In this document: piece by piece, positions 1 through 64,000 of the stretch
Numbering within the stretch: the stretch's first letter is position 1
How the letters are laid out: each line of letters begins with the position of its first letter
Origin: Umezawaea tangerina
GTDB lineage: Bacteria; Actinomycetota; Actinomycetes; Mycobacteriales; Pseudonocardiaceae
Assembly (NCBI RefSeq): GCF_003002815.1
Contig: NZ_PVTF01000006.1
Location: forward strand, 372,001 to 436,000
Length of the DNA: 64,000 nucleotides
Direction: 5' to 3'
Translations under genes and position numbers: made by a program
Notes under the pieces: generated by a model
What the model was told of the DNA's origin: nothing
Databases searched by the model: none
Seen by the model: the letters and a program-made list of their open reading frames with translations, nothing else

Positions 1-2158
1 CGCGGGCGATCTCCACCTCGCCCGCGTACTGGCTGTAGTAGATGCCCGAGGCGCCGTCGCTGTCGCCGAGCGCGTCGCTGCTGCCGACCGTGCGCTGGAA
101 GAACCGGGCGGAGGTGGCCACCCAGTTGGGGATCTGGTTGATGCCCGCGTCCGCGTCGGCCCCGCTGCGCAGGTAGTGCGACGGCTCCTCGTTGAGGATC
201 TCCTTGTCCGTCACGTAGACCACCTGGTCCGCGGTGCGGGACCGGTTCTGCAGCATGACGACGAGCTTCTGGTGGTCGAACGGGAAGCCGCGGAACTCGA
301 AGCCGCTCTTGAACCGCTCCCCCACCCGGTAGAGCCGGTAGGTGGCACCGTCCTCGGTGACGTCGCGCAGCGGCTGGCCCAGCTTCAGGTCGGGTTTGAC
401 GGCGTTGACGAACTGCACGTCGGCGGCCACCGGGTCGCCGGTGTAGCGCAGCCACAGGAAGAAGTCGACGAAGTAGGTGCCGTCCCTGGTGTCCAGGTCG
501 CGGACCTCGTTGAGGTTGATGCCGGTCGACACGACCTGGCGGCGGCTCAGGTACCGGTCGCCGATGGCGATGGCGCTGCCGTCGGCCAGCGCGGCGCGCA
601 GCGCGTCGGGCGACGGCGGCTCGTAGATCGTGAGCTGCACGGGCGCCGACACGAACCGCGTCCCGTCGCTCGTCACCACCGACACCGGCATCTGCGCGGA
701 GCCGGTGGGGGTGAAGTACAGCGGGCCGAGCAGCGCGGGGAACGAGTTCTTCTTGTCCTTCAACGCCGCCAGCCCGTCGCGCACCCGCCGCCGGTCCTGG
801 GCGCGACCGTCCTCGGTGAACACCAGACCGCGCGTGCCCATCGCGTGCAGGCCGACGTTGAGGGCCTGGCGGGCCGTCGCGGCCTGCCACAGCGGCTGTT
901 CCCCGTACCGGCGCTGGTAGTCCTCCGCCCACGCCAGCGCGGGGCCGGAGAGCGAGTCGTTGGCCAGCGGCGTGCCCACGTAAAGGTTCCGGGTGAGCTG
1001 CCCGGCCCGCCCGGTCTCGCGCTCGGCCTTCAGCAGCGCGTCGTGGAACGTCCGGGTGCCGAGCGTGGCGGTGCCGAGGATCGGCGCCTGCACACCCGCG
1101 GCGCGCAGGCCCTTCACGACCGCCAGGCCGCGTTCCTCGGTGGTGGCCAGCACGATCGGCGCCGTCGGGTCGACCGCGCGCACCACCTCGTCCACCGACG
1201 TGCCGTCGCCCAGCGGCAGCGTGGCCGAGGCGGAGCCGAGCTTGCCGAAGGAGTCCACGAAGGCCTCCCGGACCGACCGGCCCGACTCGTCGGTGTCGTG
1301 GACGAGGGTCGCCGACCTCGCGCCGAGCACGTCGGCGACGTAGACCGCGAGGAAGTCCGACTGGGTGCGGTTGCCGAACATGCTGCGGAAGTACCAGTCG
1401 CTGCTGTCGGTGATCCGCGACGACGTGGCCGAAGGGGTGATCGCGGGGATCCCGGCGCGCTGGTAGATCGGTGCGGCGGCCAGCGCGGTGTCGCTGCTGC
1501 CGTGCCCGACGACGTAGACCACCCGGTCCTCGCGGACGATCGTCTCCGCGATCCCGGTCGCCTTGCCCACGTCGTCGGCGTCGTCGTAGACCAGCAGCTC
1601 CACCGGGTGGCCGTTCACCCCACCGGCCTTGTTGACCGTCTCCAGGTGCATCCGCAGGGCGTTCTCCATGTGCCGCGACGCCGTCGCGGCCGGTCCGGTC
1701 ATGCCCGCGACCATCGCCACGTACACCGGATCCCCTTGCTGGCTGCCGGAAGCGGTCCACACGCCCAGCACGCCGAGCAGGACGACCACCACCGCGCCGA
1801 CCGCGACCCACGACCGCACGGCCCGGCGGCCGGACCGGCCGACGGCCGCGGGCTCCTCGGGCCGCGGCGGGTCGACCAGGTCCACCACCTCGGCGGGCGG
1901 CACCGGCGCGACGCCGTCCAACGCCCCGCGCGCCCGACCGGTGGCAGGGTCGGCCTCCAGCGCGAACGCCCGGTCGAGGCAGAACCTCCGCTCGCCGTCG
2001 TCGTCCACCAGTTCGGCCAACCACCGCCACGCGGGCTCGTACGCCTTGTCCGCCGCCAGCGCGGCGCCGAGCAGCTCGCGGGCGCGCGACGGGTCCGACT
2101 CCCGCGACTCGACCGCCCGCCGGGTGAGCGCGATGGAACTGTCGATTTCTTCCGGCAC
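1..2158 (-). CDS. Periplasmic-binding-protein / pentameric ligand-gated ion channel-like fusion, partial at its C-terminal end
   Basis: The start is GTG at 2158, with GGAGG about 8 nt upstream. About 719 residues are visible before the window edge. Residues 1-80 are a soluble, TPR-like helical stretch (ARELLGAALAADKAY), followed by a Pro/Glu linker and one strong membrane segment at about 114-136. Residues about 144-490 resemble a type I solute-binding domain of the branched-chain amino acid receptor family (VYVAMVAGMTGP, VNKAGGVNGHPVELLVYDD, ITPSATSS). From about residue 505 the chain changes to a beta-rich domain with TGINLNEVRDLDTRDGTYFVDFFLWLRYTG-type residues (about 540-570) and, near 625, FPFDHQKL. 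The latter matches the conserved F/Y-P-F-D-x-Q loop of prokaryotic Cys-loop-like channels (GLIC/ELIC family); no Cys pair is present, as is usual in bacteria. The expected four-helix pore lies outside the window. Fusions of binding domains to such channels are known in bacteria. Reading: a sensor-gated channel or receptor. Its ligand is unknown and pore formation is unproven here. Confidence 0.75.
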   Translation of the reverse strand, partial: MPEEIDSSIALTRRAVESRESDPSRARELLGAALAADKAYEPAWRWLAELVDDDGERRFCLDRAFALEADPATGRARGALDGVAPVPPAEVVDLVDPPRPEEPAAVGRSGRRAVRSWVAVGAVVVVLLGVLGVWTASGSQQGDPVYVAMVAGMTGPAATASRHMENALRMHLETVNKAGGVNGHPVELLVYDDADDVGKATGIAETIVREDRVVYVVGHGSSDTALAAAPIYQRAGIPAITPSATSSRITDSSDWYFRSMFGNRTQSDFLAVYVADVLGARSATLVHDTDESGRSVREAFVDSFGKLGSASATLPLGDGTSVDEVVRAVDPTAPIVLATTEERGLAVVKGLRAAGVQAPILGTATLGTRTFHDALLKAERETGRAGQLTRNLYVGTPLANDSLSGPALAWAEDYQRRYGEQPLWQAATARQALNVGLHAMGTRGLVFTEDGRAQDRRRVRDGLAALKDKKNSFPALLGPLYFTPTGSAQMPVSVVTSDGTRFVSAPVQLTIYEPPSPDALRAALADGSAIAIGDRYLSRRQVVSTGINLNEVRDLDTRDGTYFVDFFLWLRYTGDPVAADVQFVNAVKPDLKLGQPLRDVTEDGATYRLYRVGERFKSGFEFRGFPFDHQKLVVMLQNRSRTADQVVYVTDKEILNEEPSHYLRSGADADAGINQIPNWVATSARFFQRTVGSSDALGDSDGASGIYYSQYAGEVEIAR

Positions 2159-2338
2159 GGCAGACCTCCGAGGTCGATCACCAACCCGGCGGAGGGTAGA
2201 GATGTCGCGCGACCACGATCGATGATCCTTCGACCGGGTGACGGAAAGGCGGAAGCCGAACACCGTGGAACGACCTGTGCGCCTATTCGGGACCACTTCG
2301 GGAAATCGACGGAAAACGTGGACCGGCGCGACGCGGGA

Positions 2339-3352
2339 TCACCGCGCGGGCGTGCGCCGATCCGCCGAGGCGCGGTCGGTCAACCGCGGCGGCAACAACG
2401 TCAGCGGCGGCGTGGGAAGGCCGTCCAGCTTGCGCCGCAGCAGCGCCACGGCGTGGTTGCCCAGCTCCTCGGCCGGGATGTGCACCGACGTCAGCGGCGG
2501 GTTCATCAGCTCCGCGTAGTCGTCGGCGCACAGCGCCACCACGGCGATGTCCTCCGGGACCTTGCGCCCCAACGCGCGCAGGCTCTCCACCACCAGCGGC
2601 AGCCCGACCTCGTTGTGCACCACCAGCCCCGTGAGCGCCGGGTGGTCGTGCAGCAGGTCGGCCACCAGCCTCTGCACGGCGCCGCGGTCGTGCTCCAGCG
2701 GCGAGGTCGTCATCGCCACGCCGCGCCGCATGGCCGCCGCGCTGAACCCGGCCATCGCCCGGTGCGCGAACCCCGTGTCGCGGCGGTAGACCGCCCTCGG
2801 TGCGCCCAGAAGGCCCACGTACCGGTGCCCCAGATCCGCCAAGTGGTCTACTCCGCGCGCACCCGCCGCGGCGAAGTCCAGGTCCACGCACGTCAGTCCG
2901 GACGCGTCGGCGGGCACGCCGATCAGCACGGACGGCCGGTCGAGCTCGCGCAGCACGGGGACCCGCTCGTCGCGCATCTCCACGTCCATCACGATCAGGC
3001 CGTCCACGCGGGCGTTCTCCACCGCCCGCCGCAGGCTGTCCGGTCCGTCGTCGGCGGTCAGCAGCAGCACGTCCTGCCCGCCCCGCCTGGCCGCGCTGGC
3101 GACGGCGAGCAGGAACCTCGTCACCACCGGCATGTTCATGCCCTCGCGCAACGGCAGGACCAGCGCCAGCACGTCGTTGCGAGCCGTGTAGGCCGACCGC
3201 GCGGACACCGTGGCGTGGTAACCGAGCAGCCGCAGGCTCTCGCGCACCCGGACCTTCGTCGCCTCCGAGATCGAGCGCCTGCCCGTGAGGACGTACGACA
3301 CGGTGCTCGGCGCGACGCCGGCGTGCCGAGCCACTTCCGCGATGGTGACCAC
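2339..3352 (-). CDS. LacI-family transcriptional repressor of the pectin locus
   Basis: About 337 aa, the usual LacI/GalR length. GTG at 3352 is preferred because GAGGGG lies 6 nt upstream; a TTG at 3367 is the alternative. Residues 1-25 form the LacI helix-turn-helix (VTIAEVARHAGVAPSTVSYVL), followed by the hinge helix region (RRSISEATKVRVRESLRLLGY). From about residue 60 there is a periplasmic-binding-like effector domain (LVLPLREGMNMP, GLIVMDVEMRDERV, IAVVALCADDYAELMNPPLTSVHIPAEELG). It is transcribed away from the lyase-esterase operon that starts at 3711, so it is probably that operon's regulator, with a pectin breakdown product as inducer. The effector is inferred from position only. 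Confidence 0.93.
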   Translation of the reverse strand: MVTIAEVARHAGVAPSTVSYVLTGRRSISEATKVRVRESLRLLGYHATVSARSAYTARNDVLALVLPLREGMNMPVVTRFLLAVASAARRGGQDVLLLTADDGPDSLRRAVENARVDGLIVMDVEMRDERVPVLRELDRPSVLIGVPADASGLTCVDLDFAAAGARGVDHLADLGHRYVGLLGAPRAVYRRDTGFAHRAMAGFSAAAMRRGVAMTTSPLEHDRGAVQRLVADLLHDHPALTGLVVHNEVGLPLVVESLRALGRKVPEDIAVVALCADDYAELMNPPLTSVHIPAEELGNHAVALLRRKLDGLPTPPLTLLPPRLTDRASADRRTPAR

Positions 3353-3529
3353 GTCGTCCCCTCGCAACCGTCAGCTACCCAGTGATTGGTCTACCGCAGG
3401 CTACGGCCACAGCAGTCGGGTCCGTAAGCCCCAACCGGTAACCCGAAGCGGCCCGCCGAGACGGTTTCACCCTGACGGACGCCGGGCGACGGGCCCCGCG
3501 GATGTCGAGAAGAGCCCGCTGAACCCGTT

Positions 3530-3585
3530 CGAAAGCATTCGACTCGAATGACGTCGAATTGTTGGTCGAAATGTCGAATATCGTC
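3530..3585. promoter_or_regulatory. TCGAA-repeat cluster, candidate LacI-family operator of the pectin operon
   Basis: The 358-bp gap between the LacI gene and the lyase-esterase gene contains a perfect 7-1-7 inverted repeat, CATTCGA-C-TCGAATG (3534-3548). It is followed by further TCGAAT/TCGAAA half-sites at about 10-bp steps up to about 3582. A similar cluster precedes the second pectate lyase (near 10280). LacI-family proteins bind such short palindromes. Assignment to this repressor is inference. I saw no further gene in 3353-3710. Confidence 0.5.
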
Positions 3586-3710
3586 TGGGCGCGACCATTC
3601 CATTGACGCAAAGCACACACATTCGTAATATTCGTTTCACCAGTCTGCACACCGTTCATATTTGTGAATACGGACAGCCTGAACACCCCATCACCGAAGG
3701 GCACACAGCC

Positions 3711-5942
3711 ATGCGGTTGACCAGGTACGCGCTCGCGCTGTCGACCGCGCTCGTCGTGGTCGGCGCACCGACCGCGGGCGCTTCGGCACCCGATCCCGGC
3801 AGGCAGGTCCTGCCCTCGGACGACGGTTGGGCGTCCAGTGGCACAGGCACCACGGGCGGTTCGGCCGCCACCGCCGAGCACGTGCACGTCGTGCGGAACC
3901 GGGCGGAGCTGGTCACCGCGCTCGCGGACACCGCGCTCGCGGACACCGCGCCGAAGATCGTGTACGTCGAGGGCGTCGTCGACGCGAACACCGACGCGAC
4001 CGGGAAGTCGTTGTCCTGCACGGACTACGCGACCGACGGCTACACGCTCGACGGCTACCTGGCGGCCTACGACCCGGCGGTGTGGGGCCGCGACCTGGAG
4101 CCGTCCGGGCCGCTGGAGGACGCGCGCGCGGCGTCGGCGAAGAGGCAGACCGCCACGATCGGCCTGCCGGTCACCGCGAACACCACGATCGTCGGGCGCG
4201 GCCGCGGCGCCGGGATCACCGGTGGCAGCCTGCGGATCCACGGCGTGGACAACGTGATCGTGCGGAACCTGACGTTCAGCGACACCCGCGACTGCTTCCC
4301 GCAGTGGGATCCCAACGACAACTCGCCCGGCGAGGCGCCCGGCAACTGGAACTCCCTCTACGACTCCGTGTCGCTGCAAGGCGCGACGCACGTCTGGGTC
4401 GAGGGGAACACGTTCACCGACCAGCCGAACCCGGACAGCGCGGCGCCGGTGTACTTCGACCGGCCCTACCAGAGGCACGACGGGCAGCTCGACATCACCA
4501 ACGGCTCCGACCTCGTCACGGTGTCGCGCAACCTGTTCACCGACCACGACAAGACGATGCTGATCGGCTCGTCGAACAGCTCGACCGTCGACCCCGGCAA
4601 GCTGCGCGTCTCGGTGCACCACAACGTCTTCCGCGGCACGCAGGAGCGCTCGCCGCGGGTCCGCTTCGGCCAGGTGCACGTCTACGACAACCTCTACGAG
4701 CCGCGCGCGGACCTCGTCTACAACTGGGGTGTCGGCGTGAGCTCGAAGATCTACGCGGAGAACAACTACTTCCGGCTGCGCGAGGGGGTGAAGCCCGAGC
4801 TGGCCCTCTACAACTGGGGCGGCACCGCGATCACCGAACGCGGCACGCTCGTCGACGGCAGGCCCACCAGCCTGCTCGCGGCGTTCAACGCGGCCAACCC
4901 GACCAAGGTGCTCGGCGACGACGTGGGCTGGACGCCGACGTTGAACCGGGGCCTGGAGCCCGCGTGGCGGATCGCCCGGCTGAAGGCGGGTGCCCAGGCG
5001 GCGCCGAAGCGGATCAGGGTGGAGGGCGTCGGCGAGTACGCCACCGTGCAGTCCGCGATCGACGCGGCGCCCGCGGGTGGCACGGTCACGTTGCAGAGGG
5101 GCGTCTACCACGAGGTCGTCACCGTTCCCGCGAGCAAGACCGGGCTGGTCCTGCGCGGTGCCACCGGGAAGGCGTCGGACGTGGTCATCGACTTCGACAA
5201 CGCCTCCGGCACGAAGAAGCCCGACGGCACCACCTACGGCACGACCGGCAGCGCGACGGCGACCATCGCGGCCGACGACTTCACCGCCCGCGACCTGACG
5301 TTCCGCAACTCCTTCGACCGGGCGGCGCACCCGGAGATCACCGCCACGCAGGCGGTGGCGATGAAGGCCACCGGCGACCGGATGCTGTTCGACCGGGTCA
5401 CCTTCCTGAGCCACCAGGACACGCTCTACGCGGACAGCCCCTCGGCCGCCACGCGCGCCCGCCAGTACTACCGGAACTGCTCGATCAGCGGGGACGTGGA
5501 CTTCATGTTCGGCCGCGCCACGGCGGTGTTCGACCACGCGACCATCACGGCGCTGGACCGCGGCGGCAACCCCAACGGCTACCTCACCGCCGCGAGCACC
5601 AAGCGCGACAACCCCTTCGGGTTCCTGGTCGTCAACAGCACGGTCGTCAGCTCCGCCAAGGCCGCCACCTACTACCTCGGCAGGCCCTGGCACCCTGGCA
5701 ACGACCCCGACTCGATCGCGCAGGTCGTCTTCCGGGAGACCGTGCTGCCCGCCGCGGTCAAGTCGACGCCGTGGACGGACATGTCCGGCTTCTCCTGGAA
5801 GGACGCCAGGTTCGCCGAGTACCACAACACCGGCGCGGGCTCGGGCACCGGGACGGACCGACCGCAGCTCTCGGCCGCCGACGCGGCGAAGTACACCGTG
5901 CGGGCCTACCTCGCGGGCGGCGACGGCTGGAACCCCGCATGA
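3711..5942 (+). CDS. Secreted pectate lyase (PL1) - pectin methylesterase (CE8) fusion
   Basis: 743 aa. The ATG at 3711 opens a Sec signal peptide (MRLTRYALALSTALVVVGAP...AGASA), so the upstream extension of the open frame is rejected. Residues about 30-430 form a parallel beta-helix pectate lyase: DGQLDI, DHDKTMLIGS and the RSPRVRFGQVHVYDN segment carrying the catalytic Arg. Residues about 440-740 form a pectinesterase with the family signatures HQDTLYADS, DFMFGRATAVF (catalytic Asp) and YYLGRPW. The lyase cuts de-esterified galacturonan by beta-elimination while the esterase removes methyl groups, so one exported chain carries both the demethylation and cleavage steps. The stop overlaps the next start (ATGA at 5939-5942), which places it as first gene of the uptake operon. 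Confidence 0.95.
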   Translation: MRLTRYALALSTALVVVGAPTAGASAPDPGRQVLPSDDGWASSGTGTTGGSAATAEHVHVVRNRAELVTALADTALADTAPKIVYVEGVVDANTDATGKSLSCTDYATDGYTLDGYLAAYDPAVWGRDLEPSGPLEDARAASAKRQTATIGLPVTANTTIVGRGRGAGITGGSLRIHGVDNVIVRNLTFSDTRDCFPQWDPNDNSPGEAPGNWNSLYDSVSLQGATHVWVEGNTFTDQPNPDSAAPVYFDRPYQRHDGQLDITNGSDLVTVSRNLFTDHDKTMLIGSSNSSTVDPGKLRVSVHHNVFRGTQERSPRVRFGQVHVYDNLYEPRADLVYNWGVGVSSKIYAENNYFRLREGVKPELALYNWGGTAITERGTLVDGRPTSLLAAFNAANPTKVLGDDVGWTPTLNRGLEPAWRIARLKAGAQAAPKRIRVEGVGEYATVQSAIDAAPAGGTVTLQRGVYHEVVTVPASKTGLVLRGATGKASDVVIDFDNASGTKKPDGTTYGTTGSATATIAADDFTARDLTFRNSFDRAAHPEITATQAVAMKATGDRMLFDRVTFLSHQDTLYADSPSAATRARQYYRNCSISGDVDFMFGRATAVFDHATITALDRGGNPNGYLTAASTKRDNPFGFLVVNSTVVSSAKAATYYLGRPWHPGNDPDSIAQVVFRETVLPAAVKSTPWTDMSGFSWKDARFAEYHNTGAGSGTGTDRPQLSAADAAKYTVRAYLAGGDGWNPA

Positions 5943-6856
5943 CCGCACTCGACAGCAGACCCGCGGTCGCGGCACCGCGGCGGCGCAGGCGGCAGTGGGC
6001 GCCGTACGCGCTGATCGCGCCGACGGTCGCGGTGCTGGCGGCGTTCCTGCTCTACCCCATCGGCAGCGTCCTGTACTACAGCCTCCAGCGGTACAACGTG
6101 ACGCAGCCGTGGAAGAACGGCTTCGCCGGGCTGGACAACTTCCGCAGGATGCTGTCCGACGACCCGCTGTTCTGGCAGAGCCTGCTGTTCAGCACGAAGT
6201 GGGTCGTGGCCCAGGTCGGGCTGCAACTGCTGCTCGGCCTCGCGCTCGCGCTGATCATCAACGAGACGTTCGTCGGCCGCGGTCTCGCCAGGTCGCTGGT
6301 GTTCTCGCCGTGGGCGGTGTCCGGGGTGCTCACCACCGGCATCTGGATCCTGCTCTACAACCCGTCCACGGGGATCTTCCAGGAGCTGGCGAACCTCGGC
6401 GTCGGCGACCACGGCACGTCGGTGCTCGGCGACCCGGCCACGGTGTTCCCGGCCACCGTCGTCGCCGAGCTGTGGCGCGGGGTCCCGTTCTTCGCCATCC
6501 TGCTGCTCGCCGACCTCCAGACGATCCCGAAGGACCTCTACGAGGCGGCGTCGGTGGACGGCGCGGGCCGGTGGCGGCGGTTCCTCAGCGTCACGCTCCC
6601 CCACCTGCGCGACGCGATCGTGCTCTCCACGCTGCTGCGCGCGGTGTGGGAGTTCAACAACGTCGACCTGATCTACACGCTGACCGGCGGCGGACCCGCC
6701 AACCAGACCACGACGCTGCCGCTCTACGTGGCGCGCAAGGCCGTCGACTCGCACGACTTCGGCTACGGGTCGGCGCTGACCGTCGCGGGCTTCGTGATCC
6801 TGCTGTTCTCCTCGATCCTCTACCTGCGGCTGTCCAAGTTCGGGAGTCGAGCATGA
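5939..6856 (+). CDS. Sugar ABC transporter permease, MalF/UgpA-like
   Basis: 305 aa with six predicted membrane helices, beginning with a basic N-terminus (RRRRRQW) before the first helix. It shows the binding-protein-dependent permease EAA loop (YEAASVDGAGRWRRFLSVTLPHL, about residues 200-222) that docks to the ATPase. It overlaps the lyase-esterase gene by 4 nt and the next permease by 4 nt. Together they form an importer of CUT1 type. With a pectinolytic enzyme first in the operon, oligogalacturonides are the likely cargo, possibly unsaturated ones. No ATPase is encoded in the operon, which suggests use of a shared MsiK-type ATPase as in other actinomycetes (inference). Confidence 0.93.
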   Translation: MTALDSRPAVAAPRRRRRQWAPYALIAPTVAVLAAFLLYPIGSVLYYSLQRYNVTQPWKNGFAGLDNFRRMLSDDPLFWQSLLFSTKWVVAQVGLQLLLGLALALIINETFVGRGLARSLVFSPWAVSGVLTTGIWILLYNPSTGIFQELANLGVGDHGTSVLGDPATVFPATVVAELWRGVPFFAILLLADLQTIPKDLYEAASVDGAGRWRRFLSVTLPHLRDAIVLSTLLRAVWEFNNVDLIYTLTGGGPANQTTTLPLYVARKAVDSHDFGYGSALTVAGFVILLFSSILYLRLSKFGSRA

Positions 6857-7737
6857 CCGAGACGCTGGTCCGCGAGACCGTCGCCGAGCCCCCGGACCGC
6901 GCCGCTCCCCCGCGCCGCAAGCGCCGGGAGGACCCCGGCCGCGGCTGGCGGCTGTACCTGCCGCTGGGGCTGTACCTGCTGTTCACGCTGGTGCCGTTCT
7001 ACTGGATGCTCGTCTTCGCCTTCCGCCCCACCGGGTCCACGGCGCTGGTGCCGTGGCCGATCACGTTCGAGCACTTCGACACGGTGTGGAACGACCTGGG
7101 CTTCGGGCTGTTCTTCCGCAACAGCCTGCTGATCGGCGTCGGCACGCTCGGCGTGGTCAGCGTCCTGGCGCTCGCGGGCGGGTACGCGTTGGCGCGCTTC
7201 CGGTTCCGCGGCCAGCGGGTCTTCCTGCTCGCCCTGCTGTGCACGCAGTTCATCCCCGGCGCCATGATGCTGATCCCGCTGTTCGTGATCTTCAAGGGCG
7301 CCGGGCTGCTCAACAGCCTCACCGGCCTGGTCGTCGCGGACACGGCGTTCCAGCTGCCGCTGGCGCTGATCCTGATGAGCGGGTTCGTGCGCAACGTCCC
7401 GGTGGAGCTGGAAGAGGCCGCGATGGTCGACGGCTGCACGCGGCTGCGGGCGTTCTTCGCGATCACGCTGCCGCAGCTGCGGCCCGCGCTGGTTGCCGTC
7501 GGCTCGTTCGCGTTCATCGGGGCGTGGAACAACTTCCTGTTCGCGCTGATGTTCGCGAGCAGGCAGGACAAGTTCACCCTGCCGGTCGGGCTCAGCTACG
7601 CCCTCGGCGAGTTCAACACCGACTTCGGCGCGCTGGCCGCCGGTGGCGTGGTCGCCGCCGTGCCGGTCGTGCTCGTGTTCGCCGTCGTCCAGAGGTTCCT
7701 GGTGCAGGGCTTGAGCGCTGGTGCGGTCAAGGGATGA
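6853..7737 (+). CDS. Sugar ABC transporter permease, MalG/UgpE-like
   Basis: 294 aa. The ATG at 6853 overlaps the preceding stop. A hydrophilic basic N-terminus (PRRKRREDPGRGWR) is followed by six membrane segments. The EAA-loop is ELEEAAMVDGCTRLRAFFAITLPQLRP (about residues 182-208). It pairs with the upstream permease to form the membrane channel of the predicted oligogalacturonide importer. The stop overlaps an ATG at 7734, but the better start of the next gene is 7755. Confidence 0.93.
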   Translation: MTETLVRETVAEPPDRAAPPRRKRREDPGRGWRLYLPLGLYLLFTLVPFYWMLVFAFRPTGSTALVPWPITFEHFDTVWNDLGFGLFFRNSLLIGVGTLGVVSVLALAGGYALARFRFRGQRVFLLALLCTQFIPGAMMLIPLFVIFKGAGLLNSLTGLVVADTAFQLPLALILMSGFVRNVPVELEEAAMVDGCTRLRAFFAITLPQLRPALVAVGSFAFIGAWNNFLFALMFASRQDKFTLPVGLSYALGEFNTDFGALAAGGVVAAVPVVLVFAVVQRFLVQGLSAGAVKG

Positions 7738-7754
7738 GTACACGGAGGAGAACC

Positions 7755-9044
7755 ATGAGGATCCGCGGCGCGTTGGCGGTCGCCCTGTCCCTGGGTCTGG
7801 TGCTGACCGGCTGTTCGGACGCGGGCGGCGGCGGCGGCAACGCCACGATCACGTTCTGGGACAACAACGGCGGCCCCGGCCGCACGCCGATCTACGAGGA
7901 GCTGATCAAGCGGTTCGAGGCGGCGAACCCGACCATCAAGGTCGAGTACGTCGGTGTGCCGAGCGCGTCGGTGCAGCAGAAGTACGACACCGCGATCGCG
8001 GGCGGGTCGACCCCGGACGTCGGCGGCGTGACCACGTCCTACCTGGCCAACATGATCGGCCAGGACGCGCTCGAACCGCTCGACGAGCGGGTGGACTCCG
8101 GCCCGCTCAAGGGGAAGCTGCTGCCGAACCTGGTCGAGACCGTCCGCCAGACCGCGCCGGACAACAAGCTGTACTCGCTGCCGTCGTCGGGGAACCTGGA
8201 CGTGATCTGGTACCGCAAGGACTGGTTCGAGCAGGCCGGGCTGACCCCGCCGACGACGTGGGACGAGCTGGTCGACCGGGCCACCAAGCTGACCGACGTC
8301 GGCCGGAACCGCTACGGCTACACGATCCGCGGCGGTGCGGGCTCGGTGTTCCAGCTGCTCACCGAGGCCTACGCGTACTCGGGTGTGGAGAAGTTCTTCG
8401 ACGGCACCACGAGCACCGTCAAGGACCCGGCCAACGCCGAGCTGATCGGCAAGGTCGCCGCGCTGTACAAGAAGGCGACACCCGAGGCCGACGTGAACAA
8501 CAACTACACGCAGATGGTGGCCCAGTTCACCGGCGGCTCGGTCGCGATGATGCACCACAACCTCGGCTCCTATTCCGACGTCACCAAGGCACTGGGCACC
8601 GACGAGGTCGGCGCGATCACGCTGCCGGTCGGGCCGTCGGGCAGGAAGACCGTCGTGCCCAACCCGACCGACGGGTTCGCCGTCTTCAAGAACAGCAAGA
8701 ACCCCGACGCGGCCTGGAAGTTCGCCGAGTTCCTGGTGTCGCGGGAGAGCAACAGCTACTGGAACGAGAAGGTCGGCCAGATCCCGGCCAACACCGACGT
8801 GCGCTCGGAGGCGTGGATCGAGAAGAACCAACCCGTGAAGATGGCGCTTGGTGTGCTGGAGGACAAGGCGACCAGGATCGTGCCCGCCCCGGTGTACCTG
8901 CCGGAGTACTCGTCGATCACCAAGACCGACAGCGAGCCCGCCTACCAGAAGGTGCTGCTGGGCCAGCTGTCCCCGCAGGAGTTCCTGACCGGGCTCGCCG
9001 ACAAGCTCACCACCGCCCAGCAGGAGTGGGAGGAGCGGAAGTGA
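7755..9044 (+). CDS. Sugar ABC transporter substrate-binding lipoprotein
   Basis: 429 aa. ATG at 7755 is chosen over the in-frame ATG at 7734 because CGGAGGAG ends 4 nt before it. The N-terminus is a lipoprotein signal (MRIRGALAVALSLGLVLTGC; lipobox LTGC with Cys at 20). A family-1 solute-binding fold follows: TITFWDNNGGPGR, FEAANPTIKVEYVGV, GGSTPDVGGV, LVSRESNSYWNEKVGQIP. It would be anchored outside the membrane to deliver pectin fragments to the two permeases upstream. It overlaps the next gene by 4 nt (GTGA). Confidence 0.94.
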   Translation: MRIRGALAVALSLGLVLTGCSDAGGGGGNATITFWDNNGGPGRTPIYEELIKRFEAANPTIKVEYVGVPSASVQQKYDTAIAGGSTPDVGGVTTSYLANMIGQDALEPLDERVDSGPLKGKLLPNLVETVRQTAPDNKLYSLPSSGNLDVIWYRKDWFEQAGLTPPTTWDELVDRATKLTDVGRNRYGYTIRGGAGSVFQLLTEAYAYSGVEKFFDGTTSTVKDPANAELIGKVAALYKKATPEADVNNNYTQMVAQFTGGSVAMMHHNLGSYSDVTKALGTDEVGAITLPVGPSGRKTVVPNPTDGFAVFKNSKNPDAAWKFAEFLVSRESNSYWNEKVGQIPANTDVRSEAWIEKNQPVKMALGVLEDKATRIVPAPVYLPEYSSITKTDSEPAYQKVLLGQLSPQEFLTGLADKLTTAQQEWEERK

Positions 9045-10192
9045 TCACCTCGGTCGGGGTCCGGGTCTTCACCACCACCGCGCACACCTCGGTGGACGTG
9101 GCGGGGCACCGCCACCCCAGCGAACCGCACGAGGTGCGCGAGGCGCTGCTGGAGATCACCGACGACGAGGGCCTGACCGGGCGCTGCCAGATCGCGCCGG
9201 ACCAGCTGCGCCCGAGCGTGCTGGACAAGCACGTGCGGCCGGTCCTGCTCGGCCAGGACCCGTGGGACCGCGAACGGCTGTGGCGCGAGATGGCGCACGG
9301 GCAGCGCGGCTCGCACGGCGGGTTCACCGACCGGGCGCTCGGGTACGTGGACCAGGTGCTCTGGGACCTGGTGGGGCGCAAGGCGGGGCAGCCGCTGTGG
9401 AAGGTGCTCGGCGGCTCGCGCGACCGGGTCCCCGCCTACGCCAGCACGATGTGCGGCGACCAGACGCCCGGCGGCCTGGCGACGCCGGAGGACTACGCGG
9501 CGTTCGCCCGGCAGCTGGTCGGGCTCGGCTACCGGGCGATCAAGCTGCACACCTGGATGCCGCCGGTGCCGGGTGCGCCGAGCGTGCGGATGGACGTGCG
9601 GGCGTGCACGGCGGTGCGCGAGGCCGTCGGCCCCGACGTGGAGCTGATGCTCGACGCGAACCACTGGTACCGCCGCACCGAGGCGCTCGCGCTCGGCAAG
9701 GCCGTGGAGGAGCTGGGTTTCTCCTGGTACGAGGAGCCGATGGAGGAGGCCTCGACGAGCTCCTACCGCTGGCTGGCCGACCAGCTCGCCATCCCGGTGA
9801 TCGGCCCGGAGGTGGCGTGGGGCAAGCACATGACCCGCGCCGAGTGGGTCGGCAGCGGGGCCTGCGACATCCTGCGCGCGGGGGTCAACGGCTGCGGCGG
9901 CATCACACCGGTGCTCAAGGTGCTGCACCTGGCCGAGTCGTTCGGCGTGGACTGCGAGGTGCACGGCAACGGCTCGGCCAGCCTCGCCGTGCTCGGCGCC
10001 TCCGAGGCGAGCCGTTGGTACGAAAGGGGTCTCCTGCACCCGCTCGTCGACTTCGACCGGGTGCCACCGCACCTGAACTCGATCGTCGACGCGCTGGACC
10101 CCGACGGCACCGTCCCCCTGCCCACCCTGCACGGGCTGGGTGACGACTGGAACCTCGACCACGTCGCGGAGCACACCGTCGAGAAGTGGTGA
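9041..10192 (+). CDS. Mandelate racemase/muconate lactonizing enzyme family protein (probable sugar-acid dehydratase)
   Basis: 383 aa, GTG start inside the previous stop. Two-domain enolase-superfamily protein: N-terminal capping region (residues 1-120), then a barrel with the three metal carboxylates in VELMLDANHWY (Asp, about 205), SWYEEPMEE (Glu, about 231) and IPVIGPEVAW (Glu, about 254). The barrel-strand-2 motif reads GYRAIKLHTW, so the second position of the usual Lys-x-Lys pair is His. VHGNGSASL is near the C-terminus. The family abstracts the proton next to a carboxylate, and many members dehydrate sugar acids. In this operon the substrate is probably a galacturonate-derived acid (inference). 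Exact chemistry cannot be told from the sequence. Confidence 0.85.
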   Translation: MITSVGVRVFTTTAHTSVDVAGHRHPSEPHEVREALLEITDDEGLTGRCQIAPDQLRPSVLDKHVRPVLLGQDPWDRERLWREMAHGQRGSHGGFTDRALGYVDQVLWDLVGRKAGQPLWKVLGGSRDRVPAYASTMCGDQTPGGLATPEDYAAFARQLVGLGYRAIKLHTWMPPVPGAPSVRMDVRACTAVREAVGPDVELMLDANHWYRRTEALALGKAVEELGFSWYEEPMEEASTSSYRWLADQLAIPVIGPEVAWGKHMTRAEWVGSGACDILRAGVNGCGGITPVLKVLHLAESFGVDCEVHGNGSASLAVLGASEASRWYERGLLHPLVDFDRVPPHLNSIVDALDPDGTVPLPTLHGLGDDWNLDHVAEHTVEKW

Positions 10193-10202
10193 CCGCTCCC
10201 CC

Positions 10203-10240
10203 GCGAAGTGCCCCCGTCCCACCGGACGGGGGCACTTCGC
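10203..10240 (+). terminator. Strong hairpin terminator of the pectin uptake operon
   Basis: A perfect 17-bp inverted repeat (GCGAAGTGCCCCCGTCC and its complement) with a 4-nt loop starts 10 nt after the dehydratase stop. There is no U-tract, as is common for actinomycete terminators. Confidence 0.85.
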
Positions 10241-10280
10241 ATTCACCGCACCATTCGGCGGAACGGGCTCGCTATTACGC

Positions 10281-10332
10281 CAATCGAATTCGACGAATGC
10301 GAATCGAATGGTGTCGAACGAGTTCGCATATG
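10281..10332. promoter_or_regulatory. Second TCGAAT half-site cluster before the pectate lyase gene
   Basis: AATCGAATTCGACGAAT, followed by GAATCGAATGGTGTCGAA and AGTTCG, makes at least four TCGAA-type half-sites in about 50 bp. This is the same word as in the cluster before the lyase-esterase gene and is rare elsewhere in such GC-rich DNA. It lies in the 322-bp gap before the lyase start at 10515. Shared control by the nearby LacI protein is inferred. Confidence 0.45.
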
Positions 10333-10514
10333 AGTTTTACCCCATTCCGCGTTGACCATCCGAACATATCGTTGTTACACTGGTATTTCGCCGATAATTT
10401 GAGACCCGCCGCCACATCGGCGCTCAGAGTCAGAATCGGTTTTTGGACCTGCCGACAACTGCCGCCGGCCCTGTCCGAAAGCGGCTACAGCCGCATTCCA
10501 GAAGAGGTACCCGA

Positions 10515-11480
10515 ATGTTCAACGCCATCGACAGGAATCCACGACTCCGACGCCCCTGGCGCGCCGCCCTGCTGGCCGCGATGGTCGTCGCGGGCACCGC
10601 CGTCGCCGCCCAACCCGCGGTCGCCGCCCCGTTCGACCTCGCGGGCTGGGCCACCCAGGGCGGGGGCACGACCGGCGGCGGCAGCGCCTCACCGGTCACC
10701 GTCTCCGACGCCACGGCGTTCACCAACGCGGCGAAGTCGACGAGCGCCTCCGTGATCCGGGTGTCCGGCACGATCAACCTGTCGTCGATGACCAAGGTGG
10801 CCTCCAACAAGACGATCATCGGCGTCGGCTCCAACGCTCAGATCACCGGCAGCGGCCTCAACGTCGCCAACGCCTCGAACGTGATCATTCGCAACATCAG
10901 CTTCCACGACTGGGACGACGACGCCATCAACGTCCAGTACTCCACCCGCGTGTGGATCGACCACAACTCGTTCGCCAACGGCTACGACGGCGCGGTCGAC
11001 GTCAAGCGGGCCTCGGACTACGTGACGGTGTCGTGGAACAAGTTCTCCAGCCACGACAAGACGATGCTGCTCGGGCACGACGACGGCAACGGCTCCGAGG
11101 ACACCGGCAAGCTGCGCGTGACCTACCACCACAACTGGTTCAACGGCACCAACCAGCGCCACCCGCGGGTCCGGTTCGGCAACCCCGTGCACGTGTACAA
11201 CAACTACTACGGCGGCGTCACGTCCTACGGCGTCGCCTCCACGAAGGACGCGGGCGTCCTCGTCGAGGGCAACTACTTCGAGAACACCAAGGACCCGTTC
11301 CACCGCGGCGAGGGCAGCTCGCCCGCCGCGAACCTGGTGGCCCGCAGCAACTACTTCGTGAACTCCGGCGCGGGTGACGCGGGTGGTTCCGTGAAGACCA
11401 TCCCGTACTCCTACACCCTGGACGCCGCCAGTGGCGTCAAGTCGAGCGTCACCAGCGGCGCGGGCGTCGGCAAGATCTAG
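10515..11480 (+). CDS. Secreted pectate lyase, PL1 family
   Basis: 321 aa. ATG at 10515 follows GAAGAGG and opens a long basic signal peptide (residues 1-42, ending QPAVAA). The mature protein is a single parallel beta-helix lyase: AGWATQGGGTTGG start, VWIDHNSF (Asp of the calcium/substrate site), DGAVDVKRASDYVTVSWN, SSHDKTMLLGHDDG, and QRHPRVRFGNPVHVYNNYY with the catalytic Arg. All PL1 signatures are intact. It is a monocistronic gene behind its own TCGAA-rich upstream region and complements the bifunctional enzyme encoded at 3711. The stop overlaps the stop of the convergent flavohemoglobin gene by 3 nt. Confidence 0.95.
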   Translation: MFNAIDRNPRLRRPWRAALLAAMVVAGTAVAAQPAVAAPFDLAGWATQGGGTTGGGSASPVTVSDATAFTNAAKSTSASVIRVSGTINLSSMTKVASNKTIIGVGSNAQITGSGLNVANASNVIIRNISFHDWDDDAINVQYSTRVWIDHNSFANGYDGAVDVKRASDYVTVSWNKFSSHDKTMLLGHDDGNGSEDTGKLRVTYHHNWFNGTNQRHPRVRFGNPVHVYNNYYGGVTSYGVASTKDAGVLVEGNYFENTKDPFHRGEGSSPAANLVARSNYFVNSGAGDAGGSVKTIPYSYTLDAASGVKSSVTSGAGVGKI

Positions 11481-12721
11481 GCCCGGCCGGCTCCCGATGC
11501 CTGGCTCGGCTCCTCGGAGCCGAGCCAGGCATCCGGCCCGAAGACCTCGTACTGGATCCGCTCGGCGGGCACGCCCCGGTCGAGCAGCGCGCGCCGCACC
11601 GTCCGCATGAACGGCAGCGGGCCGCACAGCAGCGCGTGCGCCTCGGGGTCGACCTGGATCAGGTCGGGATCGACCAGTCCTTTGTGGACCTTGGTGCCGA
11701 GCGGCAGCCCCTTCCTCCGCGACGACTTCGTCTCGTACCAGAGCGCGAGCGAGGCACCCGGTAGCCGGTCGACGGCGTCGACCAGGTCCGCGCGCAGCGG
11801 GTGCGCCTCGGGCGACCGGTCGGCGTGCAGGACGGCGACCGGCCGGGTGGACCCGACGGCCACCAGGTGGCGGAGCGCGGCGACGATCGGCGTGGTCCCC
11901 ACCCCGGCACTGGCCAGGAGAAGCGGCGAGTCGCCCCGCGGCAGAACCAGGTCGCCGAACGCGGGTCCGACCTGGAGGCGGTCGCCGACGCGCACCCGCT
12001 CGTGCAGGTGCGTCGAGACCATCCCCTCCGGGCGGTCGCCGTCCGCGCGGTGGCGCTTGACGGTGATCCTCAGCGGACTCTCGCCGGGCGCGGAGCTGAC
12101 CGTGTACTGCCGGATCTGCCGTCCGAGGTCCGGCAGGTCGACGGCGACGCCGACGTACTGGCCCGGCAGGGGCGGGCGAGCGGGGTCCTCGTCGGGTTCG
12201 AGCAGGAACGACGTCACGTCCTCGGTGTCGCGGTGCACGTCGACCACCGTGTGCGGCGTGAACGGGCGGCTGAACGTGCTGCCCGCGCGCTCGTACTGGC
12301 GCGACTCCTCGGCGACCAGCAGGCAGGCGAACAGCCAGAAGACCTCGTCCCACGCCGCGATCACCTCGGCGGTGGCGGCGTCGCCGAGCACCTCGCCGAT
12401 GGCGGCCATGAGGTGGCGGCCCACCACCACGTACTGGCTCGGCGTGACGCCGAGCGAGGCGTGCTTGTGCGCGATCCGGCCGACGATAGCGGTGAGCGGC
12501 ACGGGTTTCATCCCCGCGAAGTGCCCCGCGACCGCGGCGACGGACATGGCCAGCGCCTGCCGCTGCTCGCCGTTGGCCTGGTTGCCCCGGTTGAACAGGT
12601 CGAGGAGCTCGGGGTGGGCGTCGAACATCCGGTCGTAGAACCGGCCGGTGATCAGGGATCCGTGCGCGACGACGGTGTCGGCGGTGGCGCGGACGACGCG
12701 GACCGAGTCGGGGGCGAGCAT
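11477..12721 (-). CDS. hmp: Flavohemoglobin, nitric oxide dioxygenase
   Basis: 414 aa, typical Hmp length. Residues 1-140 form the globin (ITGRFYDRMFDAHPELLDLFNRGNQANGEQRQALA; proximal-His region IAHKHASLGVTPSQYVVVG). Residues about 150-250 form the FAD domain (RQYTVSSAPGE). Residues about 255-395 form the NAD domain (LLLASAGVGTTPIVAALRHL, ALLCGPLPFMRTVRRAL). It oxidises NO to nitrate with NAD(P)H and oxygen in the cytoplasm. It diverges from the NsrR-type gene across a 142-bp region with a candidate NsrR site, so NO-induced derepression is likely. Confidence 0.95.
   Translation of the reverse strand: MLAPDSVRVVRATADTVVAHGSLITGRFYDRMFDAHPELLDLFNRGNQANGEQRQALAMSVAAVAGHFAGMKPVPLTAIVGRIAHKHASLGVTPSQYVVVGRHLMAAIGEVLGDAATAEVIAAWDEVFWLFACLLVAEESRQYERAGSTFSRPFTPHTVVDVHRDTEDVTSFLLEPDEDPARPPLPGQYVGVAVDLPDLGRQIRQYTVSSAPGESPLRITVKRHRADGDRPEGMVSTHLHERVRVGDRLQVGPAFGDLVLPRGDSPLLLASAGVGTTPIVAALRHLVAVGSTRPVAVLHADRSPEAHPLRADLVDAVDRLPGASLALWYETKSSRRKGLPLGTKVHKGLVDPDLIQVDPEAHALLCGPLPFMRTVRRALLDRGVPAERIQYEVFGPDAWLGSEEPSQASGAGRA
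11496..11533. terminator. Perfect 16-bp hairpin inside the 3' coding end of the flavohemoglobin gene
   Basis: GATGCCTGGCTCGGCT and its exact complement flank a 6-nt loop, 15 nt past the pectate lyase stop. The hairpin probably ends the lyase transcript. It lies within the last codons of the opposing gene, so its sequence must serve both coding and termination. Confidence 0.75.
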
Positions 12722-12756
12722 CAGGGGGACCTCCAGGGGTGACCGGGTCTGGCGTC

Positions 12757-12781
12757 AAAAACGTATCAGCGATACCTCTTT
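12757..12781. promoter_or_regulatory. Candidate NsrR operator between hmp and nsrR
   Basis: AAAAACGTATCAGCGATACC sits about 36 bp upstream of the hmp start. It contains a perfect GTATC-AGC-GATAC dyad with A/T-rich flanks (AAAA and TCTTT). This resembles the AT-rich dyad sites of NsrR, and it occupies the hmp promoter region in an otherwise GC-rich gap. Confidence 0.65.
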
Positions 12782-12863
12782 AAAGCCGGCGCTCCGACTG
12801 GAGATCATCGCGATCTCGGTCACAAAGGGGATTGTGCCGTACCGGTTTGCTACGCTGCCCGCC

Positions 12864-13295
12864 ATGCGGCTGACCAGGGGAACGGACATCGCCCTGCGCG
12901 TGCTGATGCTGACCGCGGTGCAGGACGAGCAGAGCACCGTCGACGAGCTGTCGGCCGCGCTGGACGTGCCGCGCAACCACCTGGCCAAGATCGTGCAGCG
13001 GCTGGCGCACAGCGGTCTGCTGCTGACCGTCCGCGGCCGGGCGGGCGGTCTGCGGATCGCCCCCGAGGCGCTGGAGTGGTCGGTCGGCCAGCTCGTCCGC
13101 GACTTCGAGGGCGACCACGAGGTGATCGACTGCGAGGACCCGCCGTGCCCGTTGCGCGGCGCGTGCAGGCTGCGCGGGGCACTGCGCCGCGCGCACGAGG
13201 CGTTCCTCGCCGAGCTGGACGCGGTGTCGTTGCGCAGCCTCGTGGAGAAGCCGACCGGACCGCTCCTGCACCAGCTCACGGCGCCTGCGCCCTAG
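12864..13295 (+). CDS. nsrR: Rrf2-family NO-sensing repressor, NsrR type
   Basis: 143 aa, starting at ATG 12864 (MRLTRGTDIALRVLML). The winged helix lies at about residues 25-75 (TVDELSAALDVPRNHLAKIVQRLAHSGLLLTVRGRAGGLRIA). Three cysteines in IDCEDPPCPLRGACRLRG are spaced C-x4-C-x5-C, the pattern of E. coli-type NsrR cluster ligands. It binds an iron-sulfur cluster that NO destroys, which releases hmp repression. It is divergent from hmp. Its stop overlaps the stop of the convergent MFS gene by 4 nt. Confidence 0.92.
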   Translation: MRLTRGTDIALRVLMLTAVQDEQSTVDELSAALDVPRNHLAKIVQRLAHSGLLLTVRGRAGGLRIAPEALEWSVGQLVRDFEGDHEVIDCEDPPCPLRGACRLRGALRRAHEAFLAELDAVSLRSLVEKPTGPLLHQLTAPAP

Positions 13296-14611
13296 CCGGG
13301 CCAGCGGGCGTGGAAGTCGTCGATCCGGTACGGGTGGGCGTGCCGCCAGCGGCCCGCGACCGGTGCCGCGTCGCACAGGTGCTCGTGGTCGGGGGCGAGG
13401 CCGTCGTGCTCGTGCTCCACGACCTCGGGGTCGTGCGCAGGCCACAGCCGGACGGCCACGACGGTCGCCCCCGCGGTGACCGCGGCCAGCACGACCAGTG
13501 CCGACGCGCCGCCGACCCAGCCCGCCAGCGGGTAGCAGAGCAGCCAGCAGGCGTGCGACAGGGCGAAGTCCGCGGCGAACACCGCGGGCCGGTCCGCCGC
13601 GTCGGCCGACCGCCTCAGCAGCCGCGCGCCCGGCGTGAGCACCAGCGCCCCGCCCGCGCCGACCGCCGCCCACAGCCCCAGCAGCACGGGCCACCGCCAG
13701 GTCCCGGACGTCGCCGCGACCACCGGGACGGCGAGGACGAGCGTGGCCGCGAGCAGTGCCGCGGCGCGGACCACGACCACGCGGTCGGCGTGCCGGTCGA
13801 GCAGCGCGGGCAGCGCGAGCGCGGCCAGCAGCGAGCCGCATCCGTTGGCCCCCAGGGCGACCGCCACGTCGACCGCGGTCAGCCCGAGCCCGTCGCGGAC
13901 GTAGCCGACGGTGTTCACGAACACCACCGACCCCGCCGCCGCTGCGGCCAGGTGCACCGCGAGCAGACCGCGCAGGCGGGGTGTCGCCAGGTAGATCCGG
14001 ATCCCCCTGGTCACGGCGCCACGCCCTCGGCGGGTCGTGCGCGGGGACGGCAGCAGCACCGACACGACCAGCACCGCGGAGGCGAGGAAACCCAGTGACG
14101 TGCCGAGGAACAGCCGGTCGAAGCCGACGACGGCCAGCACCACGGCGGCGAGCAGCGGGCTGAGCAGGCTCTCCAGGTCGTAGGCGAGCCTGCTGAGCGT
14201 CAGGGCCGCGGTGTAGTCGCGCTCGTCGGTCAGGACGTCCGGGATCGTGGCCTGGAACGTCGGCGTGAACGCGGCGGACGCGGCTTGCAGCACGAAGACC
14301 AGGACGTACACCTGCCACACCTCGCCGACCCACGGCAGCACGACCGCCACCGCGGCCCGCACCAGGTCCAGCCCGACCAGCATCGCCTTGCGCGGCACCA
14401 GACCCGCGAGCGCGCCCGCCAGCGGCGCGACCACCACGTAGGCCACCATCTTCACCGCCAGCGCGGTCCCGAGCACCACCCCCGCCTCCGGCCCGGCCAG
14501 CCGGTAGGCCAGCAGCCCGAGCGCCACCGTCGCCAGCCCGGTCCCGGTCAGCGCGACCACCTGCGCGAGGAACAGCCGTCGGTAGGTGCGGTTCCGCAAC
14601 GCCACCAGCAC
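13292..14611 (-). CDS. MFS efflux transporter with histidine-rich C-terminal tail
   Basis: 439 aa from GTG 14611, which has GGAAGGGG 6 nt upstream; an upstream GTG at 14641 lacks a site. It has about 12 membrane segments. The cytoplasmic C-terminal 50 residues are rich in His/Asp/Glu (HDPEVVEHEHDGLAPDHEHL, then WRHAHPYRIDDFH), suggesting metal binding. It is divergent from an ArsR/SmtB-type repressor 41 bp away. Together they look like a metal-inducible exporter pair; the metal (Ni, Co, Zn or Cd) cannot be told. An alternative is a general MFS with an incidental tail. Confidence 0.85.
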   Translation of the reverse strand: MLVALRNRTYRRLFLAQVVALTGTGLATVALGLLAYRLAGPEAGVVLGTALAVKMVAYVVVAPLAGALAGLVPRKAMLVGLDLVRAAVAVVLPWVGEVWQVYVLVFVLQAASAAFTPTFQATIPDVLTDERDYTAALTLSRLAYDLESLLSPLLAAVVLAVVGFDRLFLGTSLGFLASAVLVVSVLLPSPRTTRRGRGAVTRGIRIYLATPRLRGLLAVHLAAAAAGSVVFVNTVGYVRDGLGLTAVDVAVALGANGCGSLLAALALPALLDRHADRVVVVRAAALLAATLVLAVPVVAATSGTWRWPVLLGLWAAVGAGGALVLTPGARLLRRSADAADRPAVFAADFALSHACWLLCYPLAGWVGGASALVVLAAVTAGATVVAVRLWPAHDPEVVEHEHDGLAPDHEHLCDAAPVAGRWRHAHPYRIDDFHARWPG

Positions 14612-14652
14612 CGCGCGCCCCTTCCGTCCGAAGGGTGGCACTATATGTGCTC

Positions 14653-15009
14653 ATGTACGCACGCGACGACGTCGCAACAACCACCGACTGGCAGCAGCTA
14701 CCTCCTGGCGAGCACGTCGAGTCGGCCGTGGACGTGTTCCGCATGCTCGCCGACGGCACCCGGCTTCGCGTGCTCTGGCTGCTCTGCGGCGCCGAGTACG
14801 ACGTCACCGCGCTCGCCGCCGCGGTCGGCACCGCCCGCCCCGCCGTCTCCCAACACCTCGCGAAACTCCGCCTCGCCGGCCTCGTCACCACCCGCCGCGA
14901 CGGCCGCCGCGCCCTCTACCGCGCCAGGGGCGGCCACGTCCGCACGATGCTCGCCGAGACCATCCAGACCGTCGACCACCACCTCACCGGCACTCCGGAC
15001 CACGACTGA
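14653..15009 (+). CDS. ArsR/SmtB-family transcriptional repressor
   Basis: 118 aa from ATG 14653, with no clear ribosome site, so possibly leaderless. The winged helix is at about residues 25-95: VFRMLADGTRLRVLWLLCGAEYDVTALAAAVGTARPAVSQHLAKLRLAGLVTTRRDGRRALYRA. The C-terminal helix contains VDHHLTG...DHD, which could supply alpha5-type metal ligands; a Cys sits in LLCGAEY in the alpha3 area. A weak AT-rich dyad (ATATGTGCTCATGTA) overlaps the start, and the protein probably represses itself and the divergent MFS gene there. Confidence 0.9.
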   Translation: MYARDDVATTTDWQQLPPGEHVESAVDVFRMLADGTRLRVLWLLCGAEYDVTALAAAVGTARPAVSQHLAKLRLAGLVTTRRDGRRALYRARGGHVRTMLAETIQTVDHHLTGTPDHD

Positions 15010-15055
15010 TCCGATTCGAGGCCCGTGGGGTCGCGGGAGGCGGAAGACTCCGGGC

Positions 15056-16234
15056 ATGGCAGGGATGAGGCGGCGGGGGTCGGGGCGGGAGCCGGGGGCG
15101 GACCTGGCGGAGTTGGCCGTGCGGGCGAGCAAGGACGCGCGTGGGGTGGATCCGGCGCTGTTGGACGGGTACCTGGAGGTGTTGGCGGCGATCAGCGTGA
15201 CCCGGCACCGGATCGGGGACGACCAGAAGCGGTTGCGGCACGAGGTCGGGGGGCGGGCGGCGGCGCAGGGCGTGGCGTTGCGAGACCTGATCGACCTGTA
15301 CCTGAGCGCGACGTGGATCGCGTGGCCGACGTTGCCGGGGGTGGAGGGGGCGGCGGGGACCGAGGCGTTCCGGGAGATCGGCGAGGCGGTGTTCCGGGCG
15401 GTGGACGCGACCGTCGTGGAGCTGGCCGAGGGGTACGAGCAGGCGCAGCGGTGGTGGGTGCGGCAGGAGGAGTCGCTGCGCCGGGAGTTCGTCGACGACC
15501 TGCTGGACGGCCGCAACCTCGGGCAGCTGGCCGAACGGGCGGAGCGGTTCGGGCTGCGGTTGGCCGCGAGCCACGTCGTCGCGGTGGTCACCGCGTCGGA
15601 ACCGTTCCTGGACGGAGGTGCCGTCGCCCGGCAAGTGGAGGCGTCGCTGCACCTGCGGCTCGGGTCGCGCGACGTGCTGGTGACGACCAAGGACAGCCTG
15701 CTCGTGTGCGTGGTGCCGGGGACCCTCGTCGACGCCGCGGACGAGTACGTGCGGCAGGTGTCGCTCGCGGTCGGCGCGGACGTCCGGTGGCGGGCGGGCG
15801 TCGGGCGGGCGCAGCCGGGACCTGGTGGCGCGGTGCGGTCGTTCGAACAGGCCAAGCACGCGGTGGGGATCGCGGCGAAGCTCGACCTGCCCGGACACCT
15901 GCACAAGGCCGAGGACCTGCTGGTGTACCAGGTACTCCTGCGCGACAGCGCCGCGCTGGCCGAGCTCGTCGGCGTGGTGCTGGAACCGCTGCGGACGGCC
16001 AGGTCGGGGGCGCGGCCGCTGGTGGACACGCTGGCGGCGTACTTCGCCACCGGGCGGGTCGCGACCGTCACCGCGCGCAGGCTCCAGGTCGGCGTGCGCA
16101 CGGTGACCTACCGGCTGAGCCGGATCAAGGCGCTCACCGGCTACTCCGCCGACGACCCCGAACAGGCCTTCACGCTGCAGGTCGCGGTGCTCGGGGCACG
16201 GCTGCTCGACTGGCCGGAGCACGACGTGCCGTGA
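15056..16234 (+). CDS. PucR/CdaR-type helix-turn-helix regulator
   Basis: 392 aa from ATG 15056 (second ATG at 15065). The N-terminal half is helical (residues 1-170, AVRASKDARGVDPALLDGYLEVLAAISVTRHRI), followed by a GGDEF-like degenerate middle (about 180-300, GLRLAASHVVAVV) and a C-terminal HTH of the PucR family (about 335-390, VATVTARRLQVGVRTVTYRLSRIKALTGY). Such proteins regulate catabolic or secondary-metabolic genes in response to small molecules. No neighbour shows a clear target. Confidence 0.85.
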   Translation: MAGMRRRGSGREPGADLAELAVRASKDARGVDPALLDGYLEVLAAISVTRHRIGDDQKRLRHEVGGRAAAQGVALRDLIDLYLSATWIAWPTLPGVEGAAGTEAFREIGEAVFRAVDATVVELAEGYEQAQRWWVRQEESLRREFVDDLLDGRNLGQLAERAERFGLRLAASHVVAVVTASEPFLDGGAVARQVEASLHLRLGSRDVLVTTKDSLLVCVVPGTLVDAADEYVRQVSLAVGADVRWRAGVGRAQPGPGGAVRSFEQAKHAVGIAAKLDLPGHLHKAEDLLVYQVLLRDSAALAELVGVVLEPLRTARSGARPLVDTLAAYFATGRVATVTARRLQVGVRTVTYRLSRIKALTGYSADDPEQAFTLQVAVLGARLLDWPEHDVP

Positions 16235-16346
16235 TCACGACCTTGCCGGTGCCCGGCAACCAACGGGCACCGCAAGCGGCCTGCCCACGCACTGCCCCCG
16301 CCCGGCGCGCTGCCCCAGGATTGGGGAACACGCTGGGGAGGGGCCC

Positions 16347-16583
16347 GTGAGACACCTGCACTGGTACTGGCCGCCGGGAGTACCGCACCCGTCGGCCGTG
16401 CCGATCCTGATCGTCATCGTCCTGCTCGTCGCCACCTGCGCGATCCGCCACCTCGCGCTGCTGCGGCTGTCCGACCCGCCGCGCCGGGCACCGTCCACTT
16501 CGGACCGCGACCGCTACGAGCGGCTGCCGGACGTGGAGATCGCCGAACGCCGTCCGGACCGCGACCTCCACCACGTCGGGTAG
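16347..16583 (+). CDS. Small single-pass membrane protein, unknown function
   Basis: 78 aa from GTG 16347, preceded by GGGGAGGGG. A short N-terminus (RHLHWYWPPGVPHPSAV) is followed by one hydrophobic helix (PILIVIVLLVATCAI, about residues 19-34) and a charged tail (DRDRYERLPDVEIAERRPDRD). I do not recognise the family. The last 70 nt overlap the 3' end of the convergent Lnt-like gene. Confidence 0.6.
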   Translation: MRHLHWYWPPGVPHPSAVPILIVIVLLVATCAIRHLALLRLSDPPRRAPSTSDRDRYERLPDVEIAERRPDRDLHHVG

Positions 16584-17953
16584 CCCACGACGAGCAGCAG
16601 GCACAGCCAGGCGAACCAGTCGCCCCACCGGGCGTAGACCGTGCCGCCCTCCGGCATCGGCAGGGTGCCGGAGACCGCGACGAACGGCGTGGCCGACCCG
16701 GTCGCCGCCTGCGCGACCACCCTGCCGGTCGGGTCGCTGAGCGTCAGGTAGCCCAGGTGCGCCGCGCGGGCGACCGAGAAGCCGCTTTCCACGCCGCGCA
16801 GCACCTGCACGCGGCTCTGCGACCAGGCGTCGACGGTGAAGTCCAGCGCCGGGACCACCAGCAGCCCCGCGTTCGCCCGGCCGTAGGCGCGGCCGAACTC
16901 CGGGTGGCCGAGGTCGGCGCAGACCGCGATCCCGATCCGGCCCGGTGCGAACGCGAGGTCGGTGCCCGCGGTGAACGCGTCCTCCAAGCCGGGCACCAGG
17001 TGGTTCTTGGTGTAGACGACCGGTTCGTCCCCCTGTCCCGACAGGTACAAGGCGACGTTGCGGAGAGCGCCCGCCGACCGGAGCTTCACGCCGACGACCA
17101 GGTCGACGCCCCTGGCGCGGGCCGCCGCGGACAAGGGGTCGAGCAGGGTCGGCAGGGTCGTGTCGTCGGCCTGGAAACCCTTCTCCGGCAACACGACCAC
17201 CCTCGTCCCGTCGTCCGGCGCCGTGGTGAGCCAGCCGACGTACGCGGCCACGAGGTCCCGACCGGCCGGGGTGTCCATCCGCACCTCGTCCTGGTCGGTG
17301 CGGGCGGACAGCAGGGTGATCCGGGGCGAGGTCACACCGTCCACTGTGGCCAGTCGGACGAAGCCGTACCCGAGCGCGAGGCCCAGCACCAGGACTCCGC
17401 CCAGCGCCGCCCCGCTCCGGCCGGTGGTCACCACGACCGCGACGACCGCGGGCACCAGCGCGACGAGGAAGCTGACGCCCCACCCGCCGGTGAGGGACGC
17501 GACCTGGAGCACCGGGAGCAGGTCGGACTGGGTCGGCGCCAGGCTCCAGTTCGCACCGGCGGGCGTGGCCAAGCCGACCACGTACTCGGCGCCCGCGACG
17601 GCGGCCGGGAACAGCGCCGCGGCCACCGGTCCGTGCCCGCGCAGCAGTGCCGCGCGGAACAGCAGCACGGCCCCGGTGAGCAGCGACGGGAACAGCACCA
17701 GGGTCAGCAGCACCAGCGGCGGCGGCAGTCCGAGGTCGAACGCGTAGTAGTGCCACACGTTCGCCCCGCCGAGCAGGTGGGCGACGAACGCCGCCGCGGC
17801 GGCCGTCCGCACCGACACCGCCGGTGCCAGCAGCAGGATCGGCAGCGGTGCCAACCAGGTCAGCCACGGGATCGGGCGCAGGCCGGTGCCGAAGTACTGG
17901 AGGACCGCCGTCCCGACGACGGCCAGCACCACCCGGCTACGCGCGGACACCAT
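16514..17953 (-). CDS. Apolipoprotein N-acyltransferase-like membrane protein
   Basis: 479 aa. Multiple membrane helices occupy residues 1-200, followed by a nitrilase-type domain (about 220-430) and a last helix near the C-terminus, which is the Lnt arrangement. Candidate triad: Glu in VVVLPEKGF, Lys in VVYTKNHLVPG, Cys in GIAVCADLGHPEFGR. Lnt adds the third acyl chain to lipoproteins in the membrane, and actinomycetes often have several divergent copies. The start (17953) lies inside the 3' end of the upstream TetR gene (17-nt overlap), so the two are co-transcribed. The context therefore suggests a regulated paralogue rather than the housekeeping enzyme. Confidence 0.8.
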   Translation of the reverse strand: MVSARSRVVLAVVGTAVLQYFGTGLRPIPWLTWLAPLPILLLAPAVSVRTAAAAAFVAHLLGGANVWHYYAFDLGLPPPLVLLTLVLFPSLLTGAVLLFRAALLRGHGPVAAALFPAAVAGAEYVVGLATPAGANWSLAPTQSDLLPVLQVASLTGGWGVSFLVALVPAVVAVVVTTGRSGAALGGVLVLGLALGYGFVRLATVDGVTSPRITLLSARTDQDEVRMDTPAGRDLVAAYVGWLTTAPDDGTRVVVLPEKGFQADDTTLPTLLDPLSAAARARGVDLVVGVKLRSAGALRNVALYLSGQGDEPVVYTKNHLVPGLEDAFTAGTDLAFAPGRIGIAVCADLGHPEFGRAYGRANAGLLVVPALDFTVDAWSQSRVQVLRGVESGFSVARAAHLGYLTLSDPTGRVVAQAATGSATPFVAVSGTLPMPEGGTVYARWGDWFAWLCLLLVVGYPTWWRSRSGRRSAISTSGSRS

Positions 17954-18509
17954 CGAGGACCCTCCCCAGCGCGGTCCGGCACAGCGCCCGGAAGTCGTCG
18001 TCCGGCACCGCGAGCCGCCCGCCCGCCCGGAGCTGCACGAGGCCGTGCAGGGTCGCCGAGACGACCAGGGCCAGCTCCCACACGTCGTCCTGCCGCAGCA
18101 CACCGGTCCGCATGCCCTCCGTCAACGCGTCCGCCAGGACGCCCAACGTCGGTGACGCGCTCGCCTCCTCCGGGAACCGCCGGGCCCCGGCGCGCGGTTC
18201 GGTGAACAGGAACGCGTAGAGGTGCGGCTGCTCGAGGGCGAAGTCCAGGTAGGCGTCGAGCGCCTCGTCCAGCCGGGCCTGGTAGTCGGTCGACCAGTCG
18301 CGTTCGCCCCACCGCGCGGCCAGTGCGGCGAAGCTCGTGTCCGCCACCGAGTCCAGCAGGCTCTCGCGGTTCGGGAAGTGCCGGTAGATGGCCATCGCGG
18401 TCAGCCCCGCGGCCGTCGCGACCCGCCGCATCGTGACCGCGGCCGACCCCTCGGACACCAGCAGGTCGTGCGCGATGGCAGCGATGCGATCGCCCGTCGA
18501 AGAAGACAT
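17937..18509 (-). CDS. TetR-family transcriptional repressor
   Basis: 190 aa from ATG 18509; a GTG at 18524 in frame would place the start inside the operator. HTH at residues 10-55: AIAHDLLVSEGSAAVTMRRVATAAGLTAMAIYRHFPNRESLLDSVAD. The C-terminal ligand domain resembles the WHG/TetR_C_33 type (LDAYLDFALEQPHLYAFLF). It is first in a two-gene unit with the Lnt-like gene, and its start codon lies in a near-perfect palindrome, so autorepression is very likely. Confidence 0.93.
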   Translation of the reverse strand: MSSSTGDRIAAIAHDLLVSEGSAAVTMRRVATAAGLTAMAIYRHFPNRESLLDSVADTSFAALAARWGERDWSTDYQARLDEALDAYLDFALEQPHLYAFLFTEPRAGARRFPEEASASPTLGVLADALTEGMRTGVLRQDDVWELALVVSATLHGLVQLRAGGRLAVPDDDFRALCRTALGRVLDGVRA

Positions 18510-18546
18510 GTATACACCGTACACGTCAATGCTTACGGCGTATACA
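18509..18546. promoter_or_regulatory. TetR operator: near-perfect 13-bp inverted repeat
   Basis: TGTATACACCGTA and TACGGCGTATACA (one mismatch) flank a 12-bp spacer. The left arm begins at the last base of the TetR start codon. The spacing and AT-rich GTATAC cores are typical of TetR autoregulatory sites. The site also abuts the stop of the next upstream gene (18552). Confidence 0.8.
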
Positions 18547-18551
18547 TCCGG

Positions 18552-19628
18552 CTACGGAGCCAGTAGCGACTCCCGGTGTTCCCAGGCCAGCGCCAGCAGC
18601 GCCGCGCCCGCCGCCTGGGTCGGTTCGTCGTGCGCGAACCGGTGCACCCGCGCCGCGGTGAACGGGAGCGCCTCCAGCACGCGACCCTCGTCGTTGTGCG
18701 CGACCAACCCGGTGAACAGCTCGTCGAACAGCGGCGCGTCGAACACGGCGACGGTGAGCATGTCGGTGGCGAACGTGAGCGGATCGACGCCCATGCCCAG
18801 GTACGACACCCGCACGCCGTCCCCGAGCGCGGCGGTCAGCCGGGCCGCGAACGGCCAGGCCCCGTAGTCGATCGGCGCGCGGTCGGCGCCGTGGTCCTCG
18901 GACTCGCCCAGCAGCTCCTCGGCGAGCTCGCGGACGGTGTTGCGCCACAGGGAGAAGTCGTTCGCGGTGTTCCACGGCTCGTCGCCCGCCGCCTGGAACA
19001 CGCCCACGGGCAGCACCTGGTAGAGGCCGCCCGCGTGACCGACCTTGGCCGGGTCGCGCCAGTGCAGGAAGAAGGTCGCGGCACCGGTCGAGCGGTCGAG
19101 GCGCAGCGTGAGCGTGCTGATGGCGAGGTTGACCGGACGGCGGGTGGGGTCGCACGGGTCGCCCACCGCGGCGCGGAGCGGGTGGCCGTCGGCCAGGCCC
19201 AGGTCGTGGGCGGCGTACTCGTGGGCACAGGCCTCGCCGACGTCGATGCCGTCGAAGTAGTGGCCCGGTCCGAAGTCGAGCCGGGACTCGGCGAGGTCGA
19301 CGGCCAGCAGGCGGTAGGTGGAGCGGTTGGCGAACACGGAGGGTGACGCGTGGGCGGCCATGGCGGCCGAGTAGGTGGAAGCGCCCGGTGGCAGGACCGG
19401 GCCTGCGGTGCCGTCGACGCCGTCGAACGGGGCGTCGGGGCACCACCGGAGGTGGAGGTCGGTCAGCGGCACGGGCCGCGCCGGGAGCCAGGCCGGGTCC
19501 GCCAGCAGCGGCGTCGCGGCCACCTTGGTGATCTCCGGGTAGGCCTCGGCGGCCCGCACGGCGAGGGCGTGGCGGTGCGCGGTGAGGTGGGCGCGCGCCT
19601 GGAGCCACTGTTCCGTTCGTGTGGTCAT
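18552..19628 (-). CDS. NUDIX-like hypothetical protein
   Basis: 358 aa from ATG 19628 (MTTRTEQWLQARAHLTAHR). Residues about 210-320 contain WRNTVRELAEELLGESED, which matches the core RE-x2-EE-x-G/L of the NUDIX helix, within a beta-rich region (GGLYQVLPVGVFQAAGDEPW, VSYLGMGVDPLTFATDMLTV). In other actinomycetes similar domains follow an XRE HTH, but none is present here. Function unknown; nucleotide hydrolysis or ligand binding is possible. Confidence 0.75.
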   Translation of the reverse strand: MTTRTEQWLQARAHLTAHRHALAVRAAEAYPEITKVAATPLLADPAWLPARPVPLTDLHLRWCPDAPFDGVDGTAGPVLPPGASTYSAAMAAHASPSVFANRSTYRLLAVDLAESRLDFGPGHYFDGIDVGEACAHEYAAHDLGLADGHPLRAAVGDPCDPTRRPVNLAISTLTLRLDRSTGAATFFLHWRDPAKVGHAGGLYQVLPVGVFQAAGDEPWNTANDFSLWRNTVRELAEELLGESEDHGADRAPIDYGAWPFAARLTAALGDGVRVSYLGMGVDPLTFATDMLTVAVFDAPLFDELFTGLVAHNDEGRVLEALPFTAARVHRFAHDEPTQAAGAALLALAWEHRESLLAP

Positions 19629-19763
19629 GGTGAAGCGGAAGGTACCCCCTGAAATCGTTTTGCGGTGTTGCATTTCCGACCGATCGCCGCACGTCAAGCC
19701 CCTGCACCGCACGCGGAGGGTGACATCGCGCCACCCGGTCAGGGCATGCGTCGAAAGGGGCGT

Positions 19764-20126
19764 GTGACTACCCTGGGGTTCGTGCAGAGTGCGACAGAAG
19801 GGAATTTTTCCGTCCGAGTGCGGCGGGTTGCCGGAGCCACGGTCGTGACGGTCGTGGGCGAGGTGGACCTCGACACCGCACCTGAGTTGGAGTTCCGCCT
19901 CATGGACGCGGCGGGTGGTTCGGAGCCGCTCGTGGTCGATCTGACCGGGGTGACTTTCTTCGCGTCGGCGGGGCTCGCCTGCCTGCTCACCGCCAGGGGG
20001 CGGGGTGGTAGACCGCACCTGGTCCCGTCACCCGCTGTGGCCAAGGTGCTGACGCTGTCGGACCTCGAGGACTTCATGCCCCGCAGCGAGTCGCTGGAAG
20101 ACGCGTTGGACCGCGTCGCGAGCTAG
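19764..20126 (+). CDS. STAS-domain anti-sigma factor antagonist
   Basis: 120 aa from GTG 19764, which follows GAAAGGGG closely; ATG 19746 and GTG 19782 are alternatives. The single STAS domain reads FSVRVRRVAGATVVTVVGEVDLDTAPEL, then PLVVDLTGVTFFASAGLACLL, with the phosphorylatable Ser of the SpoIIAA/RsbV family in FFASAG. It would bind an anti-sigma kinase in partner-switching. No kinase or sigma gene is adjacent, so its partner is elsewhere. Confidence 0.88.
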   Translation: MTTLGFVQSATEGNFSVRVRRVAGATVVTVVGEVDLDTAPELEFRLMDAAGGSEPLVVDLTGVTFFASAGLACLLTARGRGGRPHLVPSPAVAKVLTLSDLEDFMPRSESLEDALDRVAS

Positions 20127-20141
20127 CGGGCACCGGCGAGG

Positions 20142-21311
20142 TCACACCGCGGGTAGCGCCGCGACCAGATCCTCCCACAGGTCCTCGACGTCCTCGATGC
20201 CGACGGACAGCCTCACCGTGCCCTCTCCGATCCCCGCCGCCAGCAGGCCCTCCGCGTCGAGCTGGCGGTGGGTCGAGCTGGCCGGGTGCACCACCGTGGT
20301 CTCGACTCCGCCCAACGAGGCGGCCAGCTTCACCAGCCGCACGCCCTTGGTGAACGCGTGCCCGGCCGACCGACCGCCGAGGAGGTCGAACGCGAGCACC
20401 CCGCCGAAGTCCGACAGGTGTCCGCGCGCGATCTCGCGGTCGGGGTGGTCGGCGTGCCCCGGCCAGCGCACCGACCCGACGGCCGGGTGCGCGGCGAGCC
20501 GTCCGGCGAGCTCGGCCGCGTTGGCGCAGTGCCGGCGCATCCGCAGCGCCAGGGTCTGGATGCCGCGGATCGTGAGCCAGGCGGCGAACGGGTCGGGCGC
20601 GGCGCCGAGCTCCATGGCGTGGTGCCACACCTGGCGGTAGCGGGCGTCGTCGGCGAACACGAGCACACCACCGGTCACGTCGGAGTGCCCGCCGAGGTAC
20701 TTGGTGGCCGAGTGCAGCACGACGTCCGCGCCGTACTCGATCGGCCTGCACAGCATCGGGGTGGCGAAGGTGTTGTCCACCACCGTGAGCAGCCCGGCCT
20801 CGCGGCCGGCGGCGAGGAACGCGGGCAGGTCCACGACCCTGGTCACCGGGTTCGCGATGGTCTCCAGGTAGAGCATCCGGGTCGTCGGCCGGACCGCCGC
20901 GGCGACCTCGGCCGGGTCGTCGCCCGCGACGTAGGTGACGTCGACGCCGAACCTGGCCGCGAGGTCGTTCAGCATCGCGAACGTGCCGCCGTACAGGCAG
21001 TTCTGCGCGATCACGTGGTCGCCCGAGCGCAGCGTCGACAGCAGCACCGCGCTGATCGCGCCCATGCCGGACGCGGTGCACACCGCCGCGACCCCGCCTT
21101 CGAGCCGGGACATCTGCTCCTCCAGCGCCCGGATCGTCGGGTTGCCGTAGCGGGTGTAGACGAACCCGCTGTCCGGCGACTCCAACGCCTCCGCGAGCGC
21201 GTCGGGGTCGTCGAAGGCGAAGTTCGAGGTCTGGAAGATCGGGACGCTGACCGGGCGGGAGTTCGGCGGCGTGGACGCGGTGACGTGGACGGCACGGGTG
21301 GAGGGGCGCAT
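20142..21311 (-). CDS. Cys/Met metabolism PLP enzyme (cystathionine gamma-synthase / methionine gamma-lyase type)
   Basis: 389 aa from ATG 21311 after GGAGG. Fold-type I trans-sulfuration family: VYTRYGNPTIRALEEQMSRLEGG, CTASGMGAISAVLLSTLRSGDHVI, VVDNTFATPM, and the PLP lysine in LHSATKYLGGHSDVTGG (about residue 204). C-terminal SVGIEDVEDLWEDL is typical. The reaction (C-S bond synthesis or lysis) cannot be fixed from sequence. It is divergent from a MocR regulator 61 bp away, which probably controls it. Confidence 0.92.
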   Translation of the reverse strand: MRPSTRAVHVTASTPPNSRPVSVPIFQTSNFAFDDPDALAEALESPDSGFVYTRYGNPTIRALEEQMSRLEGGVAAVCTASGMGAISAVLLSTLRSGDHVIAQNCLYGGTFAMLNDLAARFGVDVTYVAGDDPAEVAAAVRPTTRMLYLETIANPVTRVVDLPAFLAAGREAGLLTVVDNTFATPMLCRPIEYGADVVLHSATKYLGGHSDVTGGVLVFADDARYRQVWHHAMELGAAPDPFAAWLTIRGIQTLALRMRRHCANAAELAGRLAAHPAVGSVRWPGHADHPDREIARGHLSDFGGVLAFDLLGGRSAGHAFTKGVRLVKLAASLGGVETTVVHPASSTHRQLDAEGLLAAGIGEGTVRLSVGIEDVEDLWEDLVAALPAV

Positions 21312-21349
21312 GTCCCCAGCCTCCGGGGCGGACCGCGGGCCGGACAGCG

Positions 21350-21368
21350 CCAATTCCGGCTAAATTGG
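21350..21368. promoter_or_regulatory. Inverted repeat in the PLP enzyme / MocR divergent promoter
   Basis: CCAATT-CCGGCTA-AATTGG, a perfect 6-bp dyad, lies in the 61-bp intergenic region and ends 4 nt before the MocR start. This is a candidate MocR binding site. Confidence 0.5.
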
Positions 21369-21372
21369 TTTG

Positions 21373-22824
21373 ATGACGGAGCCAATCCCGTGGCCGGTCG
21401 ACCGGCTGGTCGCGCAGCTCGGCCGCTGGTCGGTCAGCCGGGGACCGCTGTACCTGCTGCTCGCCGAACGCCTGCGCCAGCTCATCGACTCCGGCCAGCT
21501 CCCGCCGAGGGCCGCGCTGCCGCCGGACCGGGTGCTCGCGGAGCGCCTGGCGGTCGGCCGCACGACCGTCGTCGCCGCCTACGACCGGCTCCGCCAGGAG
21601 CACAAGCTCGAGCGGCACCAGGGCCGCGGCACGTGGGTGGCGCCCGCGGTGCTGTCCGGGACGCGGCCGGGCGCGGTGCCGTTGGCGAACCCGATGTTCG
21701 TCAACTACCTCGAACCGGTCGAGGGCGTGATCGCGTTGGCGTGCACGGCGCCGCACGGTCCGCCGCCGGAGCTGGCGCGGGCCTACCGGAGGGCGGTCGA
21801 CCGGCTGCCGGGACCGGACAGCGGCGACATCGGCTACCACCCGACCGGGCACCCGGAACTGCGCTCCGCGCTGGCCGGGCACTACACCCGGCGCGGTGTC
21901 CCGACCACGCCGGAGCAGATCCTGGTGACCACCGGCGGCCAGCAGGCGCTGGCGCTGCTCACCCGGCTGTTCGTCGGGCCGGGTGACACCGTCCTGGTGC
22001 AGGGTCCGACCTACCCCGGCGCGCTGGAGCTGTTCCGCGACGCCGCCGCCGTACTGGAACCGGTGCCCGGAGACGACGTGGCCGCGTGGACGGCCGCGTT
22101 CGCCACCCGGCCCCGGCTGGCCTACCTGAACCCGACCAACCACAACCCGACCGGCCGGACGACGTCCGCGCTCACCCGGCGGCGGCTGGTGGAAGTCGCC
22201 GCCGCGCAAGGGGTTCCGCTGATCGACGACGAGGTGCTGGCGGGGCTGTCGTTCGACGGCGGGCAGCCGCCGGGGCTGGCCGCGTACGGTCCGGCGATCA
22301 CCGTCGGCTCGTTCACCAAGGTGGTGTGGGGAGGTCTGCGCACCGGCTGGGTGCGCGCGACCGAGGGCGACATCGCGCAGCTGGCGCGGCTCAAGGCGAT
22401 CCACGACCTCGGCAGCGCCGCTCTGGAACAGCTCGCCGCCGTGGAGCTGCTGCCGGAGCTCGACGAGGTGTCGCGGCGGCGGGGCGCGGAGCTGCGGCGG
22501 CGCCACGACCACCTGTGCGCGGAGCTGGCGGAGTCGTTGCCCCAGTGGGACTTCCGACCCGCCGACGGCGGCCAGTGCCTGTGGGTGCGGCTGCCGCGGG
22601 GTGACGCGTCGGGGTTCGCCCAGGTGGCGTTGCGCTATGGCGTGGCGGTGCTGCCCGGCACGGCGCTGGACGCGGCGGGCGGGAGCACCGACCGGCTGCG
22701 GATCCCGTTTACCGCGCCACCGGAGGAGATCGGCGAGGCGGTCCGGCGGATGGCCCGCGCGTGGGAGGCCTACCAGCGCGTCGGCGGCCCCGCGCCCGCC
22801 TCGGTGCACGCGATCGTCGTGTAG
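21373..22824 (+). CDS. MocR-type regulator (GntR HTH plus aminotransferase domain)
   Basis: 483 aa. GntR winged helix at residues 20-90 (GPLYLLLAERLRQLIDSGQLPPRAALPPDRVLAERLAVGRTTVVAAYDRL), followed by a fold-type I aminotransferase-like domain (about 120-480) with PLP lysine in VGSFTKVVWGGLRTGWVR and YLNPTNHNPTGRTTS. MocR proteins use PLP as a sensor cofactor. With the divergent PLP enzyme gene, a target in sulfur amino acid metabolism is likely. Confidence 0.93.
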   Translation: MTEPIPWPVDRLVAQLGRWSVSRGPLYLLLAERLRQLIDSGQLPPRAALPPDRVLAERLAVGRTTVVAAYDRLRQEHKLERHQGRGTWVAPAVLSGTRPGAVPLANPMFVNYLEPVEGVIALACTAPHGPPPELARAYRRAVDRLPGPDSGDIGYHPTGHPELRSALAGHYTRRGVPTTPEQILVTTGGQQALALLTRLFVGPGDTVLVQGPTYPGALELFRDAAAVLEPVPGDDVAAWTAAFATRPRLAYLNPTNHNPTGRTTSALTRRRLVEVAAAQGVPLIDDEVLAGLSFDGGQPPGLAAYGPAITVGSFTKVVWGGLRTGWVRATEGDIAQLARLKAIHDLGSAALEQLAAVELLPELDEVSRRRGAELRRRHDHLCAELAESLPQWDFRPADGGQCLWVRLPRGDASGFAQVALRYGVAVLPGTALDAAGGSTDRLRIPFTAPPEEIGEAVRRMARAWEAYQRVGGPAPASVHAIVV

Positions 22825-22836
22825 CCGGTTAACCGG
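22825..22836. other. 12-bp perfect palindrome after the MocR gene
   Basis: CCGGTTAACCGG begins just after the MocR stop. It is too short for a convincing terminator and might be a protein-binding site. Confidence 0.3.
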
Positions 22837-22859
22837 TCGGCCCGCGTGCTGCGGCCTGG

Positions 22860-23000
22860 TAGCGTTTCCCTTGCCCAGCAGCAGACCGAGGAGGTGGGAC
22901 CCGATGACCGCTGGTTCAGGTCGGGTGCTCCCGCCGCACGGCCGCACGGGTCGGTAACAGCGGGAGAGCGCCCATCGGCATCCCCGGAAGGCGAACCCCC
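22860..23000 (+). promoter_or_regulatory. Structured leader of the PrmC-like gene, with a possible 17-codon upstream reading frame
   Basis: The GAGGAGG at about 22889 is a strong ribosome site serving not the methyltransferase but an ATG at 22904, which reads MTAGSGRVLPPHGRTGR and stops at 22957. Around it are pairable arms: GACCCGA/TCGGGT and CTCCCGC/GCGGGAG, the latter bridging the end of the small frame. GGAAGG at 22987 then serves the gene at 23001. This could be a leader peptide or attenuator, or a cis-regulatory RNA. It fits no riboswitch consensus that I know with confidence. Confidence 0.4.
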
Positions 23001-23771
23001 ATGGCACTCCCCCATTCCCGGATCGTCGCGGTGCTGCGCGCCGCGGGCTGCGTCTTCGCCGAGGACGAGGCCCGGCTGCTCGTCGAGGCGGCCACGACAC
23101 CCGCCGAGCTCGCCGCGATGGTCGACCGCCGCGTCGGCGGACTCCCGCTGGAGCACGTGCTCGGCTGGGCCGAGTTCTGCGGCCTGCGCGTGGCCGTCGA
23201 CCCCGGCGTCTTCGTCCCCCGTCAGCGCACCGAACTCCTGGTCCGCCAAGCCGCCTCGCTGGCGCCGTCGGGTGCCGTCGTGGTCGACCTGTGCTGCGGC
23301 TCCGGTGCCGTCGGCGCGGTGCTGGCGCGGCTGGTCGACGACATCGACCTGCACGCCGCCGACGTCGACCCGGCCGCGGTGGCGTGCGCGCGCCGCAACA
23401 TCGCCGCCGACCGCGTGCACGAGGGTGACCTGTACGCCGCGCTGCCCGCGGGTCTGCGCGGCCGGGTCGACCTCCTGGTGTGCAACGCGCCGTACGTGCC
23501 CACCGCCGCGATCGGCACGATGCCGCCGGAGGCCCGCGAGCACGAGCCGCTGGTGGCGCTCGACGGAGGGCCCGACGGCACGGACGTCCACCGGCGCGTG
23601 GCCGCCGACGCCGCGCTCTGGCTCGCCCCCGGTGGTCATCTGCTGGTCGAGGCGGGCAAGCGCCAGGCCCCGGTCACCGCCGCCGCCTTCGCCCGTTCCG
23701 GACTTGTCCCGTGCGTCGTCACATCCGACGAATTGGACGCAACGGTCGTGATCGGCAGCAAGTCGGTGTGA
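23001..23771 (+). CDS. PrmC/HemK-like methyltransferase
   Basis: 256 aa. Helical N-terminal domain (residues 1-70; LPLEHVLGWAEFCGLRVAVDPGVFVPRQRTELLV is the PrmC hallmark), then the SAM motif VVVDLCCGSGAVGAVLARL (about 92-110), DVDPAAVACARRN and CNAPYVPTAAIGTMPPEAREHEP. The catalytic NPPY signature of glutamine N5-methyltransferases reads NAPY here. True PrmC methylates release factors; this copy is not next to prfA, so it is probably a paralogue with another target. It is preceded by an unusual leader. Confidence 0.85.
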   Translation: MALPHSRIVAVLRAAGCVFAEDEARLLVEAATTPAELAAMVDRRVGGLPLEHVLGWAEFCGLRVAVDPGVFVPRQRTELLVRQAASLAPSGAVVVDLCCGSGAVGAVLARLVDDIDLHAADVDPAAVACARRNIAADRVHEGDLYAALPAGLRGRVDLLVCNAPYVPTAAIGTMPPEAREHEPLVALDGGPDGTDVHRRVAADAALWLAPGGHLLVEAGKRQAPVTAAAFARSGLVPCVVTSDELDATVVIGSKSV

Positions 23772-23893
23772 TCGATTCCACGCAGTGGGAGAAATGATGA
23801 TCCGCCATTCGACTCCCACTTCTGCACAACAGCATGCACGGTGAAGATGCACGTGCATCCGCACGACTTCAGAATGCCCCAGGAAACCATTCT

Positions 23894-23942
23894 GACCTGC
23901 GCTTATACCCACTATTCCTATCAGCGCAGGTCGACGGCACCA
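23894..23942. other. Perfect 10-bp stem with AT-rich 29-nt loop
   Basis: GACCTGCGCT and AGCGCAGGTC flank an unusually AT-rich loop (TATACCCACTATTCCTATC). It sits in the 271-bp gap between the methyltransferase and the small membrane protein. A second inverted repeat (AGTGGGAG...CTCCCACT, about 23784-23819) lies just after the methyltransferase stop and may be its terminator. I see no convincing gene in 23772-24042. Confidence 0.5.
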
Positions 23943-24042
23943 ACCGCCATTCAGCCCGTTCGTCCCCGACCGGCAACCGTTCGGCGATAGCAGGAGCTCC
24001 CCCGATGGCTTTCCCGCGCGCAGGTGCGGCACCATTGACGTC

Positions 24043-24402
24043 ATGATCGAGCGGGCGACGACTCCGAGCGAACAATCCACTGCCGGATTACCGGACCAGC
24101 GGCCGGTGCGGAGATCCATCAACCTGCACGAACACGCCCCGACCACGACCAGGTCGGTCGCCGTGCTGCCCCCTCGGTCCACCCCGGAGTCCGTCGCGGC
24201 CACCCCGGAACCCCAGTTCACCCACGTCTCGCCGAAGGCGGTCCTCGCGAGCATCGGCATCGGCGACCGGGCCGCCCTGCTGCTCCTCCTCGCCTTCGCC
24301 GCGCTGTCCTCGATCATCGTCACGGCCTTCGGCGCGGCTGGCGTGGTCATGCTCGTCGGCATGTGCGTCGCCCTGCGCCTGATGTTCGTCGACCGGAGCT
24401 GA
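24043..24402 (+). CDS. Small two-helix membrane protein, unknown function
   Basis: 119 aa from ATG 24043. Residues 1-65 are polar and Pro/Thr-rich ([16 protein letters not shown]). Two adjacent hydrophobic segments follow ([20 protein letters not shown] and [19 protein letters not shown], about 75-115). Strong G/C third positions support coding. I do not recognise the family. It ends 25 nt before the ECF sigma gene. Confidence 0.6.
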
Positions 24403-24427
24403 CCACCGAGTCCTAGGGTGGTCGTCC

Positions 24428-25369
24428 ATGGCCGACGACCCCCGACCGCCGGACGCCGCGCGGGCCGGTGACCAGGCCGCCTTCGGGCCGCTGGTGGAAC
24501 CGTTCCGCGGTGAGCTGCTGGCGCACTGCTACCGGATGCTCGGCTCCGTGCACGACGCCGAGGACGCGGTGCAGGAGACGCTGGTGCGGGCGTGGAAGGC
24601 GCTGGACCGGTTCGACGGGCGGTCGGTGCGCGCGTGGCTGTACAAGATCGCGACCAACCGGTGCCTGACGGCGCTCGAACGCCGTGCGCGGCGCGAGCTG
24701 CCCGCGGACCTCGGACCCGGTGCGGAGCCGGTGTGGTTGGAGCCGTTCCCGGACCGGGTGCTGGGGCCGGAGGCCGGGTACCTGGCCCGCGAGGGTGTCG
24801 AGCTGGCGTTCGTGGCGGCGTTGCAGCACCTGTCCGCGCACCAGCGGGCGGTGCTGGTGCTGCGCGAAGTGCTGGAGTTCCCGGCACGGGAGGTCGCCGA
24901 GCTGCTGGACACGACGGTCGCGGCGGTCAACAGCGGGCTGCAACGGGCGCGCAAGGCCGTCGCCAGCAGGTTGCCGGACCGGACCCAGCAGGCGACGCTG
25001 GCGGCCCTGCCGGACGTGCGGCGGATCGCGGACCGGTACGCGGCGGCGTGGGAGAGCGGTGACGTCGACGCGATCGTGGCCATGCTCGCCGACGACGCCA
25101 GGTACTCCATGCCCCCGCTGCCGGAGTGGTACCTCGGGCGCGAGGCCATCCGGGCGTTCCTGGTGGCGAGGCCGATGGACCTGAGGTGGCGGTTCCTGCC
25201 CGCGCACGCGAACGGGCAGCTGGCGTTCGGCACGTACCTGTGGTCGGACGGTCGGTACGTCCCCGGCGGTCTCGACGTGCTCGCGCTGCGCGGCGACCGG
25301 GTCGTCGAGGTGGTCTCGTTCCTGACCCAGGACCTCACCCGGTTCGGGTTGCCCGCCGAACTGCGATGA
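24428..25369 (+). CDS. ECF sigma factor with C-terminal SnoaL-like domain (SigG/SigJ type)
   Basis: 313 aa. Sigma region 2 is at about residues 15-80 ([59 protein letters not shown]). Region 4 is at about 130-180 ([47 protein letters not shown]). Residues about 200-313 form a SnoaL-like tail ([46 protein letters not shown]). These sigma factors lack a classical adjacent anti-sigma factor, and the tail is thought to modulate activity. An SDR gene follows 49 nt later, probably in the same unit. Confidence 0.93.
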
Positions 25370-25418
25370 GTTCCGCTTCCCCCGCGGGTTGTAGCAGTAC
25401 GACCACGAGGAGGCGACG

Positions 25419-26162
25419 ATGTTGCTCGAAGGCAGGAACGCGATCGTGTACGGCGCGGCGGGGTCGGTCGGGAGCGCGATCTCCCGCGCGTTCGGCCGGG
25501 AGGGAGCGCGGGTGTTCCTCGCCGGGCGCACCCCGGCGACGCTGGACGCGGTGGCGGCGCGGATCCGCGAGGCGGGTGGGCGGGCCGAGACCGCGGTGGT
25601 GGACGCGCTGGACGAACGGTCCGTCGACGAGCACGCGGCCGCGGTCGGGCGCATCGACGTGTCGGTCAACGTCATCGCCGACAGCGACGTGCAGGGAACG
25701 CCGATGGTCGAGATGTCGCTGCGGGACTACCTCAGCCCCGTGGTCACGTCCGTGACCTCGAAGTTCCTCACCTCGCGCGCGGCGGCGCGGCACATGATCC
25801 CGCGGCGTTCCGGGGTGATCCTGGCGTTCGGCGGCACCGGCGACGGCGGCGCCCACCGCGTCCACCACCTGGGCGGGCTGGTGACCGGGTTCGACGCCGT
25901 CGAGTCGATGCGGCGCCAGCTCGCCGCCGAGCTGGGACCGCACGGCATCCGCGTGCTGACGCTGCAGACCGGCGGCGTCCCCGAGTCCATCCCGGCCGAC
26001 TACCGCGCGGACGTCGAGCGCGTGCTGACCGGGCAGACCCTCGCCGGTCGCACGGCCACGCTGGAGGACGTCGGCAACGTGGCCGTGTTCGCCGCCTCCG
26101 ACCTCGCGCGCACGATGACCGGTGCGGCGATCAACATGACCTGCGGCGCGGTCCTGGACTGA
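25419..26162 (+). CDS. Atypical short-chain dehydrogenase/reductase family protein
   Basis: 247 aa from ATG 25419 after GAGGAGG. Rossmann glycine motif YGAAGSVGSAISRAFGREGARVFLAGR (residues 10-36), VSVNVIADSDVQGTP in place of the usual NNAG, and C-terminal GAAINMTCGAVLD. At the catalytic position, where the family has Tyr-x3-Lys, it reads HRVHHLGGLVTGFDAVES; neither Tyr nor Lys is in place. It probably binds NAD(P) without classical SDR catalysis. It follows the ECF sigma gene. Confidence 0.85.
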   Translation: MLLEGRNAIVYGAAGSVGSAISRAFGREGARVFLAGRTPATLDAVAARIREAGGRAETAVVDALDERSVDEHAAAVGRIDVSVNVIADSDVQGTPMVEMSLRDYLSPVVTSVTSKFLTSRAAARHMIPRRSGVILAFGGTGDGGAHRVHHLGGLVTGFDAVESMRRQLAAELGPHGIRVLTLQTGGVPESIPADYRADVERVLTGQTLAGRTATLEDVGNVAVFAASDLARTMTGAAINMTCGAVLD

Positions 26163-26233
26163 CGGGGTTCACAAGCTGCGCACAGCCGGCTCCCAGGAAC
26201 CGCGCCGAACATCGGTGGGGACGAGGAGAGGAC

Positions 26234-26509
26234 ATGCCAGCGATGACCGACACCCAAGCCAGGATCGGCCGCCGGGCCGAGGGAACCCGCCGGGTCGGCA
26301 GGGCGACCGCGTGGATCGCCGCCGCCGCCACGGTGCTCGCCACCGCGTTCAGGATCGTGCTCGCCACCGGCACGTCGGACGCGCGGACCGACAGCGGGGC
26401 GAGCACGTCCACGGAGTCCGGCAGCACCGCCGACGACTCCTTGCAGGCACCGGACTCCGCTCCCCGGCAGGGGTCGGGCAGCGCGCACACCGGGTCCGGT
26501 GGGTCGTGA
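26234..26509 (+). CDS. Small single-pass protein with Ser/Thr-rich exported tail; candidate ApbE flavinylation substrate
   Basis: 91 aa from ATG 26234 after GAGGAGAGG. Basic N-terminus (RIGRRAEGTRRVGR), one membrane helix (ATAWIAAAATVLATAFRIVLATG, about residues 24-46), then a tail of about 45 residues rich in Ser, Thr, Gly and Asp that starts TSDARTDSGASTST. The SGAS there resembles the S/T-G-A-S/T attachment motif that ApbE uses to link FMN to Ser/Thr, but no FMN-binding fold surrounds it. It is first gene of the redox operon, with its stop inside the ApbE start. The substrate role is a hypothesis. Confidence 0.65.
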   Translation: MPAMTDTQARIGRRAEGTRRVGRATAWIAAAATVLATAFRIVLATGTSDARTDSGASTSTESGSTADDSLQAPDSAPRQGSGSAHTGSGGS

Positions 26510-27417
26510 CGCACGTCGTGGAGTTCCCCGTGTGGGGCACGACGGCCGTGCTCGCCGTGACCGACCGCCCCGTCGAGGCCGAACGGCTGCTGCGCGCGGT
26601 GCTGGACGACGTCGACCTGGCGTGCAGCCGGTTCCGGGCGGACTCCGAGCTGTCCCGGCTGCACACGACCACCGGCCGGGCGGTTCCGGTCGGCCCGGTG
26701 CTGGCCGAGGCGCTGGCGGTCGCGCTGCGCGCCGCCCGGCTCACCGACGGCCTGGTCGACCCGACGGTCGGCGCCGCCGTGCGCGCGATCGGGTACGACC
26801 GCGACTTCGCGTCCATAGTGGACGGTCCGCTGGTGCCGCGGGCGGTTCCGGGCTGGCACCGGGTGCTGCTCGACGCCGAACGCGGCGAGGTGGTGCTGCC
26901 ACGAGGTGTCGAGCTGGACCTGGGCGCCACCGCCAAGGCGTTGGCCGCCGACCGGGCGGCCCGCGCGATCTCGTCGATGCTCGACTGCGGCGCGCTGGTC
27001 TCGCTCGGCGGCGACGTCGCCGTGGAGGGCGAGGTGCCGCCCGGCGGGTGGAGGGTCGCGCTCGCGGACGACCACCGGACCGCCGTGGCCGCACCGCAGG
27101 CCGTCGTGGCGGTCCGGCGCGGCGGGCTCGCCACGTCCAGCACGACCCAGCGGACCTGGCAGCGCGCGGGCCGCGCCCAGCACCACATCGTCGACCCGCG
27201 CACGGGGCTGGCCGCCGAGGTCGTGTGGCGCACCGCCACCGTCGCCGCGGCCACTTGCGTGGACGCGAACACCGCCGCCACGGCCGCCATCGTGCTCGGC
27301 CACGACGCCCCGGAGTGGCTGGCCGAGCACGGCCTGCCCGCGCGGCTGGTGTCCGCCTCCGGGGAGGTGCTCGCGGTCGCGGGCTGGCCCGCCGAGCGCG
27401 AACGGCAGGTCGCGTGA
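26506..27417 (+). CDS. apbE: FAD:protein FMN transferase (ApbE family)
   Basis: 303 aa from GTG 26506, overlapping the previous stop (second GTG at 26518). ApbE signatures: DVDLACSRFRADSELSRLHTT (residues about 39-59), DLGATAKALAADRAARAI (Gly/Lys region, about 142-160), ALVSLGGDVAVEG, and HHIVDPRTGL near 227 with the metal-binding region following. No lipobox or signal peptide, so it is probably cytoplasmic or processed unusually. It transfers FMN from FAD to Thr/Ser of an acceptor. The only candidate acceptor in the operon is the small protein just upstream. Confidence 0.92.
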   Translation: MTHVVEFPVWGTTAVLAVTDRPVEAERLLRAVLDDVDLACSRFRADSELSRLHTTTGRAVPVGPVLAEALAVALRAARLTDGLVDPTVGAAVRAIGYDRDFASIVDGPLVPRAVPGWHRVLLDAERGEVVLPRGVELDLGATAKALAADRAARAISSMLDCGALVSLGGDVAVEGEVPPGGWRVALADDHRTAVAAPQAVVAVRRGGLATSSTTQRTWQRAGRAQHHIVDPRTGLAAEVVWRTATVAAATCVDANTAATAAIVLGHDAPEWLAEHGLPARLVSASGEVLAVAGWPAERERQVA

Positions 27418-27965
27418 TGGGCGAGTGGCTCTGGTACGCCAGCCGCGCGGGCGGGCTGCTGGCGTTGCTGCTGCTCACCGGCACGTTCGTGCTCGGGCTG
27501 CTCACCAGCGGCAGGCTCGCCACCGCGCGCTGGCCGCGGTTCGCGGTCGGGGCGCTGCACCGCAACCTCTCGTTGCTGACGCTGGTCTTCCTGGCCGTGC
27601 ACATCACCACGGCGATCGTCGACGGGTACGTCGCACTGGACTGGGTCGACGTGGTCGTCCCGTTCGCGTCGGACTACCAACCCTTCTGGGTCGGGCTCGG
27701 CGCGGTCGCGGTGGACGTGCTGCTCGCGGTCGTGGTGACCAGCCTGCTGCGCACCAGGGTTCCGCCGAAGGTGTGGCGCGGGCTGCACTGGGCGACCTAC
27801 GCGTGCTGGCCGGTCGCGCTCGTGCACGGCGTCGGCATGGCCGACACCGGTCTGTGGTGGGTGTGGGTGCTCGTCGGCCTGTCCACCACCGCCGTGCTGG
27901 CGGCGCTCGTGTGGCGCTCACTGAGGACACACCAGGACACGATGGCGAGGGTGGGTGCGCGATGA
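27417..27965 (+). CDS. Ferric-reductase-like transmembrane heme protein
   Basis: 182 aa, five to six membrane helices. ATG 27417 overlaps the ApbE stop by 1 nt. Two helices carry paired histidines: HRNLSLLTLVFLAVH (H-x13-H) and HWATYACWPVALVH (H-x12-H), suited to two stacked b-type hemes, as in the ferric reductase/NOX membrane domain. It lacks the soluble FAD/NAD part of full-length reductases. The NuoF-like gene that overlaps next could supply electrons instead. Predicted role: electron transfer across the membrane. Confidence 0.88.
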   Translation: MGEWLWYASRAGGLLALLLLTGTFVLGLLTSGRLATARWPRFAVGALHRNLSLLTLVFLAVHITTAIVDGYVALDWVDVVVPFASDYQPFWVGLGAVAVDVLLAVVVTSLLRTRVPPKVWRGLHWATYACWPVALVHGVGMADTGLWWVWVLVGLSTTAVLAALVWRSLRTHQDTMARVGAR

Positions 27966-29065
27966 GGATGTTGACCGACGGGCCGCGGACGTTCGCCCAG
28001 CACAACGCCGAGCGCGGGTTCGTGCCGTGGCAGCGGTTCGCCGGCCGGGCCGCGTTGATCGACGAGGTGGTCGCCTCCGGGTTGCGCGGGCGTGGCGGCG
28101 GCGGTTTCCCGACCGGGCTCAAGCTGCGGGCGGTCACCGGGCGCAGGCCGGTCGTGGTCGCGAACGGTTGCGAGGGCGAGCCGGACAGCCGCAAGGACCA
28201 CGTGCTGCTCAGCCGGTCACCGCACCTGGTGCTGGACGGGATGCTGGTGGCCTGCCACGCGATCGGCGCGGCCGAGGCCGTGCTGTGCGTGCACGCGGGC
28301 AGCCCGCTGCTCGCCGGGCTGATCCGCGCGCTGGCCGACCGCGGCCCCGACGCGAACCGGATCCGGATCGTCGAGGTGCCGCGCCGGTACGTCGCGAGCG
28401 AGGAGTCGGCGCTGGTCAACTTCCTCGGCACCGGCGACGCCCGGCCGACCACGACCCCGCCGCGCCCCACCGAACGCGGGGTCGACGGCAGGCCCACGCT
28501 GGTGGACAACGTGGAGACGTTGGCGCACCTGGCGATCGTGGCCCGCGTCAGCGCTGAGGCGTTCCGCGCCGACGAGACCACGCTCGTGACGACGGCGACC
28601 GGGGTGCACGAGGTGCCGGTGACGACGAGGCTGGCCGATCTCGTGACGGGCCCCGTGCTCGCAGGCGGCTACGGCGGGGTGTGGCTGTCGGCCGCGCGAA
28701 CGGGTGAACTGACGGTCGCGGAGGCACCGGGGGTGGCGGTGTTCCGGACTCCGCAGGGATGCGGCCTGCGCGAGACGGCGGGGATCCTGGCCTACCTCGC
28801 CGCCGAGTCCGCACGGCAGTGCGGGCCGTGCATGTTCGGTCTGCCCGCCATCGCGGGGGACTTCGCCGAGCTGGCCGCCGGGGTTCCGGGACGGGCGTTG
28901 GAGCGGCTGCGCCGGAGGCTGCCGGTGGTCACCGGGCGCGGGGCCTGCGCCCACCCGGACGGGGCGGTCCGGATGGCGTCGAGCGCGCTCGACGTGTTCA
29001 CGGCCGACGTCACGGCCCACGCGACCGGTGTGGGCTGCACGAGTACGCACAGGAGGACGGCGTGA
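27962..29065 (+). CDS. NuoF-like flavin/Fe-S NAD(P)H dehydrogenase subunit
   Basis: 367 aa, ATGA overlap with the heme gene. FMN/NADH site: GLRGRGGGGFPTGLKLRAV (about residues 40-58) and NGCEGEPDSRKDHVLLS (about 68-84). SLBB-like region in the middle. C-terminal Fe-S domain: ESARQCGPCMFGLPAI, then GRGACAHPDG. In NuoF the first motif is ESCGKCTPC; here the first cysteine is Ala, leaving C-x2-C plus the distal Cys. It probably oxidises NAD(P)H and feeds the adjacent ferredoxin or heme protein. Confidence 0.9.
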   Translation: MRMLTDGPRTFAQHNAERGFVPWQRFAGRAALIDEVVASGLRGRGGGGFPTGLKLRAVTGRRPVVVANGCEGEPDSRKDHVLLSRSPHLVLDGMLVACHAIGAAEAVLCVHAGSPLLAGLIRALADRGPDANRIRIVEVPRRYVASEESALVNFLGTGDARPTTTPPRPTERGVDGRPTLVDNVETLAHLAIVARVSAEAFRADETTLVTTATGVHEVPVTTRLADLVTGPVLAGGYGGVWLSAARTGELTVAEAPGVAVFRTPQGCGLRETAGILAYLAAESARQCGPCMFGLPAIAGDFAELAAGVPGRALERLRRRLPVVTGRGACAHPDGAVRMASSALDVFTADVTAHATGVGCTSTHRRTA

Positions 29066-29262
29066 GCGCGCTGCGGGTCGACCCGATCGCTTGCCGGGCG
29101 CACGGTCTGTGCGCGGAGCTGCTGCCGGAGGCGGTCGACCTGGACGAGTGGGGCTATCCGCTGCTCCGCGGCAGTGAGCTGCCCGCGGGACTGCTCGCGG
29201 ACGCCCGGCGGGCGGCCGCGGCGTGCCCGGCGCTGGCGTTGCGGGTCGCCGCCGGGCGATGA
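29062..29262 (+). CDS. Small ferredoxin (3Fe-4S type)
   Basis: 66 aa from GTG 29062, overlapping the NuoF-like stop. Cysteine pattern C-x5-C (CRAHGLC, residues 11-17) and a distal C-P (AAAACPALALRV), as in the [3Fe-4S] ferredoxins that serve actinomycete P450s. Here it closes the redox operon and probably carries electrons from the NuoF-like protein. An imperfect hairpin follows. Confidence 0.9.
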   Translation: MSALRVDPIACRAHGLCAELLPEAVDLDEWGYPLLRGSELPAGLLADARRAAAACPALALRVAAGR

Positions 29263-29265
29263 GCA

Positions 29266-29296
29266 CCGTGGCGGGCCCCCGAAGAGCCCGCCACGG
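29266..29296. terminator. Bidirectional terminator hairpin between the redox operon and the EF-hand gene
   Basis: CCGTGGCGGGC and its exact complement (11 bp) with a 9-nt loop fill the 40-bp gap between two convergent genes. Confidence 0.8.
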
Positions 29297-29302
29297 CGGG
29301 TC

Positions 29303-29884
29303 TCAGTGCCTGCTCAGGCTGGCGGGGAGCATCGAGTCCGCCGACGGCAGGTCGAAGTCGCCGAACACCCAGGTGCCGGGCGCGGACGGGTCGTCGCCCG
29401 CCCAGAACTCCGCCCAGAGCAGGGCGAACTCGTCCTCGGTGAGACGACCGTCGCCGTCGAGGTCCAGGCGGCCGAACACCTCGTCGGTCTCCGTGCGGCT
29501 GCCGGTCCACGCCTCGATGAGCTGGCGGTACTCCCCCGCGGTGATCTCGTTGTCCGCGTTCTCGTCGATGGCCTCGAACATCGCCCGCGCGGTGCCCGTG
29601 ACGACGTCGAGCATGGTGGGCAGGCGCTCGACGACGTACAGCACCTCCTCGATGGTCACCTTGTTGTCGCGGTCCAGGTCGGACGCCTCGAGCAGGGTGT
29701 GCCACCAGCCCATCATGATCGACGACAGCCGCGCGTGGTCGCGGGTGCCCGGAGCCGCCCTGCGCAGCTCGGTCCACCTCATCGTCAGCTCGGCGAAGTC
29801 GGACTCCGTCAGGAAGCCGTCGCCATCGGTGTCCATCGCGTCGAACACGAGCGCGATCTTGCGTCTCTGGAACTCACTGGCCAT
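29303..29884 (-). CDS. EF-hand calcium-binding protein (calerythrin/calsensin type)
   Basis: 193 aa from ATG 29884 (MASEFQRRKIALVFDAMDTDG). Four EF-hand loops: DTDGDGFLTESDF (about residues 16-28), DLDRDNKVTIEEV (about 69-81), DENADNEITAGEY (about 106-118) and DLDGDGRLTEDEF (about 140-152). Canonical acidic residues are well kept in loops 1, 2 and 4; loop 3 (ENADNE) is less regular. Cytoplasmic, no signal peptide. Actinomycetes carry several such proteins as calcium buffers or sensors. Confidence 0.93.
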   Translation of the reverse strand: MASEFQRRKIALVFDAMDTDGDGFLTESDFAELTMRWTELRRAAPGTRDHARLSSIMMGWWHTLLEASDLDRDNKVTIEEVLYVVERLPTMLDVVTGTARAMFEAIDENADNEITAGEYRQLIEAWTGSRTETDEVFGRLDLDGDGRLTEDEFALLWAEFWAGDDPSAPGTWVFGDFDLPSADSMLPASLSRH

Positions 29885-29968
29885 GGCACCCAAGGTCACC
29901 CATCGGACACCACTACGACAATTGGCCACTCGGGTTCCGCCGACTACACGACCAGGTGACGCAAGCCG

Positions 29969-31657
29969 TTACTCCGTGTGCCCGAGCGCCAGCCACGCCT
30001 CGCGCCGCGCGCGTTGCAGCACGGGGTCGGCGACGGGTGCGGCGGCCAGCAGCCGACGGGTGTAGGGGTGCAGCGCCTCGGTCAGCACGTCGCGGGCCGG
30101 GCCCAGCTCGACGACCCGGCCGCCGTGCAGCACGGCGACCCGGTCGGCCAGCCGTTCGACGACGGCGAGGTCGTGGCTGATGAACAGGCAGGCGAACCGG
30201 AGCTCGGTCTGCAGCGAGCGGAACAGGTCCAAGATCCGGGCCTGCACCGAGACGTCCAGCGCGCTGGTCGGCTCGTCGGCGATCAGCAGCTCCGGGTCCA
30301 GCGCGATCGCCCGCGCGATGCCGACCCGTTGCCGCTGCCCGCCGGACAGCTCGTGCGGGTACCGCTCGCGCAACGACGTCGACAGCTGCACGGCGTCGAG
30401 CAGCTCGTCCACCTTGGCGGTCAGCTCGGCACCGCGCAGGGAACCGTGCAGCACCAGCGGTTGCGCGATGCTGCGGGCGATCTTGGCGCGCGGGTTGAGC
30501 GAGGACGCGGGGTCCTGGAACACCATGCCGATCCGGCCGCGCGCTCGTTTCAGCTCGCGGCCGCGCAGCCTCGTCAGGTCCTTGCCCGCCAGGCTGACCA
30601 CACCGCCGCCGATGGCGGTGAGGCCGGTGATCGCGCCCGCGATGCTGCTCTTGCCGGACCCGGACTCCCCCACCAGGCCGAGGACCTCGCCGCGGGAGAC
30701 GTGCAGGCTGACGTCGTCGACGGCCCGGAAACGGCCGTAGGACACCGAAAGCCCGGCCAGCGTGAGCACCGGGTCGTCACCGGGCACGTCCGGCACGGAC
30801 CACGTCGGCTCGGTCACCGCCACGTGCTCGCCGCGCGCCACGACACCCGGCGACACCTCGGTCGCGTCGGGCAGGTCCGCGGGTGGCGGTGTGCTCAGCG
30901 AGACCACCGCCGACAGCAGGCGCTTGGTGTACTCGTGCCGCGGGGCCTCGAAAACCTCGGCGACCGGACCCTGTTCGACCACCCGGCCGTCGTGCATCAC
31001 GACGACCCGGTCGGCCAGGTCCGCCACCACGCCCATGTCGTGGGTGATGAGCAGGACCGCAGCGTCCAGCCTGCCGCGCAGGTCGCGCAGCAGCTGGAGG
31101 ATCTCGGCCTGCACGGTCACGTCGAGCGCCGTGGTCGGCTCGTCGGCGATCAGCAGCGTCGGCTCGTTCGCGACCGCCATGGCGATCACAACCCGTTGCA
31201 GCTGGCCGCCGGACATCTCGTGCGGGTACTTCCGCCGCGCCGTAGCGGGCAGGCCCACCAGTGCCAGCAGCTCGACCGTGCGCTGCTTCGCCTGCGCCGC
31301 GGTGCACTCCCGGTGCGCGCGGACGACCTCGGCGAGCTGGTCGCCGATCCGGAACACCGGGTTGAGCGCGGTCATCGGCTCCTGGAACACCATGCCGACC
31401 TCACCGCCGCGCACCGCCCGCAGCTCACCCGCGGGCAGCGTGAACAGGTCGCGCCCGGCGAGCAGGGCCCGGCCGGTGACCGACGCCGTGCCGGGCAGCA
31501 GGCCCAGCAACGACATCGCGGTCACCGTCTTGCCGGAACCCGACTCGCCGACGACGGCCACGACCTCCCCCGCGGCCACGGAGTAGCTGACCTCCGTGGC
31601 CGCGGGGATCCCGAACGCGACCGAGACGCCGTCGAGGACGAGCAGGGGCGAGGTCAC
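29969..31657 (-). CDS. Peptide ABC transporter ATPase with two fused nucleotide-binding domains (DppD-DppF)
   Basis: 562 aa from GTG 31657, which overlaps the stop of the binding protein. Domain 1 (about residues 3-255): VVGESGSGKTVTAMSLLG, MSGGQLQRVVIAMA, LLIADEPTTALDVT. Domain 2 (about 295-555): LVGESGSGKSSIAGAI, LSGGQRQRVGIARAI, LLIADEPTSALDVS. Both have complete Walker A, signature and Walker B motifs, with the peptide-importer C-terminal extension (HPYTRRLLAA). It powers the importer encoded upstream. Fused DppDF proteins are common in actinomycetes. Confidence 0.95.
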   Translation of the reverse strand: MTSPLLVLDGVSVAFGIPAATEVSYSVAAGEVVAVVGESGSGKTVTAMSLLGLLPGTASVTGRALLAGRDLFTLPAGELRAVRGGEVGMVFQEPMTALNPVFRIGDQLAEVVRAHRECTAAQAKQRTVELLALVGLPATARRKYPHEMSGGQLQRVVIAMAVANEPTLLIADEPTTALDVTVQAEILQLLRDLRGRLDAAVLLITHDMGVVADLADRVVVMHDGRVVEQGPVAEVFEAPRHEYTKRLLSAVVSLSTPPPADLPDATEVSPGVVARGEHVAVTEPTWSVPDVPGDDPVLTLAGLSVSYGRFRAVDDVSLHVSRGEVLGLVGESGSGKSSIAGAITGLTAIGGGVVSLAGKDLTRLRGRELKRARGRIGMVFQDPASSLNPRAKIARSIAQPLVLHGSLRGAELTAKVDELLDAVQLSTSLRERYPHELSGGQRQRVGIARAIALDPELLIADEPTSALDVSVQARILDLFRSLQTELRFACLFISHDLAVVERLADRVAVLHGGRVVELGPARDVLTEALHPYTRRLLAAAPVADPVLQRARREAWLALGHTE

Positions 31658-33318
31658 TTGGCGATACCGGCCTGGAGGTAGTTCGGGTAGGACGGGAAGT
31701 CGGCGATGAAGAAGTTCGCCACCTTCGAGCCGTGCAGGAACGAGTTGCGGGTGTAGATCAGCGGCACGACGGGCGAGTCGGCCAGGATCTTCTTGTCCAG
31801 CTCCACCCACTTCTTGCCCGCGGCGGCCGGGTCGACCTCGCTCTGCGCGGCCTCGATCAGCTTGTCCACCTCCGGGTTGCTGTAGCGGGACGTGTTGTAC
31901 CCGCCGTTGCCGATCTCCGACGAGGCGAACAGCGGCTGGATGTTCGCGTTGGCGCTGGGGAAGTCGGGCTGCCACGAGGCGAGCGTGAGGTCGTAGACGG
32001 CGTCCTTGGCGAGGTTCGTCTCGGCCTCGTAGGCGTCGGCGTCGAGCACGCGGATGTTCACCTTGATGTTCGCCTTCGCCAGCGACGCCTGGATGGCCTG
32101 CGCCTTCGTCGGGCCGTCGTTGCTCTTGGACACCACGAAGTCCAGGTTCTCCAGCCCGTTGGGGAAACCGCCCTCGGCGAGCAGCTGCTTGGCCTTCTCC
32201 GGGTCGCCCGCGGGCTGCGTCGGGTAGAGGTCGAACTGCTCGCGGCCCGCGATGCCCTGGGTGATCAGCGTGGTCGCCGTGTCACCCGCGAGCTGCGCGC
32301 TGCCGGCGGTGGCGATCTGGTAGGAGGTCTTGTCGACCGCGTACTGGAAGGCCTGGCGCACCTTGGGGTTCGTCAGCTTCTGGGTGTTGAGCGCCAGGTA
32401 GGCGAGCGCGCCGGTCTTCGACGTGACGAGCCGCTGCTTCGCGGAGGCGTTGCCCTGGAGCTGGGCGAGCTGCGCGGGCGAGGCGAACGAGGAGCCGAAC
32501 GCGTCCTTGTCGTCACCGCTGTCCGCGACGAGCCGCTGCGAGACGACGGAGGCGTCCTGGCCGAGCTGGAAGACGATCTGGTCCGGCAGACCACCGCGGA
32601 TCTGGTCGCTGCCCTTGTCCCAGTTGGGGTTGCGGGTCAGCGTGGCCTTCACACCGCGCTGGTACTCGGAGAGCTGGTAGGGGCCGGACGCGACCGGGTG
32701 CTCGCTGTAGTCGGCCTCGGCGCCCTTGCCCTCGGGGACCGGCGCGAACGCCGGGGTGCTGGTGATCCACGGCCAGTCGCCGTAGGGGCGGACCAGGTGG
32801 AAGATGATCGTCTTGTCGTCCGGGGTCTCGATCGAGTCGAGGCTCTTGCCCTCGAACGGACCCCGGTAGTCGGCGCCGCCGACGAGGAGCTGCTTGTGGT
32901 AGGCGAGGCCGCCGGAGAACGCGGGCGCGTAGGTGCGCTCGACGCCCCACTTGACGTCCTTGGAGCGGATCGGCGTGCCGTCGCTGAACTTCTGCCCCTC
33001 CTTGAGGGTGAAGGTCCAGGTCTTGCCGCCGTCGCTGGCCTTGCCCGTGTCGCCGAGGTCGGGGACGACCTCCACCTGCTTGCCCTCGGCGTTGAGCCAG
33101 CCGGTAAGCCTGCGGTGCACGAAGCCGAGCGAGGTGATCGGCAGGCTGCTGCTCTTGGCCGGGTCGTAGTTCAGCGTCTGACCCTCGTTGAGGATGCGCA
33201 GCGTGCCGCCCTGCTCCGCCTTGGACTGCTCGGCGCCCGTCGTCTTGGGGTCGTTCGCACCGCACGCGGCGAGCACACCGAGTGCCGCGACCACGGAGAC
33301 CAGCTTCTTCGCTTGCAT
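31654..33318 (-). CDS. Peptide ABC transporter substrate-binding lipoprotein
   Basis: 554 aa from ATG 33318, with GAGAAGG upstream. Lipoprotein signal MQAKKLVSVVAALGVLAAC (lipobox LAAC, Cys 19). Family-5 solute-binding fold: GTLRILNEGQTLNYDPAKSSS, WTFTLKEGQKFSDGTPIRSKDVKWGVERTY, NPKVRQAFQYAVDKTS. It is anchored outside the membrane and presents oligopeptides to the permeases encoded just upstream (24-nt gap). Confidence 0.95.
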   Translation of the reverse strand: MQAKKLVSVVAALGVLAACGANDPKTTGAEQSKAEQGGTLRILNEGQTLNYDPAKSSSLPITSLGFVHRRLTGWLNAEGKQVEVVPDLGDTGKASDGGKTWTFTLKEGQKFSDGTPIRSKDVKWGVERTYAPAFSGGLAYHKQLLVGGADYRGPFEGKSLDSIETPDDKTIIFHLVRPYGDWPWITSTPAFAPVPEGKGAEADYSEHPVASGPYQLSEYQRGVKATLTRNPNWDKGSDQIRGGLPDQIVFQLGQDASVVSQRLVADSGDDKDAFGSSFASPAQLAQLQGNASAKQRLVTSKTGALAYLALNTQKLTNPKVRQAFQYAVDKTSYQIATAGSAQLAGDTATTLITQGIAGREQFDLYPTQPAGDPEKAKQLLAEGGFPNGLENLDFVVSKSNDGPTKAQAIQASLAKANIKVNIRVLDADAYEAETNLAKDAVYDLTLASWQPDFPSANANIQPLFASSEIGNGGYNTSRYSNPEVDKLIEAAQSEVDPAAAGKKWVELDKKILADSPVVPLIYTRNSFLHGSKVANFFIADFPSYPNYLQAGIAK

Positions 33319-33343
33319 CGCCTTCTCTTCTCTCACAGGGACA

Positions 33344-34339
33344 TCAGGTCAGGCGGGCCCGTGGGTCGAGCACGCCGTAGCAGAGGTCGACCAGCACGTT
33401 GGCCAGCACGATCAGGAAGGCCGCGAACAGCGTGCAGCCCAGCAGCAGCGGGAGGTCGCGCTGGGTGACCGCGTCGATCAGCAGCCCGCCGAGACCGGGC
33501 AGGCTGAACACCCGCTCGGTGATCACCGCGCCGCCGAGCAGCGTGCCGAGGTCGAGGCCGAACACGGTGACGATCGGCAGCAGGACGTTGCGCAGCGCGT
33601 GCTTGCCGATGACCTTCGACTCGCGCAGCCCGTTGGCGCGGGCCGTGCGGATGTAGTCCTCCCCCAGCGTCTCGAGCATCTGGGAGCGGGTCAGCCGGAC
33701 GTAGACGGCCGCGTGCGAGAACGCCAGCACCAGCCACGGCAGCACCAGGTGCCACGCCCAGTCGACCGGGCTCTCGGCGAACGGCACGTAGCCGCCGACC
33801 GGGACCACGTCGAGGGTGAACCCCAGCACCAGGATGCCCAGCAGGCCGACGAGGTAGACCGGCGCGGACACCCCCGCGACCGAGCCCGCCAGCGTGACCC
33901 GGTCCAGCGCGGAACCCCGGCGCAGCGCGACGAGCACGCCCGCGCCGACCCCCGTGACCAGCCAGATGACCGCCGCGCCGAGGCCGAGCGAGAACGTGAC
34001 CGGCAGGCGTTCGGTGATGAGCACCACGACGTCGGTGTTCTGCTGGAACGAGTAGCCGAAGCACGGCACCGAGCAGTGGATCGAGGTCGCGCCGACCCCG
34101 AACGTCCGGCCGGTCACGATGCCGCCGAGGAAGTCGAGGAACTGCCGCCACCACGGGTCGTCCAGGCCCATGAACTCCCGTGCCAGCGCGAGGTTCTGCT
34201 CCGTGCACGGGCGGCCGCAGGACAGCTGGGCCGGGTCCGACGGCACGAGGTAGAACACGACGTAGGTGATGAACACGACGACCAGCAGCACCAGCAGGGT
34301 GCCGACCAGCCTGGACGCGGCGAACCGGAGTGCCCTCAT
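33344..34339 (-). CDS. Peptide ABC transporter permease, DppB-like
   Basis: 331 aa, six membrane helices. ATG 34339 overlaps the stop of the DppC gene by 1 nt. N-terminal MRALRFAASRLVGTLLVLLVVVF is typical of DppB. EAA-type loop: MLETLGEDYIRTARANGLRESKVIGKHALRN (about 220-250). The large external loop contains four cysteines (LSCGRPCTEQ; IHCSVPCFGYS), which could form disulfides. Confidence 0.95.
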   Translation of the reverse strand: MRALRFAASRLVGTLLVLLVVVFITYVVFYLVPSDPAQLSCGRPCTEQNLALAREFMGLDDPWWRQFLDFLGGIVTGRTFGVGATSIHCSVPCFGYSFQQNTDVVVLITERLPVTFSLGLGAAVIWLVTGVGAGVLVALRRGSALDRVTLAGSVAGVSAPVYLVGLLGILVLGFTLDVVPVGGYVPFAESPVDWAWHLVLPWLVLAFSHAAVYVRLTRSQMLETLGEDYIRTARANGLRESKVIGKHALRNVLLPIVTVFGLDLGTLLGGAVITERVFSLPGLGGLLIDAVTQRDLPLLLGCTLFAAFLIVLANVLVDLCYGVLDPRARLT

Positions 34340-35262
34340 CAGCGCCGCACGTCCGTCTTGGGGTCGAGCGCGTCGCGCAGCCCGTCGCCGAACACGGTGA
34401 ACGCCCAGGTCGCCAGGAACAGCGCGACACCGGGGAAGAACAGGAACATCGGGTCCGTCGACACCCAGTCGACCGCCGTGCTGATCGCCCGGCCCCAGCT
34501 CGGTGTGGGCGGCGGGATGCCGACGCCGAGGAACGACAGCGCCGCCTCCAGGCCGATCTTGCCGGGGATGGACAACGTTCCCAGGACGATGACCGGCGCC
34601 CACAGGTTCGGCAGCAGCTCGGACCGGAACACCTGCCACGGGCTCGCGCCCAGGATCCGCGCCGCCGACACGAAGTTCCGCTTCTTCAACGTCAGCACCT
34701 GCGACCGCACGATCCGCGCGATGGACGGCCACCCGAAGAACCCGATGACCAGGATCAGCAGCAGCGGCCGCGACACGCTGCTCGGCACCACGGCACCGAG
34801 CGCGATCATGAACACCAGGTACGGGAACCCGAGGAACACGTCCGCGGTCCACGTGACGACCCGGTCGTACCAGCCGCCCAGGTACCCCGCGCCAGCCCCG
34901 ATCAGCACTCCCACCAGCACCGACACCGCCGTCGCTGCCAACCCGATCAGGAACGACGTCCGCGCCCCGTGCACCACGATCGCGAACAGGTCACGCCCGG
35001 TCAACGGCTCCACCCCGAACCAGTGCGCCCCGCTCACCCCACCCAGCACACCCGCCGGACCACCGGTTTCGGGGTTGAGCGCCCCGGTGCTGTAGCTGTA
35101 CGGATCCTGACCCTCGATGGCGGTCAGCAGGTCCGCCGCGACCGCCGCGATGCCCAGCACCACGATCGTCACCGCCCCCGCCAACGCCCAGTGGTCCCGA
35201 CGCAGCATCGCCCTGATGGCCGCACCCACCGACCTCGCGGGCGCCCCGACGTGTTCTGACAA
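34339..35262 (-). CDS. Peptide ABC transporter permease, DppC-like
   Basis: 307 aa from TTG 35262 with AAGGCAGG about 6 nt upstream; an internal ATG (MLRRDHWALAG, about 54 nt on) is the alternative. Cytoplasmic N-terminus, six membrane segments and the loop VLTLKKRNFVSAARILGASPWQVFRSELLPN (about 180-212). First gene of the four-gene peptide importer operon. Upstream (35263-35340) lie GCTGGT-TCGG-ACCAGC and a near-palindromic GGGAACGTTTCC on the coding strand, candidates for regulation. Confidence 0.94.
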   Translation of the reverse strand: MSEHVGAPARSVGAAIRAMLRRDHWALAGAVTIVVLGIAAVAADLLTAIEGQDPYSYSTGALNPETGGPAGVLGGVSGAHWFGVEPLTGRDLFAIVVHGARTSFLIGLAATAVSVLVGVLIGAGAGYLGGWYDRVVTWTADVFLGFPYLVFMIALGAVVPSSVSRPLLLILVIGFFGWPSIARIVRSQVLTLKKRNFVSAARILGASPWQVFRSELLPNLWAPVIVLGTLSIPGKIGLEAALSFLGVGIPPPTPSWGRAISTAVDWVSTDPMFLFFPGVALFLATWAFTVFGDGLRDALDPKTDVRR

Positions 35263-35475
35263 CGTTGACCTGCCTTGCCGTGGGCGAAGAAGCCCTCACC
35301 ATAGGAAACGTTCCCGCTGGTCCGAACCAGCTCTCACCATGTGGGAACCGACGTCTCGATAGGGCCTCGCGGGGGAAGCACGCACAGGCCGGATGATGGC
35401 GGACCCACCCACCCCCGGCAATGCCCCCATCGGAACCTCGAAGTCCCACCCGTGTTCCCCTTGCGCCCGCCCGCG

Positions 35476-35665
35476 TCCCACTTGCGCCCCACCCGCGTCC
35501 TGCTTACGCCTCGCCCTCCGTCTCACTTGCGTCCTGCTTGCACCCCACCCTCACCCTGCTCACGCCTCACCCTCCGTCTCGTCCGCGTCCTACTCGTGCC
35601 CCACCCACGTCCTGCTCACGCCTCAACCTCCATCCTGTTTACGTCCTGTTCACGCACCACCCGAA
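35476..35665. repeat. Minisatellite with a 56-bp higher-order unit, pyrimidine-rich on the + strand
   Basis: Three complete 56-bp units start at 35476, 35532 and 35588, and a fourth decays from 35644. Each unit is 22+23+11 bp built from a TCCTGCTCACGCC/CCACCC-like word. Degenerate copies continue to about 35830. The unit is not a multiple of 3, so a repeat protein is unlikely. It fills the 842-bp region between dppC (-) and yigZ (+), where I see no convincing gene. Confidence 0.8.
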
Positions 35666-36104
35666 CCCTGCTCGCGCACCACCTGCGTACGCCCGCGCCC
35701 GCCCGCGTCCTACTTTCGCCCCACCCTGGTCCCACTTGCGCGCCGCCTTGTCCTGCTGCGCCCCGCCTGCGTCCAAGCCCGCGCTCGCCCACGTGTTACT
35801 TGCGGCCTCTCCGCGGCCGCCCGCAGCACGGTTACACCTTGTCGGTGACCTGGCTGCGTCTATGTCCGGCCAGGGAGCCCACCATGACGGACGCCGTCGC
35901 CACGTCGCTCTCCGGTGCGACCACCGTGCGGGCCGAGGCGGAGCGGAGCGCGGACCCGCCGAGCGAGCTCGCCGGCTGGCCGAGTCCCGTCCGCACCAAA
36001 CCTGCGCCTGTTCGCGGCCTAGCCGCGTCGTGGTCTTGCCTGCGTGGTGCCGAGTCCGGCCTGCTCGTGCCGCGGTGGTGCGGGCGGTCGTCGATACTGG
36101 CGGT

Positions 36105-36710
36105 ATGCGGGTCATCGCGCGCGACGGCGTCCACGAGATCGAGATCCAGCGGTCCCGCTTCCTGTGCAGCGCCGCCAGGGTCGCCGACGAGGCCGAGGCG
36201 GTGGCGTTCATCGCGGGCGTGCGCAAGGAACACTGGTCCGCCAACCACAACTGCACGGCGTTCCGCGTCGACGGCACCCAGCGCTCCAACGACGACGGCG
36301 AACCCTCGGGCACAGCAGGCGTCCCCATGCTCGAAGTCCTGATCCGACGCGAGCTGACCGACACCGCCGTCGTCGTCACTCGCTACTTCGGCGGCATCAA
36401 ACTCGGTGCGGGCGGCCTGGTCCGCGCCTACGGACGCGCCGTCTCCGAGACCGTGGACGCACTCGGCGTCCGTGACCGAGCCGCATTCGCCACGTTCACG
36501 ATCACGGTCGACCACACCGACGCGGGCAGACTCCAAAACGCCCTGCACAGCGCAGGCCACCTCATCGCCGACGTCGGCTACACCAACCAGGTCACCCTCA
36601 CCGTCCACATCCCCGAGGCAGACGCCCCCACCTTCCACGACTGGCTCGCCACCCAGTCCAACGGAACCGCCACCGCCCTCCAAGGCCCACCCGTCACCCT
36701 GGACGTCTAG
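36105..36710 (+). CDS. YigZ/IMPACT family protein
   Basis: 201 aa from ATG 36105. UPF0029 N-terminal domain: SRFLCSAARVADEAEAVAFIAGVRKEHWSANHNCTAFRVDG, with RSNDDGEPSGTAGVPMLEVL (about 60-80) and VTRYFGGIKLGAGGLVRAYGRAVSE (about 92-116), the family hallmarks. C-terminal DUF1949-like domain from about 140. It resembles the RWD-lacking bacterial members related to eukaryotic IMPACT; the biochemical role is unclear, with links to translation proposed for the family. Monocistronic, flanked by repeat DNA. Confidence 0.93.
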   Translation: MRVIARDGVHEIEIQRSRFLCSAARVADEAEAVAFIAGVRKEHWSANHNCTAFRVDGTQRSNDDGEPSGTAGVPMLEVLIRRELTDTAVVVTRYFGGIKLGAGGLVRAYGRAVSETVDALGVRDRAAFATFTITVDHTDAGRLQNALHSAGHLIADVGYTNQVTLTVHIPEADAPTFHDWLATQSNGTATALQGPPVTLDV

Positions 36711-37137
36711 AGACACCGGGATCGCACCCCTAGCACCCGACCAGGCGCGGCCGGATCGCCCTGCTCGCACCTCTCTTTCACCACCAAGTCGAAGGCCTAC
36801 AGCGATCAGCCGGCAGAACCGCGCCGCATCCTGCGCAACGGCGACCTCTCCTGGCAGACCACGGCACCGACCACCACGACAACGCCGAGCAGAACACCGC
36901 CCTCAGCGCTCACCTCCACTGGCGCAACGCCCAAGCCATCCCGAGACCGGCTTCGCCGTCAACTCACTCCTCCGCACCTGGGCCATTCCCCAGCCCGACA
37001 CACCACCGGCTCTGCCCCGCGGCCAGCTCGGCATCGCCGCGGTCACCCGCCTGGATACCGCGATCGCACAACCCACGACCGGACACGTGGCGACTGCGTG
37101 ACCGGCCGTGATTCCGGGATCACGACGCCTCTGCCGA
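36711..37137. other. 427-bp gene-poor gap
   Basis: Lies between the convergent yigZ and SIP genes. Several frames stay open, but none has both a start with a ribosome site and a recognisable protein. Words such as HLHWRN and TGFAVNSLLRTWAI faintly recall transposase C-termini, but I cannot support a call. Confidence 0.4.
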
Positions 37138-38001
37138 TCAGGTGGTGGCGGCCAGGCGTTCTTGGGCTTCTGCCATGTCCTCCTCGGTGGGTGGGTCGTC
37201 CTGGGTGAGCGCCTGACGCCAGTGACCGGTGAAGTCGACGGCGTTCTTGGACAGGCCGCGGTCGTGGACGAGGTGGCGACGCAGGGTGCGGACCGCGGTC
37301 GCTTCGCCTGCGAGCCAGGCGAAGGGAGCGCCGGGCGGGAACCGGGCTTGGCGGATGGCGTCGATCAGCAGTGCGCCCGGTGCTGCCGGGGTGTGGTGGC
37401 GGTGCAGCCAGTGCACGGTGGTGTTGTCGTTGTGCGACAAGGGTTGTTCTTCGTGCTCGTCGGTCACCTCCAGGTAGGCGATGGCAGGGATGTCAGCGGG
37501 CAACCATTCGAGGAGTGAGCCGATGGCGGGTAGGGCGGTGGCGTCACCCGCGAGGAGGAGCCAGTCGGCAGTGGTGATGGAAGTGGTGAGCGGGGTGGGT
37601 CTGGCGAAGGACTGGGAGGGGCCGAACATGGCCAGTCGATCGCCCGGAGCTGCTGTCTCGGCCCAGCGGGTCGCCGGGCCGGCGTGGTCGTGGAGGACGA
37701 AGTCGATGTCGATCCGACCGCTCTCGGGATCGTGACGACGGACGGTGTAGCTGCGCATCCACGGGCGTTGCGGCTCGGGGATGTCGTTGTACGCCTGGTA
37801 CCAGGACATGAAGTCGATGTCCGGGTCCGGCAGCACGGGTTGCGGTTGACCCGGTCTGGGGAAGTAGAGCTTGACCTGCTGGTCCGGTTCGACCTGGACG
37901 TAGTCCGCCAGATCGATGCCGCCGAAGGTGATCCGGGCCATGTGCGGGGTCAGGCGGCCGACCTCCACGACCTCGATGTACCGGATCGGCAGTCGTTCCA
38001 C
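37138..38001 (-). CDS. Siderophore-interacting protein, FAD/NAD(P)H ferric-siderophore reductase
   Basis: 287 aa from GTG 38001, preceded by GGGAGG. FAD-binding 9 domain: VEVGRLTPHMARITFGGIDLADYVQVEPDQQVKLYF, then RPWMRSYTVRRHDPESGRIDIDFVLHDHAGPATRWAETAAPGDRLAMFGPSQSF (about 75-135). SIP C-terminal domain: LLLAGDATALPAIGSLLEWLPADIPAIAYLEV, FAWLAGEATAVRTLRRHL. It reduces ferric siderophore in the cytoplasm to free the iron. It starts 16 nt after the UvrA-like gene, so the pair is co-transcribed, which is an unusual partnership for a siderophore reductase. Confidence 0.93.
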   Translation of the reverse strand: MERLPIRYIEVVEVGRLTPHMARITFGGIDLADYVQVEPDQQVKLYFPRPGQPQPVLPDPDIDFMSWYQAYNDIPEPQRPWMRSYTVRRHDPESGRIDIDFVLHDHAGPATRWAETAAPGDRLAMFGPSQSFARPTPLTTSITTADWLLLAGDATALPAIGSLLEWLPADIPAIAYLEVTDEHEEQPLSHNDNTTVHWLHRHHTPAAPGALLIDAIRQARFPPGAPFAWLAGEATAVRTLRRHLVHDRGLSKNAVDFTGHWRQALTQDDPPTEEDMAEAQERLAATT

Positions 38002-38017
38002 GATGTCCTCCCTGAGG

Positions 38018-40291
38018 TCAGGCGCCCACGTAGGTGCGCAGGTGGCGGGCGGTGAGCGAGTCGCCGGACTCGACCAGGTCGGCAGGCGTGCCGGTGAACA
38101 CGACCTGGCCGCCGTCCTGGCCGGCGCCGGGACCCAGGTCGACGAGCCAGTCGGCGTGCGCCATGACGGCCTGGTGGTGCTCGATGCAGATGACGGTGTT
38201 GCCGTCGTCGACCAAGCGGTCGAGCAGCGCGAGGAGCTGGTCGACGTCGGCCAGGTGCAGACCGGTCGTCGGCTCGTCGAGCACGTAGATCGTGGCCTTC
38301 TCGGCCATCTGGATGGCCAGCTTGACCCGTTGGCGCTCACCCCCGGACAGGGTCGTCAACGGCTGGCCGAGGCCGAGGTACCCCAGACCCACGTCCGCCA
38401 GGCGGTCGAGGATCGCCCGCGCCTGGCCGGTCGGGAAGAACTCGCGGGCCTCGGTCACCGGCATCGCCAGGACCTCGCTGATGTTCTTACCCCGCAACGT
38501 GTACGTCAGCACCTCGGGCGTGAACCTCTTGCCCTCGCACTGTTCGCAGATCGACGCCACCCCTGCCATCATCGCCAGGTCGGTGTAGACGAGGCCGATG
38601 CCCTTGCAGTTGGGGCAGGCGCCTTCGGAGTTCGCGCTGAACAGCGCTGCCTTGACGCCGTTGGCCTTGGCGAAGGCGGTGCGGATCGGGTCGAGCAACC
38701 CGGTGTAGGTCGCCGGGTTGCTGCGCCGGGACCCTCGGATCGCCGACTGGTCCACGACCGCCACCCCTTCCCGGCGCGGCAGCGAACCGTGGATCAGCGA
38801 GCTCTTGCCCGAGCCCGCGACCCCGGTGACGACGGTCAGCACCCCCAGCGGGATGTCGACGTCGACGTTCTTCAGGTTGTGCCGGTCGGCTCCCCTGATC
38901 TCCAGGTACCCCTGCGGTTCGCGCGGCTTCTCCCGCAGCTGAGCCCGGTGGTCGAGGTGCCGCCCGGTCAGGGTGTCCGACGCGCGCAGGGCGGGGACGT
39001 CACCCGCGAAGCACACCTGACCGCCCGACGGCCCCGCACCGGGACCGAGGTCGACCACGTGGTCGGCGATCTCGATGACCTCGGGCTTGTGCTCGACCAC
39101 CAGGACCGTGTTGCCCTTGTCCCGCAGCAGGAGCAGCAGGTTGTTCATCCGCTGGATGTCGTGCGGGTGCAGGCCGACCGTCGGCTCGTCGAACACGTAG
39201 GTGACGTCCGTCAGGCTGGAACCCAGGTGGCGCACCATCTTCACCCGCTGGGCCTCACCGCCGGACAGCGTCGCCGACTCCCGGTCGAGGCTCAGGTAGC
39301 CGAGACCGATCTCCACCAGCGAGTCGAGCGTGCCCCGCAGGGTGGTCAGCAGCGGACCGACCGACGGGTCGTCGATCCGGCGGACGAACTCGGCCAGGTC
39401 GCTGATCTGCATGGCCGCGCACTCGGCGATGTTCCGGCCCGCGATCTTCGACGACAGCGCGGCCGGGTTGAGCCTCGTGCCACCGCAGGAGGCGCACCGG
39501 GCGAAGGTGACGGCCCGGTCGACGAAGGCCCGGATGTGCGACTGCATCGACTCGCGGTCCTTCGACAGGTACAGGCGCTGCACCTTCACCACGAGGCCCT
39601 CGTAGGTGACGTTGGTGTTGCCGATCTTCACCTTGGTGGAGGCCTTGTGCAGGAAGTCGTCCCACTGCTGCTCGGTGTAGTCCTTGAGCTTCGCGTCCGG
39701 GTCGAGGAAGCCGGAGTGGGCGTAGGTCTGCACGTACCAGGTGTCCTGGGTGAAGCCGGGGACGGTGATCGCGCCCTCGTTGAGCGAGCGCTCGCGGTCC
39801 ACCAGCTGGTCGATGTCGATCGCCGACACCCGCCCGAGCCCTTCGCACACCGGACACATGCCCTCGGGGCTGTTGAACCCGAACGCCGTCGACGTGCCCA
39901 CGTGCGGGACGCCGACCCGGCTGAAGACGATCCGCAGCATCGTCTGGGCGTCGGTCGCCGTGCCCACGGTCGACCGCGAGTTCGCCCCCATCCGCTCCTG
40001 GTCGACGATGATCGCCGCGCTCAGGTTGCGCAGCGCGTCGACGTCCGGTCTGCCCTGGCTGGGCATGAACGACTGGATGAACGCCGTGTACGTCTCGTTG
40101 ATCAGCCGCTGCGACTCCGCGGCGATCGTGCCGAACACGAGCGACGACTTGCCCGACCCGGACACGCCGGTGAACACCGTCAGCCTGCGCTTGGGGATGT
40201 CGAGCGAGATGTCCGCCAGGTTGTTCTCCCGCGCGCCGCGGACCTCGATCACGTCGTGGCTGTCCGCGGCGGACCGCGGCTTGGCGGTCAT
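38018..40291 (-). CDS. UvrA-like ABC ATPase (DrrC-type, short UvrA paralogue)
   Basis: 757 aa, against about 950 for UvrA proper. Two nucleotide-binding modules: FTGVSGSGKSSLVFGTIAAESQRL (about 40-63) and VTGVAGSGKSSLIHGSLP (about 460-480). Signatures LSGGEAQRVKMVRHLG and LSGGERQRVKLAIQMA, plus Walker B VFDEPTVGLHPHD and VLDEPTTGLHLAD. Zinc-type Cys pairs: CPVCEGLG, CASCGGTR, CPNCKGIG, CEQCEGKR. The shorter length fits the DrrC class, proposed to release drugs from DNA (daunorubicin resistance). Divergent TetR gene 173 bp away suggests drug- or ligand-induced expression. A GCATGCATGC palindrome (40316-40325) lies upstream. Confidence 0.92.
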   Translation of the reverse strand: MTAKPRSAADSHDVIEVRGARENNLADISLDIPKRRLTVFTGVSGSGKSSLVFGTIAAESQRLINETYTAFIQSFMPSQGRPDVDALRNLSAAIIVDQERMGANSRSTVGTATDAQTMLRIVFSRVGVPHVGTSTAFGFNSPEGMCPVCEGLGRVSAIDIDQLVDRERSLNEGAITVPGFTQDTWYVQTYAHSGFLDPDAKLKDYTEQQWDDFLHKASTKVKIGNTNVTYEGLVVKVQRLYLSKDRESMQSHIRAFVDRAVTFARCASCGGTRLNPAALSSKIAGRNIAECAAMQISDLAEFVRRIDDPSVGPLLTTLRGTLDSLVEIGLGYLSLDRESATLSGGEAQRVKMVRHLGSSLTDVTYVFDEPTVGLHPHDIQRMNNLLLLLRDKGNTVLVVEHKPEVIEIADHVVDLGPGAGPSGGQVCFAGDVPALRASDTLTGRHLDHRAQLREKPREPQGYLEIRGADRHNLKNVDVDIPLGVLTVVTGVAGSGKSSLIHGSLPRREGVAVVDQSAIRGSRRSNPATYTGLLDPIRTAFAKANGVKAALFSANSEGACPNCKGIGLVYTDLAMMAGVASICEQCEGKRFTPEVLTYTLRGKNISEVLAMPVTEAREFFPTGQARAILDRLADVGLGYLGLGQPLTTLSGGERQRVKLAIQMAEKATIYVLDEPTTGLHLADVDQLLALLDRLVDDGNTVICIEHHQAVMAHADWLVDLGPGAGQDGGQVVFTGTPADLVESGDSLTARHLRTYVGA

Positions 40292-40406
40292 CGGCCACTC
40301 ACCTGCGTCATGGCGGCATGCATGCGGCCAAGGATCCCCCGGCACCCGCCGGATCGCCCGGTCTCGCCACTCGGATGGGACATTGTTCCCCACTCCCCCA
40401 GAGTCT

Positions 40407-40455
40407 CTTTATGGTGTAAAGTGATGCCTGGCTCACAGTACTTTATGCCGTAAGG
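40407..40455. promoter_or_regulatory. Two direct copies of a 15-bp palindromic TetR operator
   Basis: CTTTATGGTGTAAAG (40407-40421) is a CTTTA-N5-TAAAG dyad. CTTTATGCCGTAAGG (40441-40455) repeats it 34 bp downstream with an imperfect right arm. The second covers the ribosome site of the TetR gene. They lie in the divergent promoter region between the TetR and UvrA-like genes, fitting joint autorepression and repression of the UvrA-SIP unit. Confidence 0.7.
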
Positions 40456-40464
40456 AGATGCAAG

Positions 40465-41256
40465 ATGGTCGTCTACGCCGGTCAGGGCGACGCACGGCGG
40501 TCCATGGACCTCATGTGGGGGCACAGGGGTCAGGACAGTCGGACGGCGCCCGGGCCGAAGCCCGCGCTGAGCGTGGAGGCGATCGTCCACGCGGCGATCG
40601 GCGTGGCGGACGACGACGGGATGGGCGGGCTGTCCATGCGCGCAGTGGGCCAACGGCTGGGGCGCACGGCGATGGCGCTCTACACCTACGTGCCCACCAA
40701 AGGCGACCTGGTCGACCTGATGTACGACCGGGTGCTGGGTGAGCTGCCCACCCACTACGACGTGGGGTTCGGGTGGCGGGGAACGGTCACCTCGTGGGCG
40801 GAGGACAGGCTGGAGTTCCACCTGCGGCACCCCTGGACGTTGCAGGTCTCGCAGGCGCGGCCGGTGCTCGGTCCCAACGAGTTCGCGGCGCTGGAGACGG
40901 TGGCGGAGATCCTGCACCGGACCGACCTCGGGCCTCGTCAGCTGCGCGGGATCCTCGGAGTGGTGCTGCACTTCGTGCGCGGGCAGGCGCAGACGATCGC
41001 CGAGGCGAGGGAGGCCGCGATGGCGACGGGGGTGTCGGACGAGGAGTGGTGGTACGCGCGGTCGCCACTGCTCGCGGAGGTGGCGCCGGACTTCGCGCGG
41101 CGGTTCCCGATGGCGGTGCGGATGGAGGAGGAGAAACCTGGGCCGGGGGAAGGGGAGGTGTACATGGAGAGCGCGATCTCGGAGTCGTTCGCGGTGGGGT
41201 TGGAGGTGATCCTGGACGGGATCGACGCGACGATCGCGAAGGCGGGGCGGGGATGA
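40465..41256 (+). CDS. TetR-family repressor with TetR_C (tetracycline-repressor-like) C-terminal domain
   Basis: 263 aa from ATG 40465, with AAGGAG 8 nt upstream. The N-terminal 30-residue extension (SMDLMWGHRGQDSRTAPGPKP) precedes the HTH at about 32-80: ALSVEAIVHAAIGVADDDGMGGLSMRAVGQRLGRTAMALYTYVPTKGDLVDLMYDRV. The C-terminal all-helical domain (about 95-255) resembles TetR_C_1. Likely ligand-controlled repressor of itself and the divergent UvrA-like/SIP unit through the two sites just upstream. Confidence 0.93.
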   Translation: MVVYAGQGDARRSMDLMWGHRGQDSRTAPGPKPALSVEAIVHAAIGVADDDGMGGLSMRAVGQRLGRTAMALYTYVPTKGDLVDLMYDRVLGELPTHYDVGFGWRGTVTSWAEDRLEFHLRHPWTLQVSQARPVLGPNEFAALETVAEILHRTDLGPRQLRGILGVVLHFVRGQAQTIAEAREAAMATGVSDEEWWYARSPLLAEVAPDFARRFPMAVRMEEEKPGPGEGEVYMESAISESFAVGLEVILDGIDATIAKAGRG

Positions 41257-41324
41257 GCCGGGGCTTGGCGGGCGACAGCACGACTCCTGTTCAGAGGTCG
41301 AGGGCTCGGGACGGACCTGGCAGC

Positions 41325-41850
41325 GGAAGGCATAGGTGCAGCCTGGCAACCGAGTGGCCTAGTTACGACTCGACGACCGAAGAGTCGGGTTCACCCGGAG
41401 GTGGGAGGTTCGGGGCCGCCCCGGCGGCGGAGGGCCTTGATGCTGCCTTTTGATCAAGGGGCTCGGTTGCGGCTCGATGGCCGACGGCTCAGGGCCGACC
41501 CAAGTCGATCGAGAGCTTGGGTCCGACCTGGCGGTGGAAGGCCTGGGTGCGGCCATGCGGCCGAGGAGCCCGATTGCGACTGGACCTCCGAAGTCGGGAC
41601 CCACCCGAAGGGTGAAGATCCGGGCCTGAACCGGCAGGGGAAGGGCTGGATCCAGCCTTGCAACCGAAGGGCCAGGTGCAACCGGGCGACTGAAGGGTCG
41701 GGGCCATCCGGAGGTCGAGGGGCGGGCCCCAGGTCGAAGGCTCGGGGCTGATCAGGCAGCGGAAGGCCTGAGTGCCGCCTTGTGATCGAGGGGATCGGTT
41801 GCGGCTCGGTGGTCGGAGGCTCGGAGCGGACTCGGGGGGCGGCAGCACAG
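41325..41850. repeat. Five degenerate tandem units of about 105 bp
   Basis: A core close to GGAAGGCCTGGGTGCGGCC, followed by CTTGnGACCGAGG and GGTTGCGnCTCG, recurs with starts near 41325, 41429, 41536, 41639 and 41761 (steps 104, 107, 103, 122). Purine-rich on the + strand. Steps are not all multiples of 3, so this is not a repeat protein. It fills most of the 704-bp gap (41257-41960) before the asparaginase gene. No gene seen there. Confidence 0.75.
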
Positions 41851-41960
41851 GTCCGGTCTCGTGGTCGGACGGTCGGGTTGGTCTCGTGGTCGGATTTGAG
41901 CAGGGCGTGGCGGAGCAGGGTTGGCAAGGTTTGCCCAGTGGTGACGGTGGAAGGGGTGCG

Positions 41961-42935
41961 GTGGCGAAGCGGGTTGTGGTGTTCGGGCTCGGGGGCACGA
42001 TTGCGATGGGGCCGTCGAGTGGTGGTGGGGTGGTGCCCGCGTTGTCGCCTGGTCAGTTGTTGGCGGCGGTGCCCGGACTGTCGGAGAGCGGGGTGGAGGT
42101 CGAGGTCGTCGACTTCCGGCAGGTGCCGGGTGCGTCGGTGACGTTCGAGGACGTGGCCGCGCTGGTCGAGGCGATCGGGGAGGTCGACGCGGACGGTGTG
42201 GTGGTCACGCAGGGGACGGACACCATCGAGGAGACCTCGTACCTGGTGGACCTGACGTACTCGGGAGAGGCGCCGGTCGTGGTCACCGGGGCGATGCGGA
42301 ACCCGACGCTCGCCGGAGCCGACGGGCCCGCGAACCTGCTGGCGGCGGTTCAGGTCGCGGCCAGTGAGGAGGCGCGGGGGCTCGGGTGCCTGGTGGTGTT
42401 CGCCGATGAGATCCACGCCGCGCGGCGGATGCGCAAGACGCACAGCAGCAGCACCGGGGCGTTCCGGTCGCCCAACGGCGGGGCGCTCGGGTACGTGGTC
42501 GAGGGCCAGGTGCAGTTGCTGCAACGGGTGGCGCGTCGGGGAGTGTTGCCGCACAACGCTTCCAACCAGGCGCGGATCGTCATCGTCACCGCGGTGCTCG
42601 GGGACGACGGAGAACTGCTCGCCGGGCTGGAGGGGCGGGTCGACGGGGTCGTGGTCGCGGCGTTCGGTGCGGGCCACGTGCCGGTCTCGTGGGTGGAACC
42701 GTTGCAGCGGCTGGTTTCCCGTGTTCCTGTCGTGCTGTCGTCGCGCACCGGTGGCGGGTCCGTGTTCGCGGGGACCTACGGGTTCGCCGGGTCGGAGAAG
42801 GACCTGTTGGAACGCGGACTGATCTCGGCCGGGTTCCTGGATCCGTTGAAGGCCAGGCTGTTGCTGCGCGCGCTGGTGGGAACCGGCGCGGACGACACGG
42901 CGATCCGGGCGGCGTTCGACGAGGCGGGGAGGTGA
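41961..42935 (+). CDS. L-asparaginase (type I/II family)
   Basis: 324 aa from GTG 41961, preceded by GGAAGGGG; upstream in-frame residues are repeat-derived and rejected. First catalytic Thr in VFGLGGTIAMGP (residue about 12), second in GVVVTQGTDTIEETSYLVDLTY (about 80-100), with VVTGAMRNPTLAGADGPANLLAAVQVA. C-terminal part complete (SSRTGGGSVFAGTYGFAGSEKDL). It hydrolyses Asn to Asp and ammonia. No signal peptide, so cytoplasmic. Convergent with the phosphodiesterase-like gene (7-bp gap). Confidence 0.93.
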   Translation: MAKRVVVFGLGGTIAMGPSSGGGVVPALSPGQLLAAVPGLSESGVEVEVVDFRQVPGASVTFEDVAALVEAIGEVDADGVVVTQGTDTIEETSYLVDLTYSGEAPVVVTGAMRNPTLAGADGPANLLAAVQVAASEEARGLGCLVVFADEIHAARRMRKTHSSSTGAFRSPNGGALGYVVEGQVQLLQRVARRGVLPHNASNQARIVIVTAVLGDDGELLAGLEGRVDGVVVAAFGAGHVPVSWVEPLQRLVSRVPVVLSSRTGGGSVFAGTYGFAGSEKDLLERGLISAGFLDPLKARLLLRALVGTGADDTAIRAAFDEAGR

Positions 42936-42942
42936 GGTGAGG

Positions 42943-44103
42943 TCAGGAGGAGTGCAGGAGTAGCGGAACCGACTGCTCCGCTGTGGTGAGCGAGCCGTGT
43001 TGCCCTAGCAGGCGGGCGAACACGGGCTCCACGACCGAGCGGACGACGACCGCGGTGCCGTGGGCGGCCATCACCAGGTCGCCGATGCGCGGTCGGACAC
43101 GGGCCGAGACCACGGGGCCGAAGAGACCTGCCGCGATGGCGTCGTCGCGACGCAGGAACCAGGCCTTGTCGCCCAAGAGGTGTTGCCAGGCGGCCAGCAC
43201 GTCGTCGGTGGCACCGGGTTCGGTGTGGATGTGGCGGATGCGCGGTTCGCCGCCGAGCAGGCGGACGCCCGCGGACAGGGAGGGGGTGGTGTCGTAGTCG
43301 ATCCGGTCCTCGTCGCCGACGGTGACCATGCCGTGGTCGGCGACCACGGCGAGGAGGGTGTCCTTCGGGAGGCCGCGGGCGATCGAAGCGGCCAACTGGT
43401 CGACGTAGGTGAGCTGCAGGCGCCACGGCTCGGTGCCGGGGCCGTACAGGTGGCCGAGTTTGTCCAGGTCGGCGTGGTAGGAGTAGCAGAACACGCGGTC
43501 GGCGGAGCGCAATGCGTCCAGGCTCGCACTCGCCAGGTCGCCCATGGCGTGCACGCCCGCGAACGGCGCACCGCGCAACACGGCCCGGCTGAGCCCGCTG
43601 CGCTGCTGCTCGTGGGGTGCGACCACGCGCACGGTCAGCCCTGCTTCGGCCGCGCGGTCGAACATGGTCGGGTGCGGCTGGACCTCCTCGGGGACGAGGG
43701 TGTCGCGCAGGTCGGTGAACGACGGCGCGCCGTGGTGGCTCCACGAGAGCGCGTTCAGCACCATGTCCTCCCCCGCCACGAACGTCGTCCCCACGACGCC
43801 GTGCTCCCCCGGCGTCAACCCGGTTCCCAGAGCCGCGATGCTCGTCGCGGTCGTCGACGGGAACCCCGCGGTGATCGGGTCACCCGCCAGCGAGGCGAGG
43901 AACGGCGCGGCATCGGCGTGCTCACGCAACAGCTCCCACCCGAGCCCGTCGACGAGCAACAGGCACGCCCGCCGCGCACTCGGCACACCAAGCACGTTCA
44001 CCATGCCCGCCACGCCCAAGGCGGCCAGCAGCGACGGCACCACGTCGGACAGGGCACCGGCACCGTAACGGGGAACCATCTGCGTCTCCACGCCCACCGA
44101 CAC
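42943..44103 (-). CDS. Alkaline phosphatase superfamily protein (nucleotide pyrophosphatase/phosphodiesterase type)
   Basis: 386 aa from GTG 44103; GTG 44097 and ATG 44079 (MVPRYGAG) are alternatives. Metal-site motifs: LLLVDGLGWELL (about 48-59), nucleophile region GFPSTTATSIAALGTGLTPGEHGVVG (Thr, about 80-105), YHADLDKLGHLYGPG (Asp/His), and VVADHGMV (Asp-His). No signal peptide or membrane helix, so cytoplasmic. Physiological substrate unknown. Confidence 0.9.
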   Translation of the reverse strand: MSVGVETQMVPRYGAGALSDVVPSLLAALGVAGMVNVLGVPSARRACLLLVDGLGWELLREHADAAPFLASLAGDPITAGFPSTTATSIAALGTGLTPGEHGVVGTTFVAGEDMVLNALSWSHHGAPSFTDLRDTLVPEEVQPHPTMFDRAAEAGLTVRVVAPHEQQRSGLSRAVLRGAPFAGVHAMGDLASASLDALRSADRVFCYSYHADLDKLGHLYGPGTEPWRLQLTYVDQLAASIARGLPKDTLLAVVADHGMVTVGDEDRIDYDTTPSLSAGVRLLGGEPRIRHIHTEPGATDDVLAAWQHLLGDKAWFLRRDDAIAAGLFGPVVSARVRPRIGDLVMAAHGTAVVVRSVVEPVFARLLGQHGSLTTAEQSVPLLLHSS

Positions 44104-44443
44104 TAGTGCGCCGTTTCCTCGCCGGCGGGTCGACGGCCGGGGAATGAGGGGTGCGGCGTGCGGCAGAAGGGACAGGCGGTTGTGGGGCCTGGTCGGCCGG
44201 ACAGGCGGGCACGGCCGGGGAGGCTGGCGGGGTGCGAGGTGGGACGGGTGGCACGTGGGTTAGCGGGGGCGAGGGGACGCCGTGGCTGGAAGACGTGGCG
44301 GACGACAAGACCGAAGGCGTTGCCGGGGGAGGTGACCGGAAGACGCGGCTGGCACGTGATCGGACGATGTGGTCGGGGTACGTGGTCGAAGGATGTCACC
44401 AGAGAAGGTCGCCAGCACGTGACCGGATGATACGGCCGAAGCA

Positions 44444-44760
44444 ACATGACTGAAGCAGGTGATCAGAGGAGGCAGCCACCACACGACGGACGACGTGGGC
44501 GAAGCACATGACTGAAGCAGGTGACCGGACGAGGCAGCCAGCAGATAGCCGGACGAAGTGGGCGAAGCACATGGCTGAAGCAGGTGACCGGACGAGGCAG
44601 CCAGCAGATAGCCGGACGAAGTGGCCGAAACACGTAACCGGAGCAGGTGACCGGAGGAGGCGGCCAGCACATGACCGCACGACGTAGCCGAAACACATGA
44701 CCGAGGCAGGTGACCAGAGGAGGTGACCGGCACGTGACCGGAAGACGTGGCCGGGGCAGG
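44444..44760. repeat. 62-63-bp tandem repeat array
   Basis: Unit ACATGACTGAAGCAGGTGACC-GGACGAGGCAGCCAGCAGATA-GCCGGACGAAGTGGGCGAAGC (three 21-bp parts) occurs at 44506 and 44569 almost identically, with a diverged 62-bp copy from 44444. Looser TGACCGGAGGAGGC copies run on to about 45050. Purine-rich on the + strand. All three minus-strand frames stay open by composition and repeat, but none has a credible start or family. The 1.1-kb gap 44104-45225 contains nothing else I can support. Confidence 0.85.
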
Positions 44761-45225
44761 TGACAGGAGGAGGCGGCTGGTGCAGGTGGCCAGGAAACGT
44801 GACCGGAGTATTTGACCGAACCGAGCGACAAGAGGTGGGGGTGGAGCAGGTGGCCGGGAGATATGCCTGGAGCACGTGGCCGGAGGAGGTGGCTGGAGGA
44901 CATAGTCGGAGCAGGTGACCGGTGGAGGTAGCTGGGACAGGTGACCGGGAGACGCGAGCGGAGCGCGTGACCGGACCAGGTGACCAGGGGAGGCGGTCAG
45001 TTGGTGGCCAGGAGACATGGCCGGAGCACGTGACCGGAAGAAGTGGCAGGAAGGCGTGGCTGGCCGGCTGCATGCCTATGTGGGCTCGGGCGCTGGTCAC
45101 GATCCGTGGCAGCCCCGTCCCCGCACCGGGCCGTGGCCGCGATGGTCGGGGCTGGGGTGGTGCATGGGAGTTGTCTTAGGCGAGGCATTCGTGGAGTGGG
45201 ATTCGGTCTCGTGGCGAGCGGGGAG

Positions 45226-46140
45226 CTAGCCGAGGCCGGCGAGTAGTTCTTCGCGGCTGTGTACGTGGGTCTTGCGGTATATGGATTTGAAGTGGTCGTT
45301 CACGGTGTGCGGTGAGAGGTGGAGTCTGCGGGCGATCTGCTTGCCGGGTAGGCCCTGCAAGGCCTGTTCGATGATCGTGCGTTCCGCCGGTGTGATGCCG
45401 TACCACGCGGCCACGGCTGGTAGGAGGACTGTACCGGCGGCGGGTTGGATGGTGATGACGACGTCGGTGTCGGGGGCGGGGGCGGTGCGTTCCGCGTGCA
45501 GGGCTAGCCAGCCGGTGGGGGTGGGGAGGCGGCTGAGGGTGGGGGCTTGGCGGGCGAGGTGGGTGATGTTGCGGATCGGGTCGAGCAGGTTGCCGCTCGA
45601 GGTCAGGGCGCGCAGTGCCGCGCGGGCGCTGGGTGTGCTGGTCGTGATCTCGTCGGCGGAGTTCACGACCACGACGCCCGGCGGGCTGTGGTGGACCGGG
45701 TGGAGGGGGTTGTCCGTCACGAAGCGCCGCACGCGGTCGGCCAAGGGGGTGACCAGGCGTTCGACGGCGGCGGACTCGGCGGTGGTGAACGAACGTCCGT
45801 GGCCACGCAGCAGCACCAGCTCGCCCCATCGGACGGCGACCCGTAGCGCGGCACCGAACCCGTCGGCGGCCATGGCCGAGCGCACCTGCGGGCCGTGCCG
45901 GACGGTCGCGTCCGGGCCCAGTCGGAGCACGGGGCCGGGTGTGCGCCACGGGCTCGGGCCGGACGCCGCCTCCTCGATCTCCAGCTCCCGCTTCGCCGAC
46001 GGGCCGTAGGCGTTCTCCTCGGCGAGGAAGCACCCGGCGCCGGTGACCGGGTCGAGGCCGACCAGCAGGTAGCCGTCGTGCGGCACCCACCGCCCGACCC
46101 GCTCGGAGATCTCGGCGCCCAGCTCGGCCACGGTGCTCAT
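45226..46140 (-). CDS. LuxR-family helix-turn-helix regulator
   Basis: 304 aa from ATG 46140 (MSTVAELGAEISERVGRW). Residues about 1-230 form a sensor-like region with PAS-like and GAF-like character (GYLLVGLDPVTGAGCFLAEEN, VVNSADEITTSTPSARAALRAL). The C-terminal HTH (about 240-304) reads YGITPAERTIIEQALQGLPGKQIARRLHLSPHTVNDHFKSIYRKTHVHSREELLAGL. No receiver domain, so it is not a classical response regulator. Divergent from the amidase gene 74 bp away, which may be its target. Confidence 0.9.
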   Translation of the reverse strand: MSTVAELGAEISERVGRWVPHDGYLLVGLDPVTGAGCFLAEENAYGPSAKRELEIEEAASGPSPWRTPGPVLRLGPDATVRHGPQVRSAMAADGFGAALRVAVRWGELVLLRGHGRSFTTAESAAVERLVTPLADRVRRFVTDNPLHPVHHSPPGVVVVNSADEITTSTPSARAALRALTSSGNLLDPIRNITHLARQAPTLSRLPTPTGWLALHAERTAPAPDTDVVITIQPAAGTVLLPAVAAWYGITPAERTIIEQALQGLPGKQIARRLHLSPHTVNDHFKSIYRKTHVHSREELLAGLG

Positions 46141-46214
46141 CACGCCAGTGTGGGCCGCGGACATCCCCAAGTCGTGGGATTTTCGCGCGCACGGCGGCGT
46201 CGCAGACTGGCGAC

Positions 46215-47639
46215 GTGGAACTGCACGAGTACGCGAACCTGGACGCCGTCGGACTGCGGGAGCTGATCGGCGCGCACGAGGTCAGCGCCGAGGAAGTGGA
46301 AACCGTTGCGCGCCAAGCACTGGAACGGGCGAACGCCGACGTGAACGGGCTGGCGGTGCCGCTCTTCTCCCCCGCACTGGCGCACGCGGACGACGGACCG
46401 TTCGCCGGTGTTCCCTTCCTCATCAAGGACAGCGGGCCGTTCGCCGAAGGCGTGCCGTTCTTCCTCGGCAGCAACAGCCTGGGACCTGGCGTCGTCGCGC
46501 GCCACGACCACGAGCTGATGGCCCGGTTCCGCGCCGCGGGCCTGGTCGCCCTCGGCCTGACGACCGTGCCCGAGCTGGCGGTCAGCTTCTCCACCGAGTC
46601 GGTCAGGCACGGTCCGACGCGCAACCCGTGGGCACTCGACCGCGGGGTCGGCGGATCGAGCGGCGGGGCCGCGGCGCTGGTGGCGGCAGGCGCGGTGCCG
46701 GTGGCGCACGCGAACGACTCGGCCGGGTCGATCCGGGTGCCCGCGTCGTGCTGCGGCCTGGTCGGGCTGAAGCCGAGCCGGGGGCGCACGCCGTGCGGGC
46801 CGGACCTGGGGGAGGCGGTGTTCGGCACGTCGTCCGACTTCGTCCTCACCCGCACGGTCCGCGACGCCGAGGCGCTGCTCCACGCCGTCGCCGGGCCGGG
46901 TGTCGGCGACAAGTACGGCGCCCCTCCCCTTCCCTCCGAGCCGGGCACCGGGCCGCTGCGGGTCGCGGTGACGACGCGGGCGTGGTCGGGCGTGGCGGTG
47001 GACCCCGAGGTGGCCGCGGCGGCCGTGCGCGCGGGCCGGGTCCTGGAAGGACTCGGGCACGTCGTCGTGGAGGCGAGTCCCGCGGTCGACTGGGACACCG
47101 CCCTGCGCGCGGCCGTGGTGCAGGTGATCGCTTTGGGCGCACCGTTCCTGACCGCTCCCCGACGCCCCGACCCGGCTCGGATGGAGGCGGTGTTGCGGCG
47201 GATCCTGGAGCTGGCCGGGACCGCGTCGGCGCTCGACCTGGTCGCCGGGTTCGACGCGCAGAACACCGTGAGCCGTTCGGTGGGCGCGTTCTTCACCGAC
47301 CACGACCTGCTGGTCACGCCGACGCTCGGACGGCTTCCGCTGCCGCACGGCGCTTTGCGCTACGACGACCCCGAGCACACCGTGACGAGCTGGCTCGACT
47401 CGGTCTTCGCCTACGGCCCGTTCACCCTGGTGTTCAACATCTCCGGGCAGCCCGCGCTGAGCCTTCCCCTGGGGCACAGCGCGAACGGGCTCCCGATCGG
47501 TGTGCAGCTCGTCGCGCCGACCGGTCGCGAGGACCTGCTGTTCCGGGTCGCCCGCCAGTTGGAGGACGCGCTGCCGTGGCGGGACCGCGTCCCGCCGCAC
47601 CACGTCGGCCGCGGGCTCAGAGCTCCGTCGTCGCCTTGA
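46215..47639 (+). CDS. Amidase signature family enzyme
   Basis: 474 aa from GTG 46215. Catalytic Lys in GVPFLIKDSGPF (about residue 73), glycine/serine signature DRGVGGSSGGAAALVAAGAVPVAHANDSAGSIRVPASCCGLVGLKPSRG (about 146-195), carrying the cis-Ser and nucleophile Ser. It hydrolyses a carboxamide; the substrate is not deducible. The last 23 nt overlap the 3' end of the convergent MarR gene. Confidence 0.92.
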   Translation: MELHEYANLDAVGLRELIGAHEVSAEEVETVARQALERANADVNGLAVPLFSPALAHADDGPFAGVPFLIKDSGPFAEGVPFFLGSNSLGPGVVARHDHELMARFRAAGLVALGLTTVPELAVSFSTESVRHGPTRNPWALDRGVGGSSGGAAALVAAGAVPVAHANDSAGSIRVPASCCGLVGLKPSRGRTPCGPDLGEAVFGTSSDFVLTRTVRDAEALLHAVAGPGVGDKYGAPPLPSEPGTGPLRVAVTTRAWSGVAVDPEVAAAAVRAGRVLEGLGHVVVEASPAVDWDTALRAAVVQVIALGAPFLTAPRRPDPARMEAVLRRILELAGTASALDLVAGFDAQNTVSRSVGAFFTDHDLLVTPTLGRLPLPHGALRYDDPEHTVTSWLDSVFAYGPFTLVFNISGQPALSLPLGHSANGLPIGVQLVAPTGREDLLFRVARQLEDALPWRDRVPPHHVGRGLRAPSSP

Positions 47640-48072
47640 GCTTGACCAGCAGGCGGTCGAACGTGACGACCTCCTTGGCCGTGAGCACGGCGAACGCCTG
47701 GTGCAGGCCCTCGGCGTGCAGTCCCGCGACGCTTTCCAGCTTGCGCGTGCCCGCCGCGGTGATGCCCGCGAACAGCACCCGACGGTCGTCCGGGCACGGG
47801 CGTCGCTCGACGTACCCCGCCGACTCCATGCGGTCGACCAGCCGGGTGACCCCGCCGGTGGTGAGCACGATCTGGGCCGCCAGCACACCCATGGCCAACT
47901 GCCCGTCCTCGGAACGCGCCAGCCGCAGCAGCACTTCGAGCCACCCCAACGGAAGCGACTCGCGCTCCTCCAGCACCTGCCCGAGTGTTCGCTGGAGCCT
48001 GCCCGACACCTCGATGAGGTGGCCGAAGGTCGTGAGCAGGGGGTCGTCCAGCGGGGACTCGTCGTTCACCAC
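47617..48072 (-). CDS. MarR-family transcriptional regulator
   Basis: 151 aa from GTG 48072 (GTG 48069 also possible). HTH/wing: LAAQIVLTTGGVTRLVDRMESAGYVERRPCPDDRRVLFAGITAAG (about 60-105). It diverges from an MFS transporter gene, with a CTGAC-N6-GTCAG dyad in between, so it probably represses that transporter. Confidence 0.9.
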   Translation of the reverse strand: MVNDESPLDDPLLTTFGHLIEVSGRLQRTLGQVLEERESLPLGWLEVLLRLARSEDGQLAMGVLAAQIVLTTGGVTRLVDRMESAGYVERRPCPDDRRVLFAGITAAGTRKLESVAGLHAEGLHQAFAVLTAKEVVTFDRLLVKLKATTEL

Positions 48073-48090
48073 CGAGCAACCATAACCCAG

Positions 48091-48106
48091 CTGACTTAAC
48101 GGTCAG
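48091..48106. promoter_or_regulatory. Candidate MarR operator
   Basis: CTGAC-TTAACG-GTCAG dyad 19 bp upstream of the MarR start, in the divergent promoter region before the MFS gene. Confidence 0.5.
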
Positions 48107-48319
48107 TTTGTTCTCCGACCTTTTTCCCGCAGAGGGATTCCGGTCCGGTCGACAACGGCGCGACCTGCTGTGACAGCGGTCATCATCATCCGATGACCAT
48201 TCCTCCGACCTGTACTTATCAATGAACGAGATCAATACCAGCAGCAATTTTCGTTGGACGTGATGACAGTCCGGGCACACGCTGGTGACGTCGAATTCCA
48301 CGTCCAGGAGGCACCCGTC

Positions 48320-49540
48320 ATGGCGAACACCACCACCGCGCTCCCCGACACCGGGGCGCCGAGCCGCCGCCCGGTCGGCGCGGGCCCCGGCTTCTGGGTG
48401 ATCGCCGCCGCGTTCCTCGTCGCGATGGCCTTCTCCACCGTGCCGACCCCGCTCTACGTGCTCTACCAGCAGCGCGACCACTTCTCGTCGTTCGTCGTCA
48501 CGGTGCTGTTCGCCGCGTACGCGATCGGCGTGGTGCTCAGCCTGTTCCTCGCGGGCCACGTCAGCGACTGGGTGGGCAGGCGCAAGGTCCTCGTCTTGGC
48601 GCTGCTGCTGGAGGCAGCAGCGGCTGTGCTGTTCGTGGTCGCCACGACGGTACCCGAGCTGTTCGTCGCCCGGCTGCTGACCGGTGTCGGCGTCGGCATG
48701 CTCACCGCGACCGCGGCGGCCTACCTGTCCGAGCTGCACCGGACGCACCGGCCGCACGCCGGGCTGGGGCGCGCCGAACTGGTCGCCACGGCCGCGAACC
48801 TCGGCGGGCTCGGCGTCGGGCCGCTGGTCTCCGGCGTGCTCGCCCAGTACGCCACGGGCCCGTTGACCACGTCGTACGCCGTGTTCCTGGTGCTGCTGCT
48901 GGTGAGCGCCGCCGCGGTCGGGTTCGTGCCGGAGACGGTCGCCGTGGAGTCGCGGACCTACCGGCCGCAGCGGGTGTCGGTGCCGGAACTGGCGCGGGCG
49001 CACTACTTCGCCGCCGGTGCCGCCGCGTTCGCGGCCTTCGCCACCCTCGGCCTGTTCACGTCGCTGGCGCCCGCGTTCGTCGCGACCACCCTGCACCTGC
49101 CCTCGCGCGCGCTCGCCGGTGCGGTGGCGTTCCTGGTGTTCGGTGCGGCCGCGTCGACCCAGATCCTGTTCCGCCGCAGGAAGACCCGCCACCAGCTGGC
49201 GATCGGGATCGCGACGATGGGCGTCGGGCTGGCGGTCGTCACGCTGTCGATGTTCGTGGTGAGCCTGCCGCTGTTCCTCGTCGGCGGTGTCGCCGCGGGC
49301 GCGGGAATCGGCGTGCTGTTCAAGGGTTCCGTCTCGACGGTCGCCGCGCTGTCGTCGCCCACCTCGCGCGGTGAAGCGCTGGCGGGGCTGTTCCTGGCGG
49401 GTTACGTCGGGCTTGTGGTGCCCGTCCTGATCCTCGGTGCCGCCACCCAGTTCGTCGCCACGAGGTACGCGCTGCTCGGGTTCTCCGCCGCGGTGCTCGT
49501 CATCTCGGTGGCCGCCGGGCGCAGGCTGCTCAAGGACTAG
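48320..49540 (+). CDS. MFS drug-type exporter
   Basis: 406 aa from ATG 48320, with CAGGAGG upstream; upstream in-frame ATG at 48254 lacks a site. Twelve membrane segments. N-terminal half carries VSDWVGRRKVLVLALLLE, the loop 2-3 motif A. Not co-oriented with the MarR gene, which most likely controls it. Substrate unknown. The stop overlaps the stop of the LysR gene by 11 nt. Confidence 0.92.
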   Translation: MANTTTALPDTGAPSRRPVGAGPGFWVIAAAFLVAMAFSTVPTPLYVLYQQRDHFSSFVVTVLFAAYAIGVVLSLFLAGHVSDWVGRRKVLVLALLLEAAAAVLFVVATTVPELFVARLLTGVGVGMLTATAAAYLSELHRTHRPHAGLGRAELVATAANLGGLGVGPLVSGVLAQYATGPLTTSYAVFLVLLLVSAAAVGFVPETVAVESRTYRPQRVSVPELARAHYFAAGAAAFAAFATLGLFTSLAPAFVATTLHLPSRALAGAVAFLVFGAAASTQILFRRRKTRHQLAIGIATMGVGLAVVTLSMFVVSLPLFLVGGVAAGAGIGVLFKGSVSTVAALSSPTSRGEALAGLFLAGYVGLVVPVLILGAATQFVATRYALLGFSAAVLVISVAAGRRLLKD

Positions 49541-50423
49541 CGCGGACGTACTGGTCGACCATGGCCAGCAGGGCCCGCAGCGCGGCACTCGGTCGCCTGG
49601 TCCCGGAGGTCGCGAGGGACAGCGTCCACCTCAGGTCCACTCCGGACAGTGCGATCGGGTGCACGTCGTCCGCGCAGCCGAGGTCCCAGTCCGGCACCAG
49701 CGCGACGCCGAGGCCCTGGTGCACGTAGTCCGGCACCGCGCCGAGGTTGGCCACCTCCACGGTGACCCTCCGCTCGACCCCCGCCGCCGCGAACGCCCGG
49801 TCGACGATCACGCGGTTGCCCCAGCCGGGCGGGGTGTCCACGAACTCCAGGTGCGCGAGGTCGGTCAGCCGCACCCGGTCCCGCCGCGCCAGCGGGTGGT
49901 CGTCGCGGACCAGCAGCACCATCGGGACCACCACCAGCTCGCGGGCGGCCAACCCGGCGGGCGGGGAGTCGGCCAACGCCAGGAAGGCCACGTCCAGCTC
50001 ACCGTCCACAAGGGACTTCGCGAGGCCGCTCGTCCCGCTCGTGGCGGCGCGCAGCCTGATCGTCACCTCGGGGTGCTCGAGGTGGTAGCGGCCGAGCAGC
50101 CCCGGCAGGTCGACCAGCGACAGCCCGGTCATCGTGCCGAGGTTGATCGTGCCCCGGACGCCCTCGACGACCTCCTGCACGGCGTCGCGGGCCGCCTGCG
50201 CGGCGTCGAGCGTCACGCGCGCCTCGCGCAGCAGGGCACGCCCAGCGTCGGTGAGGGCCACGTCGCGGGTGGACCGGTCGAACAGGGGCGCACCGAGTTC
50301 GCGCTCCAGCGCGCGGATCACCGTGGACACGCCGGACTGCACGACCCGCAGCCTGCGCGAGGCGCGGGTGAAGCTCAGCTCCTCGGCGACCGCGACGAAG
50401 TACTCCAGGTGGCGCAGCTCCAT
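49530..50423 (-). CDS. LysR-family transcriptional regulator
   Basis: 297 aa from ATG 50423 (MELRHLEYFVAVAEELSFTRASRRLRVVQSGVSTVIRALERELGAPLFDRS). HTH in residues 1-60, then the periplasmic-binding-like effector domain (about 90-295, GTINLGTMTGLSLVDLP; DVAFLALADSPPAGL). The usual Q-S-(x)-S-x2 helix is VVQSGVSTVIRALE. No divergent metabolic gene except the PRPP synthetase paralogue 70 bp away, so that gene is a possible target. Confidence 0.92.
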   Translation of the reverse strand: MELRHLEYFVAVAEELSFTRASRRLRVVQSGVSTVIRALERELGAPLFDRSTRDVALTDAGRALLREARVTLDAAQAARDAVQEVVEGVRGTINLGTMTGLSLVDLPGLLGRYHLEHPEVTIRLRAATSGTSGLAKSLVDGELDVAFLALADSPPAGLAARELVVVPMVLLVRDDHPLARRDRVRLTDLAHLEFVDTPPGWGNRVIVDRAFAAAGVERRVTVEVANLGAVPDYVHQGLGVALVPDWDLGCADDVHPIALSGVDLRWTLSLATSGTRRPSAALRALLAMVDQYVRASP

Positions 50424-50493
50424 CGGCGGAGTATCACACGATCCGGCGCGCCCGCCGAGGAGCGCCGCGGCCACCCGCGATTAGGCTGATCAG

Positions 50494-51438
50494 GTGCGTG
50501 ACATCGCGGTATTCACCGGCACTGCCCATCCCGAACTCGCCGCCGAGATCTGCACCCACCTCGGCACGCCACTACTGCCCACCCGCGTCCAGCGGTTCGC
50601 GAACGACTGCCTGGAGGTCCAGCTCCAGGCGAACTGCCGCGAGCGGGACGTCTTCATCATCCAGCCGCTGGTCCCACCCGTCCAGGAGAACCTGGTCGAG
50701 CTGCTGCTGATGCTCGACGCCGCCCGCGGCGCCTCCGCGGCCCGCACCACGGTCGTGATGCCCCACTACGCCTACGCCCGGTCGGACAAGAAGGACGCGC
50801 CGCGCATCTCGATCGGTGCCCGGCTGGTCGCCGACCTGCTCGTCACGGCGGGTGCGAACCGGGTGCTGGCGATGACCCTGCACTCGCCGCAGGTGCACGG
50901 GTTCTTCAGCATCCCCGTCGACCACCTGCACGCCCTGCGCGAGCTCGCCGCGCACTTCAAGCAGTACGACCTGGGCAACACCGTCGTGGTCTCCCCCGAC
51001 CTCGGCAACGCCAAGGAGGCCGCGCACTTCGCCCGCATCCTGGGCGTGCCGGTCGCGGCGGGCGCGAAGCAGCGGTTCGCCGACGACAAGGTGCACATCA
51101 GCGCGGTCATCGGACAGGTGCGCGGCAAGGACGTGATCGTCCTGGACGACGAGATCGCCAAGGGCAGCACCGTGGTCGAGCTGCTGGACCGGTTGCGGGA
51201 ACGGGAAAGCGGCACGATCCGCGTCGCGTGCACGCACGGCCTGTTCTCCGACGGTGCGCTGGAACGGCTCGGCGCGGAGCCGGACGTGCTGGAGATCGTG
51301 TGCACGAACACCGTGCCGATCGCCGCGGAGAAGCACGTGCCGAAGCTGAAGGTGCTGTCGGTGGCCCGGCCGCTGGCCGAGGCCATGCGGCGCATCCACA
51401 ACGGCGAGTCGGTGAGCACCCTGTTCGAGGCCCCCTAA
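50494..51438 (+). CDS. Ribose-phosphate pyrophosphokinase paralogue with altered PRPP loop
   Basis: 314 aa from GTG 50494. Possibly leaderless, as TAGGCT at 50482 would place a -10 at the right distance. Prs fold: VQRFANDCLEVQLQANCRERDVFIIQPLVPPVQENLVELLLMLDAARGASAARTTVVMPHYAYARSDKKDAPRISIGARLVADLL, then LHSPQVHGFFSIPVDHL. The PRPP-binding loop, DDMIDTGGT in housekeeping enzymes, reads DDEIAKGST. Lys in place of the Thr/Gly core suggests altered activity or a different role. A housekeeping prs is presumably elsewhere. Confidence 0.88.
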   Translation: MRDIAVFTGTAHPELAAEICTHLGTPLLPTRVQRFANDCLEVQLQANCRERDVFIIQPLVPPVQENLVELLLMLDAARGASAARTTVVMPHYAYARSDKKDAPRISIGARLVADLLVTAGANRVLAMTLHSPQVHGFFSIPVDHLHALRELAAHFKQYDLGNTVVVSPDLGNAKEAAHFARILGVPVAAGAKQRFADDKVHISAVIGQVRGKDVIVLDDEIAKGSTVVELLDRLRERESGTIRVACTHGLFSDGALERLGAEPDVLEIVCTNTVPIAAEKHVPKLKVLSVARPLAEAMRRIHNGESVSTLFEAP

Positions 51439-51541
51439 CCTGCCCCCTGCCCACCCCTGTCGACGTCCGCGACCGACGACACCGCGAGGTGCCCGGCAAT
51501 ACCGTTGGAGCACCACATTTGTGACTCCCCGGAGGCGAGAA

Positions 51542-52303
51542 ATGGTCACACGCGAGACGTCATGGCCCGCAGGAACGCCGTGTTGGGCCGACCTCGGCGC
51601 GGACGTCGACAAGTCCACGGCGTTCTACTCGGCGCTCTTCGGGTGGGAGGTCGACAAGCTGGAGACCGCCGTGCTCGGGTACTGGACCGCCACGCTCGGC
51701 GGCCGCAACGCCGCTGGCCTGGGCGCCCAGCAGGACATGGCCCAGCCGCCGCAGTGGACGACCTACCTCGCCACGGACGACGCCGACGCGACCGCCGCCA
51801 AGATCTTCGAGGCAGGCGGGCACGTGGTCGTCGCGCCCATGGACGTGGAGGACCAGGGTCGGATCGCCATCGCGGTCGACACCGCCGGCGCGATGTTCGG
51901 CATCTGGCAGGCGGGGTCCCACACCGGGCTCCAGGTCACCGGTGAGAGCGGCTCCATCACCTGGAGCGAGAACACCACCCAGGACTTCGACGGTTCCCAG
52001 AAGTTCTACGCCGACGTGTTCGGCTACAGCTACGCCGACCTGAGCGACGACGACTCCCAGTACGCCACCATCACGCTGGGCGGCGACACCGTCGGCGGCA
52101 TCGGCAGCGCGTTCGGCGACGCGCCCTCGGCGTGGCTGACGTACTTCGCCGTGGCCGACACCGACGCCGCGGTCGCCAAGGTCGCCGAGCTCGGCGGCTG
52201 GGTCGTCATGCCCCCGACCGACAGCCCGAACGGCCGCGCGGCCGTCGTCAGCGACGACCAGGGCGCCGTGTTCGCGGTGATCGACCCGTCCACGAAGGCC
52301 TGA
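51542..52303 (+). CDS. VOC-superfamily (glyoxalase/dioxygenase-like) two-domain protein
   Basis: 253 aa from ATG 51542 after CCGGAGGCGAG. Two tandem VOC modules: about 10-120 (CWADLGADVDKSTAFYSALFGWEV; FGIWQAG) and about 135-250 (WSENTTQDFDGSQKFYADVFGYSY; FAVIDPS). This pattern matches the mycobacterial CFP30B group. Metal ligands of true glyoxalases are not clearly preserved. Function uncertain. A strong terminator follows. Confidence 0.9.
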   Translation: MVTRETSWPAGTPCWADLGADVDKSTAFYSALFGWEVDKLETAVLGYWTATLGGRNAAGLGAQQDMAQPPQWTTYLATDDADATAAKIFEAGGHVVVAPMDVEDQGRIAIAVDTAGAMFGIWQAGSHTGLQVTGESGSITWSENTTQDFDGSQKFYADVFGYSYADLSDDDSQYATITLGGDTVGGIGSAFGDAPSAWLTYFAVADTDAAVAKVAELGGWVVMPPTDSPNGRAAVVSDDQGAVFAVIDPSTKA

Positions 52304-52317
52304 CGCGACAAGCGGAA

Positions 52318-52359
52318 CACGACGGCCGCGGCCACCACGAGGTGGGCGCGGCCGTCGTG
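52318..52359. terminator. Shared terminator between the VOC and MarR genes
   Basis: CACGACGGCCGCG and its exact complement (13 bp) flank a 16-nt loop that itself has weak pairing. It fills the gap between two convergent genes. Confidence 0.85.
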
Positions 52360-52362
52360 CTG

Positions 52363-52824
52363 TCAGCGGGAAGCCTTGCGGCGCTGGTGTTCCGCGACGT
52401 CGTCGAGCAGCGCCTTGAACCGCGCGTAGGCGTCCGGGCCGAGGCGGCGGGCGTGGCGGCGTTCCATCGCGGTCATGAAGGTGTCGGCCGCGCGCATCTG
52501 GTCGAGGCCGCGGCCGGTGGGGACGATGAGCTTCGCGCGGCGGTCGGCCGGGTCGGGGCGGCGCTCGACGTAGCCGAGGCGTTCGAGCTCGTCGACGACG
52601 GTGCCGATCACCTGCTTGTGCACGCCGGACGCGCGCGAGAGGTCGGTGGCGCGCACGCCTTCCCTGCGCAGGTGGGCGAGCACGGTGCCGTGCCGCGGCT
52701 GGAGGTCGGCGAAGCCCTTCTCGGCCAGGGTCGCGAAGAGGTCCCGCTGCACCGCCGACAGGAGACGCCCGGCCAGGACCCCCAGGTCCGGTGGCGAGTC
52801 CGGTCGTCCGGTGCGCGATGCCAT
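52363..52824 (-). CDS. MarR-family transcriptional regulator
   Basis: 153 aa from ATG 52824. HTH/wing: RATDLSRASGVHKQVIGTVVDELERLGYVERRPDPADRRAKLIVPTGRG (about 58-105). Divergent from the DinB-like gene across 178 bp, which may be its target. Confidence 0.9.
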   Translation of the reverse strand: MASRTGRPDSPPDLGVLAGRLLSAVQRDLFATLAEKGFADLQPRHGTVLAHLRREGVRATDLSRASGVHKQVIGTVVDELERLGYVERRPDPADRRAKLIVPTGRGLDQMRAADTFMTAMERRHARRLGPDAYARFKALLDDVAEHQRRKASR

Positions 52825-53002
52825 GCGGTGGTCTCCTCGTGGTCACTGCGGGTGGCGGTCAAGCCTAGTTTCCGGCGTACCCCGCCACCTGTCGGGTGAT
52901 GCGTCCGGACCGCGGAAATCCACGTCGCGTCGAGGACAGGAGTTGTCCGCGATCGCTCGTAGTGTCATCACCGACGGACCCGAACGATCGAAGGCGGACA
53001 CC

Positions 53003-53515
53003 ATGACCGGCAGCCTCACCACCACGACGACCGGCGAGCGGGCGGACCTGTTGGAGACGCTGGGCAAGCACCGGTTCTTCCTGCGGCACACCGCCCAGGG
53101 GCTGACCGACGAGCAGGCCGCGCTGAGCCCCACGGTGAGCGCGCTGTCGCTCGGCGGGCTCATCAAGCACGTCGCGAACACCGAGGCCGCGTGGCTGCGG
53201 TTCGTGCTGGGCGGCGCGGAGCTGATGGAGAAGGACAGCACGCCGTGGGACGAGCAGCACCGGATGATGCCGGGCGAGACCATCGCCGGGCTGCTCGAGC
53301 GGTACGAGGAGGTGGCGCGCGAGACCGACGAGGTCATCGCGACGCTGCCCGACCTGGACGCGGGGCACCCGCTGCCCGTGGCGCCGTGGTTCGAGAAGGG
53401 CAAGAGCTGGTCGGCGCGCCGGGTGTTCCTGCACCTGATCGCCGAGACCTCGCAGCACGCCGGGCACGCCGACATCCTGCGCGAGTCGATCGACGGCCAG
53501 AGGACGATGGGCTGA
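53003..53515 (+). CDS. DinB-family (DUF664-like) protein
   Basis: 170 aa from ATG 53003. Four-helix bundle features: LLETLGKHRFFLRHTAQGLTDEQAAL, SLGGLIKHVANTEAAWLRFVLGG and LIAETSQHAGHADILRESIDG, containing the three His positions (HVANTE, HLIAETSQHAGH) of metal-dependent DinB/bacillithiol-mycothiol transferases. Could be a mycothiol S-transferase-like enzyme. Convergent with the following gene (3-bp gap). Confidence 0.9.
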   Translation: MTGSLTTTTTGERADLLETLGKHRFFLRHTAQGLTDEQAALSPTVSALSLGGLIKHVANTEAAWLRFVLGGAELMEKDSTPWDEQHRMMPGETIAGLLERYEEVARETDEVIATLPDLDAGHPLPVAPWFEKGKSWSARRVFLHLIAETSQHAGHADILRESIDGQRTMG

Positions 53516-53518
53516 CCG

Positions 53519-54463
53519 TCAGCCGGGCGGGGTGCCGCGCCAGAGGTCGAGCGCGGGCTTGAGGCCCTCGGCCAGGATCGGCAGCTCGGGGACCAGGGCG
53601 AGGCAGGCCACGACCTGGAGCTGGGCCGCGGCGTTCACCGCGGCCAGCACCCGGCGGTCCAGGGTCGGCAGGCCGAGCTCGGTGGCCGCCTCGTCGTAGG
53701 CGTCCTCGGCCTCCGGTCCGATCATGGCGAGGTCGAGCTCGACCGGACCCGTGGTCACGAGCTCGAAGTCGGCGTGCAGGTCACCACCCGCGGTGTGGAC
53801 GAGGTTGTACGGCGGAGAGTCGCCGTGCACGGTCTGCACGGCGACGCCGGGGAACGCCGCGGCGAAGCCCGCGCGGGAGGTGAACGCCGGTTCGAGCCCG
53901 GCCCACTCGTGCCGGGCGCGCTCCAGGTCGGCCGGGGCGAGCAGCTCGGGGTGGGCTTCCAGGACGTCGAGGCTCTCCCCGATCGAGCCGTCGAACGACG
54001 ACAGGAACGGCAGCTCACCGGGGTACTCGCGCAGGGCGGCGTGCAGGGCGACCGTCGAGGCGGCGTTGCGGGCGTAGTCGGGCTCGCGCTCCTCGACCTC
54101 GACGAACCGCCAGAACGTCATCGAGAACCCGTCGCGCACGACCGGCGAACGGGGCACCAGCGGACTGGGCGGGATGACCGGGAAGCCCTGCGCGGCAAGC
54201 CATCCGACCACGTCCAGCTCGTGGCGCTGACGGCGTTGCCGAGCGGCGAGGTCGGCCCGCAGCGATGGGGGCAGGACGGTGGGCACGCGCACGACCACGG
54301 GTGCCGGGGCGAGGTGCACGACGACCGAGAACACGTCGTGCAGGACCTCCGGCTCGCCGACCTCCAGCCCCAGCTCACGGCCCGCACCGACGGCGGCGGC
54401 GACGGCCCGTGCGGTGCGGGCGGCCAGGTCCTCGGGGGTCAGCGTTCCGGACACAACGCCCAT
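53519..54463 (-). CDS. Phosphotransferase-family protein (aminoglycoside phosphotransferase-like)
   Basis: 314 aa from ATG 54463 (GTG 54454 is an alternative). Kinase-like fold: VVRVPTVLPPSLRADLAARQRRQRHELDVVGWLAAQGFPVIPP, catalytic loop VQTVHGDSPPYNLVHT (Brenner-like HGD-x4-N, about residues 215-230), and ADFELVTTGPVELDLAMIGPEAEDAYDEA in place of the D-x-(E/D) motif. Substrate unknown; a real resistance function is not implied. Confidence 0.85.
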   Translation of the reverse strand: MGVVSGTLTPEDLAARTARAVAAAVGAGRELGLEVGEPEVLHDVFSVVVHLAPAPVVVRVPTVLPPSLRADLAARQRRQRHELDVVGWLAAQGFPVIPPSPLVPRSPVVRDGFSMTFWRFVEVEEREPDYARNAASTVALHAALREYPGELPFLSSFDGSIGESLDVLEAHPELLAPADLERARHEWAGLEPAFTSRAGFAAAFPGVAVQTVHGDSPPYNLVHTAGGDLHADFELVTTGPVELDLAMIGPEAEDAYDEAATELGLPTLDRRVLAAVNAAAQLQVVACLALVPELPILAEGLKPALDLWRGTPPG

Positions 54464-54501
54464 CGTGCCATCGGCGTCCGCCGTCACGCCTCCCGATAAC
54501 G

Positions 54502-54540
54502 GAGCGGGGGCCGTCCCACTTCCTCGGACGGCCCCCGCTC
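54502..54540 (-). terminator. Terminator of the carbonic anhydrase gene
   Basis: GAGCGGGGGCCGTCC and its exact complement (15 bp) with a 9-nt loop, 12 nt past the carbonic anhydrase stop. Confidence 0.85.
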
Positions 54541-54552
54541 CCACCACCGGAC

Positions 54553-55290
54553 TCAGATGCGCGGGGCCTCGGTCACCGTCCGGCCGTTGAGCGGCTGGGT
54601 CGCACGGGCGTTGCCCGCCGTGAACAGCGCCTGGAACCGGGCGATGGTCGCGGGCGACACCGTCTTCTCGGTGGTCAGGAACCACTGCACGCCCTCGGTG
54701 AACGGCGCGGTGGTCAGCGACCCGTTGTAGCGGAAGGTGGCGCGGTTGACGGGCAGCAGCGAGTCGAGGTCGACGTCCCGGACCAGCACGTCCTCACCGC
54801 ACTCGGGGGTGAGGTGCGCCAGCACCTTGTCCACGGTGGACGGTGCGCCCGCGCGCAGCGGCACGCCGATCACCAGCAGCCCGCCCTCGGCGCTGCGGTG
54901 CACGAAGTGCATCTCCAACGGGTCGGAGCGGCCCGCGAACCTGTGCTCGGACGGCGTGTGGAAGTGGAACTGCTCCAGCTCGTAGCGGACACCGGCGAGC
55001 GTGACGTGGGCGGCGCCGGGCGTGACGAAGGCCTCCTCGGTCTCCTCATGGTCGCGCGTGGTGCACCCGGTGGCGCTCGCGGCGTCCTTGCGGATGTACT
55101 CCAGCTCCAGGTCGGAGTGCCCGTAGGCGACGTGCAGCTTCGGCAGGCCAGGGTCGATCCTGATCGAGCCGAGCGTCACGTCGATCGGGCTCTGGCTGGG
55201 CACCTGCGACTGCGCGGTCCCCCCGGTCGTCACGACGGTGACGGCGAGCGCCAACGGGAGGAGAGCGGTGAGGAGGCCTCTGCGTGCCAC
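54553..55290 (-). CDS. Secreted alpha-carbonic anhydrase
   Basis: 245 aa from GTG 55290. Signal peptide residues 1-28 (RRGLLTALLPLALAVTVVTTGG). Alpha-CA signatures: QSPIDV, ELEQFHFHTPSEHRFAG with two zinc His and the HFHTPSEH core (about 108-120), and PLEMHFVHRS with the third zinc His. Two cysteines (GCTTR; PECGED) may form the family disulfide. It hydrates CO2 outside the membrane. A perfect palindrome lies 61 bp upstream. Confidence 0.94.
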   Translation of the reverse strand: MARRGLLTALLPLALAVTVVTTGGTAQSQVPSQSPIDVTLGSIRIDPGLPKLHVAYGHSDLELEYIRKDAASATGCTTRDHEETEEAFVTPGAAHVTLAGVRYELEQFHFHTPSEHRFAGRSDPLEMHFVHRSAEGGLLVIGVPLRAGAPSTVDKVLAHLTPECGEDVLVRDVDLDSLLPVNRATFRYNGSLTTAPFTEGVQWFLTTEKTVSPATIARFQALFTAGNARATQPLNGRTVTEAPRI

Positions 55291-55350
55291 GATCAGAACC
55301 TTTCGGACGCCGCGGAGAACCGGTCGGCCCTCGACGGACGGTCAGCATGA

Positions 55351-55366
55351 TCACCTGGTCAGGTGA
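55351..55366. promoter_or_regulatory. Perfect 16-bp palindrome upstream of the carbonic anhydrase gene
   Basis: TCACCTG-GT-CAGGTGA (7-2-7, perfect), 61 bp upstream of the carbonic anhydrase start and in the gap toward the divergent secreted protein. Candidate repressor or activator site. Confidence 0.5.
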
Positions 55367-55542
55367 CGCCTGAGATGAGTTCGCACATCGTGGGACGCGG
55401 GTGATCCTTCCGGCAAGACCCCTGAAATGGACATACAGTTCAAACATCCAGCAATCGCACCGGTTTCCGGCGCTCGACCGGGTGATCTCCGCTACTCCCT
55501 GTCCACGGGCGCGTGCGGACCGGTCTCCGTAAGGTGCGGCCG

Positions 55543-56031
55543 GTGCCCTTTCGCCCCGTGCTGGCCGCCGCGCTGCTGGTCCTCGTCGTGCCGACCCCCG
55601 CCGCCGCGACTCCCGCGTGCACCGGGGTGGCGGTCGCGGTCGACCTGCCCGACGGGCTCGTGGTGCGCTGCGCACCCGGTGACTCCGGCGACGCCCGGAC
55701 CGCGCTCGAACGGACCGGGCTCGCGGTGCGCGCGGGGACGTCCACCGGTCCGTACGGCGACCGGGGTTACGTCTGCCGGATCGAGGGCGTGCCCGCGGCG
55801 GCGGCCGACGCGTGCGACGGGCACGTCGACGGCAAGGCGCACTGGAAGGTGTGGCGGGTCGGCGTCGACCCGGTGGCGTGGCGGGGCAGCGGGACCGGCG
55901 GAGGTCCGGGAGCCCTGCGCGTCTGCCCCGGCTCGCTCGTCGGGTTCAGCTACGGCGCGCGGTCGAACACCATGTCCGCGCCACCGGACCGCGTGGTCGC
56001 CGAACCGGGGTGGCTGCCGCCGAACTGCTGA
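55543..56031 (+). CDS. Small secreted cysteine-containing protein, unknown function
   Basis: 162 aa from GTG 55543, with AAGG about 9 nt upstream (GTG 55513 and 55534 also in frame). Signal peptide VPFRPVLAAALLVLVVPTPAAA. The mature chain has eight cysteines' worth of disulfide potential (PACTGVAV, VVRCAPGD, YVCRIEGVP, ADACDGH, RVCPGS, terminal C) around WKVWRVGVDPVAW and a Gly-rich patch. It recalls DUF4430-like secreted domains. No function assigned. The predicted fold cannot be fixed. Confidence 0.65.
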   Translation: MPFRPVLAAALLVLVVPTPAAATPACTGVAVAVDLPDGLVVRCAPGDSGDARTALERTGLAVRAGTSTGPYGDRGYVCRIEGVPAAAADACDGHVDGKAHWKVWRVGVDPVAWRGSGTGGGPGALRVCPGSLVGFSYGARSNTMSAPPDRVVAEPGWLPPNC

Positions 56032-56196
56032 CCCGCGGCGGCCGGTGGACCACTGTCCCACCCGGACCAGACCTGGGACGTGTGCTGCGGGCGGGAGCCG
56101 CCTTGTCCTACCTACTGGTGAGTCCGTCCACCGCACTGGCCGTCAGTGGACCATTGTGCGGATATCCTGCGCTCCTCGGACAGCGGAAGGTATCTG

Positions 56197-59067
56197 GTGG
56201 ACTCGGCTGCGCGGACCAGTTCGACGGGGATGCGGTTCTCGGTGCTGGGGCCGCTGCGCGCGTGGCGCGGCGACGAGGAGCTGGACCTCGGCCCGCGGCA
56301 GCAGAGGCTGGTGCTCGCGGTGCTGCTCGTGCGCGCGGGCCAGCCGGTGCCGTTGAGCGAGCTGGTGGACGCGCTGTGGGACGAGGACGCGCCGAGCAGC
56401 GCGGTGAACGTGGTGCACCGGCACGTCGGGCAGCTGCGCCGGGTCCTCGAACCGGACCTGCCGCTGCGCGCGACCGGGCGGTGGCTGGTGCGCGACGGGA
56501 GCGGCTACCGGCTGCTGGTCGACGCGGACTCGACCGACGTGCTGCGGTTCCGCGCGCTGGTCGTGCGGGCCGCGGAGGCCGCAGCCCGCGGTGGGAACGC
56601 CGAGGCGGTCGCGGTCTACGTGGCGGCGCTGCGGCTGTGGCGCGGACCGTGCGCGCTGGGGCTGCGGCCGAGCTCGTGGGCGGACCCGACGTTCACGGCC
56701 GTCGACCGGGAGTGCCTGTCGGCGGCCACCGACGCCGCCGACGCCGCCCTGGCCTGCGGGCTGGCCAGGGACGTGCTGCCGACCGTGCGGGCCGTGGCCG
56801 CGCGCGACCCGTTGAACGAGGAGCTGCACGCGCGGCTGGTCCTGCTGCTCAGCGCCTCCGGGCACCAGGCGGAGGCGCTGGCGGAGTACCGGTCGACGGC
56901 CGCCCGCCTCGCCGCCGAGCTCGGAGTGGATCCGGGGCCCGCGCTGCGCGACGCGCAGCGGCGGGTGCTGCGCCAGCAGGTCCCCATCGGCGCCCCCGCC
57001 GAGGCGGAGCCCCCGGTGGTGCGGCCGGCGCAGCTGCCGAGGGACCTGTCGACGTTCAGCGGTCGGGACGGGGACCTGACCCGGATGCTGACCGCCCTGG
57101 ACGCCGCGGACCTGCCGATGACGATCGCGCTGATCGACGGCATGCCGGGGGCGGGCAAGACCACGGTCGCCGTGCGGCTGGCCTACGAGGTCGCCAACCG
57201 CTACCCGGACGGCCAGCTGTTCGTGAACCTGCGCGGCTTCGACCCCGGCGGGTCCGCCGTGGAGCCCGCCGAGGTGCTGCGCGGGTTCCTGTACGCGCTG
57301 GGCGCGCCCGGCGACCGCGTCCCGGCCGACCTGGCCGAGCAGACCGGCCTGTACCGCGCCCTGCTCAGGGACAAGCGGATGCTGGTCGTGCTCGACAACG
57401 CCCGCGACGTGCGGCAGGTGCTGCCGCTGCTCCCCGACTCGCCGCACTGCCTGGTGATCGCGACCAGCCGCAACCGGCTGACCGACCTGGTCACCGACGA
57501 GGGCGCGCACCCGTTCACGCTGGACCCGATGCCGGTCCCGGAGGCCCGCGCGATGGTGGCGCTGCGGCTCGGGGTGGCGCGCAGCGCCCGCGAGCCCGAG
57601 GCCGTGGACCGGATCGTGGCGATGTGCGGACGGCTGCCGCTCGCGCTGGCCGTGGTCGCGGCCCGCGCGGCGACCTACCCGGACGTGCCGCTGTCCTCGA
57701 TCGCCAAGGAGCTGGAGGACGCGCAGGGCAGCCTGGACGCGTTCGGCTTCGACGACACGAGCGACCTGCGCGCGGTGTTCTCCTGGTCCTACCGCACGCT
57801 GACGCCGGGGTCGGCCCGCGTGTTCCGGATGCTCGCGCTGCACTGGGGCCCGGACATCTCGCTGGCCGCGGGTGCCAGCCTGCTCGGCGTGCCGCCGCGG
57901 GAGGCGCGGGCCGGTCTGGCCGAGCTGACCCGCACGCGGCTGATGACCGAGCACAAGCCGGGCCGCTACCAGTTCCACGACCTCGTCCGCGCCTACGCGC
58001 TGGAGCTGGGCGCGGAGCTGGACTCCGCCGACGAGCGGCGCGAGGCGGAGAGCAGGCTGCTCGACCACCTGCTGCACTCCGCGAACAACATCCACCTGCT
58101 GCTGCGGGGTCCCCGGCCGCCGGTCCCGCTGGACGACCCGCTGCCGGGCGTGACACCGGAGACGGCCCGCGACTACGACGACGCGCTGGCGTGGTTCGGG
58201 GCCGAGCGGCACGTGGTCGAGAGCTCGGTCGCGACCGCGATCACCCACGGCGCCCCCGCCAAGGCGTGCCAGCTCGCGCTGACCATGCAGCAGTTCTACC
58301 AACGGCACGGCCTGCACCACAGCTGGTCGGTGGTCATGGAGCTCGGGCTGAAGGCCGCGCGCGAGGCGGGCGACCGGTACGGCGAGGTCCGCGCCCAGCG
58401 GAGCCTGGCGGGCGCCTACTACTACCTCGCCGACAACCAGCGCGCGCTGGCGCTCCTGCGCGAGGCCGAGCCCCTGATCGAGGAGCTCGGCTGGGACAGC
58501 GAGAGACCCTACGTGCAGCGCAACATCGCCGACGTCCTCTCCTACACGGGTCCCTCCGGCATCGCCGACTACCCGACCGCGCTGGAGTACTACCAGAACG
58601 CGCTGGAAGGGCACCGGGCCATGGCCAACGACCACGGCATGGCGCTGTCCATCGAGGGCATCGGCGAGTGCAAGCTGCGCCTGGGCCAACCGGAGGCGGC
58701 GATCGCCCTGCTCACCAGGTCGGCCGCCCTGTACCGGGAGATCGGCGACCGCAACGGCACGGCGAGCAGCTTCGCCACGCTCGGCGAGGCCCACCTCGTG
58801 CTCGGCAGACCGGAGATCGCGGCCACCCACCTGATGGCCGCGCTGGTGCTGCACCGGGGCGTGCACGAGCGCCGGGGCGAGGTCAACGACCTGGTGCTGC
58901 TGGGTGACGCGAGGGCCGCGCTGCAGGACCTGGACACCGCCCGCGCCGCCTGGGAGGAGGCGCTGGCCATCATGGTCGAGCACCACCTGACCTGGGCCGG
59001 CCCGACCGGCGGCACGCCCGCGGAGATCCGCGACCGGATCGAGGGCCACCCGTCGCACACCCCCTGA
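56197..59067 (+). CDS. SARP/AfsR-type regulator with BTAD, NB-ARC and TPR domains
   Basis: 956 aa from GTG 56197, 6 nt after GGAAGG; ATG 56230 (MRFSVLGPLRAW) is an alternative. OmpR-like winged helix at about 12-105, BTAD at about 110-260 (LDADSTDVLRFRALVVRAAEAA; LLLSASGHQAEALAEYRSTAARLAAELGVDPGPAL). NB-ARC from about 290 with P-loop DGMPGAGKTTVAVRLA and LVVLDNARDVRQVLPLL, GRLPLALAVVAARA. TPR repeats from about 700 to the end. AfsR-like proteins activate secondary-metabolic genes. No biosynthetic cluster is visible here, so targets are unknown. Confidence 0.94.
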   Translation: MDSAARTSSTGMRFSVLGPLRAWRGDEELDLGPRQQRLVLAVLLVRAGQPVPLSELVDALWDEDAPSSAVNVVHRHVGQLRRVLEPDLPLRATGRWLVRDGSGYRLLVDADSTDVLRFRALVVRAAEAAARGGNAEAVAVYVAALRLWRGPCALGLRPSSWADPTFTAVDRECLSAATDAADAALACGLARDVLPTVRAVAARDPLNEELHARLVLLLSASGHQAEALAEYRSTAARLAAELGVDPGPALRDAQRRVLRQQVPIGAPAEAEPPVVRPAQLPRDLSTFSGRDGDLTRMLTALDAADLPMTIALIDGMPGAGKTTVAVRLAYEVANRYPDGQLFVNLRGFDPGGSAVEPAEVLRGFLYALGAPGDRVPADLAEQTGLYRALLRDKRMLVVLDNARDVRQVLPLLPDSPHCLVIATSRNRLTDLVTDEGAHPFTLDPMPVPEARAMVALRLGVARSAREPEAVDRIVAMCGRLPLALAVVAARAATYPDVPLSSIAKELEDAQGSLDAFGFDDTSDLRAVFSWSYRTLTPGSARVFRMLALHWGPDISLAAGASLLGVPPREARAGLAELTRTRLMTEHKPGRYQFHDLVRAYALELGAELDSADERREAESRLLDHLLHSANNIHLLLRGPRPPVPLDDPLPGVTPETARDYDDALAWFGAERHVVESSVATAITHGAPAKACQLALTMQQFYQRHGLHHSWSVVMELGLKAAREAGDRYGEVRAQRSLAGAYYYLADNQRALALLREAEPLIEELGWDSERPYVQRNIADVLSYTGPSGIADYPTALEYYQNALEGHRAMANDHGMALSIEGIGECKLRLGQPEAAIALLTRSAALYREIGDRNGTASSFATLGEAHLVLGRPEIAATHLMAALVLHRGVHERRGEVNDLVLLGDARAALQDLDTARAAWEEALAIMVEHHLTWAGPTGGTPAEIRDRIEGHPSHTP

Positions 59068-59071
59068 CCGG

Positions 59072-59109
59072 ACGGGGTGGGGGTCCCGACGTCGAGTCCC
59101 CCACCCCGT
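59072..59109. terminator. Bidirectional terminator between the SARP and carboxypeptidase genes
   Basis: ACGGGGTGGGGG and its exact complement (12 bp) with a 14-nt loop fill the gap between the two convergent genes. Confidence 0.85.
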
Positions 59110-59113
59110 TCGC

Positions 59114-61615
59114 CTACTTCTTGCGCGCCTTCGTCTCGCGCGCCGAGTCCGTGCACACGGCCCCGACGTCCACGGTCTGCCCGCGGTCCACGTACACGTC
59201 AGCCAGTCCGACGATCTTCCCCCGCCGGTCCTTGCAGGTGAGCGTGTACGACTCCTTGGGCCCGTAGGTCGGCGGCACCGGCGACTCGAACTGCGCCCTG
59301 CCGCGGCCCCAGTCGTCGACCACCGACGGGTCGGCCTGGTGGAAGTTCACGAGCACCGCCGTGTACTCCCCCGCGGGCGGGTCGTACAGGACGGCCGTCT
59401 CGGTGTTCGTCCCGCCGCTGGCCGACGACGTCACCGTCTGCCCGGAGGCGTCGACGATGTAGAGGTCCCAGTCCGTCGCCGTGGTCCCCCAGTCGACCGT
59501 CACGGCCACCTTGCCGTTGTCGACCTCCGGCATCCCCTTGATGGTGAACGGGATCCGCTCGGCGGTCTGGTCCACCGGGAACCGGGTGTTCTCGGCGGGC
59601 ACGCCCGCCGGGTTGGCCAGCTGGATGCTCTGCTGCGGGGGCGCCTGCGGCTCCCGGCCGTACCGACCGGCCACGTACGGCCGGGTGGACGGGTTGACCG
59701 CCCAGGAGAACTTCCCGCCGGTGGCGGTCAGCTTCGAGTCCAGCGTGTCCTGCACGTAGATCGGGGGCGCGGTCGAGCCGTCCGGCTGCCGCACCGGCGA
59801 GGTGGGCGTCTGGAACGACTTGTGCAGCGCCAGCTCGTACCCGCGCGGGGCCGTGCCGGTCAGCGTCGAGTGCGCGGCGGGCGTGGCGGCGTTCCTGAGC
59901 ATGTCCAGGAAGGCCGCGCGGTTGCCGCCCTTGCCCGCGCCGGGTGCCGGGGCCTGGCCCAGGTACTCCGCGACGACACCGGTCTCGTACGGCGGGTGGA
60001 ACCCGTCCAGGCCGATCTCCATCGTGTACCCGTACCCGCCGGTGGCCCAGTACGACCAGTCCTCCGTGGTGCCCGAGGTGTCGTAGAGCGCCCAGGAAGG
60101 CTGGCTCGTGTAGCCGTTGCGCGACGCCATCAGGTCGCCGAGCGCCTTGTTCGCGGGCTCGTCCAGCGGCGGCCGGGTCCCGAAGACGCCGGGGACGCGC
60201 AGCACCAGACCCGAGTAGGTGTGCAGGGTCAGCAGGTTCGTGACCTGGCGTGCCGACACGAGCTCGCGGATGTTCCGCGTCTCCGGCTCGGAGAACGGCG
60301 CCGCGCCGCGGAACGTCTCGCCCGACCAGCTCGTGGTCGCGCCCGCGCCGCCCCAGAAGCCCGCGTAGTTGCGGTTCGGGTCGGTGCCGCGCTGCGCGCC
60401 CGCCGGGTTCGCCTTGCACACACCGGTGCGGTACTGCTCCGGCGAGTCGGAGGCCTGGCAGTTCTTGCGCTTCATCTCGTAGTCGAACCGGGAGAAGTCA
60501 CCCTTGGGCTCGGCCTCGCGGGAGATGGAGAAGCCGTCGGCGTTGACCACCGGGACGACGATGTTGCGGGTCCGCTTGACCAGGTCGCGGATCTCGGTGT
60601 CGTGGGCGTAGCCGTCGACCAGCTCGTAGACCCACTCCATGGCGTGCTCGGCCGACGGCCACTCACGGGCGTGGTGGGTGGCCATGAGCAGGTTGACGGG
60701 CTTGCCGTCGGCCTTGTTCGCGACGTTGGCGGCGATCTCCACGCCGACGACGTCGACGCCCTCGACGGTGGGGTGCGGCAGCGTGAACGCCTGGACGAGT
60801 CCGGGGTTCTTGCGCGCCAACTCCTTCATCTCGAAGTCGTACTCCCACAGGTGCCGGTAGGTGGTCCGACCGGAGGGGAGCCCGGTGACCTTGGTCCGCT
60901 CGGCGAACTCGACGTCCTTGCGGGCGTTGTCGCGCGAGGTGGCGGAGAGGTCGGGGTTCAGCACCTCGAACCGGAACCCGCTGTCCTGCAGCACCTTGCG
61001 GTCGTCGGCGCCCGCGAGCACCACGTCCACGCCGGTCGCGTCGGCCTTCTCCGTGACGTCCAGGCCGAGTCCGAGGAGCTTGTTCTTGTCCTGCTGGTCG
61101 GCCGTCGCCACCCGGACCAGCTCGGCCTGTTCGGGCGCGGTCTTCGCGGCCACACCGGGAGTGGGCGTGCCCTGCGGGGTGATGGCGAGGAAGTCGACGC
61201 CCAGCACGGCGCTGCGCGCGTCACCGGCGTAGCGGCAGCCCTGCACGACGAGCTGCTGCCCCTTGACCACGAAGCTCTCGGCCAGCTCGCGCGAGCCCAG
61301 CGCGGCGGAGGCGGCGACCAGCTTGCCGGTGGTCTTGTCGAACACCGCGACGTCCCAGTCGCCCGCGGTCTTGTCCTTCGCGGCCAGCCTGGCCTGGATG
61401 AGGCCGTCCACGGTGGAGGTCACCTCGCGGCGGTCCACGCCGGGCGTGCGGGCGGGCAGCGCGCTCGCGAAGCAGGACCTCGCGACCGCGCGGTCGGCGC
61501 GCAGGACGTTCTCCGCGGCCGCGCTCGTGGGAGTGGTCAGCCCGACCACCACGGCGGAGCCGATCCCCACCGCCAGCACTGCTCTGAGCACAGGTTTCCG
61601 TTGGGAAGACACCAT
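59114..61615 (-). CDS. Secreted M14 zinc carboxypeptidase with C-terminal accessory domains
   Basis: 833 aa from ATG 61615 (GAGGGG 8 nt upstream). Signal peptide about 1-33 (LRAVLAVGIGSAVVVGLTTPTSA). Propeptide-like region to about 245. M14 domain: HHAREWPSAEH (zinc His/Glu, about 310-320), GTDPNRNYAGFWGG (Asn-Arg), LTLHTYSGLVL (third zinc His), YTMEIGLDGFHPPYE with catalytic Glu (about 545). The C-terminal 250 residues hold a bacterial pre-peptidase-like beta domain (VDWGTTATDWDLYIVDASGQTVTSSASGG). It trims C-terminal residues from extracellular peptides. Confidence 0.94.
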   Translation of the reverse strand: MVSSQRKPVLRAVLAVGIGSAVVVGLTTPTSAAAENVLRADRAVARSCFASALPARTPGVDRREVTSTVDGLIQARLAAKDKTAGDWDVAVFDKTTGKLVAASAALGSRELAESFVVKGQQLVVQGCRYAGDARSAVLGVDFLAITPQGTPTPGVAAKTAPEQAELVRVATADQQDKNKLLGLGLDVTEKADATGVDVVLAGADDRKVLQDSGFRFEVLNPDLSATSRDNARKDVEFAERTKVTGLPSGRTTYRHLWEYDFEMKELARKNPGLVQAFTLPHPTVEGVDVVGVEIAANVANKADGKPVNLLMATHHAREWPSAEHAMEWVYELVDGYAHDTEIRDLVKRTRNIVVPVVNADGFSISREAEPKGDFSRFDYEMKRKNCQASDSPEQYRTGVCKANPAGAQRGTDPNRNYAGFWGGAGATTSWSGETFRGAAPFSEPETRNIRELVSARQVTNLLTLHTYSGLVLRVPGVFGTRPPLDEPANKALGDLMASRNGYTSQPSWALYDTSGTTEDWSYWATGGYGYTMEIGLDGFHPPYETGVVAEYLGQAPAPGAGKGGNRAAFLDMLRNAATPAAHSTLTGTAPRGYELALHKSFQTPTSPVRQPDGSTAPPIYVQDTLDSKLTATGGKFSWAVNPSTRPYVAGRYGREPQAPPQQSIQLANPAGVPAENTRFPVDQTAERIPFTIKGMPEVDNGKVAVTVDWGTTATDWDLYIVDASGQTVTSSASGGTNTETAVLYDPPAGEYTAVLVNFHQADPSVVDDWGRGRAQFESPVPPTYGPKESYTLTCKDRRGKIVGLADVYVDRGQTVDVGAVCTDSARETKARKK

Positions 61616-61792
61616 GGACCACACCCCTCAGTCGGCCGGCAGCGTGCCGTGCGCGCGACACCGTACCCAGCGCGGATCGCGGCGCAGCACCCCTGGAAGT
61701 AGGGCTTTCTCAGCGTCTTGACAGGCGGTTCTGGGCGATTTCTTCGGTTCGACGGGCTTCATGGAGGCAGAGCGAACGACGAGGAGGACGCC

Positions 61793-62509
61793 ATGCTGGT
61801 GGAACAGGTGACTCGGCCGGTCCGGTTGACCAGCGGGGCGTGCAGCGAGCGGGGCAGGCGCACGTACAACGCGGACGCCACGGGCGCCCACCGCGACCCG
61901 GTGACGGGCGGGCTGGCGTTCGCCGTCGCGGACGGCATCGGGGACTCCGAGCGGGCCGGGCACGCCGCCCGGCTCGCCGCGACGACGGCCGCGCGCGAGG
62001 CGGCGCACGTCGGGGCGGGCCGCGCGGTGGCCGCGGCGCGGGCGGCGCTGGAGGCGTGGCAGCCCGGCGACGAGCACCACCTCGCGGGCGACGCCGTCCT
62101 GGTCGCCGCCGCGCCCCGGCTCGGCGGCGGGTTCACCGTGGCGTGGGCGGGTGACGCGCGGGCGTACTTCTGGGACGGCGCGGCGCTGACCCAGCTGACC
62201 ACCGACCAGACCGTGGCCGAGTACTTCCGCGAGCACGGGCAGAAGCCGACCGCGCGGATGGAGCACGTGGTGACGAACTCGGTGCGGCTCAGCGCGCCCG
62301 CGACGATCGGCCTGGCGCACGCGCCGCGCGGTCCCGGCAGGCTGGTGCTGACCTCCGACGGCGTGCACGGGCGGCTCACGCCCGAGGGTTTCCGGCTCAT
62401 CATGGCCGGCGCGGGTGATCCGGGGACGACCGCGGCGCTGCTCGTGGCGACCGCTTTGCGGGCCGGCGGCACGGACAACGCGACCGCGTTGGTGGTCGAC
62501 GTGGCGTGA
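61793..62509 (+). CDS. PP2C-family serine/threonine phosphatase
   Basis: 238 aa from ATG 61793, preceded by GAGGAGG. PP2C motifs: GGLAFAVADGIGDSERAG (residues about 41-58, metal Asp), LVLTSDGVHGRLTPEGF (about 185-200) and GGTDNATALVVDVA at the C-terminus. Metal-dependent phosphatase, cytoplasmic, probably reversing Ser/Thr kinase signalling. Shorter than PstP and without membrane anchor. No adjacent kinase. Confidence 0.93.
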   Translation: MLVEQVTRPVRLTSGACSERGRRTYNADATGAHRDPVTGGLAFAVADGIGDSERAGHAARLAATTAAREAAHVGAGRAVAAARAALEAWQPGDEHHLAGDAVLVAAAPRLGGGFTVAWAGDARAYFWDGAALTQLTTDQTVAEYFREHGQKPTARMEHVVTNSVRLSAPATIGLAHAPRGPGRLVLTSDGVHGRLTPEGFRLIMAGAGDPGTTAALLVATALRAGGTDNATALVVDVA

Positions 62510-62527
62510 CGGCGGTTCATTTTCGGA

Positions 62528-62571
62528 ACATTTTCCACCGCAAAACAGGAAAATGTGTGATTCACATCACA
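62528..62571. promoter_or_regulatory. Perfect CRP-type site overlapping an AT-rich inverted repeat
   Basis: TGTGATTCACATCACA (62556-62571) is exactly TGTGA-N6-TCACA, the CRP/cAMP consensus. Its first base is shared with a 9-bp inverted repeat, ACATTTTCC...GGAAAATGT (62528-62556), which may act as a terminator after the phosphatase gene. The CRP site is 264 bp upstream of the cold-shock gene. Confidence 0.65.
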
Positions 62572-62834
62572 TAGCCCGGTGAAGTTTCATCACAGCCGCT
62601 TCAGGCGTCCAGTTCACTCGATCAGGTGGCCACACCCCGGAAATTCGGCTCGAAGGGCCCGAAAATCACCGTGACACGAACCAAAAATATGGCTTTGACC
62701 AGCGTGAACGATGTGATTTGGCCCGCTCTTCCAAGTACGACCACGCGAAACCGACGCAGACGTGGCAAGATACCGGGAGAGATCAGGGTTCCTCGTCGTG
62801 AGGACCTGACTCAGGCTTACAAGGAGTTAGTCGC

Positions 62835-63038
62835 ATGGCGCAGGGCACTGTTAAGTGGTTCAACGGCGAAAAGGGCTTCGGCTTCATCGAGCAGGACGGT
62901 GGCGGTCCTGACGTCTTCGTCCACTACTCGGAGATCACGGGCAGCGGTTTCAAGTCCCTCGACGAGGGTCAGCGCGTGGAGTTCGAGATCGGCCAGGGCC
63001 AGAAGGGCCCGCAGGCCCAGCAGGTCCGCACCGTCTGA
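62835..63038 (+). CDS. Cold-shock protein (CspA family)
   Basis: 67 aa from ATG 62835, 9 nt after AAGGAG. Complete S1-like cold-shock domain: [33 protein letters not shown] (RNP1 KGFGFI, RNP2 VFVHY) and C-terminal [12 protein letters not shown]. Binds single-stranded nucleic acid. Monocistronic, with a 325-bp gap to the previous stop that suggests a long 5' leader as in cspA genes. Confidence 0.97.
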
Positions 63039-63052
63039 TCTGTTCGTGAAGT

Positions 63053-63088
63053 TGTGGGCTCGTACTCCAAGGGGAGTGCGGGCCCACA
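63053..63088 (+). terminator. Terminator of the cold-shock gene
   Basis: A 16-bp stem (TGTGGGCTCGTACTCC with GGAGTGCGGGCCCACA, two G-U pairs) and AAGG loop, 14 nt past the stop. Confidence 0.85.
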
Positions 63089-63113
63089 CCGCGTTGTGGG
63101 GCCGGAAATCGCG

Positions 63114-63150
63114 TTGACCTCGACCTAGGTCGACGTCCTACGGTCGCCCC
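63114..63150 (+). promoter_or_regulatory. MerR-type promoter with 19-bp spacer and palindrome
   Basis: TTGACC (63114-63119) and TACGGT (63139-63144) are separated by 19 bp that contain the palindrome TCGACCTAGGTCGA. Over-long spacers with a dyad are the hallmark of MerR-controlled promoters. The start point would fall near 63151, so the following ATG would be leaderless. Confidence 0.6.
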
Positions 63151-64000
63151 ATGAGCATGGATGTCACCGCGTGGATGTCGTTGCACCACGTCATGAACGC
63201 CCAGGACAAGCGACCGTTCTCGAAGGCGACAGTCCGCCGCATCGCCCGGTTCGCGCGTCCGCACCGCGCACAGCTGGTCCGCTTCCTCGCCGTCAGCGTC
63301 GTCGCCGCCGTCCTCACCGTGGCCACACCGGTGATCGCGGGCCGGATCGTCACCGCCATCAACGACGGCGGCCCCCTCGACCTCGTGCTCACCCTCGCGG
63401 GTCTCATCGCCGTGATCGCCGTCGTGGAGGCGGGCATCGGACTGCTGTCCCGGTGGCTGTCCGCGGGCATCGGTGAAGGCCTGATCCTCGACCTGCGCAC
63501 GGCCGTCTTCGACCACGTGCAGCGGATGCCCATCGCGTTCTTCACCCGCACCCGCACCGGCGCGCTGGTGAGCAGGTTGAACAACGACGTCATCGGCGCC
63601 CAGCGGGCGTTCAGCGACACCCTGTCCGGTGTCGTGAGCAACCTGGTGACGTTGCTGCTCACCCTGGTCGTGATGGTCGGCATCTCCTGGCAGATCACGC
63701 TGTTGGCGTTGGTGCTGCTGCCGGTGTTCGTCCTGCCGGCCCGCCGGATGGGCGGCAGGCTCGCCGCCCTGGAACGCGAGGCGGCCAACCACGACGCCGC
63801 GATGAGCACCCAGATGACCGAGCGCTTCTCCGCGCCCGGCGCCACGCTCGTGAAGCTGTTCGGCGACCCCGCGGGCGAGTCGGCCGAGTTCGCCACCCGC
63901 GCCCGGCGCGTGCGCGACATCGGCGTCCGCTCGGCGATGGTGCAGACGGTGTTCCTGACCGCGTTGACGATCGTCTCCGCCCTCGCGCTCGCCCTGGTCT
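63151..64000 (+). CDS. ABC exporter (membrane-spanning domain), partial at the window edge
   Basis: At least 283 residues from ATG 63151. Cytoplasmic N-terminus, then membrane helices of an ABC transporter type 1 domain (AQLVRFLAVSVVAAVLTVATPVIAGRIV; LVLTLAGLIAVIAVVEAGIGLLSRW; NLVTLLLTLVVMVGISWQITLLALVLLPVFVL) with the exporter coupling region LRTAVFDHVQRMPIAFFTRTRTGALVSRLNNDV. The nucleotide-binding domain lies outside the window. Fits a multidrug/lipid-type half transporter. Likely controlled from the 19-bp-spacer promoter just upstream. Confidence 0.9.
   Translation, partial: MSMDVTAWMSLHHVMNAQDKRPFSKATVRRIARFARPHRAQLVRFLAVSVVAAVLTVATPVIAGRIVTAINDGGPLDLVLTLAGLIAVIAVVEAGIGLLSRWLSAGIGEGLILDLRTAVFDHVQRMPIAFFTRTRTGALVSRLNNDVIGAQRAFSDTLSGVVSNLVTLLLTLVVMVGISWQITLLALVLLPVFVLPARRMGGRLAALEREAANHDAAMSTQMTERFSAPGATLVKLFGDPAGESAEFATRARRVRDIGVRSAMVQTVFLTALTIVSALALALV

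Follow-up and report, generated by a model that had tools for sequence, protein, structure and literature searches.

A putative pLGIC subunit with an extracellular binding domain and a TPR-like N-terminal head in the actinobacterium Umezawaea tangerina

The minus-strand gene at the left end of the analysed window (a stretch of 64,000 nucleotides, G000:C6:372001-436000) encodes a protein that is, by the defining features amenable to sequence tests, a predicted subunit of a pentameric ligand-gated channel (pLGIC) with an unusual architecture. A single chain runs from a conserved N-terminal head through an anchor helix (TM0) and a type I periplasmic-binding domain (PBP) into a beta domain and a channel domain, and all of these parts are kept in 22 of 22 aligned copies, the window copy and 21 full-length relatives. 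The protein would thus be an actinobacterial relative of human nerve-receptor channels with an extracellular nutrient-sensor domain and an additional, intracellular helical head. An earlier sequence-only reading had proposed this order of head, helix, type I binding domain and beta domain from motifs alone, and profiles and invariant residues support its interpretation as largely right.

The channel gene is one minus-strand open frame that runs from window position 2158 to the left edge, with its stop 380 bases further left in the genome. The in-window part (1..2158, minus strand) holds residues 1-719 whole, with residue 720 straddling the edge; the whole gene (G000:C6:371621-374158, equal to L002:6621-9158, minus strand) has 845 codons and encodes 845 amino acids. 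The likely start is a GTG at 2156-2158, where the earlier reading had ended its feature, and a GGAGG ribosome-binding site can be read upstream of it at 2165..2169 (minus strand). The observation behind that reading is real: the frame is single, both motifs that it quoted (TGINLNEVRDLD and FPFDHQKL) are present in the protein, and the 22 copies are intact open frames of 833-865 codons from head to end. A long plus-strand frame overlies the same DNA. Because orthologue differences are richest at the third codon position of the minus-strand frame in 24 of 25 region-by-pair comparisons, we take the minus strand as the coding reading. Values of dN/dS, calculated per region for five orthologue pairs (NG86), are 0.15-0.43 for the head, 0.29-0.40 for the PBP, 0.16-0.39 for the beta domain, 0.08-0.43 for the membrane domain and 0.43-1.07 for the anchor and linkers. 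The gene is apparently intact; the head appears to be under purifying selection and, given its dN/dS, is most likely translated and constrained, and the anchor stretch seems to be under little constraint beyond hydrophobicity.

The distribution of the architecture is patchy. A search with the C-terminal 335 residues matches 14 of 200 genomes of the family at E 0.001, and 12 of the 200, the own genome included, carry the full architecture (seven read in their own stretches, five through corresponding loci); of the remaining two matches, G151 holds a remnant and G017 a short plain channel. At class level, 10 of 394 genomes match, among them the own genome and G045 again, and further full-length copies occur in G619, G697, G820 and G876. 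The G883 copy is a region split between two frames, and the short frames without PBP in G017, G808 and G947 (351-476 codons) were left out of the architecture count. A match in G685 (E 7e-4) was rejected as a relative, being a MurJ flippase. Among 11 genomes of the genus to which G697 belongs, two match: G697 and G953, the latter with a long copy that is left out of the 22-row counts. A further scan of genome contigs gave 11 loci, five of them in Saccharothrix and one each in Lentzea, Solihabitans, Amycolatopsis, Umezawaea, 'Nocardia' sp. NRRL S-836 and Streptomyces sp. G44. The Pfam model PF02932 matches in 3 of 396 genomes of the phylum, once (own genome) above its cut-off; this count is too low, since a true relative (L034) scores 26.7 against a cut-off of 28.1. 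A scan of viral contigs with the beta-domain profile gave 33 pattern matches and no relative. Clustering of the open reading frames at the 22 loci, shadow frames included, revealed no conserved neighbour gene that names a pathway among the 25 largest clusters, recurrence of neighbours being confined there to six loci (five from Saccharothrix, and G171). Regulation of the channel by a LacI-driven pectin response was considered and rejected, as only 1 of 20 other loci also has the LacI gene that lies upstream here.

The assignment to the pLGIC family begins with the beta domain, which corresponds to the pLGIC extracellular domain (LBD) and spans residues 517-718 (5..610, minus strand). A profile restricted to this domain (A2) finds GLIC in the PDB, with a whole-sequence E of 1.9e-8 and a best single stretch of 4e-5; as a check on the profile, seven other proteins were supplied as 140 shuffled and 7 reversed sequences, none of which matched at E 10. 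Since this profile contains the beta domain only, the channel call is free of reliance on hydrophobic helices. Searches of the PDB with phmmer match GLIC and GLIC chimeras to residues 598-843, some from 543, and a profile spanning both the beta and the membrane domain matches 186 distinct sequences at E ≤1e-5 (best E 3.6e-17), the best 60 of the 186 being GLIC, GLIC chimeras, GABA-A and GluCl chains. The identity to GLIC in the structure alignments listed is 16-19%. Helices M1-M4 (residues 719-845; L002:6624-7004, minus strand) lie to the left of the window edge, and the start of the pre-M1 Arg-Asp and M1 region occupies window positions 1..4 (minus strand). Downstream of the beta domain, the Pfam model Neur_chan_memb matches residues 730-802 (E 1.1e-7, 32.8 bits against a cut-off of 28.1); at E 0.01 it matches 11 of the 12 members of alignment A1, the exception presumably being the window row, which ends short of M1. 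The NCBIfam models LIC and LGIC_1 match far below their cut-offs. The resemblance to prokaryotic pLGICs that had been read from motifs is thus upheld by both domains.

Conserved positions point in the same direction. Across the 22 copies, beta-domain identity to the window copy ranges from 38 to 96%, and the invariant residues outside M2 comprise the Pro-loop FPFD (residues 625-628; 275..286, minus strand), Q630, the pre-M1 RD pair, and K727, N728, L730, P731 and L732 of M1. In M2, whose prime numbers were placed on the alignment of a GLIC-GlyR chimera, G4', T6' (T759), I8', L9' (L762), A12', V13', L15', V18', T19' and L22' are invariant. Position 2' is Ser in 20 copies and Ala in two; position 0' is Pro in 14 (including the window protein), Arg in five, Ala and Gly in one each, and a gap in one. 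An invariant Pro in the beta6-beta7 loop, and a salt-bridge pair that joins this loop to the beta10-M1 linker, are described for pLGICs (PMC4795631), and P626, D628 and R719 are each present in 22 of 22 copies; D628 and R719 would form that pair. In the same published set, from which chain ends were set aside, the 9' position of M2 is Leu in 75% and Phe in 13%, and 0' is basic in 79%, which makes a basic residue there usual, not universal (PMC4795631). Residues 511-718 of the window protein contain no cysteine, so there can be no loop disulphide, and status as a strict Cys-loop receptor is denied. The "Cys-loop-like" channel domain of the earlier reading accordingly stands as a pLGIC match and falls as a Cys-loop in the strict sense. 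By its sequence, this family member lacks both the disulphide of the animal receptors and the usual basic 0' residue; neither of the selectivity motifs E-[RK] and A-[RK], as given in the available text of PMC549065, is found in the window protein.

Structure prediction was carried out with AF2 on an orthologue, L024, whose identity to the window protein is 87% for the last 335 residues and 75% for the part inside the window; 12 alignment rows were used, for the full length and then for the beta and membrane piece. Four helices follow the beta domain in both models, where a hydropathy scan flags three and misses M2. The sequence-only reading had suggested that just such a bundle be sought after about residue 720 by extending the contig leftward, and both the models and the Neur_chan_memb match place it there. 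The full-length model has a mean pLDDT of 61 and a pTM of 0.46, with block values mostly of 66-93 for the PBP, mostly below 50 for the beta domain and 39-58 for the membrane domain; the shorter piece is of low confidence (mean pLDDT 46, pTM 0.29). In Foldseek searches at E 0.001, the best 50 of 1180 matches to the full-length model consist of substrate-binding proteins and of sensors that incorporate them, with one exception, 7ylt, whose title is uninformative; the best 50 of 275 matches to the LBD and membrane model are all pLGICs, with TM-scores of 0.22-0.43. Because AF2 performs poorly for these two domains, nothing asserted here depends on their coordinates, and the fold is assigned from sequence profiles together with invariant residues. 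The comparison of residues ~500-720 with GLIC that had been proposed earlier is borne out by the profile search; the low-confidence model adds weak support.

The head, at residues 1-98 (1865..2158, minus strand), is presumably cytoplasmic, and its delimitation draws on alignment A3, a PDB profile search, the L024 model and dN/dS. The best match of its profile in the PDB is a SPINDLY chain (E 7e-4), and the L024 model shows five helices within the first 78 residues (block pLDDT 70-90). TPR_19 matches residues 20-50 of the window protein below its Pfam cut-off (E 0.036, 14.8 bits against 25), and TPR models likewise stay below cut-off in two relatives, L048 with 19.9 bits (TPR_19) and L046 with 22.2 bits (TPR_14, cut-off 23.5). 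We therefore label the head TPR-like only, on the strength of the SPINDLY match and the modelled helices. Identity to the window copy ranges from 29 to 91% among the 22 aligned heads, and 13 columns are invariant, including W41 and W43 as numbered within the aligned head piece. The channel gene itself is the only place in its own genome where a head or LBD was found at E 1 or better. The anchor helix follows at about residues 116-136 (1751..1813, minus strand), identified by hydropathy (peak at residues 118-136, mean 2.51), as a helix in the AF2 model and by its alignment in 22 copies. Basic residues precede it (RSGRRAVRSW) and also occur in the M3-M4 loop (RKRLAGTGHEVAERRLSKAAR), which, together with the hydropathy, fits a location of both head and loop inside the cell.

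The PBP occupies residues 144-510 (629..1729, minus strand) and is recognised by Pfam, PDB and Foldseek matches alike. Peripla_BP_6 (PF13458) matches residues 144-498 with E 9.4e-41 and 141 bits against a cut-off of 31.7, and phmmer matches the middle of the chain to LivJ-like proteins in the PDB, including 3hut, 4gnr and Atu2422 (3ipc). The linker from TM0 is about seven residues in the window protein, with the other rows similar by eye, and a short stretch at about residues 511-520 leads into the beta domain. Positions 79, 102 and 150, counted on the 3ipc alignment, are amino-acid contact residues in LivJ-type proteins. The 79-equivalent is Ser or Thr in all 22 copies and the 102-equivalent is Thr in 10, Ser in eight and Gly in four; the equivalent of Y150 is Ser in 12 (the window protein among them), Tyr in seven and Asp in three. 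An amino-acid-like ligand is plausible on these grounds; that it is an ordinary amino acid is unsure, since the Y150-equivalent is replaced in 15 of the 22. The channels thus resemble LivJ/Atu2422-type substrate-binding proteins in their clamshell, their 79-equivalent Ser/Thr and their mostly Thr/Ser 102-equivalent, and differ from them in this replacement and in that the clamshell is part of a channel chain.

The same sensor appears to sit on an unrelated pore in Azospirillum. A tblastn search of 72,556 plasmid records with the channel part gave nine matches, all from this genus. In the two of these that were read (L052 and L053) PBP_6 is followed by a beta-like region and then by an MscS pore (MS_channel_2nd, E 4e-18 and 1e-15), and the B510 plasmid encodes a second protein, L061, with PBP_6, a beta-like region, MscS and in addition a cyclic-nucleotide domain. 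The beta-domain profile scores L052 at 79.5, L053 at 86.0 and L061 at 47.5 bits, over positions 6-157, 6-136 and 25-136 of its 209, respectively; four short plain channels score from 55.5 to 35.2 bits. Comparison of A2 with L052/L053 in hhalign gave 99.4% over 135 columns. A PDB search with A4, the profile of the L052/L053 beta region, gave nothing meaningful (best E 0.9), which counts against calling this region a pLGIC LBD by its sequence alone; the assignment hangs on the A2 bridge, at most positions 6-157 of 209, and on inspection by eye for the rest. For the PBP, a profile of the 22 channels scores L052, L053 and L061 at 177-241 bits, against at most 75 for the ten other PBP-like proteins listed, and with the reverse profile the 22 channels reach 99-236 bits, against at most 80 for the 9 other proteins tested. 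In a tree of the domain the 22 channels fall on one side of a branch (98/94); the program flagged long branches, most of them in the outside rows. The Azospirillum proteins are thus nearest to the channels in PBP and LBD among the PBP-like proteins tested, and differ in their MscS pore, in the replacement of FPFD and in giving no Pfam match to TPR at the limits used. The PBP and beta domain may therefore travel as a pair below which the pore has changed at least once; because this pair recurs on MscS pores, the sensor looks portable, and we argue that its two domains work as one.

We consider it reasonably probable that the protein is a homopentameric pLGIC subunit with five membrane helices, whose PBP would gate the pore on closure and whose head may bind a partner inside the cell. 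The TPR-like head would lie in the cytoplasm, with TM0 crossing the membrane as an uncleaved signal anchor; the amino-acid-type clamshell would begin outside about seven residues further on, and the short linker would join it to the pLGIC beta-sandwich, above a pore formed by M1-M4 and lined by M2, with L9' as its likely gate. The top of a pLGIC beta-sandwich stands well away from the membrane, so the PBP is probably placed beside the sandwich, held both near the membrane and at the apex. A small solute would close the clamshell, which, being tethered to TM0 and to the top of the sandwich, would pull on both and so alter pore opening; flux, movement of TM0 or both could then be read inside, where the head may bind a partner. 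The result would be a solute-gated channel with a movable head, a model that draws on linker lengths and known folds. The domain order, the families to which the domains belong, their conservation and the selection on them are shown, and the topology, the pentamer, the triggering by the PBP and the part played by the head are deduced. Several points weaken it, namely the low AF2 confidence, the change at the Y150-equivalent, the mostly Pro 0' position, the missing selectivity motifs and the want of a conserved neighbour that would name a pathway. GLIC needs no PBP, so the PBP might only tune the channel. A bolder proposal, which we offer tentatively, is that the PBP and pLGIC beta domain form a portable sensor moved between unrelated pores (pLGIC M1-M4, MscS and MscS with a cyclic-nucleotide domain), and that the actinobacterial version is two-sided, its opening set jointly by an outside solute and a partner of the head through the fifth helix.

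A more conventional relay, in which the PBP gathers solute, the classical site between sandwiches opens the pore, and TM0 and head do no more than anchor the chain, resembles an idea proposed in 2004 for fused bacterial pLGICs (PMC549065). It agrees with the lower dN/dS of the LBD than of the PBP in all five pairs; it seems unlikely, however, as the same PBP and LBD pair occurs in Azospirillum on MscS, where a five-sandwich site would not be expected, and as the head appears to be conserved beyond the needs of an anchor. The protein could instead be a mainly signalling or non-conducting receptor whose pLGIC body is a scaffold that passes the ligand state to the head and a cytoplasmic partner. 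Conservation of the TPR-like head in 22 of 22 copies, and a basic 0' residue in only five, would suit such a role, which we regard as distinctly improbable: the pore-facing M2 positions are kept as in a working pore (Ser or Ala at 2', T6', L9' and V13'), and no conserved partner gene lies nearby.

GTG codons are frequent in DNA as GC-rich as this, and the TPR models stay under their cut-offs in the window protein, both of which favour a reading in which translation begins downstream and the product is an ordinary PBP-pLGIC without a head, or with TM0 as a cleaved signal peptide. Against such a start stand the ribosome-binding site at the upstream GTG and the presence of the head, with its 13 invariant columns and low dN/dS, in every aligned copy; about 115 residues precede the hydrophobic stretch, and the n-region of a signal peptide is far shorter. 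We find this very improbable in either form. Decay or misassembly of a functionless gene, which the patchy occurrence, the G151 remnant and the split G883 copy might recall, is already disfavoured by 22 intact frames and dN/dS below 1, and we give it scarcely any credence.

Fusion of a PBP to a pLGIC is not new as such. PBP-I::ART-LGIC fusions were described in 2004 from the alphaproteobacteria Magnetospirillum magnetotacticum and Bradyrhizobium japonicum (PMC549065), and they too place PBP-I ahead of a pLGIC LBD and four helices. In the published description, a signal peptide precedes the additional domains of the bacterial forms, and the cytoplasmic M3-M4 loop is short in all of them (PMC549065); the window protein would be set apart by opening with a conserved head and a retained anchor. 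The proton-gated channel GLIC from Gloeobacter shares the LBD, M1-M4, Pro-loop, pre-M1 Arg and M1 Pro, but its matched chains of ~310-330 residues leave no room for a PBP or head. DeCLIC is alike in holding an accessory domain outside, ahead of the LBD, and differs in that the lobes of its N-terminal domain are calcium-binding jelly-rolls, with neither PBP nor head in the available description; the N-terminal domains of prokaryotic pLGICs are themselves little known (PMC12664993). A fifth helix is not described for any pLGIC in the available text of PMC549065, PMC4795631 and PMC12664993, and titles and abstract openings in the open-access literature yielded no report of a pLGIC with a TPR or cytoplasmic head, nor of PBP-LBD-MscS proteins. 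The parts that appear to be new are the head with its retained anchor, and a sensor pair common to pLGIC and MscS pores. The architecture suggests that the channel could sense signals outside and inside the cell alike. The head, seemingly an intracellular part placed at the opposite end of the chain, makes intracellular coupling of a bacterial pLGIC directly testable, and the clamshell sensor offers a handle for the ligands of orphan bacterial pLGICs. The MscS versions provide a natural experiment, with one sensor on two unrelated pores; in these Azospirillum proteins an N-terminal hydrophobic stretch can also be seen by eye.

Outside the actinobacteria, three Azospirillum proteins carry a PBP_6 domain and a pLGIC-like beta domain joined to an MscS pore. 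Their genes (L052:4702-7770, L053:4414-7755 and L061:1909-5373) lie on the plasmids NC_013856.1 and NZ_CP012915.1, and the third protein ends in a cyclic-nucleotide-binding domain. Downstream of the L052 gene, from Azospirillum sp. B510, and on the same strand, are genes annotated as an ATP-binding cassette protein, an HlyD-family type I secretion adaptor and a TolC-family protein (L052:7767-12158). Further PBP fusions were read in two long frames, one on contig C5 of the Umezawaea tangerina genome (L065:145-2673; 843 codons read) and one in Azospirillum (L081:1-2628; 876 codons read); in both, PBP_6 lies in the second half, and the first 450-500 residues have no Pfam match at E 0.001.

Short, plain pLGIC-like proteins are encoded in other actinobacteria, at L063:3079-4152 (minus strand), L036:7779-8831 (plus), L042:1303-2730 (minus) and L043:910-2058 (minus). 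The beta-domain profile A2 hits the last three, even though no Pfam pLGIC family was found in them at E 0.1. The PBP-pLGIC channel gene itself seems to be under decay in some lineages, since one copy is split over two frames (L050:5283-6340, genome G883) and another persists as a short remnant (L035:9297-9602, genome G151).

Beside the channel gene in Umezawaea tangerina, a LacI-type regulator (window 2339-3367, minus strand) adjoins a gene encoding pectate lyase and pectinesterase domains in a single chain (3603-5942, plus), and an SBP_bac_1 binding protein is encoded within 7053-9044 (plus). Together, these genes look like a pectin-use cluster.
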